Source: Pseudovibrio sp. Alg231-02 (GTDB lineage: Bacteria; Pseudomonadota; Alphaproteobacteria; Rhizobiales; Stappiaceae). From it: a stretch of DNA of 64,000 nt. The notes under the pieces were generated by a model, which ran no database searches, had not been told where the DNA came from, and was given only the letters and a program-made list of their open reading frames with translations. Numbering within the stretch: position 1 is the first letter of the stretch; every line of letters begins with the position of its first letter. The position numbers and the translations under genes were made by a program. The stretch spans positions 248,001 through 312,000 of the forward strand of contig NZ_FREX01000005.1 of assembly GCF_900143565.1 (NCBI RefSeq). Reading direction: 5' to 3'. Below are positions 1 through 64,000 of the stretch, in pieces.

Positions 1-2148
1 GCCTTTGCCCCCGACAGAGGCAACCAACCGATCCACATCCAATTCATGCAACATGCCGTTGCCAAGCTGAAAGCTGAGCGCTCCACCCATATTGACCCAG
101 AGGTCACTCGGTGTCTTACCGGAGGTGTTCACATCCATTTCAGCATACAGATTACCATCAACCCGCGGCATATCACTGAGCGATGCAAGGAATGGAGCCG
201 CATCAATACCTTTTAGCGAGAACTCAGCAGAGATACCCGGTTTAACCGTTGCGCCGTTCAGAAGAAGTTTGCCAGCACCCTCGCCTTGATAAAGGCCAAC
301 ACGGGCAACATCCAAAGCCAATCGGCCATCAGACAGCGCTGCTTTCAGCTCTGCATTCCGTCCACGAAGCGCACCAAGCTTCAGGTCCTGAATGGAAAGC
401 GCCAGGTCCAGATCAAAACTGCGCAAGACGGAGAAGTCATAAGCGCCCTCGCCCTTGGCATTCTTCTCATCACTGCGAGAGAACATCTTATCGAAAGACG
501 CATGCGCAACTTCCAATTCACCACTGAGCTTTGGAACTTCACCTGTATCCAGACGGCCAGTTCCTTTGAGGCTTGTGTCATCCAGAACAAACCGCGCATT
601 CTCAAAGGCGACACCGCTATCATCAGCTTCAAACTGACCAGAAAGCTCCAGCTTCTGACCGCGCAGATAGCGAGGGAGCGGTCGACCATACCAACGGGCA
701 AAATTGCTGAAGTCATCTGTCTGGAAAGCAAAGATCCCATCAAAGCCATCACGCAATGAGTACGGACCAGTCAAACTCCCGGAAAACATCTCACTGGAGA
801 ACGCGAGATCTATATTCGCATCAGAGCGCAGACCACCCTGCAAAACAATCGGCTCACCATGCCAGCGCGCGGTGCCTTGCAGCTGTAGTGGCTGAGACAG
901 GCCTGAGAAGACAAAAGTCAGATCCATGTCATCAAGAGCTTCGTCGCGCCCTTCAACCGCCAGCATATTTGGCAGGTGAATGTCAGCGACACGCCCCTTC
1001 CGCAGGATCGCACCACCATCAACTTCCAGCGCAGCAACCAACTCATCATAGGATTGGCCAACGCCGTAGAACGAAGCATCTACATTGGCAAAACCGGATG
1101 CAGGAACATCCAGCCCAACCAAGCGCAAAAGCTGCTCAAAATTCAATGACTGTCCGCTGACCTGCCCCTTCAACTCATAACCGTCTTCAAGGTAGTTCAG
1201 CGCAATGTTGCCGCCAAAGCCAACAGAGCCAGCAGTAATGGAAAGGTCTTTTGTGCGAACCCCACGTTGACGGAACTGCAGCTCACTTGTCAGTGCACCA
1301 CTGCCAACACCTTCTGGCAAGTTCGCATCCTGTTGTGCAGCAACAGCAGCAAGGCTCGGCAACTCAACAGAAACTTGTAGTGTGCCAACGGGCCGTGCAC
1401 CAAAGGCAAGCTGGCCATTAAAACGAACTTTCTCTTGAGCAGGTCCAGTTACATGAGCCTCAACAGACGTCGCGCGAGCCTCGCTCAGCGCGGTAACTGA
1501 TCCAACACGCCCACCAACAACATAACGCTCGTCACTCTGATTAAACGCACCTTCTGCTGTCAGGCCATCACCGTCATGCTCAAAATTAAGCACGAGATCG
1601 ATCTCAGAAAGAACTATTGGTGCTTCTTGCTCAGGTTCACTGTAAGAAACGACACCTTTTTGAATGCTGACGGTGTCCAAGTCCAACTGCTGCATAAAGG
1701 AAGCAACGCGGCCTGCAATATTTGCAGCAACCAGAGAGGCTTCCCCTTCGTCACCCTCAGAAAGCTGCGGCTGCCAGGACGCGCCGCCTTTCTGATCAAA
1801 TTCAAGCGTCCACTCTGGCTCGACAAGCTCAATGTTGCGGATGATGTTGCCACCAGTCAGCAAACGCAGAGAGTTCAGCTCGAACCGGGCTTTCTCTACC
1901 CGTGCAAACTCAATCCCGTCAGCTCGCGCAACACCTGCAACGCCAACATTATCAACTTCAATCGCCAGTGTCGGAAACAGATCCACACTCGTGCGCCCGT
2001 CAAGACGCAGCTTCCATCCGGTTGCTGTCTCAAAAGACTCTGCAATTTGGGCTTTCAGCTGTTTCTGCGGAACGAGAAGTGGCGCAAGCACCAGACCACA
2101 AACCACAAGAGCGGCAAGAGCTCCAAAAATAAGAAGAGAGCGTTTCAT
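1..2148 (-). CDS. AsmA family protein (C-terminus beyond left edge)
   Basis: The frame is open from an ATG at 2148 to the window edge, giving 716 codons with no stop, so the C-terminus is missing. The N-terminus (MKRSLLIFGALAALVVCGLV) is a single uncleaved-looking membrane anchor. It is followed by LAPLLVPQKQLKAQI and a T-G-W-x-L-x-x-x-G segment ahead of D-L-F-P-T-L, the usual opening of AsmA proteins. AsmA-type proteins are inner-membrane-anchored, largely beta-stranded periplasmic proteins linked to outer-membrane assembly and phospholipid transport. The rest of the visible protein is the expected repetitive, glycine- and serine-rich beta-strand sequence. The gene stands alone, with a 366-base gap to its divergent neighbour. 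The family assignment is firm; the precise role is inferred. Confidence 0.8.
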   Translation of the reverse strand, partial: MKRSLLIFGALAALVVCGLVLAPLLVPQKQLKAQIAESFETATGWKLRLDGRTSVDLFPTLAIEVDNVGVAGVARADGIEFARVEKARFELNSLRLLTGGNIIRNIELVEPEWTLEFDQKGGASWQPQLSEGDEGEASLVAANIAGRVASFMQQLDLDTVSIQKGVVSYSEPEQEAPIVLSEIDLVLNFEHDGDGLTAEGAFNQSDERYVVGGRVGSVTALSEARATSVEAHVTGPAQEKVRFNGQLAFGARPVGTLQVSVELPSLAAVAAQQDANLPEGVGSGALTSELQFRQRGVRTKDLSITAGSVGFGGNIALNYLEDGYELKGQVSGQSLNFEQLLRLVGLDVPASGFANVDASFYGVGQSYDELVAALEVDGGAILRKGRVADIHLPNMLAVEGRDEALDDMDLTFVFSGLSQPLQLQGTARWHGEPIVLQGGLRSDANIDLAFSSEMFSGSLTGPYSLRDGFDGIFAFQTDDFSNFARWYGRPLPRYLRGQKLELSGQFEADDSGVAFENARFVLDDTSLKGTGRLDTGEVPKLSGELEVAHASFDKMFSRSDEKNAKGEGAYDFSVLRSFDLDLALSIQDLKLGALRGRNAELKAALSDGRLALDVARVGLYQGEGAGKLLLNGATVKPGISAEFSLKGIDAAPFLASLSDMPRVDGNLYAEMDVNTSGKTPSDLWVNMGGALSFQLGNGMLHELDVDRLVASVGGKG

Positions 2149-2514
2149 TTAGTCTTAGTATCCTAGTGGACGGTTTCGTGAGGCCCGAAAAAGGACTCTC
2201 ATGTAAGCAGCTTGTACTCAACAAATACAGGGCAAAAAGCCCGTAGAAAACGTCTAAATTATGATTGGTTAAAGCCTTTCAAGACCCAGAACAAAAGCAC
2301 AACCTATCCTGAACCACTGCGTTCTATCATATTTGCTCCCAATTGTCGCAGTATCACGTGGCTTCAAATTGGCGTATTTCTGTCCTTTTCCTTGGCTTTT
2401 GTAATTGTTTTTGCGTATCAATAGTATTCCATTCGGATCTGAATCATCTTTAAGCACAACAGAAAAGCACTATTTTAAAGTGCAAGAAAACCAATAGTTG
2501 CACGGAGCACATGA
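2149..2514. other. intergenic region between divergent genes
   Basis: This gap holds the divergent upstream regions of the AsmA-like gene and the TerB-like gene. It is AT-rich. I see no convincing gene, RNA or clear promoter pair in it. Confidence 0.5.
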
Positions 2515-2994
2515 ATGCTGGACGCCCTGAAAAAGTTCTTCAAAGACCTGTCAACCGAGCAGGAAGAAGCAGGCCGCTTTTCCGAAGACGATGAACGGCT
2601 GGCGGTCGCAGCACTCATGTTCCATATCATCGCTGTAGATGGCGAGATTGAGCAGCAGGAGCTGGACCAGTTAAAACGCGTCTTACAGCAACAGTATGAG
2701 CTGAATGAGGAAGACACAAAAGAGCTGATGGACCTCGCCAAAGTACGTGATGAGGATGCAGTTGATCTTTATGGCTTCACATCAGTCCTCAAGCGCAAAC
2801 TGGAGCCGGAGCAACGCCTGACAGTCATCGAGGCACTCTGGGAAATGGTCTACGCAGATGGGTCCGTCCATGAATTTGAAGACAACACAATTTGGCGCGT
2901 TGCCGAGCTATTAGGCGTGTCCTCCAGAGACCGCATGAAGCTTAAGCAAAAAGTAGCCAAACGACAGAGTGGCAATAGCCCTTCTTCGACCTGA
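2515..2994 (+). CDS. TerB-like tellurite-resistance fold protein
   Basis: This 159-residue, acidic, all-helical protein has the TerB-fold pattern. Two related helical halves carry A-x-x-x-x-x-I-A-V-D-G-E-I near residue 40 and Y-A-D-G-S-V-H-E-F-E near residue 118. The paired A/V-D-G motifs are the acidic, metal-binding-like loops typical of TerB and DjlA-type domains. No signal peptide or membrane segment is visible, so it is probably cytosolic. The start is the second of two close ATGs, chosen for frame, with GGAG just upstream at about 2504. It precedes a glutamine amidotransferase by 15 bases, so the two are probably cotranscribed. Family members are linked to stress or membrane-associated functions; the role here is unknown. 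Confidence 0.8.
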   Translation: MLDALKKFFKDLSTEQEEAGRFSEDDERLAVAALMFHIIAVDGEIEQQELDQLKRVLQQQYELNEEDTKELMDLAKVRDEDAVDLYGFTSVLKRKLEPEQRLTVIEALWEMVYADGSVHEFEDNTIWRVAELLGVSSRDRMKLKQKVAKRQSGNSPSST

Positions 2995-3009
2995 AGGTTT
3001 TGATTTACA

Positions 3010-3759
3010 ATGTTAGAGCGGAATAATCAGCACCCAGCCAAAATTCTGGTGGTGCTGCATCAGGAAACATCAAACCCCGGTCGCGTCGGGCAGCAATTGG
3101 TCAAGCGCGGGTTCGAGTTGGATATTCGCCGCCCTCGTTTTGGTGACCAACTGCCGGACACACTTGCTGACCACGCGGGCTCTGTCATTTTTGGCGGTCC
3201 AATGAGCGCCAATGACACCGATGACTTCGTGAAGCAAGAGATCGACTGGATCAGTGTTCCGCTCAAAGAAAACAAACCCTTCCTGGGCATCTGTCTTGGT
3301 GCGCAAATGCTCTCCAAAAACCTTGGTGGCCAAGTCACAGGCCATGATGATGGATTGGTTGAGATCGGCTATTATCCGCTGGAAGCAACTCAGTCCGGTA
3401 CAGACCTAATGGAATGGCCACAGCAGGTCTATCAATGGCACCGAGAAGGTTTCTCTCTTCCCACAGGTGCAGAGCTCCTGGCTTCAAGCCCAACCTACAA
3501 AAATCAAGCGATCCGCGTGGGCGATAATGCATTCGGCATCCAGTTTCACCCGGAACTCACCTACGCCATGATGAGCCGCTGGACCACTCGCGCAGCAAGT
3601 CGTCTTGTATTGCCTGGAGCCAAAAAGCGCGGCGAACACTTCCGCGAGCGCTTTGTGTACGACCCGGCAGTTCTACATTGGTTGGAAAACTTCATGGACA
3701 ACTGGATCGGCTACGCATCTGAACCCGCCAGTCACTGGTCATCTCATTCAGCTAAATAG
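3010..3759 (+). CDS. class I glutamine amidotransferase
   Basis: The 249-residue protein is a stand-alone class I glutamine amidotransferase (GMP-synthase-like GATase1). The nucleophile is Cys95 in GICLGAQ, and His180 and Glu182 lie in FGIQFHPE, so the catalytic triad is complete. An oxyanion-side motif GGPMSAND sits near residue 62. Such proteins hydrolyse glutamine to release ammonia, or act on gamma-glutamyl compounds, but no synthetase partner is adjacent. The TerB-like gene lies 15 bases upstream and a strong bidirectional terminator follows. The substrate cannot be deduced from the sequence. Confidence 0.88.
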   Translation: MLERNNQHPAKILVVLHQETSNPGRVGQQLVKRGFELDIRRPRFGDQLPDTLADHAGSVIFGGPMSANDTDDFVKQEIDWISVPLKENKPFLGICLGAQMLSKNLGGQVTGHDDGLVEIGYYPLEATQSGTDLMEWPQQVYQWHREGFSLPTGAELLASSPTYKNQAIRVGDNAFGIQFHPELTYAMMSRWTTRAASRLVLPGAKKRGEHFRERFVYDPAVLHWLENFMDNWIGYASEPASHWSSHSAK

Positions 3760-3760
3760 C

Positions 3761-3790
3761 AAAAAGGCCCGGTCATTGCCGGGCCTTTTC
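3761..3790. terminator. bidirectional Rho-independent terminator
   Basis: A perfect stem AAAAGGCCCGG / CCGGGCCTTTT with a five-base loop lies between the convergent amidotransferase and acetate-transporter genes. The flanking A and T runs make it usable in both directions. Confidence 0.9.
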
Positions 3791-3809
3791 ATATAGGTTT
3801 GCACTTTAG

Positions 3810-4415
3810 TTATTCAGCTGCAACAGCCTCTGCGCCAGAAATCTTTTCTCCCGGCTGCAGGATTGGCGAACCAACTGGCAGCACATCACGACCACAAACA
3901 TCCTTATAGATAATGTGCGCCATCACATACCATGCGCAGAAAGAGCACAGGATCAACACGTAACCGGCAATCACGTTGAAGACCGCTGGACCGAAATGCC
4001 CCAGAACCAGCAGGATGAAACCGAGCAGCAGGCTGCCGAAGATGGAAGCTTCTGCAGTGTGAATGTGCAGCGCGCCGTAGAACATAATGCCGGTATAGAT
4101 GGTGAATGGCAGCAAGAAGAAGCCGATGTCAGAATGGGAAGATGTATAAAAGCCCAGTTTGTTGCCAACAAGAATGCCTGCAAACGCCAGCCAGAATGCA
4201 CCGTAAATGGTGAAAGCGCTGTAACCGAAGTTATTGCCAGTCTTTCCTGTCTGGAAACCAGCGACCAACTGCGCAAGACCACCAACAAAAACGCCAAGCC
4301 AGAGCACTGGGCCCATGTTTTCCAGAAGACCAATGTTCACCATTTGCAGAACAAAAGTCGTCATACCAAATCCAGCAAGGCCGATAACTGCTGGGTTTCC
4401 TGTTTTAGTTTGCAC
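3810..4415 (-). CDS. satP: SatP/GPR1-FUN34-YaaH acetate transporter
   Basis: The 201-residue hydrophobic protein begins with NPAVIGLAGFGMTT, matching the family signature N-P-A-P-x-G-L-x-G-F-G-M-T-T. It continues with six predicted membrane segments. The central G-x-x-Q-L-x-A-G and the F-T-I-Y-G-A-F-W motifs are also typical. Members of the AceTr (GPR1/FUN34/YaaH) family move acetate and succinate with protons across the inner membrane. Length matches the family (about 190-200). The gene is convergent with the amidotransferase. Its transcript starts in the 299-base gap before the pyruvate carboxylase terminator, so it is an independent unit. Its position next to pyruvate carboxylase hints at a shared role in C2/C3 carbon use, which is inference. 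Confidence 0.9.
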   Translation of the reverse strand: MQTKTGNPAVIGLAGFGMTTFVLQMVNIGLLENMGPVLWLGVFVGGLAQLVAGFQTGKTGNNFGYSAFTIYGAFWLAFAGILVGNKLGFYTSSHSDIGFFLLPFTIYTGIMFYGALHIHTAEASIFGSLLLGFILLVLGHFGPAVFNVIAGYVLILCSFCAWYVMAHIIYKDVCGRDVLPVGSPILQPGEKISGAEAVAAE

Positions 4416-4635
4416 GGTTGCACCCTCAATAAAAAACCCAACTCTGGCCTGGTAGGAAGGCAGTTCCTAAAGATCAGAAATTGGGAAACACATTGTTGAA
4501 TTAGTTGGAGCGCTGAGTACAGAAGGACACAGACAGGAGCAACCGCACTACTACGGAACGTAGCAATACCTAACGTCATGCATCGCAGTTGAAAACATAT
4601 AACATTCTGATAACTATATATAATTTCGTCACTAA

Positions 4636-4686
4636 AACAAAAAACCAGCAATGCATAGTGCTCATGCACCAAACGCATTGCTGGTT
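4636..4686 (-). terminator. terminator of pyruvate carboxylase gene
   Basis: A 12-bp perfect stem (AACCAGCAATGC / GCATTGCTGGTT, 4643-4686) lies 28 bases beyond the pyc stop. On the minus strand a T-rich tract follows it. Confidence 0.88.
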
Positions 4687-4714
4687 AATCCAGACTAGCA
4701 AATACCTTCAGGGC

Positions 4715-7700
4715 TTATCCCTTAAAGGTAACAATCAGATCTTTCGCATCAAGCTGATCACCCGGAGCCACACAGACTTCGCTGATCTCACCATCACGCT
4801 CCACATGAACAGATGTTTCCATCTTCATTGCCTCAATGGAGACAAGCAGATCACCAGCTTTCACAGCCTGACCAGCTTTCACAGCTAGTGTGGAAATAAC
4901 ACCTGGTACTGGCGCACCAACCTGAAGCTCATTGTCGTCATCAACTTTACGACGCGCAGGTGTGTTTGCAGCACTGTGAGTGCGGTCGATAATACGGATG
5001 TTCCGAGGCTGACCGTTCAGTTCAAAGAACACACGCTTTTCACCATGCTCATCAGTTTCACCAATCGCAAGACAAGAGATAACCATTGTCTTACCCGGCT
5101 CCAGCTCAGCCATAATCTCATCACCAACCTTCAAACCATAGAAGTAGGTTGGCGTTGGAAGCACGCTGGTCGGGCCATACTTGTCCTGAGCCTTGGCAAA
5201 CTCAGTGTAAACCTTCGGATACATGAGCATAGAGGACAGTTCTTGCTCAGAACCTTTACGACCCAGAACACCTGTCAGCTCATTACGCTTGGCATCCATG
5301 TCCTCAGCTTCAAGCAAAGACCCAGGACGAACCGTAATCGGCTCTTGCCCCTTCAAAACTTTCTTCTGCAGTTCAACAGGCCAGCCACCCGGAGGAATAC
5401 CAAGGTCACCGTGCATCATGTTGACGACGGATTCCGGGAAGGAGACTTCCTTATTCGGATCAATAACATCTTCCGGTGTGATGCCCTGAGACACCATCAT
5501 CACCGCCATGTCACCAACAACTTTGGAACTTGGCGTCACTTTCACAATGTCACCAAACATCATGTTCACGTCCGCATAAGCCTTCGCCACTTCGTGCCAA
5601 CGCATCTCAAGACCAAGCGAACGCGCCTGTTCTTTCAGGTTGGTGAACTGGCCACCAGGCATCTCATGCAGATAAACCTCAGAAGCCCCAAAGCGTAGAT
5701 CGCTCTCAAACGCACGGTACTGTGTACGAACAGCTTCCCAGTAGAAGGAAATCTGCTGGATACGATCTGTGTCCAGACCGCTATCGCGAGAAGTTCCTTT
5801 CAGAGCTTCAACAACGGAACCCATACATGGCTGAGAGGTCAGACCTGATAGGGAATCCATCGCCAAATCAACAATGTCAGCACCACTCTCAACAGCCGCC
5901 AGAACAGTAGAGGCCGCAATACCGGAAGTGTCATGCGTGTGGAAGTGGATCGGAATATCGATCTCATCTTTCAGCGCCTTGATCAGAACCTTCGCAGCCT
6001 GCGGCTTCAACACACCGCCCATATCCTTAATACCAAGAATATGCGCACCCGCAGTTTCAAGCTCTTTCGCCAGATTGACGTAGTACTTCAGATCATATTT
6101 CGGACGCGCACTGTTCAAAATGTCGCCAGTATAGCAAAGCGCTGCTTCACACAGCTTGCCCTGCTCCTGAACAGCATCCAGGGACACACGCATGTTCTCA
6201 ACCCAGTTGAGGCAGTCAAACACACGGAACACATCAACACCAGATTCAGCAGCCTGACGCACAAAATGCTGAACTACGTTATCTGGATAGTTCGCATAAC
6301 CCACACCGTTGGAACCACGAAGCAACATCTGCATCAGCAGGTTAGGTGCTTTCTCGCGTACGAGACGCAGACGCTCCCAAGGATCTTCAGTCAGGAAGCG
6401 CATGGACACATCAAAGGTCGCGCCGCCCCAGCATTCCAAAGAGAACAACTCAGGCAAACCCTGGGCATAGCTATCAGCAACCTGCGCCAAATCGTAGGTA
6501 CGCATGCGTGTGGCAAGCAAAGATTGGTGCGCATCACGCATCGTCGTGTCGGTAACAAGCACTTGCGGCTGAGCTTTCACCCACTTGGCAAATTCTTTAG
6601 GACCAAGTTGCTCCAGCTTTTGGCGGGTCCCGTCCATTACTGGCAACTTGAACTTCGGCGCCACAGGTGCCGGTGCATCAGCTGGTGGTTTCGGGCGTCC
6701 CTTTGTTTCAGGGTGGCCGTTTACAGTGACATCAGCAATGTAGTTCAGCAGCTTCGTCGCACGGTCAGCTGTTTTAATGTTCTCAAACAGCTCAGGCGTG
6801 TCATCAATAAAGCGCGTTGTGTAAGAGTTGTCCTGGAAGGACGCATGCCCAATGATCCGCTCAAGGAAAATCAGGTTGGTCGCAACGCCGCGAATACGGA
6901 ATTCGCGCAGCGCACGATCCATACGCGCGCATACTTCCTCAGGCGTTGGCGCCCAGGCGGTCACTTTCTCAAGCAGTGGATCGTAGAAACGGGTGATCAC
7001 CGCGCCAGCATAAGCCGTGCCACCATCAAGACGGATACCAAACCCGGTCGCACCGCGATAAGCACTCAGGCGGCCATAATCCGGAATGAAGTTGTGCTCA
7101 GGATCTTCAGTCGTAATACGGCACTGAAGCGCATGACCATTCAACTCAATCGCGTTCTGCTCAGGAACACCGGTAACCGTTTTATCGCCAATACGACCAC
7201 CTTCCGCGATGCGGATCTGTGCGCGAACCACATCAATGCCGGTGACTTCTTCAGTAACGGTATGCTCCACCTGAATACGCGGGTTCACTTCAATGAAGTA
7301 AACCTTGCCGGTATCCGCATCCATCAGGAACTCAACGGTGCCTGCACCGCAGTAATCCACTTCGCGGCCAATCTTCAGGCCATACTCGCAAAGCTCACGG
7401 CGCTTTTCTTCATCAAGATATGGTGCAGGCGCACGCTCAACCACTTTCTGGTGACGGCGCTGAATGGAACAATCGCGCTCAAACAGATGTACGAGATTGC
7501 CATGCTGATCACCAAGGATCTGAACTTCAACGTGACGGGCGCGCTCAACAAGCTTCTCGAGGTAAACCTCGTCCTTGCCGAACGCTGCTCTCGCTTCACG
7601 TTTCGCTTCAACAACTTCGCGAAGAAGCGTCTCTTCATCACGGATCACACGCATGCCGCGGCCACCACCGCCCCATGACGCCTTGAGCATCACCGGATAG

Positions 7701-8161
7701 CCGATCTGCAAAGCAAGACGCTTCACTTCTTCCATGTCTTCAGGAAGCGGATCCGTCGCAGGCATAACAGGAACGCCAGCTTTAATCGCCAGTTCACGTG
7801 CTGCTACTTTGTTACCCAGGCGGCGCATTGTATCAGGCGATGGGCCGATAAAGATAATGCCGTTCTCACCGCATGCCTCAGCAAACTCTGGACTCTCGGA
7901 AAGGAAGCCATAACCCGGATGAATTGCATCAACGCGTTGCTCTTTCGCGACGCGGATAATCTCGTCGATAGACAAGTAGGCCTCGATTGGACCCAGGCCT
8001 TTACCCACCTGATAAGCTTCATCAGCCTTAAAACGGTGTAAAGCCAGCTTGTCTTCTTCAGCAAAGACAGCAACTGTCTGGAGACCAAGTTCATTTGCAG
8101 CTCGAAAAACTCGAATTGCAATCTCTGAGCGGTTAGCAACCAATATTCGTTGAATAGCCAA
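4715..8161 (-). CDS. pyc: pyruvate carboxylase
   Basis: The 1148-residue protein has the full single-chain pyruvate carboxylase layout. It carries a biotin carboxylase/ATP-grasp half (about 1-450, with the glycine-rich SWGGGGRGMR and the KMRH-type ERDCSIQRRHQKVVE), a carboxyltransferase domain (about 535-800, starting VTDTTMRDAHQSLLATR), a central PYC/OADA domain, and a C-terminal biotinyl domain with biotin-accepting Lys1113 in EAMKMET. It converts pyruvate, ATP and bicarbonate to oxaloacetate in the cytosol, refilling the TCA cycle. Length is normal and all domains are intact. It is a monocistronic unit with its own terminator; the ATG at 8161 begins MAIQRILVANR, the usual family start. Confidence 0.97.
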   Translation of the reverse strand: MAIQRILVANRSEIAIRVFRAANELGLQTVAVFAEEDKLALHRFKADEAYQVGKGLGPIEAYLSIDEIIRVAKEQRVDAIHPGYGFLSESPEFAEACGENGIIFIGPSPDTMRRLGNKVAARELAIKAGVPVMPATDPLPEDMEEVKRLALQIGYPVMLKASWGGGGRGMRVIRDEETLLREVVEAKREARAAFGKDEVYLEKLVERARHVEVQILGDQHGNLVHLFERDCSIQRRHQKVVERAPAPYLDEEKRRELCEYGLKIGREVDYCGAGTVEFLMDADTGKVYFIEVNPRIQVEHTVTEEVTGIDVVRAQIRIAEGGRIGDKTVTGVPEQNAIELNGHALQCRITTEDPEHNFIPDYGRLSAYRGATGFGIRLDGGTAYAGAVITRFYDPLLEKVTAWAPTPEEVCARMDRALREFRIRGVATNLIFLERIIGHASFQDNSYTTRFIDDTPELFENIKTADRATKLLNYIADVTVNGHPETKGRPKPPADAPAPVAPKFKLPVMDGTRQKLEQLGPKEFAKWVKAQPQVLVTDTTMRDAHQSLLATRMRTYDLAQVADSYAQGLPELFSLECWGGATFDVSMRFLTEDPWERLRLVREKAPNLLMQMLLRGSNGVGYANYPDNVVQHFVRQAAESGVDVFRVFDCLNWVENMRVSLDAVQEQGKLCEAALCYTGDILNSARPKYDLKYYVNLAKELETAGAHILGIKDMGGVLKPQAAKVLIKALKDEIDIPIHFHTHDTSGIAASTVLAAVESGADIVDLAMDSLSGLTSQPCMGSVVEALKGTSRDSGLDTDRIQQISFYWEAVRTQYRAFESDLRFGASEVYLHEMPGGQFTNLKEQARSLGLEMRWHEVAKAYADVNMMFGDIVKVTPSSKVVGDMAVMMVSQGITPEDVIDPNKEVSFPESVVNMMHGDLGIPPGGWPVELQKKVLKGQEPITVRPGSLLEAEDMDAKRNELTGVLGRKGSEQELSSMLMYPKVYTEFAKAQDKYGPTSVLPTPTYFYGLKVGDEIMAELEPGKTMVISCLAIGETDEHGEKRVFFELNGQPRNIRIIDRTHSAANTPARRKVDDDNELQVGAPVPGVISTLAVKAGQAVKAGDLLVSIEAMKMETSVHVERDGEISEVCVAPGDQLDAKDLIVTFKG

Positions 8162-8502
8162 AGTTAGGTCCCCCAGTCTCTATGTATTTTGGGGCTTTAT
8201 AGTCGAGCAAATCCCTCTATGGAAAGATTAATTTATAGTCACATGAGCCATTACTATATTTACCGGGTCACAAAACATTAAGAAAACGGGGAAATTCTAA
8301 GGAATTTATCGTACAATTGAGAAAAACTAAACACGTAAAAATATATACACAAACACCGTAAATTTTGACTTCTCTAATATATCTCACGAAAAATTTTCTA
8401 CTTTTACGACTAAAGGTGCAACTTTTATCCGATCGCTCATGTGCAAACAGCAGGATTCGCGATGCGAACCCTGCCGAGAGCATAGGTAGGTGTCATTTTG
8501 GC
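8162..8502. other. upstream region of pyc
   Basis: This AT-rich stretch lies between the LuxR-type regulator's stop and the pyc start and should hold the pyc promoter. I see no gene in it and no clear operator or riboswitch. Confidence 0.45.
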
Positions 8503-9222
8503 TTAACGAATTAAGCCCAGCCGGAAACCCTCGGCCACAGCATGTGTTCTGTTTGCAGCGTGCAGTTTTCTGGCAGCGGAAGCCAGATACCAATCTGCTG
8601 TATGCTGAGAGATACTCAGGATCTGACTAATCTCCCAACTTGTCTTCCCTGCAGCAGACCATTTCAAGCATTCAAGTTCACGAGGGGTAAGGCGATGGCG
8701 GGGCCGACTGGTATTAGCACCAATCAATTCGCGCACCTTATTGCTCGAGTAAATGCCAACGAGATGAAGAACACTGATTTCGCGTTCATTCAGACGTACT
8801 TCCGGCCCACCAAAGATCAACATGCCTTGATAGCCTTGAAGGCCATGCACTGGCACGCAGACGCCGTCATACATTCCGTAATCGCGCGCTTCTGACAGAA
8901 CTTGCTGTGCAGCGGCAGTAATATTGCGATCACGAGCAACGCTTGACCATAAGAATGGACGACTTGCAGTACGCGCCTTCGCAACAATCGGATCGTTTTG
9001 TACGTAATCACGGTCGAGATAACGTTGTTGCCACTCAGGACGCCAACCACTCAACATAATTGACCCATCAAAAGATGCGCCAGCTTCGGGGATCGCAGCG
9101 AGACAGAAGCTTGTAAAGCCAAAAGACTGGCCAAGTTCAGCAATACGCTTAGAAACACCTTCGGATGTTTCTTCATTATTAATAGATTCAACAAATTCTA
9201 GTGCAGCAGTCAACGGATTCAT
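8503..9222 (-). CDS. LuxR-family autoinducer-binding regulator (LuxR solo)
   Basis: This is a full-length quorum-sensing type LuxR protein of 239 residues. The N-terminal autoinducer domain keeps the invariant W-x-x-x-Y, D-P, W and G positions (W-Q-Q-R-Y, N-D-P, P-F-L-W, G-M-Y-D-G). The C-terminal GerE helix-turn-helix reads LTPRELECLKWSAAGKTSWEI and ends in NRTHAVAEGFRLGLI. No luxI-type synthase lies in the window, so it appears to be a solo or orphan receptor. The ATG at 9222 is preferred over a GTG at 9231, because GTAGGGG sits eight bases before the ATG. The recognition helix reads H-T-A-D-W-Y-L where H-T-V-x-x-H-L is usual. Target genes are unknown. Confidence 0.88.
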   Translation of the reverse strand: MNPLTAALEFVESINNEETSEGVSKRIAELGQSFGFTSFCLAAIPEAGASFDGSIMLSGWRPEWQQRYLDRDYVQNDPIVAKARTASRPFLWSSVARDRNITAAAQQVLSEARDYGMYDGVCVPVHGLQGYQGMLIFGGPEVRLNEREISVLHLVGIYSSNKVRELIGANTSRPRHRLTPRELECLKWSAAGKTSWEISQILSISQHTADWYLASAARKLHAANRTHAVAEGFRLGLIR

Positions 9223-10181
9223 TTTATACACCCCTACATATTATGCCTCCAACAACCTTACTCTACGCAATATCCACTCAATATAGAAGGTGTATCTATC
9301 ACCCATCTTCTATTCGAGGCTCATTGTTTTCATATTGGGAAAGAAATCTATTCAATTTAACTTCTATACCAATAGAATTACGTCCATATATATTGACATT
9401 GTTAAATTGCACTATGTCTTTTTCGAAAAGCTCAGAAGGAAAAACTTTAAACTTAAAGATCGAATTAGTATTTCTTTGGAAAAAGCTATTGTTAGGAGCA
9501 GGTTAATAAAACGTTAACCTTAGATTGCACACCCACCAATACGGATGCGTATGTAATATAGGAAAAATATTCCAGCAATTAGCAAGGTATCGCAGTTAGA
9601 TTCCGTGTTTCTTTTCATTCTGCATAGATGCAAAAAACTTAACGATACGGCTGAGGGGAAAGCGGGGATAACTCCTCCCCGATGAAACTCACTGGTTAAA
9701 ACAGAAGTGGCAACAAGCCTCATCTAACACTTATCCGCGGCATGTCTGGGGGCAATTAGAATTGGCAAAATTTATGCTAATACAAGACATTTACTAATGA
9801 AATCGGCTAGTAACAACGGCGAATGTGTTACACATAACCCGCAAAACTTCAGGCTTCTTGTAACCATTTAACACGATGTAACCTACCCAAAACGGCACAT
9901 ACTGCACGTTATAGTCATGCATCTTATTCAGCGAAAGCAGCAGGCGAACAATAACGTATACGCAAAAAACCCTTTTATGCCGGTATGAAACTGAAACTTC
10001 ATTCCAGCACTCATCATCAGCATTTTTCGTCTTTATTCATTCCAGAGCTTTACAGCGATTTTCTCTGCCATATAAATGCCACTTCATTGGGTGAGGCACC
10101 GCACGGGCATTTTCAGTATCCCAACCGAAGAATTGGGTACCGAGATACGTTTGGCCATAGACTACGGAATTGCACTTCTAG
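9223..10181. other. 960-base AT-rich intergenic region
   Basis: This long gap separates the divergent LuxR-type gene from the helicase operon. It is AT-rich, with only short open frames lacking ribosome-binding sites. I recognise no RNA gene or repeat, and no convincing lux-box palindrome. It may hold unrecognised regulatory elements or a small RNA. Confidence 0.4.
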
Positions 10182-13127
10182 ATGAACAAGAACACGCTGC
10201 ACCGAACAACAAGATCACGGTCTGTCACTGCGATTTTGGGGCCAACGAACACTGGTAAGACGCATCTGGCTATCGAGCGGATGAGCGCATACTCGTCTGG
10301 CCTTATCGGATTACCACTCCGTCTGCTGGCCAGAGAAGTCTACGGGCGTCTTGTAGAGAAGAAGGGGCCAGATCTTGTCGCGCTGATTACAGGCGAAGAA
10401 AAGATCATCCCGAAGAACCCACGCTTCTGGGTCTCTACTGTAGAGGCAATGCCAAAAGATCTCGACGTGGACTTCGTTGCCATTGATGAAGTGCAGCTGG
10501 CTGGCGATCTGGAACGTGGCCATGTCTTTACAGACCGCATCCTGCATTTGCGTGGCAGAGAGGAAACTCTGCTGCTTGGTTCCTCGACAATACGCCCCTT
10601 GCTCGAAAAGCTGATGCCGGGTCTGAATGTGATCACGCGACCGCGCATGTCCATATTGACATACGCAGGTTCTAAAAAGATCACGCGCCTCCCGCGTCGC
10701 TCTGCAATCGTCGCCTTCTCTTCCGATGAAGTGTACGCCATCGCAGAACTCATCCGCCGTCAGCGCGGCGGTGCAGCAGTTGTCCTCGGCTCTCTTTCTC
10801 CAAGAACGCGCAATGCTCAGGTTGACCTGTTCCAGAACGGCGACGTTGACTGGCTCATTGCCACCGACGCTGTAGGTATGGGTTTGAACCTAGATGTAGA
10901 CCACATCGCGTTCGCCGGGCACCGCAAGTTTGATGGCTATCAGTACCGCCAGTTGACCCCGTCAGAGACTGGCCAGATCGCCGGACGAGCAGGCCGACAC
11001 CTGCGAGATGGTACTTTTGGTGTAACGGGCCGCGTACCCGGTTTTGACGACGAACTTGTCTATCAACTCGAATCTCACGAGTTTGAGCCCCTCAAAGTGC
11101 TGCAATGGCGCAACCCAAATCTCGATTTTTCCTCGATTCGCGCACTTTTGCGCAGTTTGGAGCATTCTCCGCGAGAAGAGGGCTTGACCAAAGCCCCTCC
11201 GGCGGAGGATATCGGTGTTCTCGAACTTGCTAATCGTGACAGGGACATTCTTTCCCTCGCGACGACGCAAGAAAGAGTTTCATTACTGTGGGATACCTGT
11301 CAGGTTCCAGACTATCGCAAGATAGCTCCGGCAAACCATGCAGATCTCGTAACAGGGATTTATTCCCATCTGATCCGGGATGGAGCCATTCCGGATGATT
11401 GGTTTAACAGTCAGATAAAACTGGCAGACAAAACCGATGGGGATATAGACACACTGGCGAACCGGATAGCACATATCCGTACGTGGACCTTTGTGGCAAA
11501 CCGTGCCGACTGGCTGAACGATCCTGCTCATTGGCAGGAAGTGACGCGCGGCATAGAAGATCGATTATCAGATGCCCTTCACGAACGGCTTACACAGCGG
11601 TTTGTGGATCGGCGAACCAGCGTATTGATGCGACGTCTGAGAGAGAACAAAATGCTCGAAGCGGAGATCACCGCAACCGGAGATGTCCTTGTAGAAGGAC
11701 AGCACATTGGCCAGCTTCACGGCTTCCGCTTTGCTCCGGATGCAACGGCAGAAGGACAGGAAGAAAAAGCTGTCCGTGCTGCGGCCCAAAAAGCACTAGC
11801 TAGCGAGATTGAAAACCGTGCAGAACGGTTATCCCGCGCGCCCAACGAAGAGTTCATCCTCTCCGCAGACGGCACATTAAGATGGCAGGGTGAATCTATC
11901 GCCCGCCTGATAGCTGGTGAACAGACCCTGCGCCCATCCCTGATCATTCTTGCTGATGAGCAGTTGACGGGACCTGCACGCGATATGGTGCAGGAGCGCC
12001 TTGATCTATGGATCAAGACACACATCGAAACACTCCTGAAGCCGCTTTTCGACCTGGAACAGGGCGAAGAGATCGAAGGCATCGCTCGTGGCGTGGCATA
12101 CCGCCTGACCGAGAGCCTTGGCATCCTTGAGCGTCAGGAAATTTCTGATGACATCCGTCAGCTAGACCAGCAGATGCGCGGTTCACTCCGCAAGCTCGGA
12201 GTTCGCTTTGGCGCCTATCACATCTATGTCCCTGCTCTTCTGAAACCAGCACCAAGCCAGCTGCTCGCGCAGCTCTGGGCGCTGAAAGAAGGCAAAGGCG
12301 AGATCAAAGGCCTGACTGAACTTCCTCAGCTGTCCGCATCTGGCCGTACGTCCGTTCCTGTAGATCCGGAGATCGAAGGCGCGCTGTATCGCGTCGTAGG
12401 CTTCCGCGTTTGTGGTCCACGGGCTGTACGCGTCGATATTCTGGAACGCCTGGCAGACATCATTCGTCCGCTGGTAGCCTGGAAACCTCTGGAAGAAGGC
12501 ATTGAGCCGCCAGAAGGTGCCCTGACAGAAGGCGGCGCATTCACCGTCACTGTTTCCATGACCTCCCTGCTCGGTTGTGCAGGCGAAGACTTCACAAACA
12601 TCCTGAAGTCTCTTGGTTACCGTCTGGAAACACGCGAAGAACAGCGCCCTGTCGCCAAGAAGCCTGAAGCTCCAGTTGAAGCACCTGAAGGTGCGGAAGC
12701 AGAACAGATTGAAGGCGAAACTGCAGCACCGGTAGCGGAAGAACCTGCAACCGAAGAGGCTCCAGCTGAACCAGTTGAAGAAGCAGCACCTGCTGAAGCT
12801 CCTGAGGAAGAAGCTGGCGAGCCAGAGATGGAAACAGTTACTGTTGAAATCTGGCGCCCGGGTCGTTTCGGTGGACGTCGCAACAACAACGAACGTCAGC
12901 GCAATACACGCAGTGGCAACGAACGTCGTGGCGGTCCTCGCAACAACAACACTCAGCAGCGTCGCAATCCTGGTAAGCCTGGCGGTAAAGGCCGTGGCTT
13001 TAGCAAAGACCAGAACCGCGGCCAGCAAGGCAAGCCTGCTCCTCGCAAAGACAAGCCGTTGGATCCGGATTCTCCGTTTGCAGCACTGATGTCCTTGAAA
13101 CAGAACTTGGAAAAGGGCGACAAATAG
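10182..13127 (+). CDS. SUV3-like DExH RNA/DNA helicase
   Basis: The 981-residue protein is an SF2 helicase of the alphaproteobacterial/mitochondrial SUV3 group. Motif I is LGPTNTGKTH near residue 22, motif II is DEVQLAGD, and motif VI is QIAGRAGRHLRDG. SUV3 helicases unwind RNA in degradation complexes in mitochondria; the bacterial role is less clear. After the helicase core and a helical region the protein ends in an unusual two-part tail. First comes an Ala/Glu/Pro-rich acidic stretch (about 825-885), then an Arg/Gly/Asn-rich basic stretch with many R-N-N-N and G-G-R units (about 900-960), which suggests RNA binding or phase-separating behaviour. The stop codon lies inside a GC-rich hairpin (13115-13133). 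The S4-domain gene follows 22 bases later. Confidence 0.9.
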   Translation: MNKNTLHRTTRSRSVTAILGPTNTGKTHLAIERMSAYSSGLIGLPLRLLAREVYGRLVEKKGPDLVALITGEEKIIPKNPRFWVSTVEAMPKDLDVDFVAIDEVQLAGDLERGHVFTDRILHLRGREETLLLGSSTIRPLLEKLMPGLNVITRPRMSILTYAGSKKITRLPRRSAIVAFSSDEVYAIAELIRRQRGGAAVVLGSLSPRTRNAQVDLFQNGDVDWLIATDAVGMGLNLDVDHIAFAGHRKFDGYQYRQLTPSETGQIAGRAGRHLRDGTFGVTGRVPGFDDELVYQLESHEFEPLKVLQWRNPNLDFSSIRALLRSLEHSPREEGLTKAPPAEDIGVLELANRDRDILSLATTQERVSLLWDTCQVPDYRKIAPANHADLVTGIYSHLIRDGAIPDDWFNSQIKLADKTDGDIDTLANRIAHIRTWTFVANRADWLNDPAHWQEVTRGIEDRLSDALHERLTQRFVDRRTSVLMRRLRENKMLEAEITATGDVLVEGQHIGQLHGFRFAPDATAEGQEEKAVRAAAQKALASEIENRAERLSRAPNEEFILSADGTLRWQGESIARLIAGEQTLRPSLIILADEQLTGPARDMVQERLDLWIKTHIETLLKPLFDLEQGEEIEGIARGVAYRLTESLGILERQEISDDIRQLDQQMRGSLRKLGVRFGAYHIYVPALLKPAPSQLLAQLWALKEGKGEIKGLTELPQLSASGRTSVPVDPEIEGALYRVVGFRVCGPRAVRVDILERLADIIRPLVAWKPLEEGIEPPEGALTEGGAFTVTVSMTSLLGCAGEDFTNILKSLGYRLETREEQRPVAKKPEAPVEAPEGAEAEQIEGETAAPVAEEPATEEAPAEPVEEAAPAEAPEEEAGEPEMETVTVEIWRPGRFGGRRNNNERQRNTRSGNERRGGPRNNNTQQRRNPGKPGGKGRGFSKDQNRGQQGKPAPRKDKPLDPDSPFAALMSLKQNLEKGDK

Positions 13128-13133
13128 TCGCCC
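13115..13133 (+). other. hairpin spanning the helicase stop codon
   Basis: GGGCGAC/GTCGCCC form a perfect 7-bp stem with a five-base loop that contains part of the helicase stop codon. No T-run follows, so it is not a standard terminator. It may protect or attenuate the transcript between the helicase and the S4 gene. Confidence 0.5.
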
Positions 13134-13149
13134 CTTCGGGCTAACTGAT

Positions 13150-13551
13150 ATGGCAATACCAGAAGCACAAGAGTCTCTTCGCATCGACAAATGGCTCTGG
13201 TATGCCCGCATTACAAAATCCCGGACACTGGCACAAAAACTGGCAGTGTCCGGGCATGTTAGATTGAACAAAGATAAGATTGCGGCCGCCAAAACAGCTG
13301 TAAAGCCCGGTGATGTACTGACCATCACAATGCCGCGACGCCTTTTGATCCTTAAGGTTTTAAAAATTGGCACCCGGCGCGGTCCGGCCCCTGAAGCACA
13401 GCTGCTTTATGAGGACATGTCTCCCCCTCCACCACCCAAGGAAACACAGGTCCAGGTTGCCAAGCGCGAGGCCGGTGCAGGACGCCCAACGAAACGAGAT
13501 CGACGCCAAATCGCCCGGATTCGGGGCTTCAACGAAATTGATCCTTTTTAG
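13150..13551 (+). CDS. S4-domain RNA-binding protein (Hsp15-like)
   Basis: The 133-residue protein opens with an S4 domain (about residues 11-70: RIDKWLWYARITKSR, then SGHVRLN and VKPGDVL). A basic C-terminal tail rich in Lys and Arg follows. This is the layout of Hsp15/HslR, which binds stalled 50S subunits carrying nascent peptidyl-tRNA. Alphaproteobacterial members are annotated the same way by similarity. It lies directly after the SUV3-like helicase and before ferredoxin, so a role in RNA or ribosome handling with the helicase is plausible but inferred. Confidence 0.86.
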   Translation: MAIPEAQESLRIDKWLWYARITKSRTLAQKLAVSGHVRLNKDKIAAAKTAVKPGDVLTITMPRRLLILKVLKIGTRRGPAPEAQLLYEDMSPPPPPKETQVQVAKREAGAGRPTKRDRRQIARIRGFNEIDPF

Positions 13552-13737
13552 CGGCAACTTTACGCAAATTTTGCCCCAATATTGCAATCTCTTCGCCTAT
13601 GACAGCGCTTGCACTACCCACTGAAAACCGGTAGCAAAGAGCACAAGTTTAAAGGACGAGAAAATCGTCAGGGCCACGAGAGCCCGTGCCGTTTGTCTTC
13701 AGACAAATTTGCAGCGCCAGAGACTAAGAGGATTGCG

Positions 13738-14076
13738 ATGACATACGTCGTCACAGACAATTGCATCAAATGCAAATACACCGACTGTGTTGAAGTTTGC
13801 CCGGTCGATTGCTTTTACGAAGGCGAGAATATGCTCGTCATTCATCCAGACGAATGTATCGATTGCGGTGTGTGTGAACCGGAATGTCCAGCAGATGCAA
13901 TTCTCCCAGATACTGAGCCTGGCTTGGAAAAGTGGGTTGAGCTTAATGCTGAGTACGCAGAAAAGTGGCCGAATCTGACTGTTAAGAAAGATCAGCTTCC
14001 AGAAGCTGCTGAGTTTGATGGTGTTGCAGAAAAACTCGAAAAGTATTTCTCTGATAAGCCGGGCACTGGTGATTAA
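13738..14076 (+). CDS. fdxA: 7Fe ferredoxin FdxA
   Basis: The 112-residue protein begins [20 protein letters not shown] and has the cysteine pattern of seven-iron ferredoxins. A C-x-x-C-x-x-x-x-C-x-x-x-C-P set at the N-terminus includes the 3Fe-4S ligands, and a [12 protein letters not shown] set holds the 4Fe-4S cluster. An acidic C-terminal extension (about 60-112) is normal for FdxA of alphaproteobacteria. It is a soluble low-potential electron carrier. The ATG at 13738 is chosen over earlier in-frame starts because AAGAGGA lies about nine bases upstream and the family always starts at M-T-Y-V-V. CarD and RpoH follow after a 400-base gap. Confidence 0.96.
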
Positions 14077-14123
14077 GGTCCCAAAAGCTTAGAGCTACCA
14101 AATATTTATTATTTGCCAGACAG

Positions 14124-14180
14124 TATCCGCGGATGTCTTAATTCCTCTCTTGCTTGAGAGAGGTTGGAAATCCGTGGATA
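14124..14180 (+). other. nested stem-loop downstream of fdxA
   Basis: An outer inverted repeat (TATCCGCGGAT/ATCCGTGGATA, one mismatch) encloses a perfect inner stem (CCTCTCT/AGAGAGG with a six-base loop). No T-run follows. The element sits 50 bases after the fdxA stop in a 412-base gap that otherwise shows no gene. Confidence 0.55.
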
Positions 14181-14488
14181 ATGTGCTATACAGTTTTTTA
14201 CAGTCATTTGGCAGTCTGGTTGCACCCTCCCCACTCGGAGGTTTTTTTATGGTCGCAGTTCAATTGAAGTGCGCACAATAATTTACTCCAGCATTCGCCG
14301 AAGTAGCCACAACATAGAATTCGACTGATCACATTTGAACGCGGAACCAATTGATGCGAGAAGTAGCTTTCCGCATACATTGGACTTTTCACGTTTTTCC
14401 AAAGAGAAAGATGCGGCGAACGCGCTGCATCTAGGTTGCTTGCGTCTCCCAGACAGCAAACAACCACTGCGCAGGAGAAGTATAGCGT

Positions 14489-15073
14489 ATGGCCACACCC
14501 GCAAAAAAGACCGCGCAGCGTCAGGGGTTTAAAACAGGTGAGCACATCATTTATCCATCTCACGGCGTTGGATTGATTACTGCAATTGAAGAGCAGACCG
14601 TAGCTGGATACTCTCTTGAACTCCTCGTAATTGACTTCGAACAGGATAAGATGACGCTCCGTGTTCCAGTTGCAAAAATTGCTTCTGTAGGAATGCGTAA
14701 GCTGTCTGACGCATCTACCGTTAAGAAATCTCTTGAGACCATCGCAGGTAAACCTCGCGTGAAGCGTACCATGTGGAGTCGCCGCGCACAGGAATACGAA
14801 GCAAAGATCAACTCTGGCGATCTCATTTCAACCGCTGAAGTTGTTCGTGACCTTTATCGTTCTGATTCCCAGCCTGAACAGTCTTACTCTGAACGTCAGC
14901 TTTACGAAGCCGCATTAGACCGTATGGCACGTGAAATCGCAGCTGTTCAGAAACAGACTGACACAGAAGCAATCAGACAGATCGAAGGCGTTCTTTCCAC
15001 GTCTCCAGGCCGTGCTGCCAAAGTTGCTCCAGCAACTGATGGTGAAGGCGGAGGTCAGGAAGAGGCAGCTTAA
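14489..15073 (+). CDS. carD: CarD-family transcriptional regulator
   Basis: The 194-residue protein has an N-terminal CarD/TRCF-RID Tudor-like domain (about 12-70: FKTGEHIIYPSHGVGLI, then D-K-M-T-L-R-V-P-V). A helical C-terminal DNA-contacting domain follows, with a tryptophan in TMWSRRAQEYE matching the residue that wedges into the -10 region. CarD binds the RNA polymerase beta lobe and stabilises the open complex. AGGAGA at about 14473 precedes the ATG. A strong terminator lies after the gene, and the sigma factor gene rpoH starts 121 bases later. That places two general transcription regulators side by side. Confidence 0.95.
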   Translation: MATPAKKTAQRQGFKTGEHIIYPSHGVGLITAIEEQTVAGYSLELLVIDFEQDKMTLRVPVAKIASVGMRKLSDASTVKKSLETIAGKPRVKRTMWSRRAQEYEAKINSGDLISTAEVVRDLYRSDSQPEQSYSERQLYEAALDRMAREIAAVQKQTDTEAIRQIEGVLSTSPGRAAKVAPATDGEGGGQEEAA

Positions 15074-15101
15074 TCAGCCTCTCCTAATCTAACTGATTAA
15101 A

Positions 15102-15136
15102 AGAAAGCCCTGCTCCAAGCGGGGCTTTCTTTTTTT
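15102..15136 (+). terminator. Rho-independent terminator after carD
   Basis: AGAAAGCCC and GGGGCTTTCT form a stem around a short loop, followed by a run of seven Ts. It separates carD from rpoH. Confidence 0.92.
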
Positions 15137-15194
15137 GTCAAAAGATCCAAATGAACTTCAGCGCCGTATCTCAGTTTAATCGAGGGAGGCGTAA

Positions 15195-16064
15195 ATGGCT
15201 CATTATGAAAGAGACCAAAGTCTCGGGCCTCTTGCCCGTCTGGCAAGAAAAGCCCCATATCTGTCAAAAGAAGAAGAATACAAGCTCTTGGAAGGCTGGA
15301 TTGTCAGAGGCGATCACAGGTCACTCGATAAGCTCTCCTTGTCTCACTCCCGCTTGGTCATCGCTCAAGCACTTCGGTTCAAGTCCTATGGTGTCCCGCT
15401 CTCTGATCTAATTCAGGAGGGCCATATCGGCCTTATGGAAGCAGCCAACAGGTTCCAGCTCTCCAAAGACGTCCGTTTTGCCACCTATGCAACTTGGTGG
15501 ATCAAATCATTCATTCAGGACTATGTGCTCCGCAACCAGTCGATTGTTCGCGGAGGAACCTCCTCTCGCCAGAAAATGTTGTTTTTCGGCTTCAAACGTT
15601 TGCGCGCAGAACTCTCAAGCAAACATCCTGACTTGAATGAAGAACAACTGCATCAGCAAATCTCAGAAAAGACAGGAGCAAAACTGAGGGATATAAGAAT
15701 GATGTCTTCCAGATTAGGCCGGAAAGACACATCCCTCAATGCGAGCCTGAAAGGCAGCGAAACGAACCTGCAGCTTCAGGACACTCTCGCGGCTGAAGAA
15801 CCTCTGCCAGACGAACTCGTCGAAGTGCACCTAGACCAGGAACGCGCAAAACGTCGTCTTTTCAATGCGATCAAAACATTGCCACCACGTGAACAGCGCG
15901 TCATTAAAGATCGCAAACTAAAAGACGAAAGCGTTACATTGGAAGCCCTTGGCAAGAAACTGGGTGTTTCAAAGGAGCGTGTTCGGCAAATTGAGTCACG
16001 AGCAATGCAGAAATTGAAAGACGCTCTCACGCATTCGGATGGCTATGAAGCCAGCGGCTCATAA
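15195..16064 (+). CDS. rpoH: RpoH-family (sigma-32) RNA polymerase sigma factor
   Basis: The 289-residue sigma-70 family protein has region 2 (DLIQEGHIGLMEAANRF, then FATYATWWIKSFIQDYVLRN) and a region-4 helix-turn-helix (LGKKLGVSKERVRQIESRAM). The segment SRQKMLFFGFKRLR around residue 125 corresponds to the RpoH box (Q-R-K-L-F-F-N-L-R), which marks heat-shock sigma factors rather than housekeeping RpoD. Many alphaproteobacteria carry two RpoH paralogues; which one this is cannot be decided here. CarD is the upstream neighbour. The ATG at 15195 has GGGAGG upstream. Confidence 0.92.
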   Translation: MAHYERDQSLGPLARLARKAPYLSKEEEYKLLEGWIVRGDHRSLDKLSLSHSRLVIAQALRFKSYGVPLSDLIQEGHIGLMEAANRFQLSKDVRFATYATWWIKSFIQDYVLRNQSIVRGGTSSRQKMLFFGFKRLRAELSSKHPDLNEEQLHQQISEKTGAKLRDIRMMSSRLGRKDTSLNASLKGSETNLQLQDTLAAEEPLPDELVEVHLDQERAKRRLFNAIKTLPPREQRVIKDRKLKDESVTLEALGKKLGVSKERVRQIESRAMQKLKDALTHSDGYEASGS

Positions 16065-16094
16065 CACATTACATTGCCTGAAAAACGAGCTTCT

Positions 16095-17564
16095 TTAGTC
16101 GGTAATGACCTTCAGGAGCTCACCTGGCTTGAAGCGTTGGTTCGCCTTAACCTGATTGAGGATCGTGAACAGCTCCAACCGACGGGATGGCTCAATGCCG
16201 CTCATGCCAACAGCAAGCTTACGAGCCGTCTCTCCACCCTTCGCTTGAATGATCTTAACTCGAAGTGGGTTAAGTCGGGCTTGTTCCGTCGGGCTTAACT
16301 GTCGGAAGCTACCAAGAGACTTCTCAAAATCACGAGTAAAAACAGCGGTTGGCGAACGATTTGCAAAGATAAACCGATATCCAGTTAAGCCGATACGCAC
16401 AACACCGATGCGGAAAGACCAACCATCTGTAATTGCAGAGCCAATAACGGCTGGCAGACCATTGATCGTGGTTGGGCGAACACTGTTATCAATCAGGCCA
16501 TTGATCCAGCCAGATAACATGTAATCGGTTAAGCTGGCATATCCCGTCAGATCAGCACCATCAAAACGCATGGCAGTGCCGGAGTTATTACTCGCCAATA
16601 CTGCCTCAGCAGAGTTCTCAAGCACAAAACCCTTTGGCACACTGAAGGAGATGCCAAGGCCTTTGTGAAGGAACTGCCGCGCACGGACATACCCTTCCAG
16701 TGGATCATCACCAAACAACATGCCATCCAAGCTGGTCAGATAGTCTTCACGACCATTCAGACCAATCCCCGGCGCACCGATCTGCCGTGCACTACGCACA
16801 GCGCGTTGAATACGATCAGGCGTGTTTGGATGAGAAGAAAGAAAATCTGGCGCTGAACTGCTTTGCCCGCCAAGCTGCTGATAGCGTGCAAATTGCCCCA
16901 TTGTGTTCAGGAAGCGCGCTGCGGCGTAAGGGTCATACCCAGCGCCAGCAAGTGTTCTCACACCCACATCATCAGCTTCAAGCTCCTGCTCCTGAGAAAA
17001 GCGCGCGAACTGCACCTGCTTTTCTTTGACTGCTGCATCAATGGTCTGCTGATCTTTGCCGATATTGGTCATCACTTTGGTGACGAACTCGGCCTCTTCA
17101 GCCTGACGTTGGCGCTTGATCGCATGACGCGCTGTCACGTGTGCCATTTCATGAGCAAGCACAGCAGCAAGCTCTGAAGTGTCGTTGGCAAGCGCCAGCA
17201 ACCCGCGCGTCACATAAAGATAACCACCAGGAAGAGCAAAGGCATTGACTGCAGGGCTGTTGAGCAAAGTAATGCGGTAGTGCGCTTCAGGATCTTCCGA
17301 AGCTGCAACAAGACCACCAACAACACGTGCAATAGCTGCTTCAGCCTTACCATCCTTATAGACACCGCCATAAGTCGCGACGACACGCGGATGCTCTCGC
17401 GCCCCAACGTCACTCCCAAGCCCGGTTCGCAAGCTACCAGGTTTTTGAGCGCCTTGATTGGCAGAGCCGGTCAGCTGACACGCAACAAGAGCTACGGTCA
17501 CTGCAGATATCACTAGCATTCTCAGGCTTGTCTGAAGTCCAGACAATGCACTACTCAAAGTCAT
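16095..17564 (-). CDS. M48 family zinc metalloprotease, lipoprotein (BepA-like)
   Basis: The 489-residue protein begins with a lipoprotein signal, the lipobox LVAC placing the acylated cysteine at residue 29. The zinc site is H138-E-M-A-H142, with a downstream glutamate in QELEADDVG as third ligand, so the peptidase is intact. The C-terminal third ends in a region resembling a LysM-like or substrate-contacting domain (ending KPGELLKVI). The layout resembles periplasmic outer-membrane quality-control proteases such as BepA/YfgC, without an obvious TPR. It is probably attached to the outer membrane on its periplasmic face. It is convergent with rpoH and 21 bases downstream of the nuclease-fold gene, probably as one operon. 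Confidence 0.9.
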   Translation of the reverse strand: MTLSSALSGLQTSLRMLVISAVTVALVACQLTGSANQGAQKPGSLRTGLGSDVGAREHPRVVATYGGVYKDGKAEAAIARVVGGLVAASEDPEAHYRITLLNSPAVNAFALPGGYLYVTRGLLALANDTSELAAVLAHEMAHVTARHAIKRQRQAEEAEFVTKVMTNIGKDQQTIDAAVKEKQVQFARFSQEQELEADDVGVRTLAGAGYDPYAAARFLNTMGQFARYQQLGGQSSSAPDFLSSHPNTPDRIQRAVRSARQIGAPGIGLNGREDYLTSLDGMLFGDDPLEGYVRARQFLHKGLGISFSVPKGFVLENSAEAVLASNNSGTAMRFDGADLTGYASLTDYMLSGWINGLIDNSVRPTTINGLPAVIGSAITDGWSFRIGVVRIGLTGYRFIFANRSPTAVFTRDFEKSLGSFRQLSPTEQARLNPLRVKIIQAKGGETARKLAVGMSGIEPSRRLELFTILNQVKANQRFKPGELLKVITD

Positions 17565-17585
17565 TCGCGTTTCCGGCTCTTTGCT

Positions 17586-18338
17586 TTAGTCCAGAAGCTC
17601 CAACTGCGCTGGGTGCTTTAGCTCTATTAATGGTCCTTGGTTCAGTTGCATAACGCCCCTGAGGCGAACTCGCTTACCTTTCATCACTGAAAGATCATGC
17701 CCGAACTCCGAAAAATCCGCCAGCGTTCCCCTTTGAATAATCCCGGTTAAATCCTCTGTCCAGCGCTCACCAAAATTCAAGTATGTTTTGGATCTTGTTT
17801 GCCCAACAGAAATCAGCTTGGCTTCCACAATTCCATAAAGGCCGATTTGCTCGTAGCTAATTGACTTATAATCATTAATTACATTTTTAATGACCCATAA
17901 TCCAACATTTTCCTCGCGAGCCATACTCTCCAAATTAATAAGGAATTTCAAGCAATTGAAAGCTCTTAATTGTGGCCTAACAATGGCCATTCCAGCTTTG
18001 ACCAGCCTGACCGACAAATCACCCAATTCAGGATCAACCAGAATCGCAGGTCGGCGTCCCCACCGATCCTTTTGCTCAATCAACGCCTTTACCCTGACTT
18101 CCCGTTCCTCAAAAAAGTCATCAGCAAGCAGCAAATCCCGCTCTGGCATTGTCAAATCTGCGAGATAATAAAACTCACCATCGCTCGCGATAAATCTCAA
18201 AGGATTTGCGAGCACCTCCTCCATCATGATGGTCGGCAAGCTCTCATCAAGAACCGAACGCTCATCACACGGCGTCGCCAACACGGTTCCTATACAGCTC
18301 AGCAAAAAGCAGAAAAAAGCAACAAATCCCCGGAACAC
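17586..18338 (-). CDS. secreted thermonuclease-fold (SNase-like) protein, probably inactive
   Basis: The 250-residue protein has an N-terminal signal peptide (about 1-21, ending VLA). Next comes a staphylococcal-nuclease-like domain, recognisable from M-P-E, DRWGRRPAILVD, LSVRLVKAGMAIVRP and REENVGLW. A second OB-like beta domain follows (about 165-250). The Arg of the DRWGR motif and the Glu of MPE are kept, but the first catalytic Arg position is occupied by aromatic residues (F-Y-Y-L-A-D), so hydrolysis is doubtful. It was probably repurposed as a periplasmic nucleic-acid or protein-binding module. The M48 protease gene follows 21 bases downstream. The family call is by motif reading; function is unknown. 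Confidence 0.7.
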   Translation of the reverse strand: MFRGFVAFFCFLLSCIGTVLATPCDERSVLDESLPTIMMEEVLANPLRFIASDGEFYYLADLTMPERDLLLADDFFEEREVRVKALIEQKDRWGRRPAILVDPELGDLSVRLVKAGMAIVRPQLRAFNCLKFLINLESMAREENVGLWVIKNVINDYKSISYEQIGLYGIVEAKLISVGQTRSKTYLNFGERWTEDLTGIIQRGTLADFSEFGHDLSVMKGKRVRLRGVMQLNQGPLIELKHPAQLELLD

Positions 18339-18599
18339 AACAACCCACCAACAAAGTCCTATTTGGGAATTATATCAGGTCGATGCAGTCGGAACGCCCC
18401 CGAGAACTCTCTGAGAGCAAACCTCAAAGACACCGGTTGAGCAAATTCTCTTGCTTGAACTGATACCTAGCTTGTTCACAGAGAAGCAATCTATCTCGCC
18501 TACAGCCAAATTTCATGATATTTGAAAACGCGCTGCATCATCAACGGATGATAACATCTTAAGCGGATCGATCCGGTCACGGATCAAGACACGCCTAAA

Positions 18600-18676
18600 G
18601 GCCCCGTAGCTCAGCTGGATAGAGCGGCCGCCTCCTAAGCGGCAGGTCAGTGGTTCGAATCCACTCGGGGTCACCA
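18600..18676 (+). tRNA. tRNA-Arg (anticodon CCT)
   Basis: The 77-nt gene folds as a full cloverleaf. Its acceptor is GGCCCCG/CGGGGTC, the D-arm is GCTC...GAGC, the anticodon stem is GCCGC/GCGGC with loop CTCCTAA, and the T-arm is GTGGTTCGAATCCAC. A CCA end is encoded. The anticodon CCT reads AGG arginine codons. No mobile element is attached to it in this window. Confidence 0.96.
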
Positions 18677-18876
18677 TTTATATGAAATTATAATGACCCG
18701 GCATGAGAAAATAATTGCTACGGGAACAGGCCTCTTTCTCCCTTCCGCATACGATTAATTCTTTGATTTTCTTGAACCTAAGACTGTATATAGAAACAAA
18801 ATTTTAATCAGTTTTGCGGTATCTGCGATCACTCTTGTTCCTCAGGTACTTAGCATTAAATGCCGGTACATATCCA

Positions 18877-19713
18877 ATGACTGCAAAGTACTTCTGGCGA
18901 AGAGCATTCGCGTATCTACTAGATCTGTTTATCCTCGGCTTTGTCATTACCGCTATTGTCGTCGCATATAACAGTGTTTTTTCTACACGATTTCTTGCGC
19001 CAGAACTTCTCAAGACAACTGCCTGTGCACCCCAATTTGACATGATTTCGCAAGAGCGTATGGATGAGATCTTACCGCTCGAACCAGGCCATCAACGCCA
19101 GCAAATTCTCTGTAAGCAAACAAACATGTTTGCAAGTAGCTTCCACATAACGGCTCTTCAGAAAATCTGGAAAGAAGGCAATGTCACACGTTCTGTTTCA
19201 GTGAGCTACTACTCTGATGAATACGGTAATCAAAGAACTTACCTCCCATCAGAGCCGTTCTTCTATTTGCTCGCCCCATTCGTATTTGCCTTGTTCCTTG
19301 CTAGAATGGGTCAGACCCCAGGAAAGCGTCTACTCAATTTGAATGTATATAATGCCTCTCTTCAGAAGCCTGATCTAAAGTCAGCATTAAAGCGTGAGTA
19401 CTTTAAAGCGACAGTTCTCATCATCACAGCCTTGTTTGGGCTTTACTCACTCTATCAGATCATCACGTTAGATTTGGTAGAAGCAGGAAAACAAGCTCAG
19501 GAACTACTTCAAAACCTCGGACAAGGAAATTTCTGGCTTTGGATCGTAGGCGGGGTTGTTCTCAGTCTCGCTGCCTTTTGGTTTGAGTTCGGCTCATTCA
19601 TACGATGGAGAGGCCGTACTTATTGGGATCAGTTCGCAAGTCTTACGACGAGTAAGACAGAAGACTTGGTAATGAGAAAAGCCGAAGCCGACAAGGTTAT
19701 CGCTGATAAGTAA
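18877..19713 (+). CDS. RDD family membrane protein
   Basis: The 278-residue protein starts MTAKYFWRRAFAYLLDLFIL. The Arg pair and following Asp in the first membrane segment are the R-D signature of the RDD family. Later come L-A-R-M-G-Q-T-P-G-K-R-L-L-N-L, the conserved T-P-G-K loop, and two to three more membrane segments. RDD proteins are integral inner-membrane proteins of mostly unknown function, some linked to ion exchange. The ATG at 18877 is preferred to a TTG at 18814 because it places the RDD motif at the usual N-terminal distance, though neither has a strong ribosome-binding site. The segment between the first two helices (about 45-115) is long and contains cysteines. Confidence 0.8.
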   Translation: MTAKYFWRRAFAYLLDLFILGFVITAIVVAYNSVFSTRFLAPELLKTTACAPQFDMISQERMDEILPLEPGHQRQQILCKQTNMFASSFHITALQKIWKEGNVTRSVSVSYYSDEYGNQRTYLPSEPFFYLLAPFVFALFLARMGQTPGKRLLNLNVYNASLQKPDLKSALKREYFKATVLIITALFGLYSLYQIITLDLVEAGKQAQELLQNLGQGNFWLWIVGGVVLSLAAFWFEFGSFIRWRGRTYWDQFASLTTSKTEDLVMRKAEADKVIADK

Positions 19714-20545
19714 ACCGCCAATTGGATGGTGAGCTCTCTTCGGCTTGCCATCCAAACTTAAATCTTGAAGCAGTTCTTTCATTTGCATTTAGCTAATTGA
19801 GCCCACCATTGAGGCAGCCAAAACTGCACATGGAGGGTAAGCCATGAACTATATATCCAATGTGCTTAAACGGTGCGGAGATAACCTTCGGAACTGGTTT
19901 TACAATTGGATGGCCTGGATCAGCCGGCAGAAGAAATAAGAGCACGAAGCTTCGCTGATCCTCCCATACAGATACTCGTAATGAGAAGCAGCACTTCCGC
20001 TTCCCACCGGTCCAGCTGCGCAAAATCAGAAGAGCTCATCGCCCGGATTGCTCAACGAGACGGCAAGACCAGCACTCACTGTATACGCCCTCTTTTATAG
20101 CATCGCCTCTCTCATCTACGTTCGCTCTTACATGAAATTTCTGGCCCCCACCCCACCAACACGCCCTCACAAGCTACGTATTTTCACTCACCAACCTTAA
20201 ACTTCGAGCATCTGCAAAGTAAGCTTATGTCGCTTTTTTGAGATATATTTCAGTTACATATCACAAATAGCACCCAGGCAAGATGAAGTCTCAACCAGAC
20301 ACTCGCTAAACGTTTAGGCAAACAAACAAAACAAGCAAATTCAGATAGTTATTTGACTGTTACGCTTTAGTCAGCACCGTCAATTCAAAGATATTTCAGA
20401 GTACTTACGGCATTCATAGATGAATGCGAATAACGCTTTTCCCAATACTGGTAGACTGAAGTCGTATACATGTAATGTTGACATATCACCGATACGTGCA
20501 ATCCCTCTATACATAAAAACTAATGTTTCGGGGGGAGGCCCGTAC
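19714..20545. other. intergenic region upstream of lactate dehydrogenase
   Basis: No gene is visible. A hairpin with a perfect 8-bp stem (TTGGATGG/CCATCCAA, 19722-19755) follows the RDD gene and may end its transcript. The rest is AT-rich and should hold the lldD promoter; I cannot point to a specific operator. Confidence 0.45.
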
Positions 20546-21700
20546 ATGGCACCAATACTAGAAATCAGTGACCTCAAAGAGCGCGCTCGCAGACGCGTTC
20601 CAAAGATGTTCTTCGATTACGCGGACTCAGGTTCCTGGACTGAGAGCACCTATCAGGCAAACGAGAGCGACTTCGCGAAGATTAAGCTGCGTCAGCGCAT
20701 CGCGGTTGACATGACAGATCGCACGCTTGCTACCAAGATGGTCGGACAGGATGTCTCCATGCCTGTCGCACTGGCACCAACTGGCCTGACCGGAATGCAG
20801 CACGCCAATGGCGAAATTCTCGCCGCACAGGCAGCTGAGAAATTCGGCGTACCTTTCACGCTTTCAACCATGAGCATCTGCTCTATTGAAGCTGTTGCAG
20901 CGAAGACCACGAAACCATTCTGGTTCCAGCTTTACGTGATGAAGGATCGGGACTTCATCAACGCCCTGATCGATCGCGCAAAGAACGCAGGCTGTTCTGC
21001 ACTGGTTCTCACATTCGACCTGCAGATCCTGGGCCAGCGCCACAAAGATTTGCGCAACGGCTTGTCTGCCCCGCCAAAGTTTACGCCAAAGCACATCTGG
21101 CAGATGGCAACACGCCCAATGTGGTGCATGAAAATGCTCACAACGCCAAACCGCACCTTTGGCAATATTGTCGGCCACGCAAAAGGTGTTGGCGATCTCT
21201 CCTCCCTGTCCTCATGGACAGCTGAGCAGTTTGACCCGCGCCTGAGCTGGGATGACATTGAGTGGATCAAAAAACAGTGGGGCGGTCCGCTAATCCTCAA
21301 AGGCATTCTGGACAAGGAAGATGCACGCCACGCAGTCGATTCTGGCTGTGATGCGATCATCGTCTCCAACCACGGCGGACGTCAGCTCGACGGTGCACCA
21401 TCCTCCATCGAGATCCTGCCGGAAATCGTGGACGAGGTCGGTGATAAGGTGGAGATCCACATCGATGGTGGCATTCGCTCAGGTCAGGATGTGCTGAAAG
21501 CCATCTGTCTCGGCGCAAAAGGCACCTACATCGGCAGACCGTTCCTGTACGGTTTGGGCGCAGGTGGAAAGCAAGGCGTGACACAGTCACTGGAGATCAT
21601 CCAGAAGGAACTGGATACCACCATGGCACTGTGTGGTCGTCGCGATCTCAATACACTCAATCGCGACAACCTCTATTCCATCAGAGGCGAAAAAGTCTAG
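20546..21700 (+). CDS. lldD: FMN-dependent L-lactate dehydrogenase
   Basis: The 384-residue protein is an FMN-dependent alpha-hydroxy-acid dehydrogenase. Visible signatures are the N-terminal KERARRRVPKMFFDYADSG, Lys252 in LILKGI, the catalytic His276 in SNHGGRQLDG and the FMN-phosphate loop DGGIRSGQDVLKA with GRPFLYGLGAGG. It oxidises L-lactate to pyruvate at the inner membrane, feeding electrons to quinone. The ATG at 20546 follows GGGGGAGG by eight bases, which rules out an upstream in-frame ATG at 20420. The stop codon is also the first base triplet of a dispersed 106-bp repeat. Related family members (glycolate or mandelate oxidases) cannot be fully excluded, but length and motifs match LldD. 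Confidence 0.9.
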   Translation: MAPILEISDLKERARRRVPKMFFDYADSGSWTESTYQANESDFAKIKLRQRIAVDMTDRTLATKMVGQDVSMPVALAPTGLTGMQHANGEILAAQAAEKFGVPFTLSTMSICSIEAVAAKTTKPFWFQLYVMKDRDFINALIDRAKNAGCSALVLTFDLQILGQRHKDLRNGLSAPPKFTPKHIWQMATRPMWCMKMLTTPNRTFGNIVGHAKGVGDLSSLSSWTAEQFDPRLSWDDIEWIKKQWGGPLILKGILDKEDARHAVDSGCDAIIVSNHGGRQLDGAPSSIEILPEIVDEVGDKVEIHIDGGIRSGQDVLKAICLGAKGTYIGRPFLYGLGAGGKQGVTQSLEIIQKELDTTMALCGRRDLNTLNRDNLYSIRGEKV

Positions 21701-21803
21701 AGCGCATTCCGTTTGAATGTATTCAATCAAACGACAAGAATTCGCTCAAAATAAAGAAGTTAGGGCATGAGGCGTGAATGCAAACAAGCGCAACATGCTC
21801 TAA
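21698..21803 (+). repeat. dispersed 106-bp hairpin repeat, copy 1
   Basis: This element begins at the lldD stop codon. It contains an imperfect stem CGTTTGAATG-TATT-CAATCAAACG, then AAGAATTCGCT, and ends in GCTCTAA, the inverse of its opening TAGAGC. A copy in the opposite genome orientation lies at 42064-42169, where it likewise starts at the stop codon of the adjacent HemY gene. The two align along their whole length. It resembles small intergenic palindromic elements of alphaproteobacteria (RIME or Bru-RS type) in size and placement. Confidence 0.8.
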
Positions 21804-21817
21804 CACCAGCAAAACAC

Positions 21818-22822
21818 TCAGTCGGGAGACCCAACGGTCTCCCAGCTGTCATTGCGTTCAGAGCGGACAATCGCATCGATGATTTCCATGTTCTGGATTG
21901 CATCAGCAACACCGTAAGGCAGCTCTTCTTCACCTTTGACCACACGAGAGAACAGCTCTCCCTGCAGTGTGTACTGATCACAGGCAGCAACGCGTTCAAC
22001 CTCAATCGCACCATCCCCCGGCAAACTGCCAGAATCGAGGCGCAAGATAGTCTCTTCACCAGCAGGTGCATTGAACGGGATGAGAATTTCCAGACGCTTG
22101 GCAGTCCCCACCAGATTGATACGCTGATACGGAGCAGACTGGGTTGAAACCGTAAATTGAGCCTGACGTCCTTCTCCAAAGTCCATCATCACAGATGTCA
22201 GACGGTCCGTGCCAAAATTTCTGTCACGATCAACAAGGCTCACAACACGCTCAGGTTCAGCATCAAAGAAGTAACGCGAAGCCACAATCGGATAGCAGCC
22301 GATGTCCATCAGGCCGCCCCCGCCAAGCTCTGCTTTATTGCGAATGTTCTGCGGGTCCTGATTGCTGTAACCAAAGAACGCCTGAATGCTCTGCAGCTTG
22401 CCCAGCTCACCGGATTCTACAATCTCAAGCGCTCGCTGCCACTGCGGATGCGCGCGCACCATAAAGGCTTCCATAACAAAGCGATTGTCAGGCATTTCCA
22501 GCAGAAGACGCGCTTCATCTGCATCAAGCGCAATCGGCTTTTCACAGAGCACATGCTTTCCAGCTTTCACAGCCTCAATCGTCATCGGCACATGCATGTG
22601 GTTTGGAAGCGGATTGTAAATCACGTCAATATCAGGATCAGCCAGCAGCGCCTCATAGGAACCATAGGCTTTCTCGATACCCAGTTCAGCAGCAGCTTTC
22701 TTCGCATTCTCCTCATTACGAGAAGCAATTGCGACAACCTCAACGCCTTTGGCTTTTTGAAGCGCAGGAATAACCTTTTCGCGGCCAATCCGTGCAGTCG
22801 AGAGCACACCCCATTTAACCAT
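21818..22822 (-). CDS. Gfo/Idh/MocA family NAD(P)-dependent oxidoreductase
   Basis: The 334-residue protein has an N-terminal Rossmann fold (KWGVLSTARIGREKVIPAL) and the family motif CEKPIALDADEA near residue 95, whose Lys-Pro is catalytic. The C-terminal alpha/beta half carries D-I-G-C-Y-P-I-V-A-S with the expected aspartate. Such enzymes oxidise or reduce sugars, inositols or their derivatives with NAD(P). The AGE-family isomerase gene lies 32 bases upstream in the same direction, so the two probably act in one sugar pathway. The exact substrate cannot be read from the sequence. Confidence 0.9.
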   Translation of the reverse strand: MVKWGVLSTARIGREKVIPALQKAKGVEVVAIASRNEENAKKAAAELGIEKAYGSYEALLADPDIDVIYNPLPNHMHVPMTIEAVKAGKHVLCEKPIALDADEARLLLEMPDNRFVMEAFMVRAHPQWQRALEIVESGELGKLQSIQAFFGYSNQDPQNIRNKAELGGGGLMDIGCYPIVASRYFFDAEPERVVSLVDRDRNFGTDRLTSVMMDFGEGRQAQFTVSTQSAPYQRINLVGTAKRLEILIPFNAPAGEETILRLDSGSLPGDGAIEVERVAACDQYTLQGELFSRVVKGEEELPYGVADAIQNMEIIDAIVRSERNDSWETVGSPD

Positions 22823-22854
22823 TGTAATTCTCCCAATCTATACTGCAGGAACCG

Positions 22855-24054
22855 TTATTTAGCGCTCTCAAAAGTAACCACTTTCTCCCCGACCTCAGTT
22901 TTTGAAAAACGGTCAAGTTCAGAAATGGCCGAAATGATGTGATAGAGCGAGCTTGCTGGCGCCGCTTCTTCCACAAAGCTACCATCCGGCAAAAACTTGT
23001 CTTTCCAGAGACCAGCAGGCACGTCCTCAAAGAACAGTTCCAACGCCTTCAACGCATCCTGCATGGATTGCCGATACCGAGGCCATTCACTCTCAGGAGC
23101 ACTCTCTAACATGGCGATAGAGCCTTTAAGCCATTCAGCCTGAGACCACAGACGCGCCAGTGGGTCACGCATGGAAAAGTCATCATTGATGCCCATCACC
23201 GCAACACCGCGCTCACGATCTACGCCATAGACCTCCGCAATCTCAAAGAGACGCGCAGCAGCAGCCTTAGCGCGATCATCACCACGCAGCTTGTTCCAAC
23301 GGCTCAGCAACCATGCCCATTCAAAATGATGTCCCGGCTCAAGCGCTCTGCCCTCATCACCTGGCATCGGAGACCAGTCCAGCGCAAAGAACTCACGCAA
23401 TCCGCCCGTTTTCTCACAGATGAAATACTTCAGACAAAGCTCACCAAGCTCATCTGCCAACGCAGACCAGACGGCTTTCTGCTCAGAGCTCAGGTTCTCA
23501 GAGCGTTCCCATTCAAGACACATTTCAAACAGATGCATATGCGGGTTGGCACCCAGTGGCGCACGCGCAGGCTCAGCTTCCTGAAAGCCAGCAACAGGAT
23601 GCTTGAAGCGGCTCTTCAACACATCAAGCAAAGCAGCAGCTTTCGCGCAGGCTTCCCCGCGCTGTTCACTGTTTACATCAGCAATGCTGGAAAGAGCCAG
23701 TAGCGCAAAGGCCTGATTGTAAAGGTCAAACGAAGTGTCGAGCAGCTCACCATCGGGCGTCGCAAGCGCACCGATATACCCATCAGCAGTGCCGTACACC
23801 CGCTCCACATAGGCTTGCGTGCGTAGCGCGACATCCATCCACGGGCCATCCCAGCCCAGACGTCCCGCTTCGCAATACACAAACACCATACGAGGGTTGA
23901 CGCGACCACGTCTGTTATCCGCGCTGCCTTCACAATCCAGTGTGATGGTCTCAGCAAAACCACCATTTGCAGCGTCTTCGCCAGCTTTCAACCAAAGCGG
24001 CAATGCATCTTCAAACAACCACGCGCGCAACTTATTCAGGTGATCGACAATCAC
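22855..24054 (-). CDS. AGE-family sugar epimerase/isomerase
   Basis: The 399-residue protein is an alpha6/alpha6-barrel N-acylglucosamine 2-epimerase / mannose-6-phosphate isomerase-like enzyme. Recognisable segments are GGFAETITLD, RVNPRMVFVYCEAGRLG, the central DLYNQAFALLAL, NPHMHLFEMCLEWE with its histidines, and GHHFEWAWLLSRW. The conserved active-site histidines appear present. It interconverts aldose and ketose or 2-epimeric sugars in the cytosol. The Gfo/Idh/MocA oxidoreductase gene follows 32 bases downstream, forming a two-gene carbohydrate operon. The island's left attachment repeat begins about 190 bases before its start. Confidence 0.87.
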   Translation of the reverse strand: MIVDHLNKLRAWLFEDALPLWLKAGEDAANGGFAETITLDCEGSADNRRGRVNPRMVFVYCEAGRLGWDGPWMDVALRTQAYVERVYGTADGYIGALATPDGELLDTSFDLYNQAFALLALSSIADVNSEQRGEACAKAAALLDVLKSRFKHPVAGFQEAEPARAPLGANPHMHLFEMCLEWERSENLSSEQKAVWSALADELGELCLKYFICEKTGGLREFFALDWSPMPGDEGRALEPGHHFEWAWLLSRWNKLRGDDRAKAAAARLFEIAEVYGVDRERGVAVMGINDDFSMRDPLARLWSQAEWLKGSIAMLESAPESEWPRYRQSMQDALKALELFFEDVPAGLWKDKFLPDGSFVEEAAPASSLYHIISAISELDRFSKTEVGEKVVTFESAK

Positions 24055-24247
24055 TTCCGGTACTCCACACCATCATCAGCCCGCTCCCACGAACCCCCGA
24101 TGGCCTCCATATGTGCAAATGAAATCAATGCGCTTAAAGGTTCGACTAAAGGACCAAAAAACACAAATCCGAACCTACGACGAGTAGGCGACAAGACAAA
24201 GCTAAATGAGCAAGTTTTTGGGGGATTATAAAGTATCAGAGAGTTAG

Positions 24248-24292
24248 TGGTGCCGCTGAAAGGACTCGAACCTTCGACCCCATCATTACGAA
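24248..24292 (-). repeat. left attachment site (copy of tRNA-Thr 3' end)
   Basis: The 45 bases match exactly the 3' 45 bases (T-arm, acceptor, CCA) of tRNA-Thr at 41828-41872. They are the distal copy left by integration. No functional tRNA is present here because the D-arm half is missing. Confidence 0.93.
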
Positions 24293-24410
24293 ATATGAGA
24301 CAACCGATTTCAGGACATTCCAAGATATTTCACTATTCACAACGTATCCAACTGTTTTTGCTAAATAATAGTTTCGTCTCTGGTCCTTTCCCGTCCCATA
24401 TGTTCCACTG

Positions 24411-24448
24411 CCAGCACCTTCAAAAGGTACACCCCAGGGTACACCCCA
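24411..24448 (+). repeat. terminal direct repeat, left copy (putative integrase arm sites)
   Basis: A 38-bp segment, CCAGCACCTTCAAAAGG followed by two units of GGTACACCCCA spaced 12 bp apart, recurs near the right end at 41734-41771 with four mismatches and the same orientation. Paired short direct repeats flanking the core are typical of arm-type sites bound by tyrosine integrases or their excisionase. Confidence 0.75.
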
Positions 24449-24504
24449 GATCACCCTAAGATTTTATCTTGCCTCTGGGTGCACCTGAGCGGAGATAGCG
24501 GAAC

Positions 24505-25833
24505 ATGGTCAACGCATTAACGCAGATTGGAATTGACGCACTGGTCAAACAAGGACCACCGGACAAACGCAAGGAGTTGGCAGACGGACAGACTCCCGGC
24601 TTGCGTTTGGTTGTGCAACCCACCGGAGCAATGAGCTGGGCCTATCGTTACAAAGCCATAGACGGAAGCCGCAAGAAGGTTACTCTCGGCCCCTATGCGA
24701 AGAGGAAGGGAGCAGGTCTAACCCTCTCAGAGGCTCGCAGGAAGGCGCAACAAGCCCAGCGACAAAGGGTTGAAGGCATTGACCCTGCCAACGCCCAGAA
24801 GATTGAGCGGCAAGAGCAGGTAGCTGCAATAGCGAAAGCCGACCTTCAAGAAGCAGATCAGTTTGAGAAGCGGTTTAACGAGTACATGAGGCGGGAAGCC
24901 TCTCAGCTTCGCTCTGCTGACACAATTCGCGCTGTGATCGACAGGAGGTTCTTTCCAAAGCTCAAGACGCGCCCGGTCACAGAGATCAAAAGGAAAGACA
25001 TTCAAACCATCATCGACAAGATTATGGATGACCAAGAACCCAGTGCAGCAATTCAGGCGTTTGCATTCATCCGGCGCTTTAGCAACTGGCTTGTAGAGCG
25101 GGGTGTGATTGAAGTTAGCTTCTGCAATGGCATGAAACCACCTGCCAAGCCGAAAAGCTGCGACAGAGTGCTTTCAGAACGCGAAGTAAGATGGTTCTGG
25201 GAGGCTACAGGCAAGATGGGGTATCCCGGTGGCACATGGGCGCGTGTCCTTGTTCTAACGGGCGCAAGACGCAGCGAAGCTTCGCACATGGTGTTCTCTG
25301 AGTTGGACCTCGAAAGGGCAGAATGGTCGCTACCCGCAGAACGCTCCAAGAACAAGCAGGCAATTGCTATCCCTCTTTCCTCTTTGGTGATTAGAGAGCT
25401 TAAAGGCGTATCCCCGCTGGGCAGCCCTCCGTCCTATGTCTTCTCTACGGGCACGGGAAGGAACGGCAAGATAGCCCCTATCAGCGGCTACTCGAAGTTC
25501 AAGAGCCGGATCGACGAAGCCATGCTTGAAGAGGCTCAACAAGAAGCTGCAGAGCGTGGTGTAGCCGCAGATGACATTGAGATACCCAACTGGACCTATC
25601 ACGACTTAAGGCGCACCTGCGCAAGCCTTATGGGCGCACTGGGTATCTCGCCTCATGTCGTAGAAGCAGCGCTCAATCACAAGACAGGCCAGATACAGGG
25701 CTTAGCCAAAGTCTACAACCGCTATGAATATCTCGAAGAGCGGAGACAGGCTTTTGAGGCTCTGGCGAACCACATTGAGGAGATCGTTACAGGCGAAGCA
25801 GCTCCGTCCAATGTTGTGCCGCTGAGGGGGTAG
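24505..25833 (+). CDS. int: P4-type tyrosine integrase
   Basis: The 442-residue protein has the DUF4102 arm-binding N-terminus (about 1-90, with TPGLRLVVQPTGAMSWAYRY), a SAM-like core-binding domain (about 115-210) and a tyrosine recombinase catalytic domain. Catalytic residues visible are Arg255 in TGARRSEA, His366 and Arg369 in YHDLRRT, His392 in NHKTG and the tyrosine, probably Tyr404, in VYNRYEY. It should catalyse integration and excision of the island at the 3' end of tRNA-Thr. It starts 212 bases from the left attachment repeat. The next gene begins two bases after its stop. Confidence 0.96.
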   Translation: MVNALTQIGIDALVKQGPPDKRKELADGQTPGLRLVVQPTGAMSWAYRYKAIDGSRKKVTLGPYAKRKGAGLTLSEARRKAQQAQRQRVEGIDPANAQKIERQEQVAAIAKADLQEADQFEKRFNEYMRREASQLRSADTIRAVIDRRFFPKLKTRPVTEIKRKDIQTIIDKIMDDQEPSAAIQAFAFIRRFSNWLVERGVIEVSFCNGMKPPAKPKSCDRVLSEREVRWFWEATGKMGYPGGTWARVLVLTGARRSEASHMVFSELDLERAEWSLPAERSKNKQAIAIPLSSLVIRELKGVSPLGSPPSYVFSTGTGRNGKIAPISGYSKFKSRIDEAMLEEAQQEAAERGVAADDIEIPNWTYHDLRRTCASLMGALGISPHVVEAALNHKTGQIQGLAKVYNRYEYLEERRQAFEALANHIEEIVTGEAAPSNVVPLRG

Positions 25834-25835
25834 GC

Positions 25836-26469
25836 ATGCAGCGCATAGAATTTGAGTACTCATTGGACCAGCAATACCGCATTAAAGCTGCAATGGCACC
25901 ACTTCAGCTATCTGGCGAGGATCAAGAGTTTGCATTTCATGTAATCAAAGATGCTTTCTTCCTTGGCTTTTCTGGGTCCGAAGCTGATGACGAGCTCTTG
26001 AATGAGCAGATATCCATTCGCTCCAACTTAGATAAAAAAAATCAACAGGTTAGATAGAGTTCTGAGCCTCAAAGAAAGTCAGAAAGAGAAATACAATCAA
26101 GATTTTGACGATCAATTCTTCAAGCAGGTGCATTGCCTTAGGGAAAATTGCATCGAGGAAAAACTGCGAGTTGAGTTATTAATCACCGCACTAAAAGAAG
26201 GGAAAACCACTGGAGGAAGCTACAAGCTCTTCTTAAACACTCTGAGGTTTGCAGTGGCCACCATTTGGTTCATCGGTGGCCGAGAAATTGATGCATCAAA
26301 TGAGTTCAAGGCGCTCTTTAAAGCTATCGTTAAACCGCCGCTAACCGACAGCGAAGTTATGAAAGAAACTAATTGCGGATGGTCAGAAAACGCGGCTCAA
26401 TCTTTCTACAACGCAGTCCGCACGGGAAAATTTAAACTCCCCCCCACCAACATCGTAGAAACGAATTAA
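25836..26469 (+). pseudogene. hypothetical gene split by a frameshift at an A8 run
   Basis: The first frame (25836-26057, 73 codons, MQRIEFEYSL...) ends soon after a run of eight As at 26034-26041. From that run a second frame is open without interruption to 26469, though its first possible start (GTG at 26128) lacks a ribosome-binding site. Joined at the A-run the two give one protein of about 214 residues with an acidic N-terminal half and ...FKAIVKPPLTDSEV near the end. I do not recognise the family. Either it is a recent frameshift mutation or sequencing error, or the homopolymer serves programmed slippage. It directly follows the integrase and may be translationally coupled to it. Confidence 0.6.
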
Positions 26470-26591
26470 CTCCTTGATTATAAAATTCATTTTTTGAACC
26501 ATCTTTTTTTGCATCAGATATGATTTTACCAATACCAACGCTGCCGTTTAATTTACTACCGTTTCATTGCAAAAGCATATTGAGGTTTTGA

Positions 26592-26813
26592 ATGGCAGAA
26601 CAGGTTACTTTCCTCACAGCTTCAGGCGTCCGCGCACGGTATCAGATCGGTAACACTACCCTTTGGCGTTGGGCTAATGGCTCAGCAAACAATAATTTCC
26701 CCGCTCCTCTCAAAATGGGAAATCGAAAGCGCTGGCGTTTGTCTGACCTAGAAGCTTGGGAGCAGTCGCTAGAAGCAGACAACGACAGCAAGCAGCAAGA
26801 GACAGCGGCTTAG
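26592..26813 (+). CDS. AlpA-like phage transcriptional regulator
   Basis: The 73-residue protein is a small winged helix-turn-helix of the AlpA/excisionase type: T-A-S-G-V-R-A-R-Y-Q-I-G-N-T-T-L-W-R-W is the recognition helix, then FPAPLKMGNRKRWRLSDLEAW. AlpA-type proteins in P4-like elements activate excision and integrase expression. It is preceded by TTGAGG about eight bases before the ATG. Its stop is 74 bases before the next gene. Its place between the integrase and the replication protein fits a satellite control gene. Confidence 0.88.
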   Translation: MAEQVTFLTASGVRARYQIGNTTLWRWANGSANNNFPAPLKMGNRKRWRLSDLEAWEQSLEADNDSKQQETAA

Positions 26814-26887
26814 CTAACCTAGGTCGCCATGCGCGGCCTACCCGCCCCGAGCACCAATATTTCCGAACACATTGCATAGGACTTTTT

Positions 26888-27301
26888 ATGACGGAACTGA
26901 ATACAGTTGCGGCAAATGATGCTGGCCACCTCGTCAGCCCAAAGAGCCCTCCAAGGCGAACACCACCCGCACCTAGTAAACAGGAAAGCCACGCAGATTA
27001 TGCAGGCATTGTAGTTCAGCAAGGACGTTGGCGTGTGATTGTTTGCAGGGATGGTATTCAATGGATCATCCAAAAAGGCGATTTAACGCGTGATGGATGG
27101 AGGTGGACAGGCAAGAGCTACTGTCGCACCAGAAAGGCCCTGTTACGCGACTGTGTACGCCGCTCTGCCCTTCCAGCGCCCCCTGAACTGCACCGGCTAC
27201 CGGAGCGTATCAACCTGCAAGTCGCCAAAGTACCGGGCCAAAGCAAGCTGCCAGATCAGCTACACCCGGCGAATGACAGCAACACCAAGGCCGCAGCTTA
27301 A
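26888..27301 (+). CDS. hypothetical island protein
   Basis: The 137-residue protein starts MTELNTVAANDAGHLVSPKS and contains W-R-V-I-V-C-R-D-G-I-Q-W-I-I-Q-K in its middle, then a basic R-T-R-K-A-L-L-R-D-C segment. The Trp/Arg-rich core with its W-x-W pattern is common in small phage and conjugative-element proteins of unknown function. An earlier in-frame start at 26756 would overlap the AlpA gene, so the ATG at 26888 is preferred. I do not recognise a domain with known activity. Confidence 0.62.
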   Translation: MTELNTVAANDAGHLVSPKSPPRRTPPAPSKQESHADYAGIVVQQGRWRVIVCRDGIQWIIQKGDLTRDGWRWTGKSYCRTRKALLRDCVRRSALPAPPELHRLPERINLQVAKVPGQSKLPDQLHPANDSNTKAAA

Positions 27302-27333
27302 CTCCCACCCATGCATTTTGGAAAGGCAATTTA

Positions 27334-27699
27334 ATGAACCTGGAAGAGCAATTGTTATCACGCATTGAATACCCGGAACTTACCGATGAAGAGTTTGTAA
27401 TCTGTCTTGAGAACACTCCAAAAACAAGCGCCCTTGAGCTAGCTGCGAATGCTCAGACTTGGCTCACAGAAGCGCTTGGCGACGGTAATACCCATCCGGC
27501 TAGCTGGGTGACTGGGCAGATGGAACAAGTCCAAAAACTTCAGAAAGACTGCTGGAAAGCCCAAACTGAGCTTGTTTCCCACCTACGCCTGCTTTTCCCG
27601 GCGCTACTCGACCCAGCAGAGGATGGAGAGACCGTAGAGTTTGCTCCAGAGCTAGTGAAGGAAATCTTGCTGAATCGCAAAACCAGAGAAGCAGCCTAA
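27334..27699 (+). CDS. hypothetical acidic island protein
   Basis: The 121-residue protein (MNLEEQLLSRIEYPELTDEE...) is acidic and mostly helical with no membrane segment or recognised motif. GGAAAGG lies ten bases before the ATG. It sits between two hypothetical/replication genes in the same direction, and a GC-rich hairpin follows it. Function unknown. Confidence 0.65.
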   Translation: MNLEEQLLSRIEYPELTDEEFVICLENTPKTSALELAANAQTWLTEALGDGNTHPASWVTGQMEQVQKLQKDCWKAQTELVSHLRLLFPALLDPAEDGETVEFAPELVKEILLNRKTREAA

Positions 27700-27702
27700 C
27701 AA

Positions 27703-27730
27703 AAGGGCCGCGCAAGCGGCCTTCCCCTTT
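27703..27730 (+). terminator. probable terminator after island hypothetical gene
   Basis: AAGGGCCGC and GCGGCCTT form a stem around GCAA, followed by a pyrimidine-rich CCCCTTTC tract. Confidence 0.7.
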
Positions 27731-27751
27731 CATTCGTAACAAAGGTGATGA

Positions 27752-28834
27752 ATGGGCGCAGCATTACAATACCAAGCCAATCAGCTAAACATCTTTCAAG
27801 AGCATGGACCAAGACTGGCAGAGCTGGGCCTATGCGTTATCCCTTTAGGCGGTGAAGATGGGAAAAAGCCGCTTGTACAGGGGTTTGATAAGCTCGAAGC
27901 CCCTTACTCTATCGAGGCGATTGTGGGATGGGCTGAAGGAGCTTTTAGAAATGCAAATGTTGGAATTGTCACAGGGTGGCCTAGTCAGGTCTTTGTCGTT
28001 GATGTGGACGACAGCTCTTTGGTTCCTGAGATGCTCAATAGGTACGGCGAAGCCCGTTTAGTAACCAGCACTCCAAGCGGCGGGTTCCACCTTTGGTACC
28101 GCTATAACGGCGAAGCATGTGGCGATCTGCGCTCAGAAGGGCTTGGGGTGGACTTGAAGGGGAAAGGCGGAATAATCGTTGTCCCGCCTTCAGCCCGCCC
28201 GGACCTTGGCGGCAAGCAATACCGCCTTGAAAAAGGCCGATGGGAAGAGCTCGCGCATCTAACTAAAGCAAAGCCCCAAATCCCGCAGATCCAAGACAAC
28301 GACAATGACCCAACAGTGCAACCCACAGCCGGAGCAATCCGGAAGGGCAGGCGAAATAAAACCCTCCATAGGGAAGCCTTGAAGCTCGCTAGAGGCTGTT
28401 CGAGCTTAGAGGAACTCCTAGCAGCAGTTAATCAGAACATCGCCCATAGATTGGAGACAGACGCGAGCAGGCCGTTCCCAGAGAGGGAGATAGTCAGAGC
28501 GGTTAAGAGTGCTTGGAAGTACGAAGAGCAAGGCACCAATTTTGCAAATGTGGGAGGCATAAGCTTGACCGGTGATGTAATCGACAGACTTAACCACAAC
28601 GCAAACGCCTTGCAGCTTTACATCCATTTGCGCCGGTCACACGGCGCAAGCCGTAAGCAGTTCTCAGTCTCACCAAAGGCTATGGCCACTAACAAAGTTC
28701 TGCCAGGTTGGAACCACCAAAGGTACCGGTCGGCAAGGGATTGGTTGACGGAAAACTGCTTCCTGAAGCTCATTCACAAAGGCGGGCGAAAAAAAGGCGA
28801 TGCTGATATGTTTGTGTTTACAGACGGGACGTGA
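27752..28834 (+). CDS. bifunctional primase/polymerase (prim-pol) domain protein
   Basis: The 360-residue protein has an N-terminal prim-pol domain. The segments are PLGGEDGKKPLV near 31-42, the metal site VVDVDD at about 82-87, STPSGGFH with His113, then GVDLKGKGGIIVVPPS. These match the archaeo-eukaryotic primase core found in P4-like and phage replication proteins. The C-terminal part carries a small helical region (FPEREIVRAVKSAWKYEE), typical of the primase C-terminal helper, but no helicase ATP-binding motif. It likely primes or replicates the excised island. It is cut short relative to full P4 alpha-type primase-helicases, so it would need a host or helper-phage helicase. Confidence 0.85.
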   Translation: MGAALQYQANQLNIFQEHGPRLAELGLCVIPLGGEDGKKPLVQGFDKLEAPYSIEAIVGWAEGAFRNANVGIVTGWPSQVFVVDVDDSSLVPEMLNRYGEARLVTSTPSGGFHLWYRYNGEACGDLRSEGLGVDLKGKGGIIVVPPSARPDLGGKQYRLEKGRWEELAHLTKAKPQIPQIQDNDNDPTVQPTAGAIRKGRRNKTLHREALKLARGCSSLEELLAAVNQNIAHRLETDASRPFPEREIVRAVKSAWKYEEQGTNFANVGGISLTGDVIDRLNHNANALQLYIHLRRSHGASRKQFSVSPKAMATNKVLPGWNHQRYRSARDWLTENCFLKLIHKGGRKKGDADMFVFTDGT

Positions 28835-28850
28835 ACAAGGTCCGTTTGTA

Positions 28851-28869
28851 GGGTACGGAAACTGTACCC
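28851..28869. promoter_or_regulatory. short inverted repeat after prim-pol gene
   Basis: GGGTAC and GTACCC are separated by seven bases just after the prim-pol stop and 65 bases before the next gene. It could be an operator or a weak hairpin. Confidence 0.4.
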
Positions 28870-28933
28870 AATATAATAAACACGCCCCTTTTATTCAGAC
28901 AGCTTTATCCGTCAGGTGATTGGAGAATTGAAA

Positions 28934-29224
28934 ATGGCTAGCGTGATCGATTTTCGAGCAGCAGCACAGCAGCGTGGAGCAAAGATCCGGGTAGTCTCAG
29001 GTGTGACCGGTCCCAAGCGCCGATGGACTGAAGAAGACGATGACACATTGCGGATTGGCTGGCATGACGACATCAGCGCGGAAGCTATTGGCAAACGACT
29101 TGGCAGAACTGAAGCAGCAATCCGCAATCGAGCTGGACAGCTCAAACTACAGCGCCCTACTGCCTTGGAAATGTGGGAGTGGGATCAGGTAGCCCTTAAG
29201 CAATTGGGGTGGAGGCACTGGTAG
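28934..29224 (+). CDS. SANT/Myb-like DNA-binding domain protein
   Basis: The 96-residue protein carries a homeodomain-like helix set: R-R-W-T-E-E-D-D-D-T-L-R, then A-E-A-I-G-K-R-L-G-R-T-E-A-A-I-R-N-R-A. These are the hallmarks of a SANT/Myb or GcrA-type DNA-binding domain. The ATG at 28934 is chosen over a GTG at 28916 because GGAG lies eight bases upstream of it. It probably regulates island genes. Genes of this kind are common in alphaproteobacterial prophages. Confidence 0.75.
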   Translation: MASVIDFRAAAQQRGAKIRVVSGVTGPKRRWTEEDDDTLRIGWHDDISAEAIGKRLGRTEAAIRNRAGQLKLQRPTALEMWEWDQVALKQLGWRHW

Positions 29225-29532
29225 TCCAGAGGTCGCGCCTCTGGCGCTTGCTCCGCAGCCTCGTCGCAAACCTCAACACAAGGACATAACGATGCAAGAA
29301 CAATCTTCCAAGCTCACAGCAAAACAGAAGATGATCGTAATCGAGTAGCCCCTTAAGGCCCTTACAATATCATCAGTAACCTGCGCTATCGCATGGTGTC
29401 AGCGCAAAACTACGGAGAGGCCAAGCGTGGTTACTCAAATGGCGAGTAAGGCACACCAGTCTTTCGTTTAATGATGCGAGCGAGCTCTAGTTCAGGTCAC
29501 CGATAACCAGCCTAAACTAGAACATAGAACGG
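29225..29532. other. gap with a possible truncated terminase-like peptide
   Basis: An 18-codon frame at 29292-29348 (MQEQSSKLTAKQKMIVIE) has the K-L-T-A-K-Q start seen in small-terminase N-termini, then stops. It is too short to call. Nothing else is supported here. Confidence 0.3.
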
Positions 29533-29895
29533 CTAAGCAGGGGAAGGTTCTTGCCGCGCGCGCCTAGCATCATAAGGGCATAGGGCTGAGATTGTTTGCA
29601 GCAAACCACTACAGCCCGCAAGAATGATTGGAATGTGTGTCGTGCCCATCACCACTTTTACAGATGGTTCAAACACAGATATGAGGAGCAGTAACGAGCT
29701 AGCGAATGTTGCGGCCGCATATAGCGTATCATGCTTTGTTTTTAAGGCGCCGATTGTAAACTTATCAGTCGCTTTAGAGAAAAAGTCCCACACAATATTG
29801 ATGAACATGAAAAGCAAAATCCAAAATAGATAGTATTTAGCTAAATCAACATTATTACTGGGAAAAAAAGCTACGATCACTACACGTTCCAACAT
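29533..29895 (-). CDS. small hypothetical membrane protein
   Basis: The 120-residue protein has about three predicted membrane segments (about 22-37, 60-75, 88-102) and a polar C-terminal tail. It follows the 87-residue membrane protein gene by 17 bases on the same strand, so they probably form a two-gene unit. I do not recognise the family. Small paired membrane proteins in islands are sometimes effectors or holin-like, but nothing in the sequence proves this. Confidence 0.5.
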   Translation of the reverse strand: MLERVVIVAFFPSNNVDLAKYYLFWILLFMFINIVWDFFSKATDKFTIGALKTKHDTLYAAATFASSLLLLISVFEPSVKVVMGTTHIPIILAGCSGLLQTISALCPYDARRARQEPSPA

Positions 29896-29912
29896 CGCAA
29901 ACCAGTGATATC

Positions 29913-30176
29913 TTATCTAAAAAACACAATCTTAACTGTTTGGCCAATAGCGCCAAACACGCCGCCTCCAATTGCAAAATAATCGAAGAACAACTCAGAC
30001 TTAGTTTCATTCAGCCACTGCACTGCCTCAGCTGCATGGGTTACATTCAAAGCGCCAAGAGTTGCTAAACCAAGAGTTGCACCGACGATTGCGGCCTTTG
30101 ATATGGCAGCAATTCCCATGATCATTTTCCACGACATTGAGTCCGAACTTTCAAATGTATATGAATAATTACGCAT
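29913..30176 (-). CDS. small hypothetical membrane protein
   Basis: The 87-residue protein has a hydrophobic stretch (about 17-48, rich in Ala, Gly, Ile and Thr) and a second one near the C-terminus (about 68-85, IGGGVFGAIGQTVKIVFF). Its stop is 17 bases before the next small membrane-protein gene, suggesting cotranscription. No family is recognised. Confidence 0.5.
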   Translation of the reverse strand: MRNYSYTFESSDSMSWKMIMGIAAISKAAIVGATLGLATLGALNVTHAAEAVQWLNETKSELFFDYFAIGGGVFGAIGQTVKIVFFR

Positions 30177-31219
30177 TAAATCTGCCTCAAATTAGCAATA
30201 GCAGTCTCTCACAGTCAACGCTACTTGGGGACAACTTAAAATTGCTACCATGGAAACTAGCAGAACAATTGGAAACAAAGAATGAACTTTAGCTTCCATA
30301 AGTGCAGCAACAAAACGCAAATTATGAAGGCACTCTAAGCACCATTCTTAGGTTTGATTCTAACCAGCCCCCCGGTTTAGGGACCGTATTTCGCTTTTTT
30401 CAGTTTGCTGCGGTGGCGGAGCCCACGTTATGGCCCGTTACAGCTGAAAAAATAGCGGGGTTACATGACAGGTTCAGACGAAAAAGATTAAGTAAATCAA
30501 AGCCCCAACCTTCAAAACATGTAAAACCGCCCCCTTTTAACGTACTCGCCCAGTTTCGCATTTTGGCTGCATTTGGCCGATCTTCCCTCTATCCGCTTGG
30601 CGTTGCTTTCCAACCGCTCTAAAAAGCGAGTGAGAAGCAGAGGACAACTCCCTCACCCAAACAGGTGTAATGGATTGATTGCATATCCTTTTTCTGCTTC
30701 TACGGGCCTTTTAAAAAGGGAAGGTAAGCAAGGCCTTTAAAGCTGAAAAACGACAAAGTTCAGCCCTATCACGGCATCCGCTCCATTTTGCCCCTCAAGA
30801 GCACTTAAGCAAAGAGGGAAGCTGGACTACACGCCCTGAGGCTTAGAAAGCGCGTATAGAGCAGGAAACACTCTCAGACGCCAACAACCATAGGCAGAAG
30901 TCCGTATCGAACTGCAGCACGCTTTAAAACACCCAGCGTAACACAGCACAAGCGCCAGAAGCCATAATGAGGCGCCTTCAAGGCAAATGAACTGGATTAA
31001 TCAAAGCAAGGATGAGAAAGCGCCCAGAACAGGCCTAAAACGGCTAGTGCGGACTTTCTGGTGCTCTAGATAGAGCTAGCATCAGAATAGTGAGTTGGAT
31101 CAAGGGGACTGTTGTAAGAAACCGAAAAATTGCTCCAACACTACGTCATCACCAATATGAAAACCAACTACTGCTGTATATAAAATATGCCAGCAGTAGA
31201 ATGTCGATTATTATAAGGA
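30177..31219. other. gene-poor stretch containing repeat R1
   Basis: No convincing gene is visible; open frames here lack ribosome-binding sites and look random. The stretch holds repeat R1 copy A (30779-30934) and a short fragment resembling the start of repeat R2 at 31056-31069 (TCTGGTGCTCTAG). Confidence 0.55.
30779..30934 (+). repeat. island repeat R1, copy A
   Basis: A 156-bp segment from CCGCTCCATT to GCTTTAAAAC plus four bases is repeated at 34159-34314 with moderate divergence. Conserved blocks include CTCAAGAGCACT, CCATAGGCAGAAGT and ATCGAACTG. It contains no gene. Each copy lies a few hundred bases upstream of a cargo gene. Confidence 0.82.
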
Positions 31220-32572
31220 TTAAAAATTTCCACTTCTCATCCGAGATAGTTCTTCGGTCACAAGCTGCATTGGCAGCTCAAAAAAATCAAAAAGTCCATA
31301 AAGCGGTGACAAAAGTGGCTGCACAATCTCCGGCAGATTAGGATCAATAGAGTTTGCATCTATATGTGTGCTTAGTTCAATTGTGTTCTGACGAGCAACT
31401 CTCCTTTGCCGCATCAGCCTTCGACCTTCGATACTAGTCAATGCTCTACCCGCCAAGCCTGAATAAATAGCCGAGAAGCGGATTGTAGCTGTTCCTTCAA
31501 AAAGATTATTTGCTAGTCTCCTAGCATGAAGAAGCGTTTCACCAACCCGCCAAATAGGGAGCGTGACATCAAACGCTGTTGCGGGTGGAAGATCAAGGTC
31601 GTCTCCATCTTCTTGAAACCCTCTCAGCAAAAAAGCAAAGCCTTCAGGACTAACACGCCAATAATCCGAGTGAGCGGGATCGTTGTCTTGAATGCGCATT
31701 TGGGGGTCGCCGCCAAGCCAACATTCAACAGAACCATCTATTGGGTAAGGTTCAATCCCTTCTCTTGTCGGATACCAAAAAGGAGGCCATCCGGTATATC
31801 GCGTCTCGCTTCGCTTTAGCAACTCAGAAAATTGAGCTGGAGTAATATGTCGACGTTCACCGATAATTTCATATGCAAAGCAATAGCTTCCATGCGGAAA
31901 TCGAGGGCCAGAATTTTCTGCCAACGGCTCTACGAGGTGTTCCCATCGCAAGTGACTCGCATTGGTCCACTCTTCAAGAGCAGCAGGCTCTGCCTCACGC
32001 TCTATTTGGGGAACAGCCCCAGTGATCAGATCCCTTATCTGATCGAACATGTCATCACGTCGATTACGCAAGCAACGATCAAGAAGAGCGTCCCATTCCT
32101 GAGCACTCTGAGGTGTTTCACTTCGGGGGCCAGGCTTCCTGACATAGATTGCATTGCTAGTTACGATGTTTCCATGAGGCCCCGCCCGACGAGCGCGGAC
32201 GGGAACGCGATGTCCCCCGGGAACAACCACGATTGGATACAGAGCACCCTCAGGGCTTGGGACAATATGGACGGCGCAATGGAAGGGAGGATCACAGTAA
32301 TTGTGAACGATGCCATTAATTAGGTCTTGGCTATATCCCTCGAAATCAGCAGGACGTCCTTCTGCCTCGACAACACCTGCATCCGTTTCAAGAAGACCTA
32401 AAGCTACAAACCCTCCTCCACTATTGGCGATAGCGAGAATAGCTTTGGCCACAGTAGCCTTATCCTCATTAGACCCTTGCAAATCAAGCCAGTTTTTCAC
32501 CTCAAAGTCAGGGGATTCTCTTGGGTCGACGAGCAAATCCTTTAGTCTCTCACGACTGACCTCAATAACCAT
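31220..32572 (-). CDS. AlbA_2 (Schlafen-type) domain protein
   Basis: The 450-residue protein starts with an AlbA_2 / divergent AAA-4 domain: E-S-P-D-F-E-V-K-N-W-L-D, then KATVAKAILAIANSGGGFVALG, then a V-P-S-P-E-G core. This domain occurs in Schlafen proteins and bacterial nucleic-acid-binding regulators, several of them in defence islands. The C-terminal 270 residues show no catalytic motif I can name. ATG 32572 is used rather than the TTG two codons upstream. The gene stands alone, oriented against the satellite replication genes and between repeats R1A and R2A, suggesting a cargo gene acquired separately. A role in phage defence is inference. Confidence 0.72.
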   Translation of the reverse strand: MVIEVSRERLKDLLVDPRESPDFEVKNWLDLQGSNEDKATVAKAILAIANSGGGFVALGLLETDAGVVEAEGRPADFEGYSQDLINGIVHNYCDPPFHCAVHIVPSPEGALYPIVVVPGGHRVPVRARRAGPHGNIVTSNAIYVRKPGPRSETPQSAQEWDALLDRCLRNRRDDMFDQIRDLITGAVPQIEREAEPAALEEWTNASHLRWEHLVEPLAENSGPRFPHGSYCFAYEIIGERRHITPAQFSELLKRSETRYTGWPPFWYPTREGIEPYPIDGSVECWLGGDPQMRIQDNDPAHSDYWRVSPEGFAFLLRGFQEDGDDLDLPPATAFDVTLPIWRVGETLLHARRLANNLFEGTATIRFSAIYSGLAGRALTSIEGRRLMRQRRVARQNTIELSTHIDANSIDPNLPEIVQPLLSPLYGLFDFFELPMQLVTEELSRMRSGNF

Positions 32573-32847
32573 GATCAATACTCACGTTTTATCTTGAAAT
32601 GTAAATTACACGAGATGTGATTTGATCTGTTAATTATAGAGAGTTCAATGCATTTCTCGCTTACTGACAACAAACAGCAGCTCACTGTGAGCCACTAAGA
32701 AACTGTTGCTTACTGGAACGTTGGGATATCCTAAAACGCACAAGTTTTGTGGAGCGTGCTTGATAAATGCTTGGAACAAGAGAGTGGTTAGCAAATGTTC
32801 ACTGAGTACAGTACGGCTCAAACGAAAGCCTGCTTACTGACTTCTGT

Positions 32848-32916
32848 GGCTCTCTGGTGCTCTTGGCACTCTGAAGCTCTGTTCAATTCATTACCACAGC
32901 AGCGGTGAAGCGCAAA
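32848..32916 (+). repeat. island repeat R2, copy A
   Basis: A 69-bp block beginning GGCTCTCTGGTGCTC and ending ACCACAGCAGCGGTGAAGCG plus CAAA recurs at 36076-36144. It lies beyond the AlbA_2 gene, at the opposite side from R1A. Confidence 0.8.
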
Positions 32917-32959
32917 CCAATTCCTCGATCAGATAGGAGCGACCACCTTTCAAGGCGAG

Positions 32960-33338
32960 GTGCGCTTTCTGAAAACGAGTAAGCGGCTAAAGCTGCGTGG
33001 TTACAGTGAGTTGTATAATTTTAAGCCAGCCTGCGACAAACCAGACCGCAAACCAATCAGCAAGCGGAATAGCAAACACCCTCTAACAATGTGCAGTCGC
33101 GAGCTTGCTGAGTATACAGGCAAGCAGCACAAACACGTCTTTCGTGACATTGAGAAGATGCTGAATGACCTGTCAGAAGATCGGTCCAAATTTGGGCACA
33201 TCTCAAAAGACAGCTATGGGCGAGCCCAAAAGGGCTACAAATTGCCCAAAGACCTGACCTTCACATTGATTGCTGGCTACAATGTTAAACTGCGCAAGGC
33301 TAGTAGACCGGTGGCAGGAACTTGAAGAGCTTGCATAA
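32960..33338 (+). pseudogene. Rha-type phage regulator, frameshifted remnant
   Basis: The frame from 32960 encodes a recognisable Rha N-terminal domain: LTMCSRELAEYTGKQHKHVFRDIEKML, then YKLPKDLTFTLIAGYNVKLR. The frame then runs into VAGT and stops. The neighbouring frame at 33306-33338 encodes DRWQELEELA, which is exactly how Rha domains continue (a W-x-E-L-E helix), so a frameshift at about 33295-33305 broke it. The usual C-terminal domain is missing. The start is uncertain (GTG at 32960 has no spaced ribosome-binding site). Rha proteins regulate phage lytic growth in phages and satellites. Confidence 0.75.
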
Positions 33339-34158
33339 ACGTCAATTAATTCAATGTTCTACTTTGTTGAAGGGTAATTTGGGGGATACGAAAATAATTC
33401 GGCACCCCGATTCCTGCTGAAGGTTGAAGAGGAACGAGGAGATGACTGCTGTTACCCCGTGGGGGAAGAGCGAAGCAGGGCAGATGGCAACCGGCAAAGC
33501 AACCAGGTATGAGCAAATGAAATCAATATCTAAGCCGCGCTCTTGCCACCGGGGCAACCAGCTGATCAACCAAGCTTAGGTAGCCGGTAGCCGTGCCTCA
33601 AAGCGGCACAGCGGGAAGCCCGACAACTATTTGTAATTACACTCGATATCAGGACGCAGAAGCAGGAAGCGGCCCAGAGGCAGAACACAAACAGGCACGC
33701 CCATGCATTTGAGGCATGAGCCAGCCAAGGAGTTAGCAAAGTTCTTGCCTTTACATGCGCGACAGACACCCACCGGATATCGCGACAAAAGAGAACCCGA
33801 TATACCCCTTCAATTTCACGGGCTAATAACCTCCAGTTTCAGCGAAGTGCGACAGAGGCACGACAGCAACTCAACCAAACAACAGAAGGTCAGAACAGGG
33901 ACACGGGAACTCACTCTAACCTTATGCCGTTGAAAATAAATTTAAGCCGCGAGGACAGCATAGGGACACCAAGAGGACGGCAAAGCATACAGTATCTCCC
34001 CCTCAGAGTGCTGCCCAAACGCTGTTAGTTGTCAGGCAGAGTGAGCAGACAATAAGCACACACAGAGTCTACCACTTAGACAAGCACCAACATCTCTGAC
34101 CTGCGCATAGCTATCAGGATCTTCCAGCTCAGCAACCATCGTGCCAACGAGCGCTAGC
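33339..34158. other. gene-poor stretch with a gene fragment
   Basis: No supported gene is present. At about 34098-34165 on the minus strand lies a degenerate copy of the last 20 or so codons of the small gene at 39325-39525 (R-L-A-L-V-G-T-M-V-A-E-L-E-D-P-D-S-Y). It abuts repeat R1 copy B. A run of nine Cs lies at 34168-34176. Confidence 0.5.
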
Positions 34159-34314
34159 CGCTCCATTCCCCCCCCCTCAAGAGCACTCAAGCAGAGAGGG
34201 AAGCAGGACTACGCTTCCTAAGACTTAGAAGCCCGTATAGAGTAGGAAACGCCCTCAGATGTCACAACCATAGGCAGAAGTTCAAATCGAACTGCTGCAC
34301 GCTTTAAAACGCCC
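34159..34314 (+). repeat. island repeat R1, copy B
   Basis: This is the second copy of the 156-bp R1 element, in direct orientation relative to copy A, 3.4 kb away. It lies 220 bases upstream of the pentapeptide-repeat gene. Confidence 0.82.
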
Positions 34315-34535
34315 CCTCAAGGCACATCACCAGCATCAACAGTTTGCCTCTAAGTATGCGATCAAACCAAGCTAACAGCACAAGTCAGAGCTTAGGAAGC
34401 CAAGTAACATTCTGCTAAGCCCCGCTAAAAAAGGCTGATCAGTTTAATCCGCTGTTGAACTCAGCCTTAACAAGAGTCCATCATACAAAAACTACTTCTA
34501 CGAACATCGCCTTCTGCGCGACAGGTGAGATCAAA

Positions 34536-36020
34536 ATGTCCAGAAAACAAAGGTTACTTGCAGGTGATGATGCATATGCGTTGTGGAAACGTGGTGCTGT
34601 TGAATGGAACCGTTGGGCCAGACAAGAAGGTAAAGATTGGGAGGTTCTATTTGAAGGCAACATTCCAAAAAAAGAAGAAGAAGGGTCGGCGAACTTTGAG
34701 AACTTCGTTTTTACTGGAAAGGTAAATTTTGCCAATGCAACATTACTAAATGCGCGTTTCAAAAATGCGACATTCCAAGGAGAAGCACGCTTCAATGGCG
34801 TGCAATTCAAGTCTGAAACAGACTTTGCTAATGCTCAGTTCATACAGCCAGTTTCATTTCAGCATTCGCGTTTTGAAGGAAAAGTCTACTTTCCTCAAAC
34901 CAAGTTTAAAAAGGTATGTACTTTCGCTCAGGCCCAATTCAAAGAGGATGCCAATTTTAAGCAAACCATCTTTTCTGGCGAAGCAACGTTCCACAAATCA
35001 AAATTCTGCCATTACGCTTCATTCATCGAAGTACTATTTTGGAGGGAAGTTAACTTTCAAGATGCGGAATTTTTTAAAAATTGTCGCTTTGAAAGCACTA
35101 CATTTCATAAATCAGCCAACTTCCCGGGCACAGTTTTCAGAGCTGGTTCACAGCTTGTAGATTGCGACTTTGAAGGCATAACCTCTCTTGGCCACGCACA
35201 ATTTCACGCCGATACAAGTTTTGAGCTATCAACTTTCGAAATGCTCGCCTCCTTCTACGCGGCAAGGTTTGAGAGGCAAGCTACATTCAGGCATAGCAAA
35301 TTCAATGGAAGCCTGGACATATCTAGAGCAAAGTTCCTTTGCATTCCAGATTTTCGCCAGACAGCCCTTGGGCATCATGTGACCTTACGTGGTGCAACAA
35401 TTGAACGACCAATCGAGTTTGCTGATGAAGATGCAGATCGTCTACGACGCCTGAAGGAAATGGCAACCCAATCTAAAGACCACGAGCTTGAACAAGAATT
35501 CTTTGCTCAGGAAATGAAGGCTGCCCGGTCTACTGAGATTCCAGAACATTTGCACACACAGCCTCTTATGAAGCTACGAACTGCAATCCGGCCCATTTTC
35601 AATTCCAAACAGTTCGGTAAAGTAAGGTTACACCTAATTGGCGAACTCCAGCGACGTCGGCTTGTACGTTTGCTCCGTCTGATGCCCAACTACGTATATG
35701 AAGTTTTCAGCAACTTTGGGCGCAGTATTAGCCGTCCATTAATCGGCTTGCTAGCCACATTGCTTGCGTTCTCTGGTGTGTTTCAATTGCTTGCAATCAA
35801 AGAAGGTGCGAGCTGGTCTAGCGCGTTTGTTTACTCTGCAAGCTTGCTACTTCCCTTTTTCGGCTTTGCTCGCAACGAAGGCAGGCTGGCAAGAGAGGCG
35901 CTATTTGGTGAAGACTATCATTCAGCAGTGCTATCATTGACTGGATTTACCGAAGGAACCCTAGGGCTCGTATTTGTTTTCTTGATTGGCTTAGCACTCA
36001 GGAACCGTTTCCGGATCTAG
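34536..36020 (+). CDS. membrane-anchored pentapeptide-repeat protein
   Basis: The 494-residue protein has about 20 tandem beta-helix units between roughly residues 50 and 300, with phenylalanine alternately five and six residues apart (for example ARFKNATFQGEARF). Pentapeptide-repeat beta-helices of this type can mimic DNA or present binding surfaces. A charged linker follows (about 300-360), then two or three membrane segments near the C-terminus (about 400-425, 438-455, 470-490), so the repeat domain is anchored to the membrane. The ATG at 34536 has AGGTGAG eight bases upstream. It sits between repeats R1B and R2B. Such proteins occur in some membrane-associated defence or toxin-like systems; no role can be proved here. 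Confidence 0.72.
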   Translation: MSRKQRLLAGDDAYALWKRGAVEWNRWARQEGKDWEVLFEGNIPKKEEEGSANFENFVFTGKVNFANATLLNARFKNATFQGEARFNGVQFKSETDFANAQFIQPVSFQHSRFEGKVYFPQTKFKKVCTFAQAQFKEDANFKQTIFSGEATFHKSKFCHYASFIEVLFWREVNFQDAEFFKNCRFESTTFHKSANFPGTVFRAGSQLVDCDFEGITSLGHAQFHADTSFELSTFEMLASFYAARFERQATFRHSKFNGSLDISRAKFLCIPDFRQTALGHHVTLRGATIERPIEFADEDADRLRRLKEMATQSKDHELEQEFFAQEMKAARSTEIPEHLHTQPLMKLRTAIRPIFNSKQFGKVRLHLIGELQRRRLVRLLRLMPNYVYEVFSNFGRSISRPLIGLLATLLAFSGVFQLLAIKEGASWSSAFVYSASLLLPFFGFARNEGRLAREALFGEDYHSAVLSLTGFTEGTLGLVFVFLIGLALRNRFRI

Positions 36021-36371
36021 CAAAGCAAATAGCAAAGTTCACTTGATGAAGCCTGCAGTAATTAAGTGGGGGATCGGCTCTCTGGTGCTCTAGGCACTCT
36101 GAAGCTCTGGGCGGACCAATACCACAGCAGCGGTGAAACGCAAAGTGATTGCTGGACAGCTAACTCAAGGCTGATTTGAGCCCATAGCGAACGCTTTACC
36201 TTTACGTGTCACAGCCTTAATAGGAGCAAGATTGCGACTTCAGGGCGCCCACATTTAGCTTGTTGCTTGAGGTCAGAAAGCGAAAATTCGTAACGGGCGC
36301 AAACTCCCTGTTCAGTAACGTAAAAAGCAAACATCAAAGTTCGTCAGGCGAGGGTTCCGAAAATGTCATTT
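36021..36371. other. gap containing repeat R2 copy B
   Basis: Apart from R2 copy B (36076-36144), no gene is supported in this stretch between convergent genes. Confidence 0.5.
36076..36144 (+). repeat. island repeat R2, copy B
   Basis: This is the second copy of the 69-bp R2 element, direct orientation, about 3.2 kb from copy A. It lies 56 bases after the pentapeptide-repeat gene. Confidence 0.8.
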
Positions 36372-37607
36372 TCATTTTATCTGATCGAAAATCGCCAGCC
36401 ACAAAAGATTTAACTCTGGAAATCGTTCACGTGCCGCTACACTGTTATCTGCGACGGCGATGTCTGCAAAGAATGCTTTCTGAACTCTTTCTTTTTCCGA
36501 AATCTCACCTTGATATGACTGTGCTTTAGAAAAGTAGTGCGTCCATCTGATCGGAAGCAATTCGCCTCTTTCATTACAAAGGTTATGTCGCCCCATAAAC
36601 ATCTCGATACCAACAGCATCCCCATTCACATCCACTGTATGTACGCCTTGAGGTCCGACAGTTGGATACGAACGTCCCAACTCAATCTCTGGCAAGCAAA
36701 GCGCGCGGATATTGGATGGGAGCGCTAACTGTTTGATTTTTTCGAACTCCAAACGCCCAGCCGCGTCATTATCAAACAGCGCTAGGATCTTCATCGGCGT
36801 ACGAGCTGCAGCAAATGCCTTCAAAAATTTGAGCAGAAAGCTGGCTCCGCCATCTACGTTCAATGTGTCATGATCGAAGAAGGAAAACAGCTCTGAAACA
36901 TTAGGATAGAGCGCAGTCAGCGATGCCTTAAGCACCTGCATGTCGGTCTTGCCTTCGGCCATTATCACTACGGGTTCTAAAATTGATCGTTTGAGGGCGT
37001 CAGGCTTGCGAGCTTCCGCGATCAAACAAAACCCTTCGTCGTAGTAACCCCCGCCAACCAATGCTGAAACATCGAGAGATATCAGTTCCACGTCCGAGCA
37101 GGCCTCTAGAATCAACCTGTAGACAAATCTAACATCATCACACGAAAAGAAGAGCCAACTTTCGTTGGAAAAAGTATCCAACATTTGTCGTTCCACTTCG
37201 TCTTCAGGCTCTTCGTCACGGTCCAAAGAATATCGTTTTTTAATGACTGATCGGCAGCGCCGCATCCACTCATCAAGAGAAAATTTCTCGAGAGCTTTTA
37301 GGGTTTCTGCTGCCCAGTCACTGCCATCAGCTACCCACTCCTTGTAAGTATATAGCTTTGCAGTGTGCCATTCTTGGAATGCAGCCTTGGAGTTTTCAAG
37401 AGTGATACCCATGAGCTCAAGCCTAAGGAGTACATCCTCCTTTTGAGCTTCGTAAAGGATACTATCCCACCCTGCTTCCGGATCTTCTTCGTCAGGTACG
37501 ACCAACCGCTCGTTTTCCTGAAAAAGTGATATCATGTCGTCTGGAACGCTCGACTTCCAAGTGTCGATATAGAGATCGTCAAATCTTAGTTCGCAATAAC
37601 TTCCCAT
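36372..37607 (-). CDS. HEPN/Toprim N-terminal domain protein
   Basis: The 411-residue protein begins MGSYCELRFDDLYIDTWKS, the start expected of the HEPN/Toprim N-terminal family, and has a mainly helical N-terminal half. A Toprim domain follows: VVIMAEGKTDMQVL with Glu218, and ILALFDNDAAG with acidic pair at about 279-281, so the metal-binding residues are intact. The C-terminal block I-R-W-T...Y-Q-G is shared with the adjacent paralogue. Toprim domains cleave or nick nucleic acids with divalent metals. Upstream in-frame codons to 37667 are excluded because the ATG at 37607 gives the family start. No HEPN R-x4-6-H motif is seen. It is probably one half of a two-gene unit with the next gene. 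Confidence 0.8.
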   Translation of the reverse strand: MGSYCELRFDDLYIDTWKSSVPDDMISLFQENERLVVPDEEDPEAGWDSILYEAQKEDVLLRLELMGITLENSKAAFQEWHTAKLYTYKEWVADGSDWAAETLKALEKFSLDEWMRRCRSVIKKRYSLDRDEEPEDEVERQMLDTFSNESWLFFSCDDVRFVYRLILEACSDVELISLDVSALVGGGYYDEGFCLIAEARKPDALKRSILEPVVIMAEGKTDMQVLKASLTALYPNVSELFSFFDHDTLNVDGGASFLLKFLKAFAAARTPMKILALFDNDAAGRLEFEKIKQLALPSNIRALCLPEIELGRSYPTVGPQGVHTVDVNGDAVGIEMFMGRHNLCNERGELLPIRWTHYFSKAQSYQGEISEKERVQKAFFADIAVADNSVAARERFPELNLLWLAIFDQIK

Positions 37608-37815
37608 GCCGCTGGGTAGCACGCTGAACGAGCCAAAGTATAGTTGAAAAAATAAAGTGAGTAGCAAAATTTGAACCCGAATGCCATCTTGGGCAAACGA
37701 CCTGGGAGCTTCTCATTCCGCTTTATTCGTATTTCGCTCCAAACTGTTTGACTGTCCGCTTCTACCAATGCAGTTGCTTGGCTCGCAACACGATGCTTGA
37801 CACTGCAAGTGAGGG

Positions 37816-39033
37816 CTAGTGAAACGCACTAAAAATAGATCTTAGCAACTGATCTAACTCGGAAAATTCAGTCCGAAGGGCAATCGGATCTCCACCTTTC
37901 TTCATTCTGGTCAAAAACCGCTTCGTGATGTCATCTTTGTTTTCTAACGCCCCTTGATAACGTTTGATTTGAGTGTTCCACCCCGTCCAACGAATAGGAT
38001 GAAGTTCACCATTCCGATCAGTCAAAGCTATCTTTCCTAGGAACAATTCAATCGAGCTAGCAGCGCCGTTTACATCCATGTGCCGCTCCCCTTCAGGCCC
38101 GATCGTTGGATAATCTTTAGCAAGTTCAAGCTCTGGGAGTACCATCGTTTTGATGTTTTGCGGCAAAGCCTTGATGCGATCGACATGTTGCCGTTCCGCC
38201 AGTCCTGCTGCATCATTGTCAAACAGGGCTAATATGGACTGATCCATCCTGACACCTGCAAACGCCTTGACCATCTTGGTAAGCATAGATGCGCCACCTT
38301 GAATGCTAAATTCCTGAAAATCTACAAACTGGAATAGATCAGAAAACTCTGGATACATAGCCTGAATAGCTATCGACAATACTTCGGTATCAGACTTACC
38401 CTCTGTCAAAATGAGGACTGTACCGGTTTCACGAATGAACTCTTGATGCTCATCTTCAAATTGATGCAATCGCCTGAGATTTTGATGGACCGTCAGTTCC
38501 TCGGCGAAATCATCAGAAAAAGATGCGAGGTCAGTCCAAACGTACTCTGGATTGAAATACTGGAGCTCTAACGCCAAGCTGGCATACATGTCGTTCAAAT
38601 CAAACTCAATGACACCGCGTCGCGCCCAGTGATCTAGATCCAACTGGTTGGCCCGTTCTATCCAGTCGTCGAACGAAAGACCTTTTTGAGCAGCTATTTC
38701 ATGTTGCAGATCATGTTTTCCGCTCATCTCTTCAAGGTAAGCAATGTGCTTTTGGTACTCCCGCTCCCAAAGGTCGCGGCAACGCTCATCAGTGTAGCCT
38801 TGTATATGGAGCCTGCGCCGAACATTTTCGCCGGGAGCGAGTAGATAGCTTATTTCGGTATCTGGATCATCGCACCATTCGAGCATCTTTTGCCTAACTA
38901 CGGGGTGCGCTGTTTTCACAGTTCGGCGATACAAATCACCGTTGGCAAAACATAGAGTGCATGCGTGGTGCCAAGTCATAGACAGATCACCGAACGATTT
39001 TCCATCCAAATAAATGTCGTTCACGTCGCTCAA
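37816..39033 (-). CDS. HEPN/Toprim-like paralogue
   Basis: The 405-residue protein is a paralogue of the neighbouring 411-residue protein over its C-terminal two thirds. It keeps TVLILTEGKSDTEVL (Glu211), GGASML, and SILALFDNDAAG with the acidic pair at 272-274, and the I-R-W-T...Y-Q-G block. Its N-terminal half is helical but less similar. It contains R-x4-H at residues 91-96 (R-E-Y-Q-K-H), the spacing of HEPN ribonuclease catalytic residues, absent from the paralogue. The two genes are on the same strand, 208 bases apart, with this gene first. A division of labour, one HEPN-active and one not, is possible but untested. Confidence 0.78.
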   Translation of the reverse strand: MSDVNDIYLDGKSFGDLSMTWHHACTLCFANGDLYRRTVKTAHPVVRQKMLEWCDDPDTEISYLLAPGENVRRRLHIQGYTDERCRDLWEREYQKHIAYLEEMSGKHDLQHEIAAQKGLSFDDWIERANQLDLDHWARRGVIEFDLNDMYASLALELQYFNPEYVWTDLASFSDDFAEELTVHQNLRRLHQFEDEHQEFIRETGTVLILTEGKSDTEVLSIAIQAMYPEFSDLFQFVDFQEFSIQGGASMLTKMVKAFAGVRMDQSILALFDNDAAGLAERQHVDRIKALPQNIKTMVLPELELAKDYPTIGPEGERHMDVNGAASSIELFLGKIALTDRNGELHPIRWTGWNTQIKRYQGALENKDDITKRFLTRMKKGGDPIALRTEFSELDQLLRSIFSAFH

Positions 39034-39167
39034 ATCATCACCTCTAGTTTTGACAAAAACTCATGCGATACCGTTTAGGTCCAATATCACCAATGGGCGA
39101 GGTATTTCGACATCCTAAATGGCCACGCAAGAGATTAATCTCCAGCTCTGCCCCCTTGACACTAGCG

Positions 39168-39212
39168 GCGGACTTTCATCTGCCTAAGCCCCTGCAGTGC
39201 AGTAAAGTCCGC
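39168..39212. promoter_or_regulatory. inverted repeat upstream of HEPN/Toprim pair
   Basis: GCGGACTTT and AAAGTCCGC form a perfect 9-bp inverted repeat with a 27-base loop about 135 bases before the first HEPN/Toprim start. It may be an operator or a hairpin for the upstream small gene transcript. Confidence 0.5.
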
Positions 39213-39324
39213 ATAGCAATTTTTGAAGTGGCATTTGCCCCAAGCCGTAGACCACCCCAAGGACCCTTTAAGTTCATGGAAAGATACGCTTCAATAATCG
39301 CTGCAAGTATTGATAGTCAGCAAC

Positions 39325-39525
39325 TTACTCATAGCTGTCAGGATCTTCCAGCTCATCAACCATTGCACCAAAGAGTGCTAGCCGGTCCATTTCATCTTGG
39401 GTGAGGATCACATGTAGATGGATCATCTCTCCCACAGAGTTGACCTCACAGCGCTGGGCAACGAAGTCTACTGCCACTTGGAGCAAGCTGTTTGTCTGGT
39501 CTGAGAAATCGCTTGAAGTATGCAT
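39325..39525 (-). CDS. small conserved island protein (66 aa)
   Basis: The ATG at 39525 has AAAAGGAAA eight bases upstream, giving a 66-residue helical protein (MHTSSDFSDQTNSLL..., ending DELEDPDSYE). An in-frame start at 39669 would extend it into the repeat-rich region and lacks a ribosome-binding site. The protein contains I-L-T-Q-D-E-M-D-R-L-A-L-F-G-A-M-V-D-E. A degraded copy of its last codons lies at about 34098-34165, showing duplication within the island. Small acidic proteins of this sort may be regulators or antitoxins; nothing more can be said. Confidence 0.65.
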   Translation of the reverse strand: MHTSSDFSDQTNSLLQVAVDFVAQRCEVNSVGEMIHLHVILTQDEMDRLALFGAMVDELEDPDSYE

Positions 39526-39550
39526 AGCCGGTTTCCTTTTGATTTGAAAA

Positions 39551-39719
39551 CCCGACGAAAGAAACGCCAATTTCTGGTGGTCGGGCAGAACAAGATTGGC
39601 GTTACCGCCCAAAAGGAAGCGGCGCACATACGTGCTCTCATTCGCCCGACCATAGAAAACCACGCTCACAAAGAGTCGTGGCGTGGTGGGAACGCCTTTT
39701 GGTTAGTAGGAACGCCAAT
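39551..39719. promoter_or_regulatory. interlocked inverted repeats and AACGCCAAT iterons
   Basis: Just upstream of the 66-residue gene lie CCCGAC (39551-39556), AACGCCAAT (39563-39571), GTCGGG (39580-39585) and ATTGGCGTT (39595-39603). They pair in 1-2-1'-2' order, the topology of a pseudoknot. AACGCC recurs at 39691-39696 and AACGCCAAT at 39711-39719. This could be an autoregulatory operator, a structured RNA or an iteron-type replication site of the island. Confidence 0.6.
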
Positions 39720-39991
39720 TCCCGCGCACCTCTGTTTGATGCGCTCACCGACCTTAGGCCAGCTGTGAAATAACATGGTGTGAAATCTTGGAGCTGTCAA
39801 TAGCGGGGGAAACAAGCGCAAGCCCCTACAAGTAGCACTATAGGATTCATTCAGAGACTAAGCAGTGGGTTATAACTCAAATCCGTAACGGCCTTTCAGA
39901 GCGAGCTTCAAACCTCCCTCGGAACAGTATGAAGTTACTCAACTTGACCTGGAACAAAGCCAGGACTTTGATACCGGAGCAGTCGCTAATT
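39720..39991. other. gene-poor stretch
   Basis: No gene or recognisable repeat is visible between the iteron-like cluster and the coiled-coil gene's stop. Confidence 0.4.
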
Positions 39992-41494
39992 TCACTTAGT
40001 TTCTTTATCTAAACCCGAACGAAATCTTTCTAAAAATAGATTTAGCATCGGTTGGGGGATTTTTCCTTCTTTGATGTCCTTTGAGGGAATGAGTTTATCA
40101 GCAGGATTGAAGGCAAGTTGTTCCAAGACAAGAGCTGCGATTTCGTTCTCATAGCCTTTAGCTTGCTTCTGGAAACCTTCAACAGAAACGGCCATCGAGT
40201 ACTTGTAGGCATAGTGCTCACGAAGTCGGAACAAAGAAGAATGGCGTATCGCTGAAAAGGAAACAAACCACGCGGCAGGAAGCAAGATGATGAAACGAGC
40301 CATAACCTGACCTAGATACTGCCATCCTGTAACTTCGGTTTGCGGACTGTTAGTCGAAGCGATGCTCGCCAACTCTGGAAAGCTTCCTTGCAAGAAGGGG
40401 ACAAGGATAGGCAGAAACACATAAACCATCAAAGGAACAGCTGATATGAATAGGAAAAATATTCCAATATAGAAGCTTATCCTTGCCCACAGAAGTTGCC
40501 TTCCAAGCTCTTCGTGCGCGGTTGAGAAGCTACTTGCAAGCCCTGCAACCGTAGCCCCCTTCAGCATACCCTCACTCTGATTGATTAGGTCAGTGACCGA
40601 CTGTTCTTGTTCTTGAAACCTCTCAAAGAGCTGCCTCTGGATTTGGTTCCCTTCTTCAAAGTCAGCATTACGAGCTTTGAGTCGCTTGTCGAAGCCGTCA
40701 AAGTTGTTTTGGTATTGCGTCACTTCATCCTCTAAAGACGATGCCAAATATTGAATGGAATCGATAGAAGCCTTCTTCTCCGTGGCGTCGGCAAGATATT
40801 CGCCGATAGTTTTGCGTTCCTTCGCACTTTCATCTTTTAAGCGAACAGCCTCTTCCCACGCAGTCCTTGTGTCAGATGCCTTTGTCAAAGCGTCCGCAAC
40901 AGCTTTTTTAAGCTCCATGTTTTCAGTCCGCAGTTTTTCAATTTCCTCACTCGAACTCTGTACTAAGGAAGACAAGGCATTCGCCGCCGCTTGAAAGCTG
41001 AAGGTTGCCTTGGAGGGCCGCAAGACGACTAAGATACTGAAAAATGCCTCTAGTAGGCTTTCAGTTGTGTCACAGAAGTTCTTAAAAAAAGCCCTGAAGT
41101 CATGGTTTTGACCATTAACGGTTTGGAGGTGAAAGTTGTCATAGTTGAAGGATCCTACTCCTCCACCGCCTTGGACAATCTGCCGAAATTGGTTGGCGAG
41201 GGTATCAAGGTGCTGTTTCGAACCGTCTATCGCTTGCTTCAACTGCAAAATCCGAGGCAAGGGAACAAGGAGGGAATGGTTCGACTTCCCGAACGTCTCG
41301 GAAATGTCTGCGACTACGACTACTCGGCTAAGACAGTCCGCGTAACTGATATCTGTCCCATGTATGTTTTTCTTCACATTGAAGTAAACACTGCCACTCT
41401 CGGTGGAGCTGTTGAAGTACCCAAGCAAATCAGTTGCCGAACTGGCGAGGTCAGCAGCTCCGAGACTGATTTCTTCGATTTGTGTTTTTCGCAT
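39992..41494 (-). CDS. coiled-coil membrane protein, unknown family
   Basis: The 500-residue protein has a polar N-terminal domain (about 1-150), a long coiled coil (about 160-300, heptad-rich with many Glu, Lys and Gln) and two strong membrane segments (about 335-370 and 395-420). A C-terminal cytosolic tail of about 80 residues begins RLREHYAYKYSMAVSVEGF. The second in-frame methionine (ATG at 41494) is used because AGGGTGGG lies nine bases upstream. I do not recognise a catalytic motif. Coiled-coil sensor or effector proteins with C-terminal membrane anchors occur in several anti-phage systems, but here that is only context. It is the last gene before the attachment site. Confidence 0.62.
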   Translation of the reverse strand: MRKTQIEEISLGAADLASSATDLLGYFNSSTESGSVYFNVKKNIHGTDISYADCLSRVVVVADISETFGKSNHSLLVPLPRILQLKQAIDGSKQHLDTLANQFRQIVQGGGGVGSFNYDNFHLQTVNGQNHDFRAFFKNFCDTTESLLEAFFSILVVLRPSKATFSFQAAANALSSLVQSSSEEIEKLRTENMELKKAVADALTKASDTRTAWEEAVRLKDESAKERKTIGEYLADATEKKASIDSIQYLASSLEDEVTQYQNNFDGFDKRLKARNADFEEGNQIQRQLFERFQEQEQSVTDLINQSEGMLKGATVAGLASSFSTAHEELGRQLLWARISFYIGIFFLFISAVPLMVYVFLPILVPFLQGSFPELASIASTNSPQTEVTGWQYLGQVMARFIILLPAAWFVSFSAIRHSSLFRLREHYAYKYSMAVSVEGFQKQAKGYENEIAALVLEQLAFNPADKLIPSKDIKEGKIPQPMLNLFLERFRSGLDKETK

Positions 41495-41827
41495 GATTGA
41501 CCCACCCTGAATTGCACCCTTCGCAATCAACTACCGTCAATGTCAGAGATTCCTTCGAAGTGCGCAAGGCCTTGGCTGCCGAATGATGCTAGGCCTTTAC
41601 TGCAGGCATAAGCACTACTCGGTCTATGAATAGACAGCAGATTAAAACGTGGTCTAAATTCACGGCACGATGCCAGTTGAACATGAGCATGCGCCGCAGA
41701 TCACTACCCAAAGCCAGAAATTGCCTGAGAGCCCCAGCACCTTCAAAAGGTATACCCTGAGGTACACCCCAACAAAAAAGCCCTCGAAGACGATCTCCAA
41801 GAGCTTGCGCTAACCTATTGAATTAAC
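41495..41827. other. right island end and attachment region
   Basis: This AT-rich stretch holds the right copy of the 38-bp terminal repeat and no gene. Confidence 0.5.
41734..41771 (+). repeat. terminal direct repeat, right copy (putative integrase arm sites)
   Basis: This is the right-hand copy of the 38-bp segment also found at 24411-24448, with four mismatches. It ends 56 bases before the attachment core. Confidence 0.75.
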
Positions 41828-41903
41828 TGGTGCCGCTGAAAGGACTCGAACCTTCGACCCCATCATTACGAATGACGTGCTCTACCATCTGAGCTACAGC
41901 GGC
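41828..41903 (-). tRNA. tRNA-Thr (anticodon CGT), island attachment site
   Basis: The 76-nt gene on the minus strand folds fully: acceptor GCCGCTG, D-arm GCTCAGATGGTAGAGC, anticodon stem CGTCA/TGATG with loop TTCGTAA, and T-arm with GGTTCGAGTCC. CCA is encoded. Its 3' 45 bases are duplicated at 24248-24292, so the integrated island restored the gene's 3' end. Anticodon CGT reads ACG. Confidence 0.96.
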
Positions 41904-42063
41904 GTTCCAACTGGCACAAGGGGTGTGCCGGAAAGTGGAAGTTTGATACCCAAGCTCCCAATAAGATGCAAGTATGATTTGCAATGGCAGAGAATGCATC
42001 CACCATCAATCTACGAAGGCAGGAGACGCAACAAAGAGCACGCGTCCTGCCTGTCCAAGTCTC

Positions 42064-42169
42064 TTAGAGCACGTCGCGTTCATTAGCATTCACGCATCGC
42101 GCTCTAACATATTTGGCCTAGCGAATTCTTCTCGTTTGATTGAATCCAATCAAACGGAACACGCCCTTA
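42064..42169 (-). repeat. dispersed 106-bp hairpin repeat, copy 2
   Basis: This copy aligns to the repeat at 21698-21803 along its full length. Its central stem is perfect here (CGTTTGATTG-GATT-CAATCAAACG). It begins at the stop codon of the HemY gene and lies in the same orientation as that gene, as copy 1 does relative to lldD. Confidence 0.8.
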
Positions 42170-43975
42170 GCGGAAGAACCTGAAACTCTGATCCTTTGGA
42201 GTTTTCGGATCTTCATCATCTGGTTCAGGTCCTGGGTCATCAGGAAGCTGAGAAAGCGGGAACTCCACCAGCTTCTCATCTTTCTTCTCAGGTTTGTCAT
42301 CCGGCGAGCTCGGAGCTTCCTTCTCGGTCTTGGAAGGGTCCTCTGCCTTGTCCGCAGCCTTTTCATTGGCTTTGGTCGGCGCCCAACTGGAAGATTCCAC
42401 AGGTACGACAGTCGCACGAGGTTCTTCAGTCTTGGCTTGCTCATCCGGTTTTTTCTCAGCAGATGGCTCTTTAACAGTCTCTGTCACAACAACAGGTTCA
42501 GCAATGTCAGGCTTTTCCGCCGGTGCCTCCACAGGCTCGTCCTTCACTGCAGCAGGCTTCTTTTCCTCCTGCGGTTTCGGCACAACGATATCCGCCTCCA
42601 CCGGTTCCTTCAGAACCTGTACAGGAGCTGCCAGTTCAGGTGGTTCAAACAGCTTGTCATCGATGACTTCAATCAACTGCTCCTGATCCACAGCCCCTTC
42701 CGGTGCTGCCCACTCATAGGCATCCACACGGCCAGTCTTTGGAGAAACAGGCGCCCAGTTGGCAGAGACAATGCTATCCGCAGTCCAGACTTTATCGCTT
42801 GGCGCACGTACAGCACGGGACAACCACTCACGAATGCGGCCCTGATCACCATGCTCGCGCTCTTCAAGATCAGCCATCAGCAAGAACGCACGTTGCGTTG
42901 GCTCAGAGCGCAGAACCCGCTTGAGCTGGTCACGTGCTTCATCAAACTTCTTGGCTTCAATCGCAGCAACAGCAATCGCAATCGCGCCCTCAGAAGAATA
43001 AGCACGCATGCTTGCCAGTGTTCTGACGCGGCTCAGACGATCCGTGACGGAATCCCCCGGACGAACATGAGCATAAGCGTCAGCAAGGTCTGGGTGCGGG
43101 CTTAACTTCCAGGTCGCTTCAAGGATCTTACTGGCTTTGCGCACCTCACCTGAGCGTGTCCGCAAACGAGCTGCAACAATCGCAGCAGGTACTAGTGAAG
43201 GAGCAAGGCCATGCGCTTCGACGGCAAGCGTGCGTGCACGATCCGGGTTCTCATTCTCCAGCTCAAGAGCACGCGCAGTTAGCAGTACAGCTTTCTGGCG
43301 GCGAAGAGTTTTCTTGTCCAGCATGCGAGCAGCATAGTTGCGCTCAAGCGTTGCAATGGCTTCTTCCCAGTCACCAGAAACGGCCTGATACCCAAGCACG
43401 GCATTGCCAGCCCAACGCAAACCCGGAACCAGATTAAAGGCTTCCTCAGCAAAATGGCGTGCGGCTGCAGGCTCACTTTCCCGTTCCGCTTCAATGTAAA
43501 GGCCGTGCAAGCCTACAGCCATGGAGCGATCATCTTCCAGCATCGCCTCAAACCGGCGACGGCTCTCTGCATGATCGCCATCCAGCTGAGAGGCCTGTGC
43601 CAGAAGCAAGCGTGCAGCAGGCTCGTTACCGTCCAGCAGTTTATCCGCCTTCAGGCCAAACTTGCGCGCATGTAGCGTATCGCCAGAGCCAAGGGCCAGC
43701 AGCCCCTGAGACAGGGCATCGTAGCCTTTGTCTTTCCGGCGGCTCTGCATGAAATGGGAAACCAGAGTTGGCGACTTCCAGATCAACCGGAAGAAGCCCC
43801 AAGCCACAATGGACGCCACAATGGAAGCACCAAACGCAACAACAGCTGTCAGCAAGCTTGCCTGAACAACATACCCTTGCCATTCAAGCGTAACGACGCC
43901 CGGACGGTCTGCCATCCAGGCTCCACCGAGAGCCAGCAAAAATACAAACGCGAAAAAGATGAGAACGCGGACCAT
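42167..43975 (-). CDS. hemY: HemY-domain protein
   Basis: The 602-residue protein has two N-terminal membrane segments (about 4-20, 37-66: VRVLIFFAFVFLLALGGAW, then FGASIVASIVAWGFFRL). Tetratricopeptide-like helical repeats of the HemY family follow (about 85-410, with G-D-T-L-H-A-R-K, A-R-L-L-L-A-Q-A-S-Q-L-D-G-D). A low-complexity acidic Pro/Glu/Lys tail (about 450-590) ends the protein. HemY here is the TPR-type inner-membrane protein found with hem genes, not protoporphyrinogen oxidase. It is the last gene of the hemC-hemD-mitofilin-HemY run, 21 bases after mitofilin. The precise function is unknown; the family is firm. Confidence 0.9.
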   Translation of the reverse strand: MVRVLIFFAFVFLLALGGAWMADRPGVVTLEWQGYVVQASLLTAVVAFGASIVASIVAWGFFRLIWKSPTLVSHFMQSRRKDKGYDALSQGLLALGSGDTLHARKFGLKADKLLDGNEPAARLLLAQASQLDGDHAESRRRFEAMLEDDRSMAVGLHGLYIEAERESEPAAARHFAEEAFNLVPGLRWAGNAVLGYQAVSGDWEEAIATLERNYAARMLDKKTLRRQKAVLLTARALELENENPDRARTLAVEAHGLAPSLVPAAIVAARLRTRSGEVRKASKILEATWKLSPHPDLADAYAHVRPGDSVTDRLSRVRTLASMRAYSSEGAIAIAVAAIEAKKFDEARDQLKRVLRSEPTQRAFLLMADLEEREHGDQGRIREWLSRAVRAPSDKVWTADSIVSANWAPVSPKTGRVDAYEWAAPEGAVDQEQLIEVIDDKLFEPPELAAPVQVLKEPVEADIVVPKPQEEKKPAAVKDEPVEAPAEKPDIAEPVVVTETVKEPSAEKKPDEQAKTEEPRATVVPVESSSWAPTKANEKAADKAEDPSKTEKEAPSSPDDKPEKKDEKLVEFPLSQLPDDPGPEPDDEDPKTPKDQSFRFFR

Positions 43976-43996
43976 GTCCTTCGCTCCTTTCCGATA

Positions 43997-45907
43997 CTAC
44001 TTGTTTTCAGAAACAAGCGACTTCAAAACTTGAGCGGTGATTTTCTTCACCAATTCATCTGCTGCCAAACGGGCTTTCACCTGCTCTGCCCACGCTGCAC
44101 CAACCTGTTGCATCGGTTCTGGCAAAGCATCATAAGCCTTAATCGCTCCGGCAAGATCACCCGCAGAAACCCGGGATTCCATCGTGCCAAGCAACTCGCC
44201 GGAACTCGTGCCATCACTGTCAGTCGGCGTCCGGACAGAAACCAGCGACTTGGCACTGGAGAACAGACGATCAACCACATCATCATTCTCACTCGTCAGC
44301 GACACCGCACTCATATCACGCGCGACCTTACCAAATCCGGCAATCAACGCGGCAGAGGACGGAATACCACTCGCAGCACTTGCCTTCAGTGGCGCTAACT
44401 CAGCAGCATCCCCTGGCAGCACCGCTTCAACGGCAGCCAGTTCCGCCTCATAGGTCTCACCAGAATCAACTGCGTTGCGCAAAGAGGCAATCGCGATTGC
44501 ACGCGCCGCCCGCTCCTGCGCACTTGCAGTGCCGAGAGCCTTCTCCAACCGGTCAACACGTGCAGTAATCTGCTGTGTTGTCTCGGCATTCGCCTGCGTC
44601 AGCGCTTCAATCTTGCCTTCAAGAACTTTTTGCTCAGCCGTCAACTTGCCAATCTGTGCTAGCGCTTCATCCACCTTGGAACCAGTCACAGCCAACTGTG
44701 AGCTCAGATCCTTCAGTTGTGTCGGCGCTTCTTTCAAAGCCTGAAACTGCTTCTGCAAATCCGTCAGACTGCCTTGCATACCCTTGAGAACCTGCTCAGC
44801 ATTTTTTCGAGACGCTGCGGTCAGATCAGCAACCTGCTTTACCAGCTGATCCTGTGTCTTCTTCATGCTGGCAACAGCAGCACCATCACCGGCAGCACCG
44901 TTGGAAATCAGCTCGTTCAGCTCTTTAATCTCAGCGCCAAGCGTCGAAACCTGCTCTTGCACCTTCGCGGTCACACCAGCAGTCGCATCACTCAATTTAC
45001 TGCTGGTTTCTTTCTGGATCGCATCCAGCTGATCAGTCAGGTTCTGAATGGTTTCCTTAGCCGCAAAACTACCCGCCGCATGATCTTTCAGCGCCGTAAT
45101 TTCCTGACTCAGCTGCGAATAGCGGTTCTTGGAGCTTTCCAGAAGAGCCTGAACCTCGGTCGCATTCTGGCCAGAGCCGGCGCCAATCATCTGAAGCATG
45201 CCAACCTGATGCAGACCAACGCCAGCACCAGCAACAATCAGCGCACCAATAACGCCAGCAGCAATCATTGCGCCAAACCCAGCGCCTTGCTTGGGCGGAT
45301 GCGGAGGCTTATCAGCAGGCCCGCCGGGACCTTTGCCAGAAGGAGGCGGTGGTGGAGGCGTATCCTTGCCACCCGAACCAGCCTTATCAGCCTTGCCCTT
45401 CACAGGCTCTTTCGCAGCAGAAGTGGTTGAGGTTTTGCTCGCGGCAGCAGTTTTGCTGGCACCTGTCGTCTTCGTAGCAGAAGGCTTTACTGTGCTGGAT
45501 GCAGCAGCATCCTTCTTCTCATCAGCAGCGGTCTTTGCGCTTGCAGCAGCAGTCGGCTTGGCTGTTGTTGAGGCAGACTGAGCGCCCGTAGCAGTTTTAG
45601 CACCTGTTGCAGGCTTAGCAGCAGTTTTGGTCGCTTCAGTATTTTCAGGCTTCGCAGAAGATTGTGATTGTTGTTTGCCAGTTGGCGGCACAGAGCCCGC
45701 CTTGGTAGAAGTCGCCTTGCTCGCAGCAGGCTTGGCCGCAGGACCAGCGCTCGCGGCAGGCTTATCAGTCTTGGAAACGTCTTTCGCAGGCAGGTCAATC
45801 GTGACAGGCTTTCGGGATCCACTGGAGAGCGGAGATTTCCGTGATGATGTTCCACCACCCGAGCCTGCCCCGGTGGACGCCCCACCCTTTTTGTCATCAG
45901 CAGCCAT
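43997..45907 (-). CDS. mitofilin (Mic60)-like protein
   Basis: The 636-residue protein has a low-complexity Ala/Lys/Ser/Thr-rich cytosolic N-terminus (about 1-210). One membrane segment follows (about 214-238, ending HQVGMLQMIGAG), then a long coiled coil (about 250-470) and a compact C-terminal domain (about 480-636) typical of mitofilin. Alphaproteobacterial Mic60 is the ancestor of the mitochondrial cristae-shaping protein and lies between hemD and HemY, as here. AGGAGG sits seven bases before the ATG at 45907. It is thought to bend or organise the inner membrane from the periplasm. Function inferred by family and neighbourhood. Confidence 0.88.
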   Translation of the reverse strand: MAADDKKGGASTGAGSGGGTSSRKSPLSSGSRKPVTIDLPAKDVSKTDKPAASAGPAAKPAASKATSTKAGSVPPTGKQQSQSSAKPENTEATKTAAKPATGAKTATGAQSASTTAKPTAAASAKTAADEKKDAAASSTVKPSATKTTGASKTAAASKTSTTSAAKEPVKGKADKAGSGGKDTPPPPPPSGKGPGGPADKPPHPPKQGAGFGAMIAAGVIGALIVAGAGVGLHQVGMLQMIGAGSGQNATEVQALLESSKNRYSQLSQEITALKDHAAGSFAAKETIQNLTDQLDAIQKETSSKLSDATAGVTAKVQEQVSTLGAEIKELNELISNGAAGDGAAVASMKKTQDQLVKQVADLTAASRKNAEQVLKGMQGSLTDLQKQFQALKEAPTQLKDLSSQLAVTGSKVDEALAQIGKLTAEQKVLEGKIEALTQANAETTQQITARVDRLEKALGTASAQERAARAIAIASLRNAVDSGETYEAELAAVEAVLPGDAAELAPLKASAASGIPSSAALIAGFGKVARDMSAVSLTSENDDVVDRLFSSAKSLVSVRTPTDSDGTSSGELLGTMESRVSAGDLAGAIKAYDALPEPMQQVGAAWAEQVKARLAADELVKKITAQVLKSLVSENK

Positions 45908-46109
45908 CAAAACCTCCTAGAATGGCGCGTTTCAAGCAGTTTCCAGCCGCGCCAATTTTCATAGTCACGCAATCTCGACAAGGCCTCTTAAGAGGCCTCT
46001 TTCTTAACATAAGCATCCCTTTAGCAAACTGCTATCAGGGAGAATTAGCACCTTGCCAAACAAACTGCGACTTCTCCATAGGGCTCAGAGAAGTGCAAAT
46101 CACTTCCTC

Positions 46110-46820
46110 TCAACTTATCGAACCATTGAGAAGTTCAAACAAGCTATCCTCACGCGGCGTTTTCGCAGTAAAAACCTCGCCAAACGCTCCAGCTTGCTCT
46201 GCAACCCGCTTAGAAACACATAATGCTTTCATAGAGTTAAGAAACACTATGGTTTTTTCAAGATTTGAAAGGCTGAGAAAAATTTGAATTGTTCGCGGAG
46301 AATAAAACAACGCACAATCCAGCATCCCTGCTGCAATCAGTTCACGGGTTTTCTCAGAAAAGCCAGTCGCAGCAGCCATTTGGTAGACCTCCACCATACG
46401 GCAGGCAATGCCCTGCTGCTCCAGTTGTCCGGCCAGGTCACCACTGCGGTCAATCGCTGCAGGGTAAAAGACAGGCCCCGCCTGTTTGCTGTCCGCAATC
46501 AGTCCGCCAAGGGAATCAACATCCCCATCCGCACATATGATCTCTTGGAAACCGGAAGCCTCTGCAGCTTTGGCTGTCGCCTCACCCACAGAATAGAGAG
46601 GAAGGTGCTGTAGCTGTGAAACAAGACCATTGAAGACAAGGGCTTCAATGGCATTCGCGCTCGTCACAGCAATCGCTTTGGCGTCCCCAGCCACATCACC
46701 GTCAACGGTCAGCGGCTGGAAACTCAGCATCGGCTCAACAATCACCTCGTGTCCCATAGCAATCAGCTTCTGTGCAGTTTTATCTGCCTGAGGCTGAGGA
46801 CGGGTCACGAGTATTTTCAT
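46110..46820 (-). CDS. hemD: uroporphyrinogen-III synthase
   Basis: The 236-residue protein has the two-domain HemD fold: ILVTRPQPQADKTAQKL at the start, VTSANAIEALV near 53-63, YSVGEATAKAA near 75, and a C-terminal FYSPRTIQIFL and VSKRVAEQAG. It closes the linear hydroxymethylbilane made by HemC, flipping ring D, to give uroporphyrinogen III for haem. Its start codon overlaps the hemC stop by one base (TAATG), so translation is coupled. HemD is poorly conserved, but motifs and context agree. Confidence 0.92.
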   Translation of the reverse strand: MKILVTRPQPQADKTAQKLIAMGHEVIVEPMLSFQPLTVDGDVAGDAKAIAVTSANAIEALVFNGLVSQLQHLPLYSVGEATAKAAEASGFQEIICADGDVDSLGGLIADSKQAGPVFYPAAIDRSGDLAGQLEQQGIACRMVEVYQMAAATGFSEKTRELIAAGMLDCALFYSPRTIQIFLSLSNLEKTIVFLNSMKALCVSKRVAEQAGAFGEVFTAKTPREDSLFELLNGSIS

Positions 46821-47743
46821 TAGAGCTCCAGAAAGTTTGGACCAGACTTCGCCTTCAGCTCTTTGCCAAGCTCGCGGCCAATCTCTTCAGCATTGCTTAA
46901 CGGGCCTTCGCCTTCAACTGTGTGCGTCTGGCTGCCATCCGGTTTGATCACCTCACCGCGGAAACGGATACGATTACCTTCCACATGAGAGAGACCAGCA
47001 ATCGGCGTACGGCAAGAACCATCCATCTCAGCCAGATAAGCACGCTCCAGCAAAAGGCGGCTTTCAGTCTCTGCGTGATGGATCGGCGCAAGAATGCGCG
47101 CAGTCTCTTCATCACCAAGACGCGCCTCAATACCAATCGCGCCCTGCCCGACAGCAGGAAGGAAGTGCTCCACATCCATCAAAGACGTCACCAGATCACC
47201 TTGTCCCAGACGTCGCAGACCAGCGTAAGCAAGGAAGGTTGCGTCAACCACACCTTCACCGAGCTTGCGCAAACGGGTCTGGAGGTTACCGCGATACATC
47301 ACCACATCAAGATCAGGCCGCAGACGCTTAATCTGTGCCTGACGACGCAAACTGGAAGACCCGACCACAGCACCCTGTGGAAGATCTGTCAGTTTTTCAA
47401 CCTTTGGAGAAATGAAAGCATCGCGCACATCTTCACGTGGAAGGTAAGCGGTCATGCCCAGACCATCCGGCAGCACTGTCGGCATATCCTTGGAAGAATG
47501 AACTGCCAGATCAATGGACTTATCCAGCAAAGCTTCCTCAATTTCCTTAGTGAACAAGCCTTTGCCGCCTGCTTCGGAAAGAGGCCTATCTTGAATTTGG
47601 TCTCCCGTTGTTTTTATAACAACAATCTCGAAGTCATCATCGGTTAACCCGTGTGCCTTCGCGAGACGAGCGCGTGTTTCATACGCCTGGGCCAGTGCCA
47701 GGGCGCTTCCACGTGTACCAATTCTTATAGGTTTTGTTTGCAA
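46820..47743 (-). CDS. hemC: hydroxymethylbilane synthase (porphobilinogen deaminase)
   Basis: The 307-residue protein begins with the HemC motif [14 protein letters not shown] and has HSSKDMPT, which holds the catalytic aspartate, [11 protein letters not shown], and the cofactor-binding cysteine in [11 protein letters not shown] near residue 240. It joins four porphobilinogens into hydroxymethylbilane. It is the first gene of a minus-strand operon hemC-hemD-mitofilin-HemY and is divergent from tsaD with 124 bases between starts. Confidence 0.97.
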
Positions 47744-47867
47744 GGATCACATTCCCAATGCTAGGGGCTCATGTTAGATGAGCGACATAAAATCATCGGC
47801 CCGCGAAATCAACCATGCTTTGCGCATGAGAGAACGACAAAAACCAAGCGGCCAAAGGAGACCAAAC

Positions 47868-48983
47868 GTGCTGACCATCCTCGGCATAGAAACGAGTTGT
47901 GACGAAACTGCCGCTGCTGTCCTTGAGATTGATCAAGATGGCAAATGCGTAATTTTGTCCAACGTGGTGCATTCTCAAATCGATGAGCACACACCGTTCG
48001 GCGGTGTTGTACCAGAGATTGCGGCGCGCGCCCACATTCAGTTGCTGGATGGTATCGTAGATCAGGCGATGAAAACAGCAAATGTGAAGTACTCTAATCT
48101 ATCCGCAGTTGCTGCAACCGCTGGCCCCGGCCTCATTGGCGGCGTCATCGTGGGCTTGATGACAGCAAAATCTATCGCCATGGCAATCGATAAGCCATTG
48201 ATTGCAGTGAATCATTTGGAAGGTCACGCCCTCACCGCACGCATGACGGATCAGGTTGAATTCCCATTCCTGCTGCTCCTCGTCTCCGGCGGACACACCC
48301 AGTATCTCCTCGTAAAAGCTCTTGGGGAATACGAAAGATTGGGCACAACCATTGATGATGCGATTGGTGAAGCGTTTGACAAAACAGCCAAACTGCTCGG
48401 CCTGCCATATCCCGGTGGTCCGGCTGTAGAAAAAGCTGCAAAACTTGGTGATCCAACCGTCTACAAACTGCCACGCCCACTTTTGGACCGCCCCGGCCTC
48501 GACATGTCTTTTGCCGGGTTGAAGACAGCAGTGCGCACCGCCGCCTTAAAAGAAGAGCCTGTCAGCGAGCAAACCGTCAACAACCTGTGCGCCTCCTTCC
48601 AGGAAGCTGTCGCGGATGTTCTCGGAAAACGCAGTGCACGAGCCTTCGAATTATTCAAAGAGCGCTATCCGGATACGCCTGTCAAAATGGTTATCGCGGG
48701 CGGTGTCGCAGCAAACGAAGCAATTCGCACTCGTCTCAACGAGGTTGCCGCGGAACATAGTGCAGAATTAATCGCACCACCGCACAAACTGTGCACAGAC
48801 AACGCCGCAATGATTGCATGGGCTGGAGCGGAGCGCCTGAGAAAACTCGTTGCCGAAGACCCATCCATTCTAGAGCAAAACGGTAAGGGCGACGACATGA
48901 ACGAAGCCCCACGCCCACGCTGGCCCCTGGACAAGATCTCCGAAAGCGTCGTTGGTTTCGGTCGCAAAGGCGCGAAGGTATAA
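47868..48983 (+). CDS. tsaD: tRNA N6-adenosine threonylcarbamoyltransferase TsaD
   Basis: The 371-residue protein starts at a GTG (47868) with AAAGGAG seven bases upstream, giving [14 protein letters not shown], the normal TsaD N-terminus. An ATG at 47778 would add 30 residues not expected in the family. Metal-binding histidines lie in VNHLEGHAL, with the aspartate in [11 protein letters not shown] and an ATP-binding VSGGHTQYL. TsaD transfers threonylcarbamoyl to A37 of ANN-reading tRNAs with TsaB, TsaE and TsaC. It is divergent from hemC. Confidence 0.96.
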
Positions 48984-49079
48984 TCAGCGAAGATACTCAC
49001 CAGCAGATTGTGGCAGTAGCCCTCCCGACAAAAATTCAATACCGTGCCTAGCGTAAGCCCGATAACTAGGAAATACAGA

Positions 49080-49505
49080 ATGCTGGATAAATCTGATCAA
49101 AGAAAAGCCTCCCGCTGGCTTTTTTTTGGGGTGCCTCTAGCAGTTTGCATCATCTCTGGTTTGATCAATTGGCGGATGGGGCTGTTTGCTGCTGTTTTCC
49201 TTGTTCTTGTCTATCTATTAATTGCAATAGTTTCTGGCGCCTCTTCTCTGATATCCGCCAAAATCACCAAGCCTCTGAGACCAGAAATTAAAGAAGCCAT
49301 TGGTGTATGTACTTTTTTATTTATTTATGCCGCTCTAGGCGTCGCCTTGGACTCAAAGCCCTTTATTCGGCAGTACATTAACGACAACTTACTAAATGGC
49401 GCACAATTAAACTTGAGCTTTATAGATCCCGTTTTCGCAGGAATTTGTATCCTCGGCATTGCTGCCTATACATGGTGGAGGATTGCATCGAAAACCAAAC
49501 AATAA
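49080..49505 (+). CDS. small four-helix membrane protein
   Basis: The 141-residue protein has about four predicted membrane segments (about 14-32, 35-55, 70-90, 110-130) with a short charged N-terminus. The ATG at 49080 is used; an in-frame GTG at 49044 would add 12 residues. TAGGAAA lies nine bases upstream. It follows tsaD by 96 bases. I do not recognise a named family; it is hypothetical but shows normal coding character. Confidence 0.65.
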   Translation: MLDKSDQRKASRWLFFGVPLAVCIISGLINWRMGLFAAVFLVLVYLLIAIVSGASSLISAKITKPLRPEIKEAIGVCTFLFIYAALGVALDSKPFIRQYINDNLLNGAQLNLSFIDPVFAGICILGIAAYTWWRIASKTKQ

Positions 49506-49554
49506 CCTTTCCAGTTTTCAGGGCACCACTATACCAATCAGCATGATACTTCCA

Positions 49555-49581
49555 AAATCCCGCCTCGCCTGCGGGATTTTT
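49555..49581 (+). terminator. Rho-independent terminator after membrane-protein gene
   Basis: AAATCCCGC and GCGGGATTT form a stem with a 7-base loop followed by Ts. It ends the tsaD-side transcripts. Confidence 0.88.
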
Positions 49582-50165
49582 CAGTTCTGAAGCGCTAAAA
49601 ACTTATCCCCCTGCTCTCAACCACACTTATTCTCAGTGTTGTGCTCACGTATTCGGGCAGCTGATGGACCGACCATCAGTGCGGCGTGGGCTGGGCGGGG
49701 CTACCGGGTGAAGTAACGCATCACCCGGCGGGTTCGTTGAAACACCCCTTGAAAGTCTTTAGTGCAGGGACCAAGCGGAAGCTGGTCACCCGATGGGCGT
49801 CTACACTGGCAGGCGTTGAACTGTTTTCGACAATCGCATTTGCCTCTGGCAAGTCTTGTGCGTTGCTGACAGTGCCTGCTCCCAATGCCTTTCGGAGGAG
49901 ATCTTGTTTCATACAAAAACGCCCGGGCAAGGCGAGCAGCCAATGCCGAAGAAACTAATTTACTTACAATGCGCAGGCACTGCCTGCTCGCCTTGCTCAC
50001 ACCCGAACTTTCGGGGCATTCCGTTCCACGCTGCAGGTAAAACCATGCGGCGCTAAAGCGCGTGTCATGCTGCTTATTATGTGCAAACTGCTATAACGCC
50101 TTGCTTGCAACAAACTCCTGCAAATAACATCTGCCAAATTCAAACAACATTGATTTGATTGATTC
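49582..50165. other. intergenic stretch with a dispersed repeat
   Basis: No gene is supported. A hairpin CGGGTGA...TCACCCG lies at 49707-49733 and repeat copy 1 of the 95-bp element lies at 49921-50016. The rest has no recognised RNA. Confidence 0.5.
49921..50016 (+). repeat. RIME-like dispersed 95-bp repeat, copy 1
   Basis: The element opens GCCCGGGCAAGGCGA, contains AATGCCGAAGAAACTAA, and closes with GCTCGCCTTGC and a CCCGAACTTTCGGG hairpin. The blocks GCAAGGCG and CGCCTTGC pair across it. A copy on the opposite strand lies at 60253-60344 with clear similarity throughout. The size and internal pairing resemble RIME-type intergenic mosaic elements of alphaproteobacteria. Confidence 0.8.
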
Positions 50166-50648
50166 ATGGTGGAAACGACATTGCAGCCTCGGCACAAAGC
50201 CTACGTCTACATGACCTGCGGCACACATCTTCTCGTTTTTGACGAACCGGAAACCGACATCGCAGGCACATTGCAGGTGCCAGGTGGAACACTGGATCCG
50301 GGCGAAAGCTATCTACAGGCCGCCAAACGCGAGTTTGAAGAAGAAACCGGTCTGAGTGTTTCCGGCGCACTCGAACAGTTTACAGGGCATGACTTCCTGT
50401 ATGACGATGCCCTCACCTCAGGTCCGGAGCTACACCGCCGCAAATTTTTCCATCTCAAAATTCAGGAAAAAGCAAAGCAGACTTGGGATCATTACGAAAT
50501 GAGCCCAAATGACGGTGGAGATCCTATCCTCTTTCGCTTCTTCTGGGTTGATTTGGCAGACAACGAAACTAAGTCCAAGCTAACAATGCACGGAGGGTTC
50601 GATATCCCTCTTGAGCAACTGTGTGAACGACTGAACATCACCCAATAA
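50166..50648 (+). CDS. Nudix hydrolase
   Basis: The 160-residue protein has a full Nudix box, G-x5-E-x7-R-E-x-x-E-E-x-G (GTLDPGESYLQAAKREFEEETGL), near residue 38. That box binds divalent metals and hydrolyses nucleoside diphosphates linked to another group. No second domain is visible. It precedes gpsA by ten bases, so they are probably cotranscribed. The substrate cannot be told from the sequence. Confidence 0.88.
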   Translation: MVETTLQPRHKAYVYMTCGTHLLVFDEPETDIAGTLQVPGGTLDPGESYLQAAKREFEEETGLSVSGALEQFTGHDFLYDDALTSGPELHRRKFFHLKIQEKAKQTWDHYEMSPNDGGDPILFRFFWVDLADNETKSKLTMHGGFDIPLEQLCERLNITQ

Positions 50649-50658
50649 GGAAAACAAC

Positions 50659-51669
50659 ATGACCACTGCTCTAAACAAGATCGCTGTAATTGGCGGAGGA
50701 TCTTGGGGAACTGCGCTCGCCTTGGCAGCCGCAAGAGCAGGTCGGGAAGTCTCCTTATGGGCCCGCGATGCGGAAACCATCGCCGCAATAAACGCCAGCA
50801 AACAGAACCCGAAATACCTGCCCGGCATCGAGTGGACAGAGCAAATCACCGCTACCGGCATCCTCAAGCATGCTGTGAGCGGTGCCGATGCCCTCTTGCT
50901 TGTAACACCAGCGCAGACAACCCGGGCGATGACAGAAGCGATCAAGCCGTTCTTAAAGCCAGCAACACCAATCGTTCTCTGCGCAAAAGGCATCGAGCAA
51001 TCAACCGGCCAGCTCCTGTCTGAGGTGATCAAGTCCGTGGCGCCTGACGCCATCCCGGCAGCGCTGTCTGGCCCAAGCTTCGCACATGACGTGGCAAAGG
51101 GCTTGCCAACAGCCGTCACAATCGCGGCTGAAGACGGTGCAGTAGCAGATCAGCTTTCCGCAGCACTCGCCTCAAAAAGCTTCCGCCCCTACGCAACTGA
51201 TGACCTCATTGGCGTGCAAATTGGTGGAGCCCTCAAAAACGTGCTCGCAATCGCATGCGGCGCAGCGGTCGGCTATGGCCTTGGCGCCAGTGCACAGGCA
51301 GCTTTGACGGCCCGTGGCTTCGCAGAACTGACCCGCCTCGGCATGGCACTGAATGCCAGAAGCGAAACGCTCACAGGTCTGTCTGGTCTTGGCGACTTGG
51401 TCCTCACATGTTCCTCAACCCAATCACGAAATTTTGCCTTCGGGTTAAAGATCGGACAGGGTAGAACACCGCAGGAATTGGTTGCACCAGGACAAAAGCT
51501 TGCAGAAGGCGCTCACTCCGCTAATATCGCGGTCGCCTTGGCAGCCGAGCATGGTGTCGACATGCCAATTGCAAACACCGTGTCACAAATCGTAGCTGGG
51601 AAAATCGACGTCGCACAGGCTTTGAGCGACTTAATGACGCGCCCCCTCAAACGAGAGACACACCCCTAG
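50659..51669 (+). CDS. gpsA: glycerol-3-phosphate dehydrogenase [NAD(P)+]
   Basis: The 336-residue protein has the dinucleotide loop IGGGSWGTALA at residues 11-21, the catalytic Lys193 in GALKNVLAIACG, and the C-terminal GLSGLGDLVLTCSS with the family N-x-x-x-G-x motifs. It reduces dihydroxyacetone phosphate to sn-glycerol-3-phosphate for phospholipid synthesis in the cytosol. The order gpsA-YciI-EVE is a common alphaproteobacterial arrangement. The start ATG follows AAGGAAAAC. Confidence 0.96.
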   Translation: MTTALNKIAVIGGGSWGTALALAAARAGREVSLWARDAETIAAINASKQNPKYLPGIEWTEQITATGILKHAVSGADALLLVTPAQTTRAMTEAIKPFLKPATPIVLCAKGIEQSTGQLLSEVIKSVAPDAIPAALSGPSFAHDVAKGLPTAVTIAAEDGAVADQLSAALASKSFRPYATDDLIGVQIGGALKNVLAIACGAAVGYGLGASAQAALTARGFAELTRLGMALNARSETLTGLSGLGDLVLTCSSTQSRNFAFGLKIGQGRTPQELVAPGQKLAEGAHSANIAVALAAEHGVDMPIANTVSQIVAGKIDVAQALSDLMTRPLKRETHP

Positions 51670-51754
51670 TAGAATCCTTTTAAGCTAGGAATTGCCTGGT
51701 TGTATATCAGGGATCAAATGGTTAGGTTGAAAACCTGCTACTGGAGTATCCAAT

Positions 51755-52045
51755 ATGCTGTACGCTCTCATCTGCACTGATAAGGCGCATTCTGAAGACC
51801 TTCGCCAGAAAACACGACAAGACCATCTCGATTTTCTCAAAGGTCTTGGTGATCGCTTGAAGGCAGCTGGTCCTTTTATGTGTGATGACCTCGTATCTCC
51901 GACGGGTTCGCTGGTCTTGGTAGAAGCTGCGAACAGGGACGAAGCATTGGCAGTAGCTAATGAAGATCCTTATTCACTCGCAGGCCTCTTTGAATCTGTT
52001 GAGATCCGTCCTTGGAACTGGGTAATTAAGAACCCGGAAGCCTAA
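51755..52045 (+). CDS. YciI family protein
   Basis: The 96-residue protein has the YciI fold markers: D-H-L-D-F-L-K-G-L with the conserved histidine near residue 26, then G-P-F-M-C-D-D and A-N-E-D-P-Y near 70, and ends with W-N-W-V-I. YciI proteins are small cytosolic proteins related to a dehalogenase-like or stress-related fold; few have a proved reaction. It lies between gpsA and the EVE gene. Confidence 0.9.
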   Translation: MLYALICTDKAHSEDLRQKTRQDHLDFLKGLGDRLKAAGPFMCDDLVSPTGSLVLVEAANRDEALAVANEDPYSLAGLFESVEIRPWNWVIKNPEA

Positions 52046-52078
52046 TTTTGTTGTAAGTATTACAACACGTCAATTCTG

Positions 52079-52115
52079 GAGCACCAGTCTCTCATTGTAG
52101 GCAGGTGCTCTTTTT
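52079..52115 (+). terminator. Rho-independent terminator after YciI gene
   Basis: GAGCACC and GGTGCTC pair across an 18-base loop, followed by TTTTT. It lies only 13 bases before the EVE start, so the EVE gene depends on read-through or on a promoter overlapping it. Confidence 0.8.
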
Positions 52116-52128
52116 AATGGAGGCAAAG

Positions 52129-52557
52129 TTGCAATACTGGCTGTTCAAATCCGAACCTAACAAGTGGTCTTGGGATCATCAAAAAGCCAAGGGCGAAGAA
52201 GGCGAAGAGTGGGACGGCGTACGCAACTATCAGGCCCGCAACTTCATGCGCGACATGAAGATCGGAGACCGGGGCTTCTTCTACCATTCCAACATCGGCA
52301 AAGAAGTTGTCGGCATCGTAGAGGTCTGCGCGCTCGCACACCCGGATTCCACAACCGATGACCCACGCTGGGAATGCGTAGACATCAAAGCCGTCAAAGA
52401 CCTTCCGCAGACAGTAACACTGGCGCAAGTGAAGGCCGAAGAACGCCTTTCCGATATGGCCCTCGTGACTTCCATGCGCCTTTCTGTTCAGCCGGTAAAG
52501 CCGGAAGAATGGGCCGTGGTTCTGGAAATGGCAGGAATGGACCCATCTGAGGTCTGA
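52129..52557 (+). CDS. EVE domain protein
   Basis: The protein is an EVE (PUA-like) domain, W-L-F-K-S-E-P-N-K-W-S-W-D at the start, then G-V-R-N-Y-Q-A-R-N, F-F-Y-H-S-N. Such domains bind modified bases in RNA or DNA. TTG at 52129 is preferred over the ATG at 52117, because GGAGG lies five bases before it and EVE proteins normally begin within two residues of Y-W-L-F-K-S-E-P. The start is therefore uncertain by four codons. It follows a terminator and precedes the methyltransferase gene by seven bases. Confidence 0.85.
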   Translation: MQYWLFKSEPNKWSWDHQKAKGEEGEEWDGVRNYQARNFMRDMKIGDRGFFYHSNIGKEVVGIVEVCALAHPDSTTDDPRWECVDIKAVKDLPQTVTLAQVKAEERLSDMALVTSMRLSVQPVKPEEWAVVLEMAGMDPSEV

Positions 52558-52564
52558 TCTCACG

Positions 52565-53218
52565 ATGAAAATTACGGACCGGCGCGCTTTTATTTTGGAA
52601 CAGACACGGCAACACCCTGTTCCTCATGCGCCGTCCATATTCCTTCACCTGGCAGACGAAAGCGTCGATCTCTGGCGCATGGGTGAAGAGGAGCTGGAAG
52701 AACTCGGAGTCTCCTCCCCGTTCTGGGCATTTGCATGGGCAGGCGGACAAGCACTGGCACGCTACATTCTCGACAATCCCGAGACTGTTAAAGGCAAACA
52801 CATCCTCGACTTCGCCAGCGGCTCAGGCCTCGTCGCCATCGCTGCAATGAAAGCCGGAGCAGCCTCAGCTGTCGCTGCAGACATTGATCCGTTCGCCTCC
52901 GATGCTGCACTTATCAACGCAGAGCTGAACCAGGTTACAATCAAAGTCAGCACTAAAGATCTTTTAATAAGCTCTCTTGGCAATTACGACCTGATCTGCT
53001 GCGGCGATGTCTTTTATGACCCGGATATGACCACACGGGTTCTCAGTTGGTTGGATTCCAGTCCTAAGGAAAAACCAATTCCGGTTTTGGTAGGAGACCC
53101 TCGACGCTCCTATTTTCCAACCTCACGTCTCACCCACCTGCAAACCTATGAAATTCCAGTACAACGAGAGCTGGAAGACAACGAGACAAAAAAGACATCC
53201 GTCTACGCGTTTTCTTGA
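52565..53218 (+). CDS. ETF-beta/Nnt1-type protein methyltransferase
   Basis: The 217-residue SAM-dependent methyltransferase has F-W-A-F-A-W-A-G-G-Q-A-L-A-R-Y near residue 52, motif I D-F-A-S-G-S-G-L-V, and the C-terminal Y-D-P-D-M block. This pattern matches METTL20-type electron-transfer-flavoprotein beta-subunit lysine methyltransferases and related nicotinamide N-methylase-like proteins of alphaproteobacteria. Lysine methylation of ETF or a ribosomal protein is plausible. The EVE gene is seven bases upstream. Confidence 0.8.
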   Translation: MKITDRRAFILEQTRQHPVPHAPSIFLHLADESVDLWRMGEEELEELGVSSPFWAFAWAGGQALARYILDNPETVKGKHILDFASGSGLVAIAAMKAGAASAVAADIDPFASDAALINAELNQVTIKVSTKDLLISSLGNYDLICCGDVFYDPDMTTRVLSWLDSSPKEKPIPVLVGDPRRSYFPTSRLTHLQTYEIPVQRELEDNETKKTSVYAFS

Positions 53219-53233
53219 CTCTCTGAGTATCAA

Positions 53234-53599
53234 TCACCGGCTAGGTCGGCTCATTTCCTCAAAGAACCGAGCAAGCGATTCCACATTCGCATCGGCTTTA
53301 TAGGGAGACGTCAAAGCACACTCGACAATCACAGTCCGCTTATCAATCTGAAGCGAGAAGTCACTGGTCAGCGGCCACATACTCCAGCTGTCACGCAACG
53401 AGTTGTAACGCAAAGAGGTCCCGAACAGACCACCATTCACGAGAAGATTGATCGAGACATTGCGTCGAAAATCAAAAGGACCAGTTTCAAACTCGGCTTT
53501 GGCAGGCAAAAGGCTGGTGTATCGATTGGCTTTACTGAGAAACATCCATTGCTGTTTCTCCTCTGTGACATTCCGAAAAACACTCCGATAGATCGCCAT
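53234..53599 (-). CDS. hypothetical protein
   Basis: The 121-residue protein (MAIYRSVFRNVTEEKQQWMFLSK...) has mixed alpha/beta character, no signal and no membrane segment. F-R-R-N-V-S-I-N-L-L-V-N-G-G-L-F and W-S-M-W-P-L-T-S-D-F-S-L are its most distinctive stretches. I do not recognise it. It is convergent with the methyltransferase gene. Confidence 0.6.
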   Translation of the reverse strand: MAIYRSVFRNVTEEKQQWMFLSKANRYTSLLPAKAEFETGPFDFRRNVSINLLVNGGLFGTSLRYNSLRDSWSMWPLTSDFSLQIDKRTVIVECALTSPYKADANVESLARFFEEMSRPSR

Positions 53600-53838
53600 A
53601 CTGCCTCACCGCTGTTGAAGTTGAACCACGTGCAATATGTGACCTGACGTCAGCGATAACTTAGCGTGACTAAGCTGTCCTTGGGTTAGTTAAGGAGCGG
53701 CATTGGCAGTTCATTTAATTTTACTCAACTGACCCTTTTGCAATTGATTTGCTCTTGCAATATTTCACTGCACTGGGCCAAAGTGAGGTTCATTTTCTAA
53801 TCTCAATAAGAATCCGAAGTATTTGAGGGAGCGCTCCG

Positions 53839-55011
53839 ATGCCAACCATTAATCGTCTTGCAGAAATGCACGATGAAATCACCGCTTGGCGCCGTGATTT
53901 TCATGAACATCCTGAAGTTCTTTATGAGACACACCGTACATCAGCAAAAGTAGCCGAAATCCTGAAAGAGATCGGCGTTGATGAAGTCACCACAGGTGTT
54001 GGCCGCACAGGCGTAGTTGGTGTTATCAAAGGCCGCAACGGCGGCGCTGGCAAATCCATCGCCCTTCGCGCTGACATGGATGCCCTTCCAATGGCCGAAG
54101 AAACCGGCAAGGAATACGCATCCAAAAACGAAGGCGCCATGCACGCATGTGGTCACGATGGCCACACTGCAATGCTGCTGGGCACCGCAAAATATCTTGC
54201 CGAGACCCGCAACTTCGACGGCACAGTCATTCTCGTGTTCCAGCCAGCTGAAGAAGGCGGCGCTGGCGCAAAAGCAATGATGGACGACGGCTTGTTTACC
54301 CGTTGGAACGTTGATGAAATCTACGGCCTGCATAACCAGCCTGGCACTCCGATTGACCACTTCGCAACCCGCTCTGGCCCGCTGATGGCATCCACCGATG
54401 AGTTCACCATCACAGTCAAAGGCGTCGGCGGCCACGCAGCATACCCACACAACACAATTGACCCTGTTGTGGTTGGCTCACAGATTGTATCTGCCCTGCA
54501 GTCCATCGCATCCCGCAATGTTGGACCACTGCAGTCTATCGTAATCTCTGTGACTTTCTTCCAGGCCGGCACTGCATACAACATCATTCCAGACACAGCG
54601 AAACTGGGTGGTACCATCCGCACATTGGATCAGGATGTCCGCAAGCAAGCTGCTCAACGTGTGAAGCAAGTTGTCGAGGGCGTTTGTGCCGCCAACGGCG
54701 CAGGCGTGGACTACGATTTTGCAGATGGCTACCCATCCACATCAAACCATCCCGATCAGACCAAATTCGCAACCCAGATCGCTGCTGAAATTGCAGGCAG
54801 CGCAGACAAAGTTGATGAAAACATCGACCCAACCATGGGCGGCGAGGACTTTGCTTACTACTTGGAAGAAAAGCCGGGTGCTTTCATCTTCCTTGGAAAC
54901 GGAGAGTCTGCAGGACTGCACCATCCGAAATATGACTTCAACGACGAAGCTATTCCATATGGCTGTTCCTATTTCATTAAACTGGTTGAAACTGCAATGC
55001 CAGCAACCTAA
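53839..55011 (+). CDS. M20 family amidohydrolase
   Basis: The 390-residue protein begins with W-R-R-D-F-H-E-H-P-E and has the metal-binding A-D-M-D-A-L-P and M-H-A-C-G-H-D-G-H-T-A, with the cysteine ligand of the HipO/amidohydrolase subgroup, then E-E-G-G-A-G-A and a late H-H-P-K. This is the IAA-amino acid hydrolase / hippurate hydrolase / N-acyl amino-acid amidohydrolase group. It hydrolyses N-acylated amino acids in the cytosol. GAGGGAG precedes the ATG by nine bases, and a terminator follows. The exact substrate is unknown. Confidence 0.92.
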   Translation: MPTINRLAEMHDEITAWRRDFHEHPEVLYETHRTSAKVAEILKEIGVDEVTTGVGRTGVVGVIKGRNGGAGKSIALRADMDALPMAEETGKEYASKNEGAMHACGHDGHTAMLLGTAKYLAETRNFDGTVILVFQPAEEGGAGAKAMMDDGLFTRWNVDEIYGLHNQPGTPIDHFATRSGPLMASTDEFTITVKGVGGHAAYPHNTIDPVVVGSQIVSALQSIASRNVGPLQSIVISVTFFQAGTAYNIIPDTAKLGGTIRTLDQDVRKQAAQRVKQVVEGVCAANGAGVDYDFADGYPSTSNHPDQTKFATQIAAEIAGSADKVDENIDPTMGGEDFAYYLEEKPGAFIFLGNGESAGLHHPKYDFNDEAIPYGCSYFIKLVETAMPAT

Positions 55012-55030
55012 AGTGCACATTGCAATTTTC

Positions 55031-55063
55031 GAAGCCTCGGATTTTTCCGGGGCTTCTCTATAT
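55031..55063 (+). terminator. terminator after M20 gene
   Basis: GAAGCC-TCGG and CCGGGGCTTC form a hairpin around ATTTTT, with TCTATATAT following. Confidence 0.75.
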
Positions 55064-55085
55064 ATAAAATATTTAGGCCATTACC

Positions 55086-56036
55086 GTGCAGATATCTAAA
55101 CAAGCCATTGAAGTCGCTCATAAACGAATTCAGAAATACATTCGCAAAACTCCGTCTATTGTGAGCGGTAACGGCACTTTTGGCCTGAAGTACTCCATTT
55201 CTTTGAAACTGGAACACCTGCAACACTCAGGTTCCTTCAAAGCACGTGGAGCATTCAACTCATTACTAAACAACTCAATCCCGGAAGCTGGCATAGCAGC
55301 AGCCTCAGGTGGCAATCACGGCGCTGCCGTTGCCTGTGCAGCTCATGCACTTGGCAAAAAAGCCAAGATCTTCGTCCCTGAGATCTCCAATCCAGCGAAG
55401 ATCGATAAGATCCGCAGCTTCGGCGCAGACGTCCATGTCGAAGGTGCCGCCTATGCGGATGCTGCAGCACTCTGCACCCGCTACCAGCAGCAAACCGGCG
55501 CAATTGATATTCATCCATTCGACGCCATAGATACAATCAACGGTCAGGGCACCGTAGCATTAGAATGGGCGGAACAAAGCCCTGATCTGGATACCATCCT
55601 TGTCGCTGTCGGTGGCGGGGGCCTCGCAGCAGGTGTTGCAAGCTACTATGCAAACAGCCCCACCAAAGTCGTTGCCATAGAGCCATTTGGTTCCTGCTCC
55701 ATGAACGCAGCACTTAAAGCCGGCGAGCCAGTTGATGTAGAACTGAACAGCATCGCGGCCAATGCACTTGGTGCAAAGCGATGCGGCACCTTCCCGTTTG
55801 AGGTCGCAAGAAACCACATCGCAGAATCCATCCTTGTTGAGGATGACGCCATTCTCGCCGCGCAACGCCGTCTCTGGAGGGAGATGCAGCTCGTCGTCGA
55901 ACCAGGCGGCGCAACGGCACTGGCAGCTCTGATCTCCGGTGCATACAAGCCAGAAGAAGGCGAGCGCATCGGTGTCCTATTGTGTGGTGGTAACGCTGAA
56001 CTCATTCAGGTCAACAACACCCTGTCTGGCCGATAA
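55086..56036 (+). CDS. threonine/serine dehydratase (PLP-dependent)
   Basis: The 316-residue fold-type II PLP enzyme starts from GTG at 55086. The Schiff-base Lys52 lies in HSGSFKARGA, the substrate loop is A-S-G-G-N-H-G-A-A and the phosphate loop is VGGGGLAAGV. This is the core of catabolic threonine/serine dehydratases, which deaminate to 2-oxobutyrate or pyruvate; serine racemase and related ammonia-lyases share these motifs. No regulatory ACT domain is present. It follows the M20 amidohydrolase by 74 bases. Confidence 0.86.
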   Translation: MQISKQAIEVAHKRIQKYIRKTPSIVSGNGTFGLKYSISLKLEHLQHSGSFKARGAFNSLLNNSIPEAGIAAASGGNHGAAVACAAHALGKKAKIFVPEISNPAKIDKIRSFGADVHVEGAAYADAAALCTRYQQQTGAIDIHPFDAIDTINGQGTVALEWAEQSPDLDTILVAVGGGGLAAGVASYYANSPTKVVAIEPFGSCSMNAALKAGEPVDVELNSIAANALGAKRCGTFPFEVARNHIAESILVEDDAILAAQRRLWREMQLVVEPGGATALAALISGAYKPEEGERIGVLLCGGNAELIQVNNTLSGR

Positions 56037-56070
56037 AAGAAAAGCGGTACATCCGTATGGAGGTACCGCT
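56037..56070 (-). terminator. terminator between dehydratase and ABC transporter
   Basis: AGCGGTAC/GTACCGCT form an 8-bp stem with a 12-base loop at 56043-56070. On the minus strand a T-rich tract follows, ending the ABC transporter transcript; it may also act on the plus side. Confidence 0.78.
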
Positions 56071-56081
56071 CTTGGAATTCT

Positions 56082-56813
56082 CTAAAGAACTTTACGCAGA
56101 AAGCTGCGGGTTCTTGGATCATCTGGGCTCGTGAAGATCTTCTCAGGTGGGCCCTGCTCAACAATGCGCCCACCTTCCATAAACAGAACACGATCAGCGA
56201 TCTCTTTTGCAAATGCCATCTCATGAGTCACGATCAACATCGTCTGATGAGCCTGCGCAACGCGGGTAAGCAGCTGCAGCACTTCATCAACCCACTCAGG
56301 ATCAAGCGCAGAAGTCGGCTCATCAACCAGCATAAGCTCTGAGTTACTCGCCATCGCCCGGCCAATACCAACACGCTGCTGCTGACCACCAGAAAGAGAC
56401 GCAGGATAAGCATCTGTTTTATCTGCCAGACCGATGTCCCGCAGAATTTCATCCGCCCGCTCAAACGCAGTCTCTTTGGCTTCACCACGAACGGTGATCA
56501 AGCCTTCAGCAATATTCTCACGCGCTGTCTTGTTGGCAAACAGGGCATAGTTCTGGAACACAAAAGCCGTCCTCAAACGCATCTCTTTGATCTGCGCGGC
56601 ATTCGCCTTTTGAACATCAATGCTTTTGCCATCAAGAACATACTCACCTTGCTCTGGCGTCTCAAGAAAGTTGAGACAACGCAGCAAGGTGGATTTACCG
56701 GTCCCGGACGGACCAATAATGGCGATGCGTTCGCCTTTTTTGATATCCAGGTCGATCCCGTTCAACACAGGGACACCATTATAGATTTTTGTGAGCCCGC
56801 GGATCTGGATCAT
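56082..56813 (-). CDS. polar amino-acid ABC transporter ATP-binding protein
   Basis: The 243-residue ATPase has Walker A GPSGTGKST near 34, the signature LSGGQQQR, Walker B L-M-L-V-D-E-P-T-S-A-L-D-P-E and the H-loop V-T-H-E-M. Sequence style (F-V-F-Q-N-Y-A-L-F-A-N-K-T-A) fits the PAAT family. It powers the adjacent permease. Its start overlaps the permease stop by four bases. Confidence 0.95.
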   Translation of the reverse strand: MIQIRGLTKIYNGVPVLNGIDLDIKKGERIAIIGPSGTGKSTLLRCLNFLETPEQGEYVLDGKSIDVQKANAAQIKEMRLRTAFVFQNYALFANKTARENIAEGLITVRGEAKETAFERADEILRDIGLADKTDAYPASLSGGQQQRVGIGRAMASNSELMLVDEPTSALDPEWVDEVLQLLTRVAQAHQTMLIVTHEMAFAKEIADRVLFMEGGRIVEQGPPEKIFTSPDDPRTRSFLRKVL

Positions 56814-57484
56814 CTGGAAACAGCCTTTGAAAGTCGATTTTCAATCTGGGTCTGAACGAAAGCAAGGCTCTCAACAACACCCCAATAAATAACGGCAACG
56901 ACAATAAACGTCTCGAAGTACAGGAAGCTTCCTGCTGCTTCTTTCTGCGCAGCACCCATCAATTCAGTCACACCAAGCGTAAAGGCCAGACTGGTGCTTT
57001 TGATCAGATCGATGAAGTAGTTAATCAGCGTTGGCGCAGCAACACGCGCTGCTTGCGGCAGAATAATCCGGCGCATCATCTGACCAGTAGACATACCAAT
57101 CGACTTTGCTGCTTCCCATTGGCTACGGTCAACACCCAGGATAGCTGCACGGATACTCTCAGCCATGTAAGCAGAGAAGTGCAGAGTCAGACCGATAATC
57201 GCAGCAGAAACCCCATCAATCGCTGTGAGGAACGAAAACAGCTGCGGCAAACCGTAGTAGAACAAAAACAGCTGAACCAGCAGCGGCGTTCCACGAAAGA
57301 AGCTGATAAAGAGCCGCGTGATTGCATCCAAGACAGGAAAGCGCACCACGCGGATAATTGCAAACAGCGATGCAAGTATAAGCGCCAAAATCATGGACAC
57401 ACTTGCCATACCCAAGGTTAGGGGTAAGTACTTTAAAAGGATCGGCAAAAGGCCGAGCATGTAGTCCAGATCTAAGGCGCGCAT
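56810..57484 (-). CDS. polar amino-acid ABC transporter permease
   Basis: The 224-residue protein has about five membrane segments and the ATPase-contact EAA loop E-A-A-K-S-I-G-M-S-T-G-Q-M-M-R-R-I-I-L-P-Q near residue 150. It is a PAAT permease acting with the ATPase and the binding protein downstream on the coordinate axis. The 128-base gap to the binding-protein gene holds a hairpin with a T-run. Confidence 0.94.
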   Translation of the reverse strand: MRALDLDYMLGLLPILLKYLPLTLGMASVSMILALILASLFAIIRVVRFPVLDAITRLFISFFRGTPLLVQLFLFYYGLPQLFSFLTAIDGVSAAIIGLTLHFSAYMAESIRAAILGVDRSQWEAAKSIGMSTGQMMRRIILPQAARVAAPTLINYFIDLIKSTSLAFTLGVTELMGAAQKEAAGSFLYFETFIVVAVIYWGVVESLAFVQTQIENRLSKAVSR

Positions 57485-57552
57485 GATCAGTTCTTATTAT
57501 TAGAGCATGCCCTCGAACGACGGGAGTAAATTCCCGAAGGCATGAAAAAGGA

Positions 57553-57592
57553 AAAGCAGTTCCACCAAAGATTCTTAGATGCGAACTGCTTT
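57553..57592 (-). terminator. intra-operon terminator/attenuator before permease
   Basis: AAAGCAGTTC and GAACTGCTTT pair across a 20-base loop and on the minus strand run into a T-rich tract, 20 bases after the binding-protein stop. Partial termination here would give more binding protein than membrane subunits, a usual pattern in ABC operons. Confidence 0.8.
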
Positions 57593-57612
57593 ACTAATTC
57601 TGAACGGACAGC

Positions 57613-58359
57613 TTAGTCAGCTTTGGTGATGTCCGCTCCAAACCACTTGTCGGAGATCTCAGCCAGCTTGCCTGAAGCCTTCAGTTCGTCGATTGCAACA
57701 TCTACCTTAGCAGCCAAAGCTTTACCATCTTCATCAGTACGGAACGGCATTGCGTTGCGAATTTCAGAGAATGGAGCACCAGCCAGAGCCAGTGGCAACG
57801 GAGTTTCTTTGATCACCTGCGTTGCACTGATGCGATCATGAATAAACGCATCAACACGGCCAAGTGCAGTATCCTGGGCCAGGTTGCTTTCGTAGGTGCG
57901 GATGTCAATTTCATCAGCAAACGGCAAACCGCGCAGAAGCTCTTCAAAGTTGGAACCAAGGTTTACAGCAACGCTTTTGCCTTTAAGGTCTTCAACGCCA
58001 CCGATTTCTTCGTTGCCAGCTTTTACAACAACCTGCGCACCGTCATAAACGTATGGCTGGGAGAAGGTGAACTTGGCTTCACGCTCAGGTGTAATGGTGA
58101 TCTGGTTTGCAATAGTATCAATGCGACCAGCTTCCAAAGCACCAATCAGGCCGGAGAAGCTCATGGTAACGAATTCAACTTCATCACCAGTCTGCTTAGC
58201 AATTGCGCGAGCAACGTCAACTTCAAAGCCCTGCAGAACATCTTGCTTAACAAATGTGAATGGGAAATACCCACCAGACATGCCCACACGGATTGTTTCA
58301 GCCTGAGCAGGAACAGCCACGAGAAGGGCAAGTGCAGCAACAGTAGAACGAGAGAACAT
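57613..58359 (-). CDS. polar amino-acid ABC transporter substrate-binding protein
   Basis: The 248-residue protein has a cleavable signal (about 1-20, A-Q-A) and the SBP family-3 fold: V-G-M-S-G-G-Y-F-P-F-T-F, then G-F-E-V-D-V-A-R-A-I-A and I-D-T-I-A-N-Q-I-T-I-T-P-E-R with the carboxylate-binding arginine. It binds a polar amino acid in the periplasm. Ligand not determinable; cystine or glutamine-type members read similarly. It is first gene of the SBP-permease-ATPase operon. Confidence 0.94.
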   Translation of the reverse strand: MFSRSTVAALALLVAVPAQAETIRVGMSGGYFPFTFVKQDVLQGFEVDVARAIAKQTGDEVEFVTMSFSGLIGALEAGRIDTIANQITITPEREAKFTFSQPYVYDGAQVVVKAGNEEIGGVEDLKGKSVAVNLGSNFEELLRGLPFADEIDIRTYESNLAQDTALGRVDAFIHDRISATQVIKETPLPLALAGAPFSEIRNAMPFRTDEDGKALAAKVDVAIDELKASGKLAEISDKWFGADITKAD

Positions 58360-58730
58360 AATCTATTCCTGATTACTATTATTTTGTTGAGCTCGTTCTA
58401 TCAGAATGAGGAAAATTTTCTACAATTAGCGAAGCTGTGAGCTTATTTAAATCAAATAAACTACCAATACTGGAATTTATTAGAATTAGATGCCACAGAA
58501 TCTCACATGCATAAAAAATACTTCCTATAAGGCGCACCGAGACAAAATCTCATTTGAGAACACCTTGTCATTTTCTGCAATTTTCCAGCAATATCACGGA
58601 GATGTTACAGGTAAAACGTGCAGTTACCCCTAGTTTTTAGCCAATACGTATAACTAGGGACCTCCCCCTTTGAAAAAAAATGCTCCCCGTAAAACAGAGA
58701 GCATTTCTGGTTCAGATCTGAAGCGTTTTG
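58360..58730. other. upstream region of ABC operon
   Basis: The promoter of the ABC operon should lie here. CCCTAGTT and AACTAGGG form an inverted repeat at about 58628-58659 flanking TACGTAT. A related ACCCCTA-containing motif lies at about 59615-59645 upstream of the TenA gene. Confidence 0.5.
58671..58706 (-). terminator. terminator of TenA gene
   Basis: AAATGCTC and GAGCATTT pair, and on the minus strand a run of eight Ts follows. It lies 25 bases past the stop codon. Confidence 0.9.
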
Positions 58731-59423
58731 TCAGCTCACCATATCGAAGAACTCTGCTTCAAGCTCACACATATGAGTAAAGCTCTCTGAGATCTCGCTT
58801 TGGCGCTTCACGCGTTCCTCTTCGCCAATCGAGTTCACTTCCCGCTTAATCCACTCAATGAACTCTCCAAACTCATCGGTCGCCAGAAACTCAACCCACT
58901 CAGCAAGGTAGAACCGCTCAGGCCGTGGCTTGGCTGCTTCCCGATGGCCCCATTCGCGATAGATCCACTCCGAAGCCAGCAATGTTGCCATGCCATCAAC
59001 GTAGTGACCTTTGCCAGCTGTCGACAACAGCGTTGCGCCAATTGCCCGGGTAATCGTATTGGGCTTTGCAACCTCATAAACCTCAGGCGCGATGCCCAGT
59101 TCTTTAAAGGTGCGCTGAAAATAGCCCAGTTCATTAGAAGTCAGTTGCTGCGCAAAGCCAGACAACCGTGCTTTAGCAGCCATTGTCGGCGCCTTGGCAA
59201 TCAGGAATCCAAGCGCAGATGCCAAGTCCTGAATGTAGTGGTAATCCTCCAACAAGTAACGGGTGAACACCTCGGCACTCACTGTGTCGTTGCCAACAGC
59301 ACTGGTAAACGGGTGATTGATCGCCTTATTCCAAGCAGGTCCTGCAGATTTCACAAGCCAATCCGTAAAGGTCTCATCCGTATGAGTGATCTTGTAGTTG
59401 GCATAACTTGCAGTGTTCAGCAT
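58731..59423 (-). CDS. tenA: TenA family protein (thiaminase II-like)
   Basis: The 230-residue all-helical protein begins MLNTASYANYKITHTDETF, with N-H-P-F, then E-D-Y-H-Y-I-Q-D-L-A, and ends with E-L-E-A-E-F-F-D-M, where the final glutamate pair matches the active-site region. No cysteine lies at the usual catalytic position, so it is a TenA-E rather than TenA-C type. TenA proteins recycle thiamin pyrimidines. The ATG at 59423 has GGGAGG nine bases upstream and is preferred over an upstream frame to 59507. No TPP riboswitch is seen. Confidence 0.88.
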   Translation of the reverse strand: MLNTASYANYKITHTDETFTDWLVKSAGPAWNKAINHPFTSAVGNDTVSAEVFTRYLLEDYHYIQDLASALGFLIAKAPTMAAKARLSGFAQQLTSNELGYFQRTFKELGIAPEVYEVAKPNTITRAIGATLLSTAGKGHYVDGMATLLASEWIYREWGHREAAKPRPERFYLAEWVEFLATDEFGEFIEWIKREVNSIGEEERVKRQSEISESFTHMCELEAEFFDMVS

Positions 59424-59698
59424 TCTCGTGTGCCTCCCAACACATTGTCCTGAAGCGCATCCTCCTAAAAGTGGTTCGGATATTCCCAAAAAGGACACGC
59501 ATGGCAAAAACGCTAAGAGCAGGAAGCGTCAATCTTGAGAAACGCAAAGTGCTCTGGCTTACATCTATTTCGAACAATGCCACTCAGAGTTACGCTGCAC
59601 TAGACGGAAATCACCGTATATGCCCCCTGCAATTTTAGGGGTATCATCTCGCGCCCGTCGTACTGCACCACGCTGCACCTTCTACTTTGGCGGGAAAG
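59424..59698. other. upstream region of tenA
   Basis: This 275-base gap holds the tenA promoter region and the ACCCCTA-containing motif at about 59615-59645. No gene is supported. Confidence 0.45.
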
Positions 59699-60148
59699 CT
59701 AAGCCTTCCACTCATACAAAATATCGGGCGCGCCTTCTTCATTCTCTGAACCGCTTGTCCGCTTCACTTCCTTAAACCCATGCGCTTCGTAAAATGCTCT
59801 CGCATCCACATTCCTGGCAAAGCACATAAGCTTCAGATTTCCGGAAGAGTGAGCTTTTGCTTGGTTTAAGAGCCTTGTACCAACGCCCTTCCGCAGGTGC
59901 CGCGGATCCAGATAAAGCTGTTCTACCCAGTCATCTTTGGTGGCCATCATACCTATGATTTGCTCATCTCCCATGACTATTGTCAGTTCATTCTCTTTAA
60001 AAACAATATTCTGAAAGAACCAAAGATCTTCTTCTGGTGTGTGCAGTTTAGGTATAAATGAAAGGCATCTGTCTCGCGAATACCGGTACATACGAGCGAC
60101 CTCAGGCAATTCATCATACTGCGCAGCTCTAATTTCAAGTGTCTGCAT
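59699..60148 (-). CDS. GNAT family N-acetyltransferase
   Basis: The 149-residue protein has the GNAT acetyl-CoA loop R-K-G-V-G-T-R-L-L near residue 93, after W-V-E-Q-L-Y-L-D-P, and Y-E-A-H-G-F near the C-terminus. It should transfer an acetyl group to an amine. ATG 60148, four bases after GGGGGG, is preferred to an upstream in-frame start at 60169. The substrate is unknown. Confidence 0.88.
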   Translation of the reverse strand: MQTLEIRAAQYDELPEVARMYRYSRDRCLSFIPKLHTPEEDLWFFQNIVFKENELTIVMGDEQIIGMMATKDDWVEQLYLDPRHLRKGVGTRLLNQAKAHSSGNLKLMCFARNVDARAFYEAHGFKEVKRTSGSENEEGAPDILYEWKA

Positions 60149-60775
60149 ATTCCCCCCATAATTTGGCAAAACCTAGCATAACCTTAGCGTAAAATATCCC
60201 TGCAAACACCAGTAGCACCACATGGCATCCCATGCAGTGGTAGAGTTAGGTTTCCCGAAGATCGGGAGGAGCAAGGCGGCAGGTGGTGCCTGCGCAGTGT
60301 GAGTAAGTTAGTTTCTTCGGCATCAGCTATCGCCTTGCCCGGGCTTTCTTGTAATGAACAACGTCGCCTCTTTTGCCTATAAGGCACGATAGCCGGTTTC
60401 CCGGAAAGAAAGTGGCTTATCCAAACACGTTTCCATGCCCAAACAGTTCCTCCGTCTTTGATAGACACTTTCGCAAAAGCAGGTTTTACTGCCGGTGCTC
60501 GTGTATCTATCACCGCGTGATACCCTATAGTCCTGGGCCCTTCCCCTCAAACCATGCGGTCACGTTTGAAGTTCGGTTCACCGGACCACTGAAAGATGCG
60601 TTACGTCTTCCAACAGCCCAACCCAGCCTACGACAAACTGACGGTCGCTCCGCCAGCAGCCCGCTACGTAGGCATAGACACAGAGTATCGGAGGAATTGA
60701 GGAGGGGGATAAGTTTTGTGACCAGAGCATTCTCATTCTCTCCGAATGAAGCAGTAATCCTCTTTCACCTCTAAC
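60149..60775. other. intergenic stretch with a dispersed repeat
   Basis: No gene is supported between the GNAT gene and the asd terminator. Copy 2 of the RIME-like repeat lies at 60253-60344. The rest shows short inverted stretches and no recognised RNA. Confidence 0.5.
60253..60344 (-). repeat. RIME-like dispersed repeat, copy 2
   Basis: This is the opposite-strand copy of the element at 49921-50016. GCCCGGGCAAGGCGA, GATGCCGAAGAAACTAA and the CCCGATCTTCGGG hairpin are kept. Confidence 0.8.
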
Positions 60776-60803
60776 AAAAAAGGGCACCCTAAAAGGTGCC
60801 CTT
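60776..60803 (-). terminator. terminator of asd
   Basis: AAGGGCACC and GGTGCCCTT pair around a six-base loop, and Ts follow on the minus strand, 27 bases past the stop. Confidence 0.9.
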
Positions 60804-60829
60804 CCTAATCTCATCAGTTGCTGAAAAGC

Positions 60830-61867
60830 TTATGCAGCAGCTTCTGCTTTTGGCTTAATCAGGCCACGGTTCACCAGAACCTCAGCAATCTGAACTGTGT
60901 TCAGCGCAGCGCCTTTACGCAGGTTATCGGAAACAACCCACATGTTCAGGCCGTTCTCAACGGTCGCGTCTTCACGGATACGGGAAACGTAAGTCGCATC
61001 TTCGCCAGCACACTCGTAAGGAGTGACATAGCCGCCGTCTTCGCGCTTATCGACAACCAGAATGCCCGGCGCTTCACGCAGCAGGTCCTGAGCTTCTTCA
61101 GGAGAAAGTGGACTGTCCAGTTCCATATTCACGGACTCGGCATGCCCAACAAACACAGGCACACGAACAGCTGTACAAGTCACTTTGATGGTAGGGTCGA
61201 GCATCTTCTTGGTCTCAGCCAGAACCTTCCACTCTTCCTTAGTGTATCCATCTTCCATGAATTCATCGATGTGCGGGATCACATTAAACGCAATGCGTTT
61301 AGTGAACTGCTGAGGCTCAATCGGGTCGTTTACGAAAACAGCGCGGGTCTGGTTGAACAATTCGTCCATCGCATCTTTACCACCACCGGAAACGGACTGG
61401 TAAGTGGAGACAACGAGGCGCTTGATACCAGCTTTTTCGTGAATTGGCTTAAGAGCAACAACCAGCTGTGCAGTGGAGCAATTCGGGTTCGCGATGATGT
61501 TCTTCTTTTTGAAGTCAACAATATCATCTGCGTTCACTTCAGGCACGATCAGCGGAACATCCTGATCATAGCGCCATGCAGAAGAGTTATCGATGACAAC
61601 ACAGCCCTTGGCAGCAATCTTCGGAGCCCACTCTTTCGCGATGGTACCGCCAGCAGACATGAGGCAGATATCAACATCGGAGAAATCAAAATTCTCCATC
61701 GCTTTAACTTTCAGCGTCTTGTCACCAAAGGAGATTTCTTTGCCCTGCGAACGGCGAGATGCCAATGCAATCACTTCATCAGCTGGGAAACCACGCTCTG
61801 CCAGAATATCCAGCATTTCCGCACCCACATTGCCGGTAGCACCTGCAATCGCAATCTTATAACCCAT
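60830..61867 (-). CDS. asd: aspartate-semialdehyde dehydrogenase
   Basis: The 345-residue protein begins MGYKIAIAGATGNVGAEM, the Rossmann start, and has the catalytic cysteine in N-P-N-C-S-T-A-Q near residue 131, and S-V-S-G-G-G-K-D-A-M. It reduces aspartyl phosphate to aspartate semialdehyde with NADPH, the branch point to lysine, threonine and methionine. Upstream in-frame codons to 62032 are excluded as the family starts at M-G-Y; GAGGAC sits 7 bases before the ATG. A Thr/Met/Lys-rich small frame lies 106 bases upstream. Confidence 0.97.
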   Translation of the reverse strand: MGYKIAIAGATGNVGAEMLDILAERGFPADEVIALASRRSQGKEISFGDKTLKVKAMENFDFSDVDICLMSAGGTIAKEWAPKIAAKGCVVIDNSSAWRYDQDVPLIVPEVNADDIVDFKKKNIIANPNCSTAQLVVALKPIHEKAGIKRLVVSTYQSVSGGGKDAMDELFNQTRAVFVNDPIEPQQFTKRIAFNVIPHIDEFMEDGYTKEEWKVLAETKKMLDPTIKVTCTAVRVPVFVGHAESVNMELDSPLSPEEAQDLLREAPGILVVDKREDGGYVTPYECAGEDATYVSRIREDATVENGLNMWVVSDNLRKGAALNTVQIAEVLVNRGLIKPKAEAAA

Positions 61868-61932
61868 TGGTTTTGTCCTCTTCGTCTCCCCCGCTGGCTT
61901 CCGGAGGCTGACTGCGCCCGGTGAGCCCTCTG

Positions 61933-61957
61933 GCGCCCTCCGTCCCGGGGAGAGCGC
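61933..61957 (-). promoter_or_regulatory. GC-rich hairpin between candidate leader peptide and asd
   Basis: On the minus-strand RNA GCGCUCUCC and GGAGGGCGC pair with one G-U, about 17 bases after the leader stop. No U-run follows, so any attenuation would have to be Rho-dependent or translational. Confidence 0.5.
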
Positions 61958-61973
61958 GGGAAAGAGAGGCACC

Positions 61974-62099
61974 TTAGACGGTGGTCTTTGTCGTTTTCGT
62001 GATGATTGTCTTGGTAGTCGTTTTAAGCGCAACAGAAGCCATGCGCGCGGTCATCGCACGTTTCATGGTTGTCTTCATGTTGGTCATCGCAAACATCAT
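61974..62099 (-). CDS. candidate Thr/Met/Lys/Ile-rich leader peptide of asd
   Basis: A 41-codon frame from ATG 62099 to TAA 61974 runs in the direction of asd and stops 106 bases before its start codon. It begins MMFAMTNMKTTMKRAM and ends in K-T-T-T-K-T-I-I-T-K-T-T-K-T-T-V. It contains 13 Thr, 7 Met, 6 Lys and 2 Ile: 28 of 41 residues are products of the aspartate pathway. This resembles amino-acid biosynthetic leader peptides such as ThrL. The ribosome-binding site is weak (GAAGG is 14 bases upstream; a GTG five codons earlier is an alternative start). A low-complexity chance frame is the alternative. Confidence 0.5.
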   Translation of the reverse strand: MMFAMTNMKTTMKRAMTARMASVALKTTTKTIITKTTKTTV

Positions 62100-62430
62100 G
62101 CTGCTAAACACTACCTTCAAAATTGATCGCGCAGAAACTGCCTATAACCACATCATTTGTCAACAGCATTTTCTAGGCTTGTTGCCAAGGTCGATATATC
62201 TCAAATCAACCCAAGACAAAACCACCGTTTTTGAGAAAAAACCTCATGCTCATCGCAATATTACTGACGTATTCTCAAGAAACAGTGAGGCGGCACGCGA
62301 AATTGCATCATCAGTTTCAAAAGGCAAAAACAACTAAAACTTGCATAAAATATACATACTATCTAAACATTGCTTAAAACAAACTTGAATCTAATTTCGC
62401 AATAAATATTGCATATTTGGGAGAGTAAAC

Positions 62431-62781
62431 ATGAACAAAGCTGGTGGAATTATTTGTCTCATTGCAGGTATTTTTAGTGTCTTCGCAGCAGGAGCGACAC
62501 TCTTCATTGGTGGTGTTGGCGCTGCGCTTGAAGCTGAAGGCGGTGAAACTGTCATTATGTTTGGCTGGGTTGGCCTTCTCATGTCTTTTGTAATTATCAT
62601 TCTTGGAGCAATTGCAATCGGCAAAGCTTCGAAGGTGCTAGGCGGAATTATTGTTTTATCATCAATTGTTGGCGCAGTTGTAGGTGGCACTTTTGTTGCT
62701 ATTTTCATGGTGCTGTCTCTGCTGGGCGGCGTCCTTGTTTTGTTCAGCAAGAAAAAACCTGTAGTCCAGCAAGCAGCTTGA
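62431..62781 (+). CDS. small multi-helix membrane protein
   Basis: The 116-residue protein is almost entirely hydrophobic with about four membrane segments (about 4-24, 43-62, 66-83, 86-104) and a KKKP tail. GGGAGAG lies ten bases before the ATG. The lipoprotein gene follows after nine bases, so they probably form one unit. It resembles small DUF4064-type membrane proteins in layout; function unknown. Confidence 0.7.
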   Translation: MNKAGGIICLIAGIFSVFAAGATLFIGGVGAALEAEGGETVIMFGWVGLLMSFVIIILGAIAIGKASKVLGGIIVLSSIVGAVVGGTFVAIFMVLSLLGGVLVLFSKKKPVVQQAA

Positions 62782-62790
62782 AGATCCACA

Positions 62791-63492
62791 ATGAAGTATT
62801 CTAAAATTATATCAGCTCTGTTTATCGGACTGACTGTAACCGCGTGTAACTATGAAACACAGGTCTCCTTGTATGCGAGTGACTTGACTGAAGACACAGG
62901 AGAAAAGCCAATCTACGCCCCTATCATGTTGATGGGGGAGGGCACATTCTCCCAAAATGATTGTGGCAAAATACGTAACAAAGTCGAACCTTCACTTCAA
63001 AACTACTTTGAGAATGTTGAATTCAAGGGGTGCTCAGATGGTAGCAATTTGGATAACAAAATCTCATTCAGTGCAAGTGCACCAGTTCATGTTGGCTCCG
63101 TTCAAAACGGAATAGCTACGACCGACTTCGACCTGCCATTTGGCGTTCTCATTGCTTACGATCAAAATCTCCCTAACTCAAAATTTATTTTGATCTCTAG
63201 AGGCGACAACTACAGACCGTTTGCAGAAGCTCTCGACAATGCAATGACGGGCTCCAACCTTCTCCAGAATGGTGCAAAAATTACTCTTGAAATCCAAAAT
63301 GACACTCGAGGAGAAATTTCATTCACGAGTACCGGCGTATTTGTGAATGGGGCTGCGATAAGTCGAGAAAACTCTGAAACGTTTCCTCTTCAGCGTCGTG
63401 AGAGTATTCACGTCAAGCTGTCAGATGTCTCCCAACAGTTTATCAAAGACGATGGCTGGGAGCAGATCGGAAGAGTCGATTTTAAAAAATAA
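62791..63492 (+). CDS. hypothetical lipoprotein
   Basis: The 233-residue protein has a lipoprotein signal (KIISALFIGLTVTAC, lipobox cysteine at residue 19) and an otherwise polar, mostly beta-strand body with two conserved-looking cysteines (about 58 and 81). It is probably periplasmic and anchored to a membrane. It lies nine bases after the small membrane-protein gene. No family is recognised. Confidence 0.7.
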   Translation: MKYSKIISALFIGLTVTACNYETQVSLYASDLTEDTGEKPIYAPIMLMGEGTFSQNDCGKIRNKVEPSLQNYFENVEFKGCSDGSNLDNKISFSASAPVHVGSVQNGIATTDFDLPFGVLIAYDQNLPNSKFILISRGDNYRPFAEALDNAMTGSNLLQNGAKITLEIQNDTRGEISFTSTGVFVNGAAISRENSETFPLQRRESIHVKLSDVSQQFIKDDGWEQIGRVDFKK

Positions 63493-63509
63493 TTGGAGCT
63501 TCAGACACA

Positions 63510-63537
63510 TTTAGAGGCATCCATGGATGCCTCTAAA
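63510..63537. terminator. 28-bp perfect palindrome over the ComB stop codon
   Basis: TTTAGAGGCATCC and its exact complement meet at a central AT, giving a 28-bp perfect palindrome. It includes the stop codon of the minus-strand gene at 63533 and lies 18 bases after the plus-strand lipoprotein gene. It can serve as a hairpin terminator in both directions, with short flanking T and A runs. Confidence 0.65.
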
Positions 63538-64000
63538 CCACATCTCCAAACGCATTCACGGCCTTCCCGCCAAGCTCAATTTGCCGCAGTTCAGGCACGC
63601 AGCTTTCCGAATCCAGTTCAGCTGCCCAGTCCACATCACCCGCATAGCCATAGTGCGTCAGTTCCTGCCCACTCACGCAGCCCTTTAGCGCACCGAGCAA
63701 ATCATCAGCACACGAAAGGTAACCCGCCCGAGCAATCGAGGCTTCTGGCGACATCGGGCAGTCCAGCATATGCGCAAGTGCACCGCAGGCCAGTTGATCC
63801 TCGAAGGCAGGCCGCAAACTGCCATCCGGCCACTTCTCACCCGCAGCAACCAATAAGACTTTGCCGGAAATCACCTTAAGATAAGCCGCCACCGCTGCTG
63901 CATTCCGAAGTGCAGCAGCAAACACCCGCCCTTCTCTTGGCAAAGCAGAAAGCGTCGCACCGTTGGGGCTGGGCAACACCAACACATCGCTAGCCGACAG
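63533..64000 (-). CDS. 2-phosphosulfolactate phosphatase (ComB)-like, N-terminus beyond right edge
   Basis: The frame is open to the window edge (156 codons visible). D-V-L-V-L-P-S-P-N-G-A-T-L-S near the visible start and V-F-A-A-A-L-R-N-A-A-A-V-A match the signature of ComB phosphatases, which hydrolyse 2-phosphosulfolactate in coenzyme M and sulfolactate metabolism. In bacteria lacking coenzyme M, the family role is less sure. The N-terminal start lies outside the window. Confidence 0.82.
   Translation of the reverse strand: MSASDVLVLPSPNGATLSALPREGRVFAAALRNAAAVAAYLKVISGKVLLVAAGEKWPDGSLRPAFEDQLACGALAHMLDCPMSPEASIARAGYLSCADDLLGALKGCVSGQELTHYGYAGDVDWAAELDSESCVPELRQIELGGKAVNAFGDVV

Follow-up and report, generated by a model that had tools for sequence, protein, structure and literature searches.

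The routes to lysine, cell-wall diaminopimelate, methionine and threonine all pass through aspartate-semialdehyde dehydrogenase, the product of asd, and the locus analysed here raises the question of whether its synthesis is governed by a short, threonine-rich frame that precedes the gene. The locus lies in a stretch of 64,000 nucleotides from Pseudovibrio sp. Alg231-02 (the window, to which all positions refer), for which a preliminary description had proposed an aspartate-family leader peptide upstream of asd. The reading that we favour is that of a ribosome-sensed Thr-codon attenuator of asd, probably acting on translation, and we regard this statement as a whole as reasonably probable.

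On the minus strand, the leader frame extends from an ATG at 62099 to a TAA at 61976–61974 (41 codons, translation MMFAMTNMKTTMKRAMTARMASVALKTTTKTIITKTTKTTV and stop) and contains 13 Thr, 7 Met, 6 Lys and 2 Ile, while 106 nt separate its stop from the asd ATG at 61867–61865. The coordinates and counts first given for this frame proved correct, and the GC-rich hairpin placed between it and asd is indeed present, the region 61840–62180 folding at a z of −2.2 relative to 100 shuffles. An in-frame TTG at 62120, 21 nt upstream of the ATG, would yield 48 codons if translation began there. Among the 1857 open frames of the window (at least 20 codons, both strands, stop to stop), the leader carries nine Thr in its last 15 codons as compared to 0–5 in the other 1856. 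The asd product was identified by TIGR01296 (E 6e-142) and NF011456 (E 2.2e-156), its nearest named counterpart being that of Pseudovibrio ascidiaceicola (99% identical). Searches of Pfam and NCBIfam assigned the leader to no family, and no match was found among plasmid records. The leader families of Rfam include the Thr leader; a cmscan of 60100–63000 with the complete Rfam set (E up to 5) returned one weak snoRNA match only and no leader family. The elements on which the analysis is based are the following:

62158–62163, minus strand: TTGACA, putative −35 hexamer for the asd transcript, invariant in nine aligned same-genus regions
61974–62099, minus strand: leader reading frame of 41 codons with its TAA stop, delineated by conservation and by in-frame gaps of 3 and 6 nt among nine same-genus sequences
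61977–62021, minus strand: Thr/Lys codon cluster, the last 15 codons with nine Thr, ending in TTKTTV (codon columns, 87 genomes)
61957–61973, minus strand: arm A, the first 17 nt 3′ of the leader stop, putative partner of arm B or arm C (arm-swap tests, pair counts, folding by ribosome position)
61948–61953, minus strand: C-run UCUCCC, its predicted partner being arm B locally or the G-run close to the ribosome-binding site of asd (conservation, folds)
61932–61947, minus strand: arm B, CGGGACGGAGGGCGCC, predicted to pair with arm A in the state leaving the ribosome-binding site free (near-relative hybrids, covariation)
61875–61892, minus strand: arm C, GGGGGAGA, then AGAGGA (the asd Shine-Dalgarno, 61876–61881), putative partner of the C-run and arm A in the state hiding the ribosome-binding site (G-run conservation; A:C pairs in the folded leader of the window)
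60830–61867, minus strand: asd, 345 aa plus stop, the proposed controlled gene (TIGR01296, NF011456)

The sequence above TTGACA diverges between the nine same-genus regions, and TTGACT occupies the corresponding place in 14 aligned Roseibium-type regions. The occurrence of one or other hexamer upstream in both aligned groups fits a promoter belonging to the leader and asd together, with a −10 box that is not clear. The divergent neighbours of asd (62431–63492, plus strand) are a 116-residue frame with a sub-threshold match to DUF4064 and a second frame with a DUF7424 domain (E 9.5e-26).

Conservation of the leader was assessed with a rule that calls for a frame of at least 10 codons, with its stop 55–210 nt before asd and at least five Thr in its last 12 codons. 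It was applied to four sets of asd upstream regions: the Pseudovibrio/Roseibium family (87 genomes including our own, with one region of 362 nt and one partial asd match); other families of the same order (63 sequences from 64 genomes without G095 and G112, G146 giving two); a Rhizobiaceae-type set of 59 named loci, nearly all titled Rhizobiaceae (L170–L230, leaving out L186, a member of the first family, and L210, without upstream DNA); and other orders of the class (26 of 28 loci tried, no start having been found for two, these being part of the 108/114 matching genomes of the class). In this order, leaders were found in 87/87, 19/63, 57/59 and 2/26, and, when the rule was relaxed to four Thr, in 87/87, 23/63, 59/59 and 3/26. 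Dinucleotide shuffles produced such frames in 0/435, 0/315, 0/295 and 0/130 cases with five Thr and in 13/435, 6/315, 4/295 and 0/130 with four, while in a separate draw of family shuffles 1/435 reached six Thr. On the antisense strands no frame with five Thr was found in the family (0/87), the Rhizobiaceae-type set (0/59), the other families (0/63) or the other orders (0/26), and four Thr were seen in only 1/26 of the other orders. Within the family, the distance from leader stop to asd has a median of 109 nt and a range of 96–146 nt.

Several of the order-wide misses resemble a leader with an extra tail (e.g. TTTTKTKPTAKGGTAG). Three loci from other orders of the class (L233, L234 and L252) possess Thr/Lys-rich frames 109–134 nt before asd (e.g. 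TITTPTTKTKTGITV), which would place the origin of the leader before that of the order or imply several origins. In L097, L116, L134, L146, L148, L237, L240, L243 and L254–L256 no Thr leader was seen and asd follows the end of a leuB-like frame. We take these frame ends to be leuB mostly by recognition: four such tails were compared with NCBIfam, and leuB was matched weakly by two of them (E 0.009 and 0.004, among isocitrate-dehydrogenase relatives and below the cut-off, as one would expect of 48 residues), while the other two gave nothing. Loss of the leuB-asd linkage may accompany gain of the Thr leader. One genus of the family (L084, L085 and L086) has the leader together with a spacer of 129–146 nt that is missing the G-run near the asd Shine-Dalgarno, so that any switch must differ in these genomes; the leader of L186, titled Breoghania, is identical to that of L086.

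The codon columns of the family reveal what has been maintained. Counting from the stop, Thr occurs at codon −2 in 87/87 genomes, at −3 in 85/87, at −6 in 81/87 and at −5 in 70/87, and Lys at −4 in 79/87. Most Thr positions use several Thr codons, all four of which occur at −5 to −9. Pairwise comparison of 40 non-redundant sequences over codons −2 to −9 gave difference rates of 0.13, 0.24 and 0.52 at codon positions 1, 2 and 3, as had been anticipated for a leader in which related genomes keep the type of codon and vary the wobble base; the 18 nt after the stop, taken as triplets, give 0.44, 0.45 and 0.36. Codon −2 is ACC in 85/87 genomes, which indicates an RNA constraint at this position also. 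Comparison thus gives good support to asd having a translated leader rich in Thr and Lys, Thr having been kept with free wobble bases in related genomes; direct evidence of translation comes from S. meliloti (see below). As judged from the same alignments, selection for a Thr/Lys-rich tail right up to the stop, at a fairly fixed distance before asd, has been demonstrated, and we hold with high confidence that a conserved, Thr-sensing leader peptide controls asd. Of the aspartate-family residues originally thought to be sensed, Met and Ile are not supported, since the Met-rich N-terminal half is not conserved in other genera and only the Thr/Lys tail is kept.

The preliminary description knew of no leader peptide for asd, yet one is in print. 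Hadjeras et al. 2023 (PMC10117765), in the passages dealing with SEP5 of S. meliloti, report its translation by Ribo-seq and Western blot and locate it in the 5′ UTR of a gene named ‘aspartate dehydrogenase’. The frame has six Thr and three Lys codons towards its 3′ end, and the authors term it ‘possibly a leader peptide’ and describe it as conserved only in Sinorhizobium. The S. meliloti asd leader (L205) ends in KTTAKTTTKTV followed by the stop, with six Thr and three Lys, and to judge from composition and position SEP5 is almost certainly this frame; an asd leader peptide has, on that identification, already been proposed. In L205 as in the window, the asd 5′ UTR contains a frame that closes with a Thr/Lys cluster, whereas the N-terminal halves are unlike. 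The present analysis differs further in that it finds the leader in every Pseudovibrio/Roseibium family genome examined as well as in other groups, and proposes an alternative-hairpin model where the SEP5 passages give no RNA mechanism (PMC10117765). In our search of the literature on an asd leader, which did not cover the survey of Vitreschak et al. 2004, PMC10117765 was the only description of one, and neither wide conservation nor an RNA switch was found. The earlier interpretation is thus partly supported, being right in kind and wrong with regard to Met/Ile and the absence of a precedent.

Concerning the RNA between leader and asd, the spacer follows a common order: arm A directly after the stop, the C-run, arm B, a variable hairpin, the G-run and the asd Shine-Dalgarno, with the C-run conserved in 86/87 and the G-run in 84/87 family genomes. 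In the window, arm A can pair with arm B (GGUGCC.CUC.UUCCCG with CGGGA.GGAG.GGCGCC) or, in the Shine-Dalgarno region, with arm C (CCUCU with AGAGG), the latter pairing appearing in relatives as CUCGUCC/GGACGAG, CUCAUCC/GGAUGAG and CUCUUUC/GAAAGAG. Structural tests employed 37 of the 40 non-redundant sequences, the three with long spacers and no G-run (L084–L086) having been dropped. When arms were swapped between sequences, the energy changed from −26.8 (own) to −24.6 (swapped) for A:B and from −11.2 to −10.0 for A:C, and 0/2000 permutations were as good in either case, in a test that ignores kinship. As kinship inflates this result, hybrids were also made with the three nearest relatives differing in both arms. 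For A:B, the natural combination was better in 69, worse in 11 and tied in 31 of 111 comparisons; for A:C the corresponding numbers were 46, 40 and 25, giving no support between near relatives, and the A:C part of the permutation result did not survive this control.

Covariation points in the same direction for A:B, 87.3% of whose cells are paired on alignment A1 (0/500 shuffles as high) with a score exceeding that of all 500 shuffles, although with the partner slid by one column 14 cells had both-sided changes, more than the 8 of the structure itself. For A:C, 81.3% of cells are paired and 14 are changed on both sides (reached by 1/500 shuffles), the covariation score is reached by 18/500 shuffles and the number of further pair types by 420/500. 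The longest uninterrupted A:C helix is at least 6 bp in 20 of the 37 sequences, 5 bp in four and at most 4 bp in 13, the last group including many Roseibium with the arm GGACAAGG. A further helix between the codons and the bases after the stop (P1; 90.2% of cells paired) is nearly invariant and minor in folds, and covariation over all column pairs of a MAFFT alignment was too noisy to use. The A:B hairpin is accordingly regarded as a well supported prediction, and A:C as a possible pairing in the window and in about half of the non-redundant set of the family. The consensus fold of the Rhizobiaceae-type set contains a helix of GCUCUCU and the AGAGAGC found where asd starts, each pair being kept in 22–25 of 25 rows and thus so nearly invariant that covariation lends it no support. 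In the Rhizobiaceae spacer (L170–L230), UCUCU and GAGAGA each occur twice around a CCCCGG..CCGGGG hairpin, and several nested pairings are possible.

These elements can be assembled into a model. With plentiful Thr-tRNA, the ribosome would reach the leader stop and cover arm A, so that arm B would fold onto the C-run, and after ribosome release arm A would pair with the G-run/Shine-Dalgarno region (arm C), leaving asd poorly translated. With scarce Thr-tRNA, the ribosome would stall on the Thr codons and arm A would stay exposed, folding onto arm B once the latter is transcribed, whereupon arm C would be free and asd translated. The logic would be that of a classical attenuator in which the terminator is replaced by a structure hiding the ribosome-binding site.

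Folding was performed on the assumption that the leading edge of the ribosome lies 12–13 nt beyond the start of the A-site codon, with the first free base set accordingly (−24 to 0 for a ribosome on Thr codons up to −3, +9/+10 for one at the stop). For RNA extending to arm B, the mean of the 37 sequences was 12.4–13.2 A:B pairs and 2.6–4.1 C-run:B pairs at −24 to 0, versus 3.0–3.4 and 7.1–7.3, respectively, at +9/+10. Ribosome-free RNA of this length forms 11.9 A:B pairs, and an untranslated leader would consequently be ‘on’. The full leader of the window is predicted to form about 12 A:C pairs when ribosome-free. A:B prevails over A:C (13.3 versus 1.5 pairs) when the first free base is −9, which corresponds to about Thr codon −6, and also when it is −6 (9.0 versus 5.4), while at −12, −3 or 0 A:C wins. 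At equilibrium, exposure of the Shine-Dalgarno in the 37 sequences hardly depends on position between −30 and 0 (0.51–0.54) and peaks once the ribosome has reached the stop or moved beyond it (0.64–0.68; the 87 genomes behave alike), which, taken alone, argues for the opposite sign of the switch; as a guide to direction, this measure did not decide. The same ribosome-edge scan revealed no switch in the Rhizobiaceae set. Taking these folds together with the pairing tests, we consider the case for the translational A:B/A:C switch as proposed to be finely balanced, with a slight lean in its favour. We infer both the level of control and its direction, i.e. that Thr shortage would turn asd on, the latter from co-transcriptional folding, analogy with known attenuators and physiological sense.

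The level at which such a leader would act is best approached through its spacer. The lack of a U-run, considered a weak point of the locus at the outset, is confirmed and extends to the whole family: the longest T run is at most 3 in 85/87 family spacers and in 52/59 of the Rhizobiaceae-type. As a family trait this points to control of translation (or to Rho) rather than to an intrinsic terminator, and we consider translation the more likely level and Rho-dependent control possible. The foremost rival is transcriptional attenuation, in which the stalled ribosome would select between hairpins, one of them ending transcription through a terminator without a U-run or through Rho, the latter acting on the C-rich leader when ribosomes do not cover it; in either form we judge it rather unlikely, though deserving of attention. 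The classical leader peptides thrL and trpL act on transcription, which speaks for it. The S. meliloti trp attenuator acts likewise, according to the text of PMC10117765. The last 60 nt of the leader have a Rho-site-like C/G ratio (median 2.04, range 1.15–4.69 in 87 genomes), but a C-rich, G-poor tail is expected from Thr codons anyway. A few spacers are T-rich: in 17/87 some stretch of 8 nt holds 5 or 6 T, though from +35 onwards this is so in only 2/87 (3/59 in the Rhizobiaceae-type set). Apart from the short T runs, this alternative is at odds with the minus strand around the leader, for which no terminator-like site is listed in 60500–63000, and with the conserved elements, which run on as far as the asd Shine-Dalgarno.

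A less probable account, which we would place well behind transcriptional control, is translational coupling or re-initiation, whereby the leader would hold ribosomes close to asd and these, on terminating at the leader stop, would open the asd ribosome-binding site, the Thr run would merely slow them and asd output would be highest with the leader translated to its end. The folds lend this some credence, given that the Shine-Dalgarno is most exposed with the first free base at or beyond +10 (ribosome at the stop), but it explains neither why Thr is kept while the wobble bases vary nor the A:B covariation, and 96–146 nt is long for re-initiation. That the peptide itself is functional, for instance in trans as reported for peTrpL, with asd as a neighbour only, appears very improbable: tagged SEP5 of S. 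meliloti is visible on Western blots in the account of PMC10117765, but only the Thr/Lys tail is kept while N-terminal halves vary between genera, and the position relative to asd is maintained.

The favoured reading, a Thr-codon attenuator acting on translation, invites comparison with known systems. The ThrL attenuator of the enterobacterial thr operon likewise consists of a Thr-rich leader before a Thr-pathway gene and of mutually exclusive hairpins; in contrast, the target here is asd alone, there is no terminator with a U-run and no match to an Rfam leader family, and the codons are Thr/Lys rather than the Thr/Ile of ThrL. The asd leader is perhaps a terminator-free counterpart of ThrL, possibly arisen where asd left the leuB-asd neighbourhood. 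In Actinobacteria, the run of Leu codons in the leader of the LEU element can pair with the leuA Shine-Dalgarno, and the hairpins of translational ileS T-boxes hide the Shine-Dalgarno, as described in the relevant text of PMC1262725; amino acid, gene, phylum and fold are all different from those at asd, and the authors there doubt that the LEU peptide matters. SAM-II and other leader RNAs of alpha-proteobacteria, covered in PMC1273637, are also 5′ leaders from the same class, but are structured RNAs and not codon sensors; the terms ‘asd’ and ‘aspartate’ are absent from that text.

If this reading holds, many alpha-proteobacteria, nodulating rhizobia included, would set asd by the charging of threonyl-tRNA, probably in translation; the micro-frame of S. 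meliloti, which is translated and has had only a suggested role, would gain a testable one. We see even grounds for and against the broadest version, a widespread threonine attenuator in which a Thr-tRNA-sensing leader flips the RNA between freeing and hiding the asd ribosome-binding site and thereby acts on translation, and are equally divided on its corollary that asd is set by threonine (perhaps lysine) charging. The case further shows that composition, position and wobble conservation can reveal leader peptides whose tails are so short that searches at the protein level miss them; SEP5, for instance, was called Sinorhizobium-only in PMC10117765.

A second Thr leader was sought in the same genome by means of the codon patterns TTKTT-G and TTTTT. 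The former occurs at three sites, and only in the asd leader does the run stand at the end of a short frame. For the latter, 20 of 36 sites were read, 10 of them overlapping in one repeat, and at three of the 20 (L266, L269 and L272) a short frame has its Thr run close to the stop; these were rejected as Thr leaders and taken as antisense because longer open frames (542, 265 and 279 codons, respectively) occupy the opposite strand. A run of approximately 17 Thr codons was also observed at L273–L282 (C15, about 32504–32553), in a putative frame starting MLTTTTT..IIITIIL; it represents a simple repeat.
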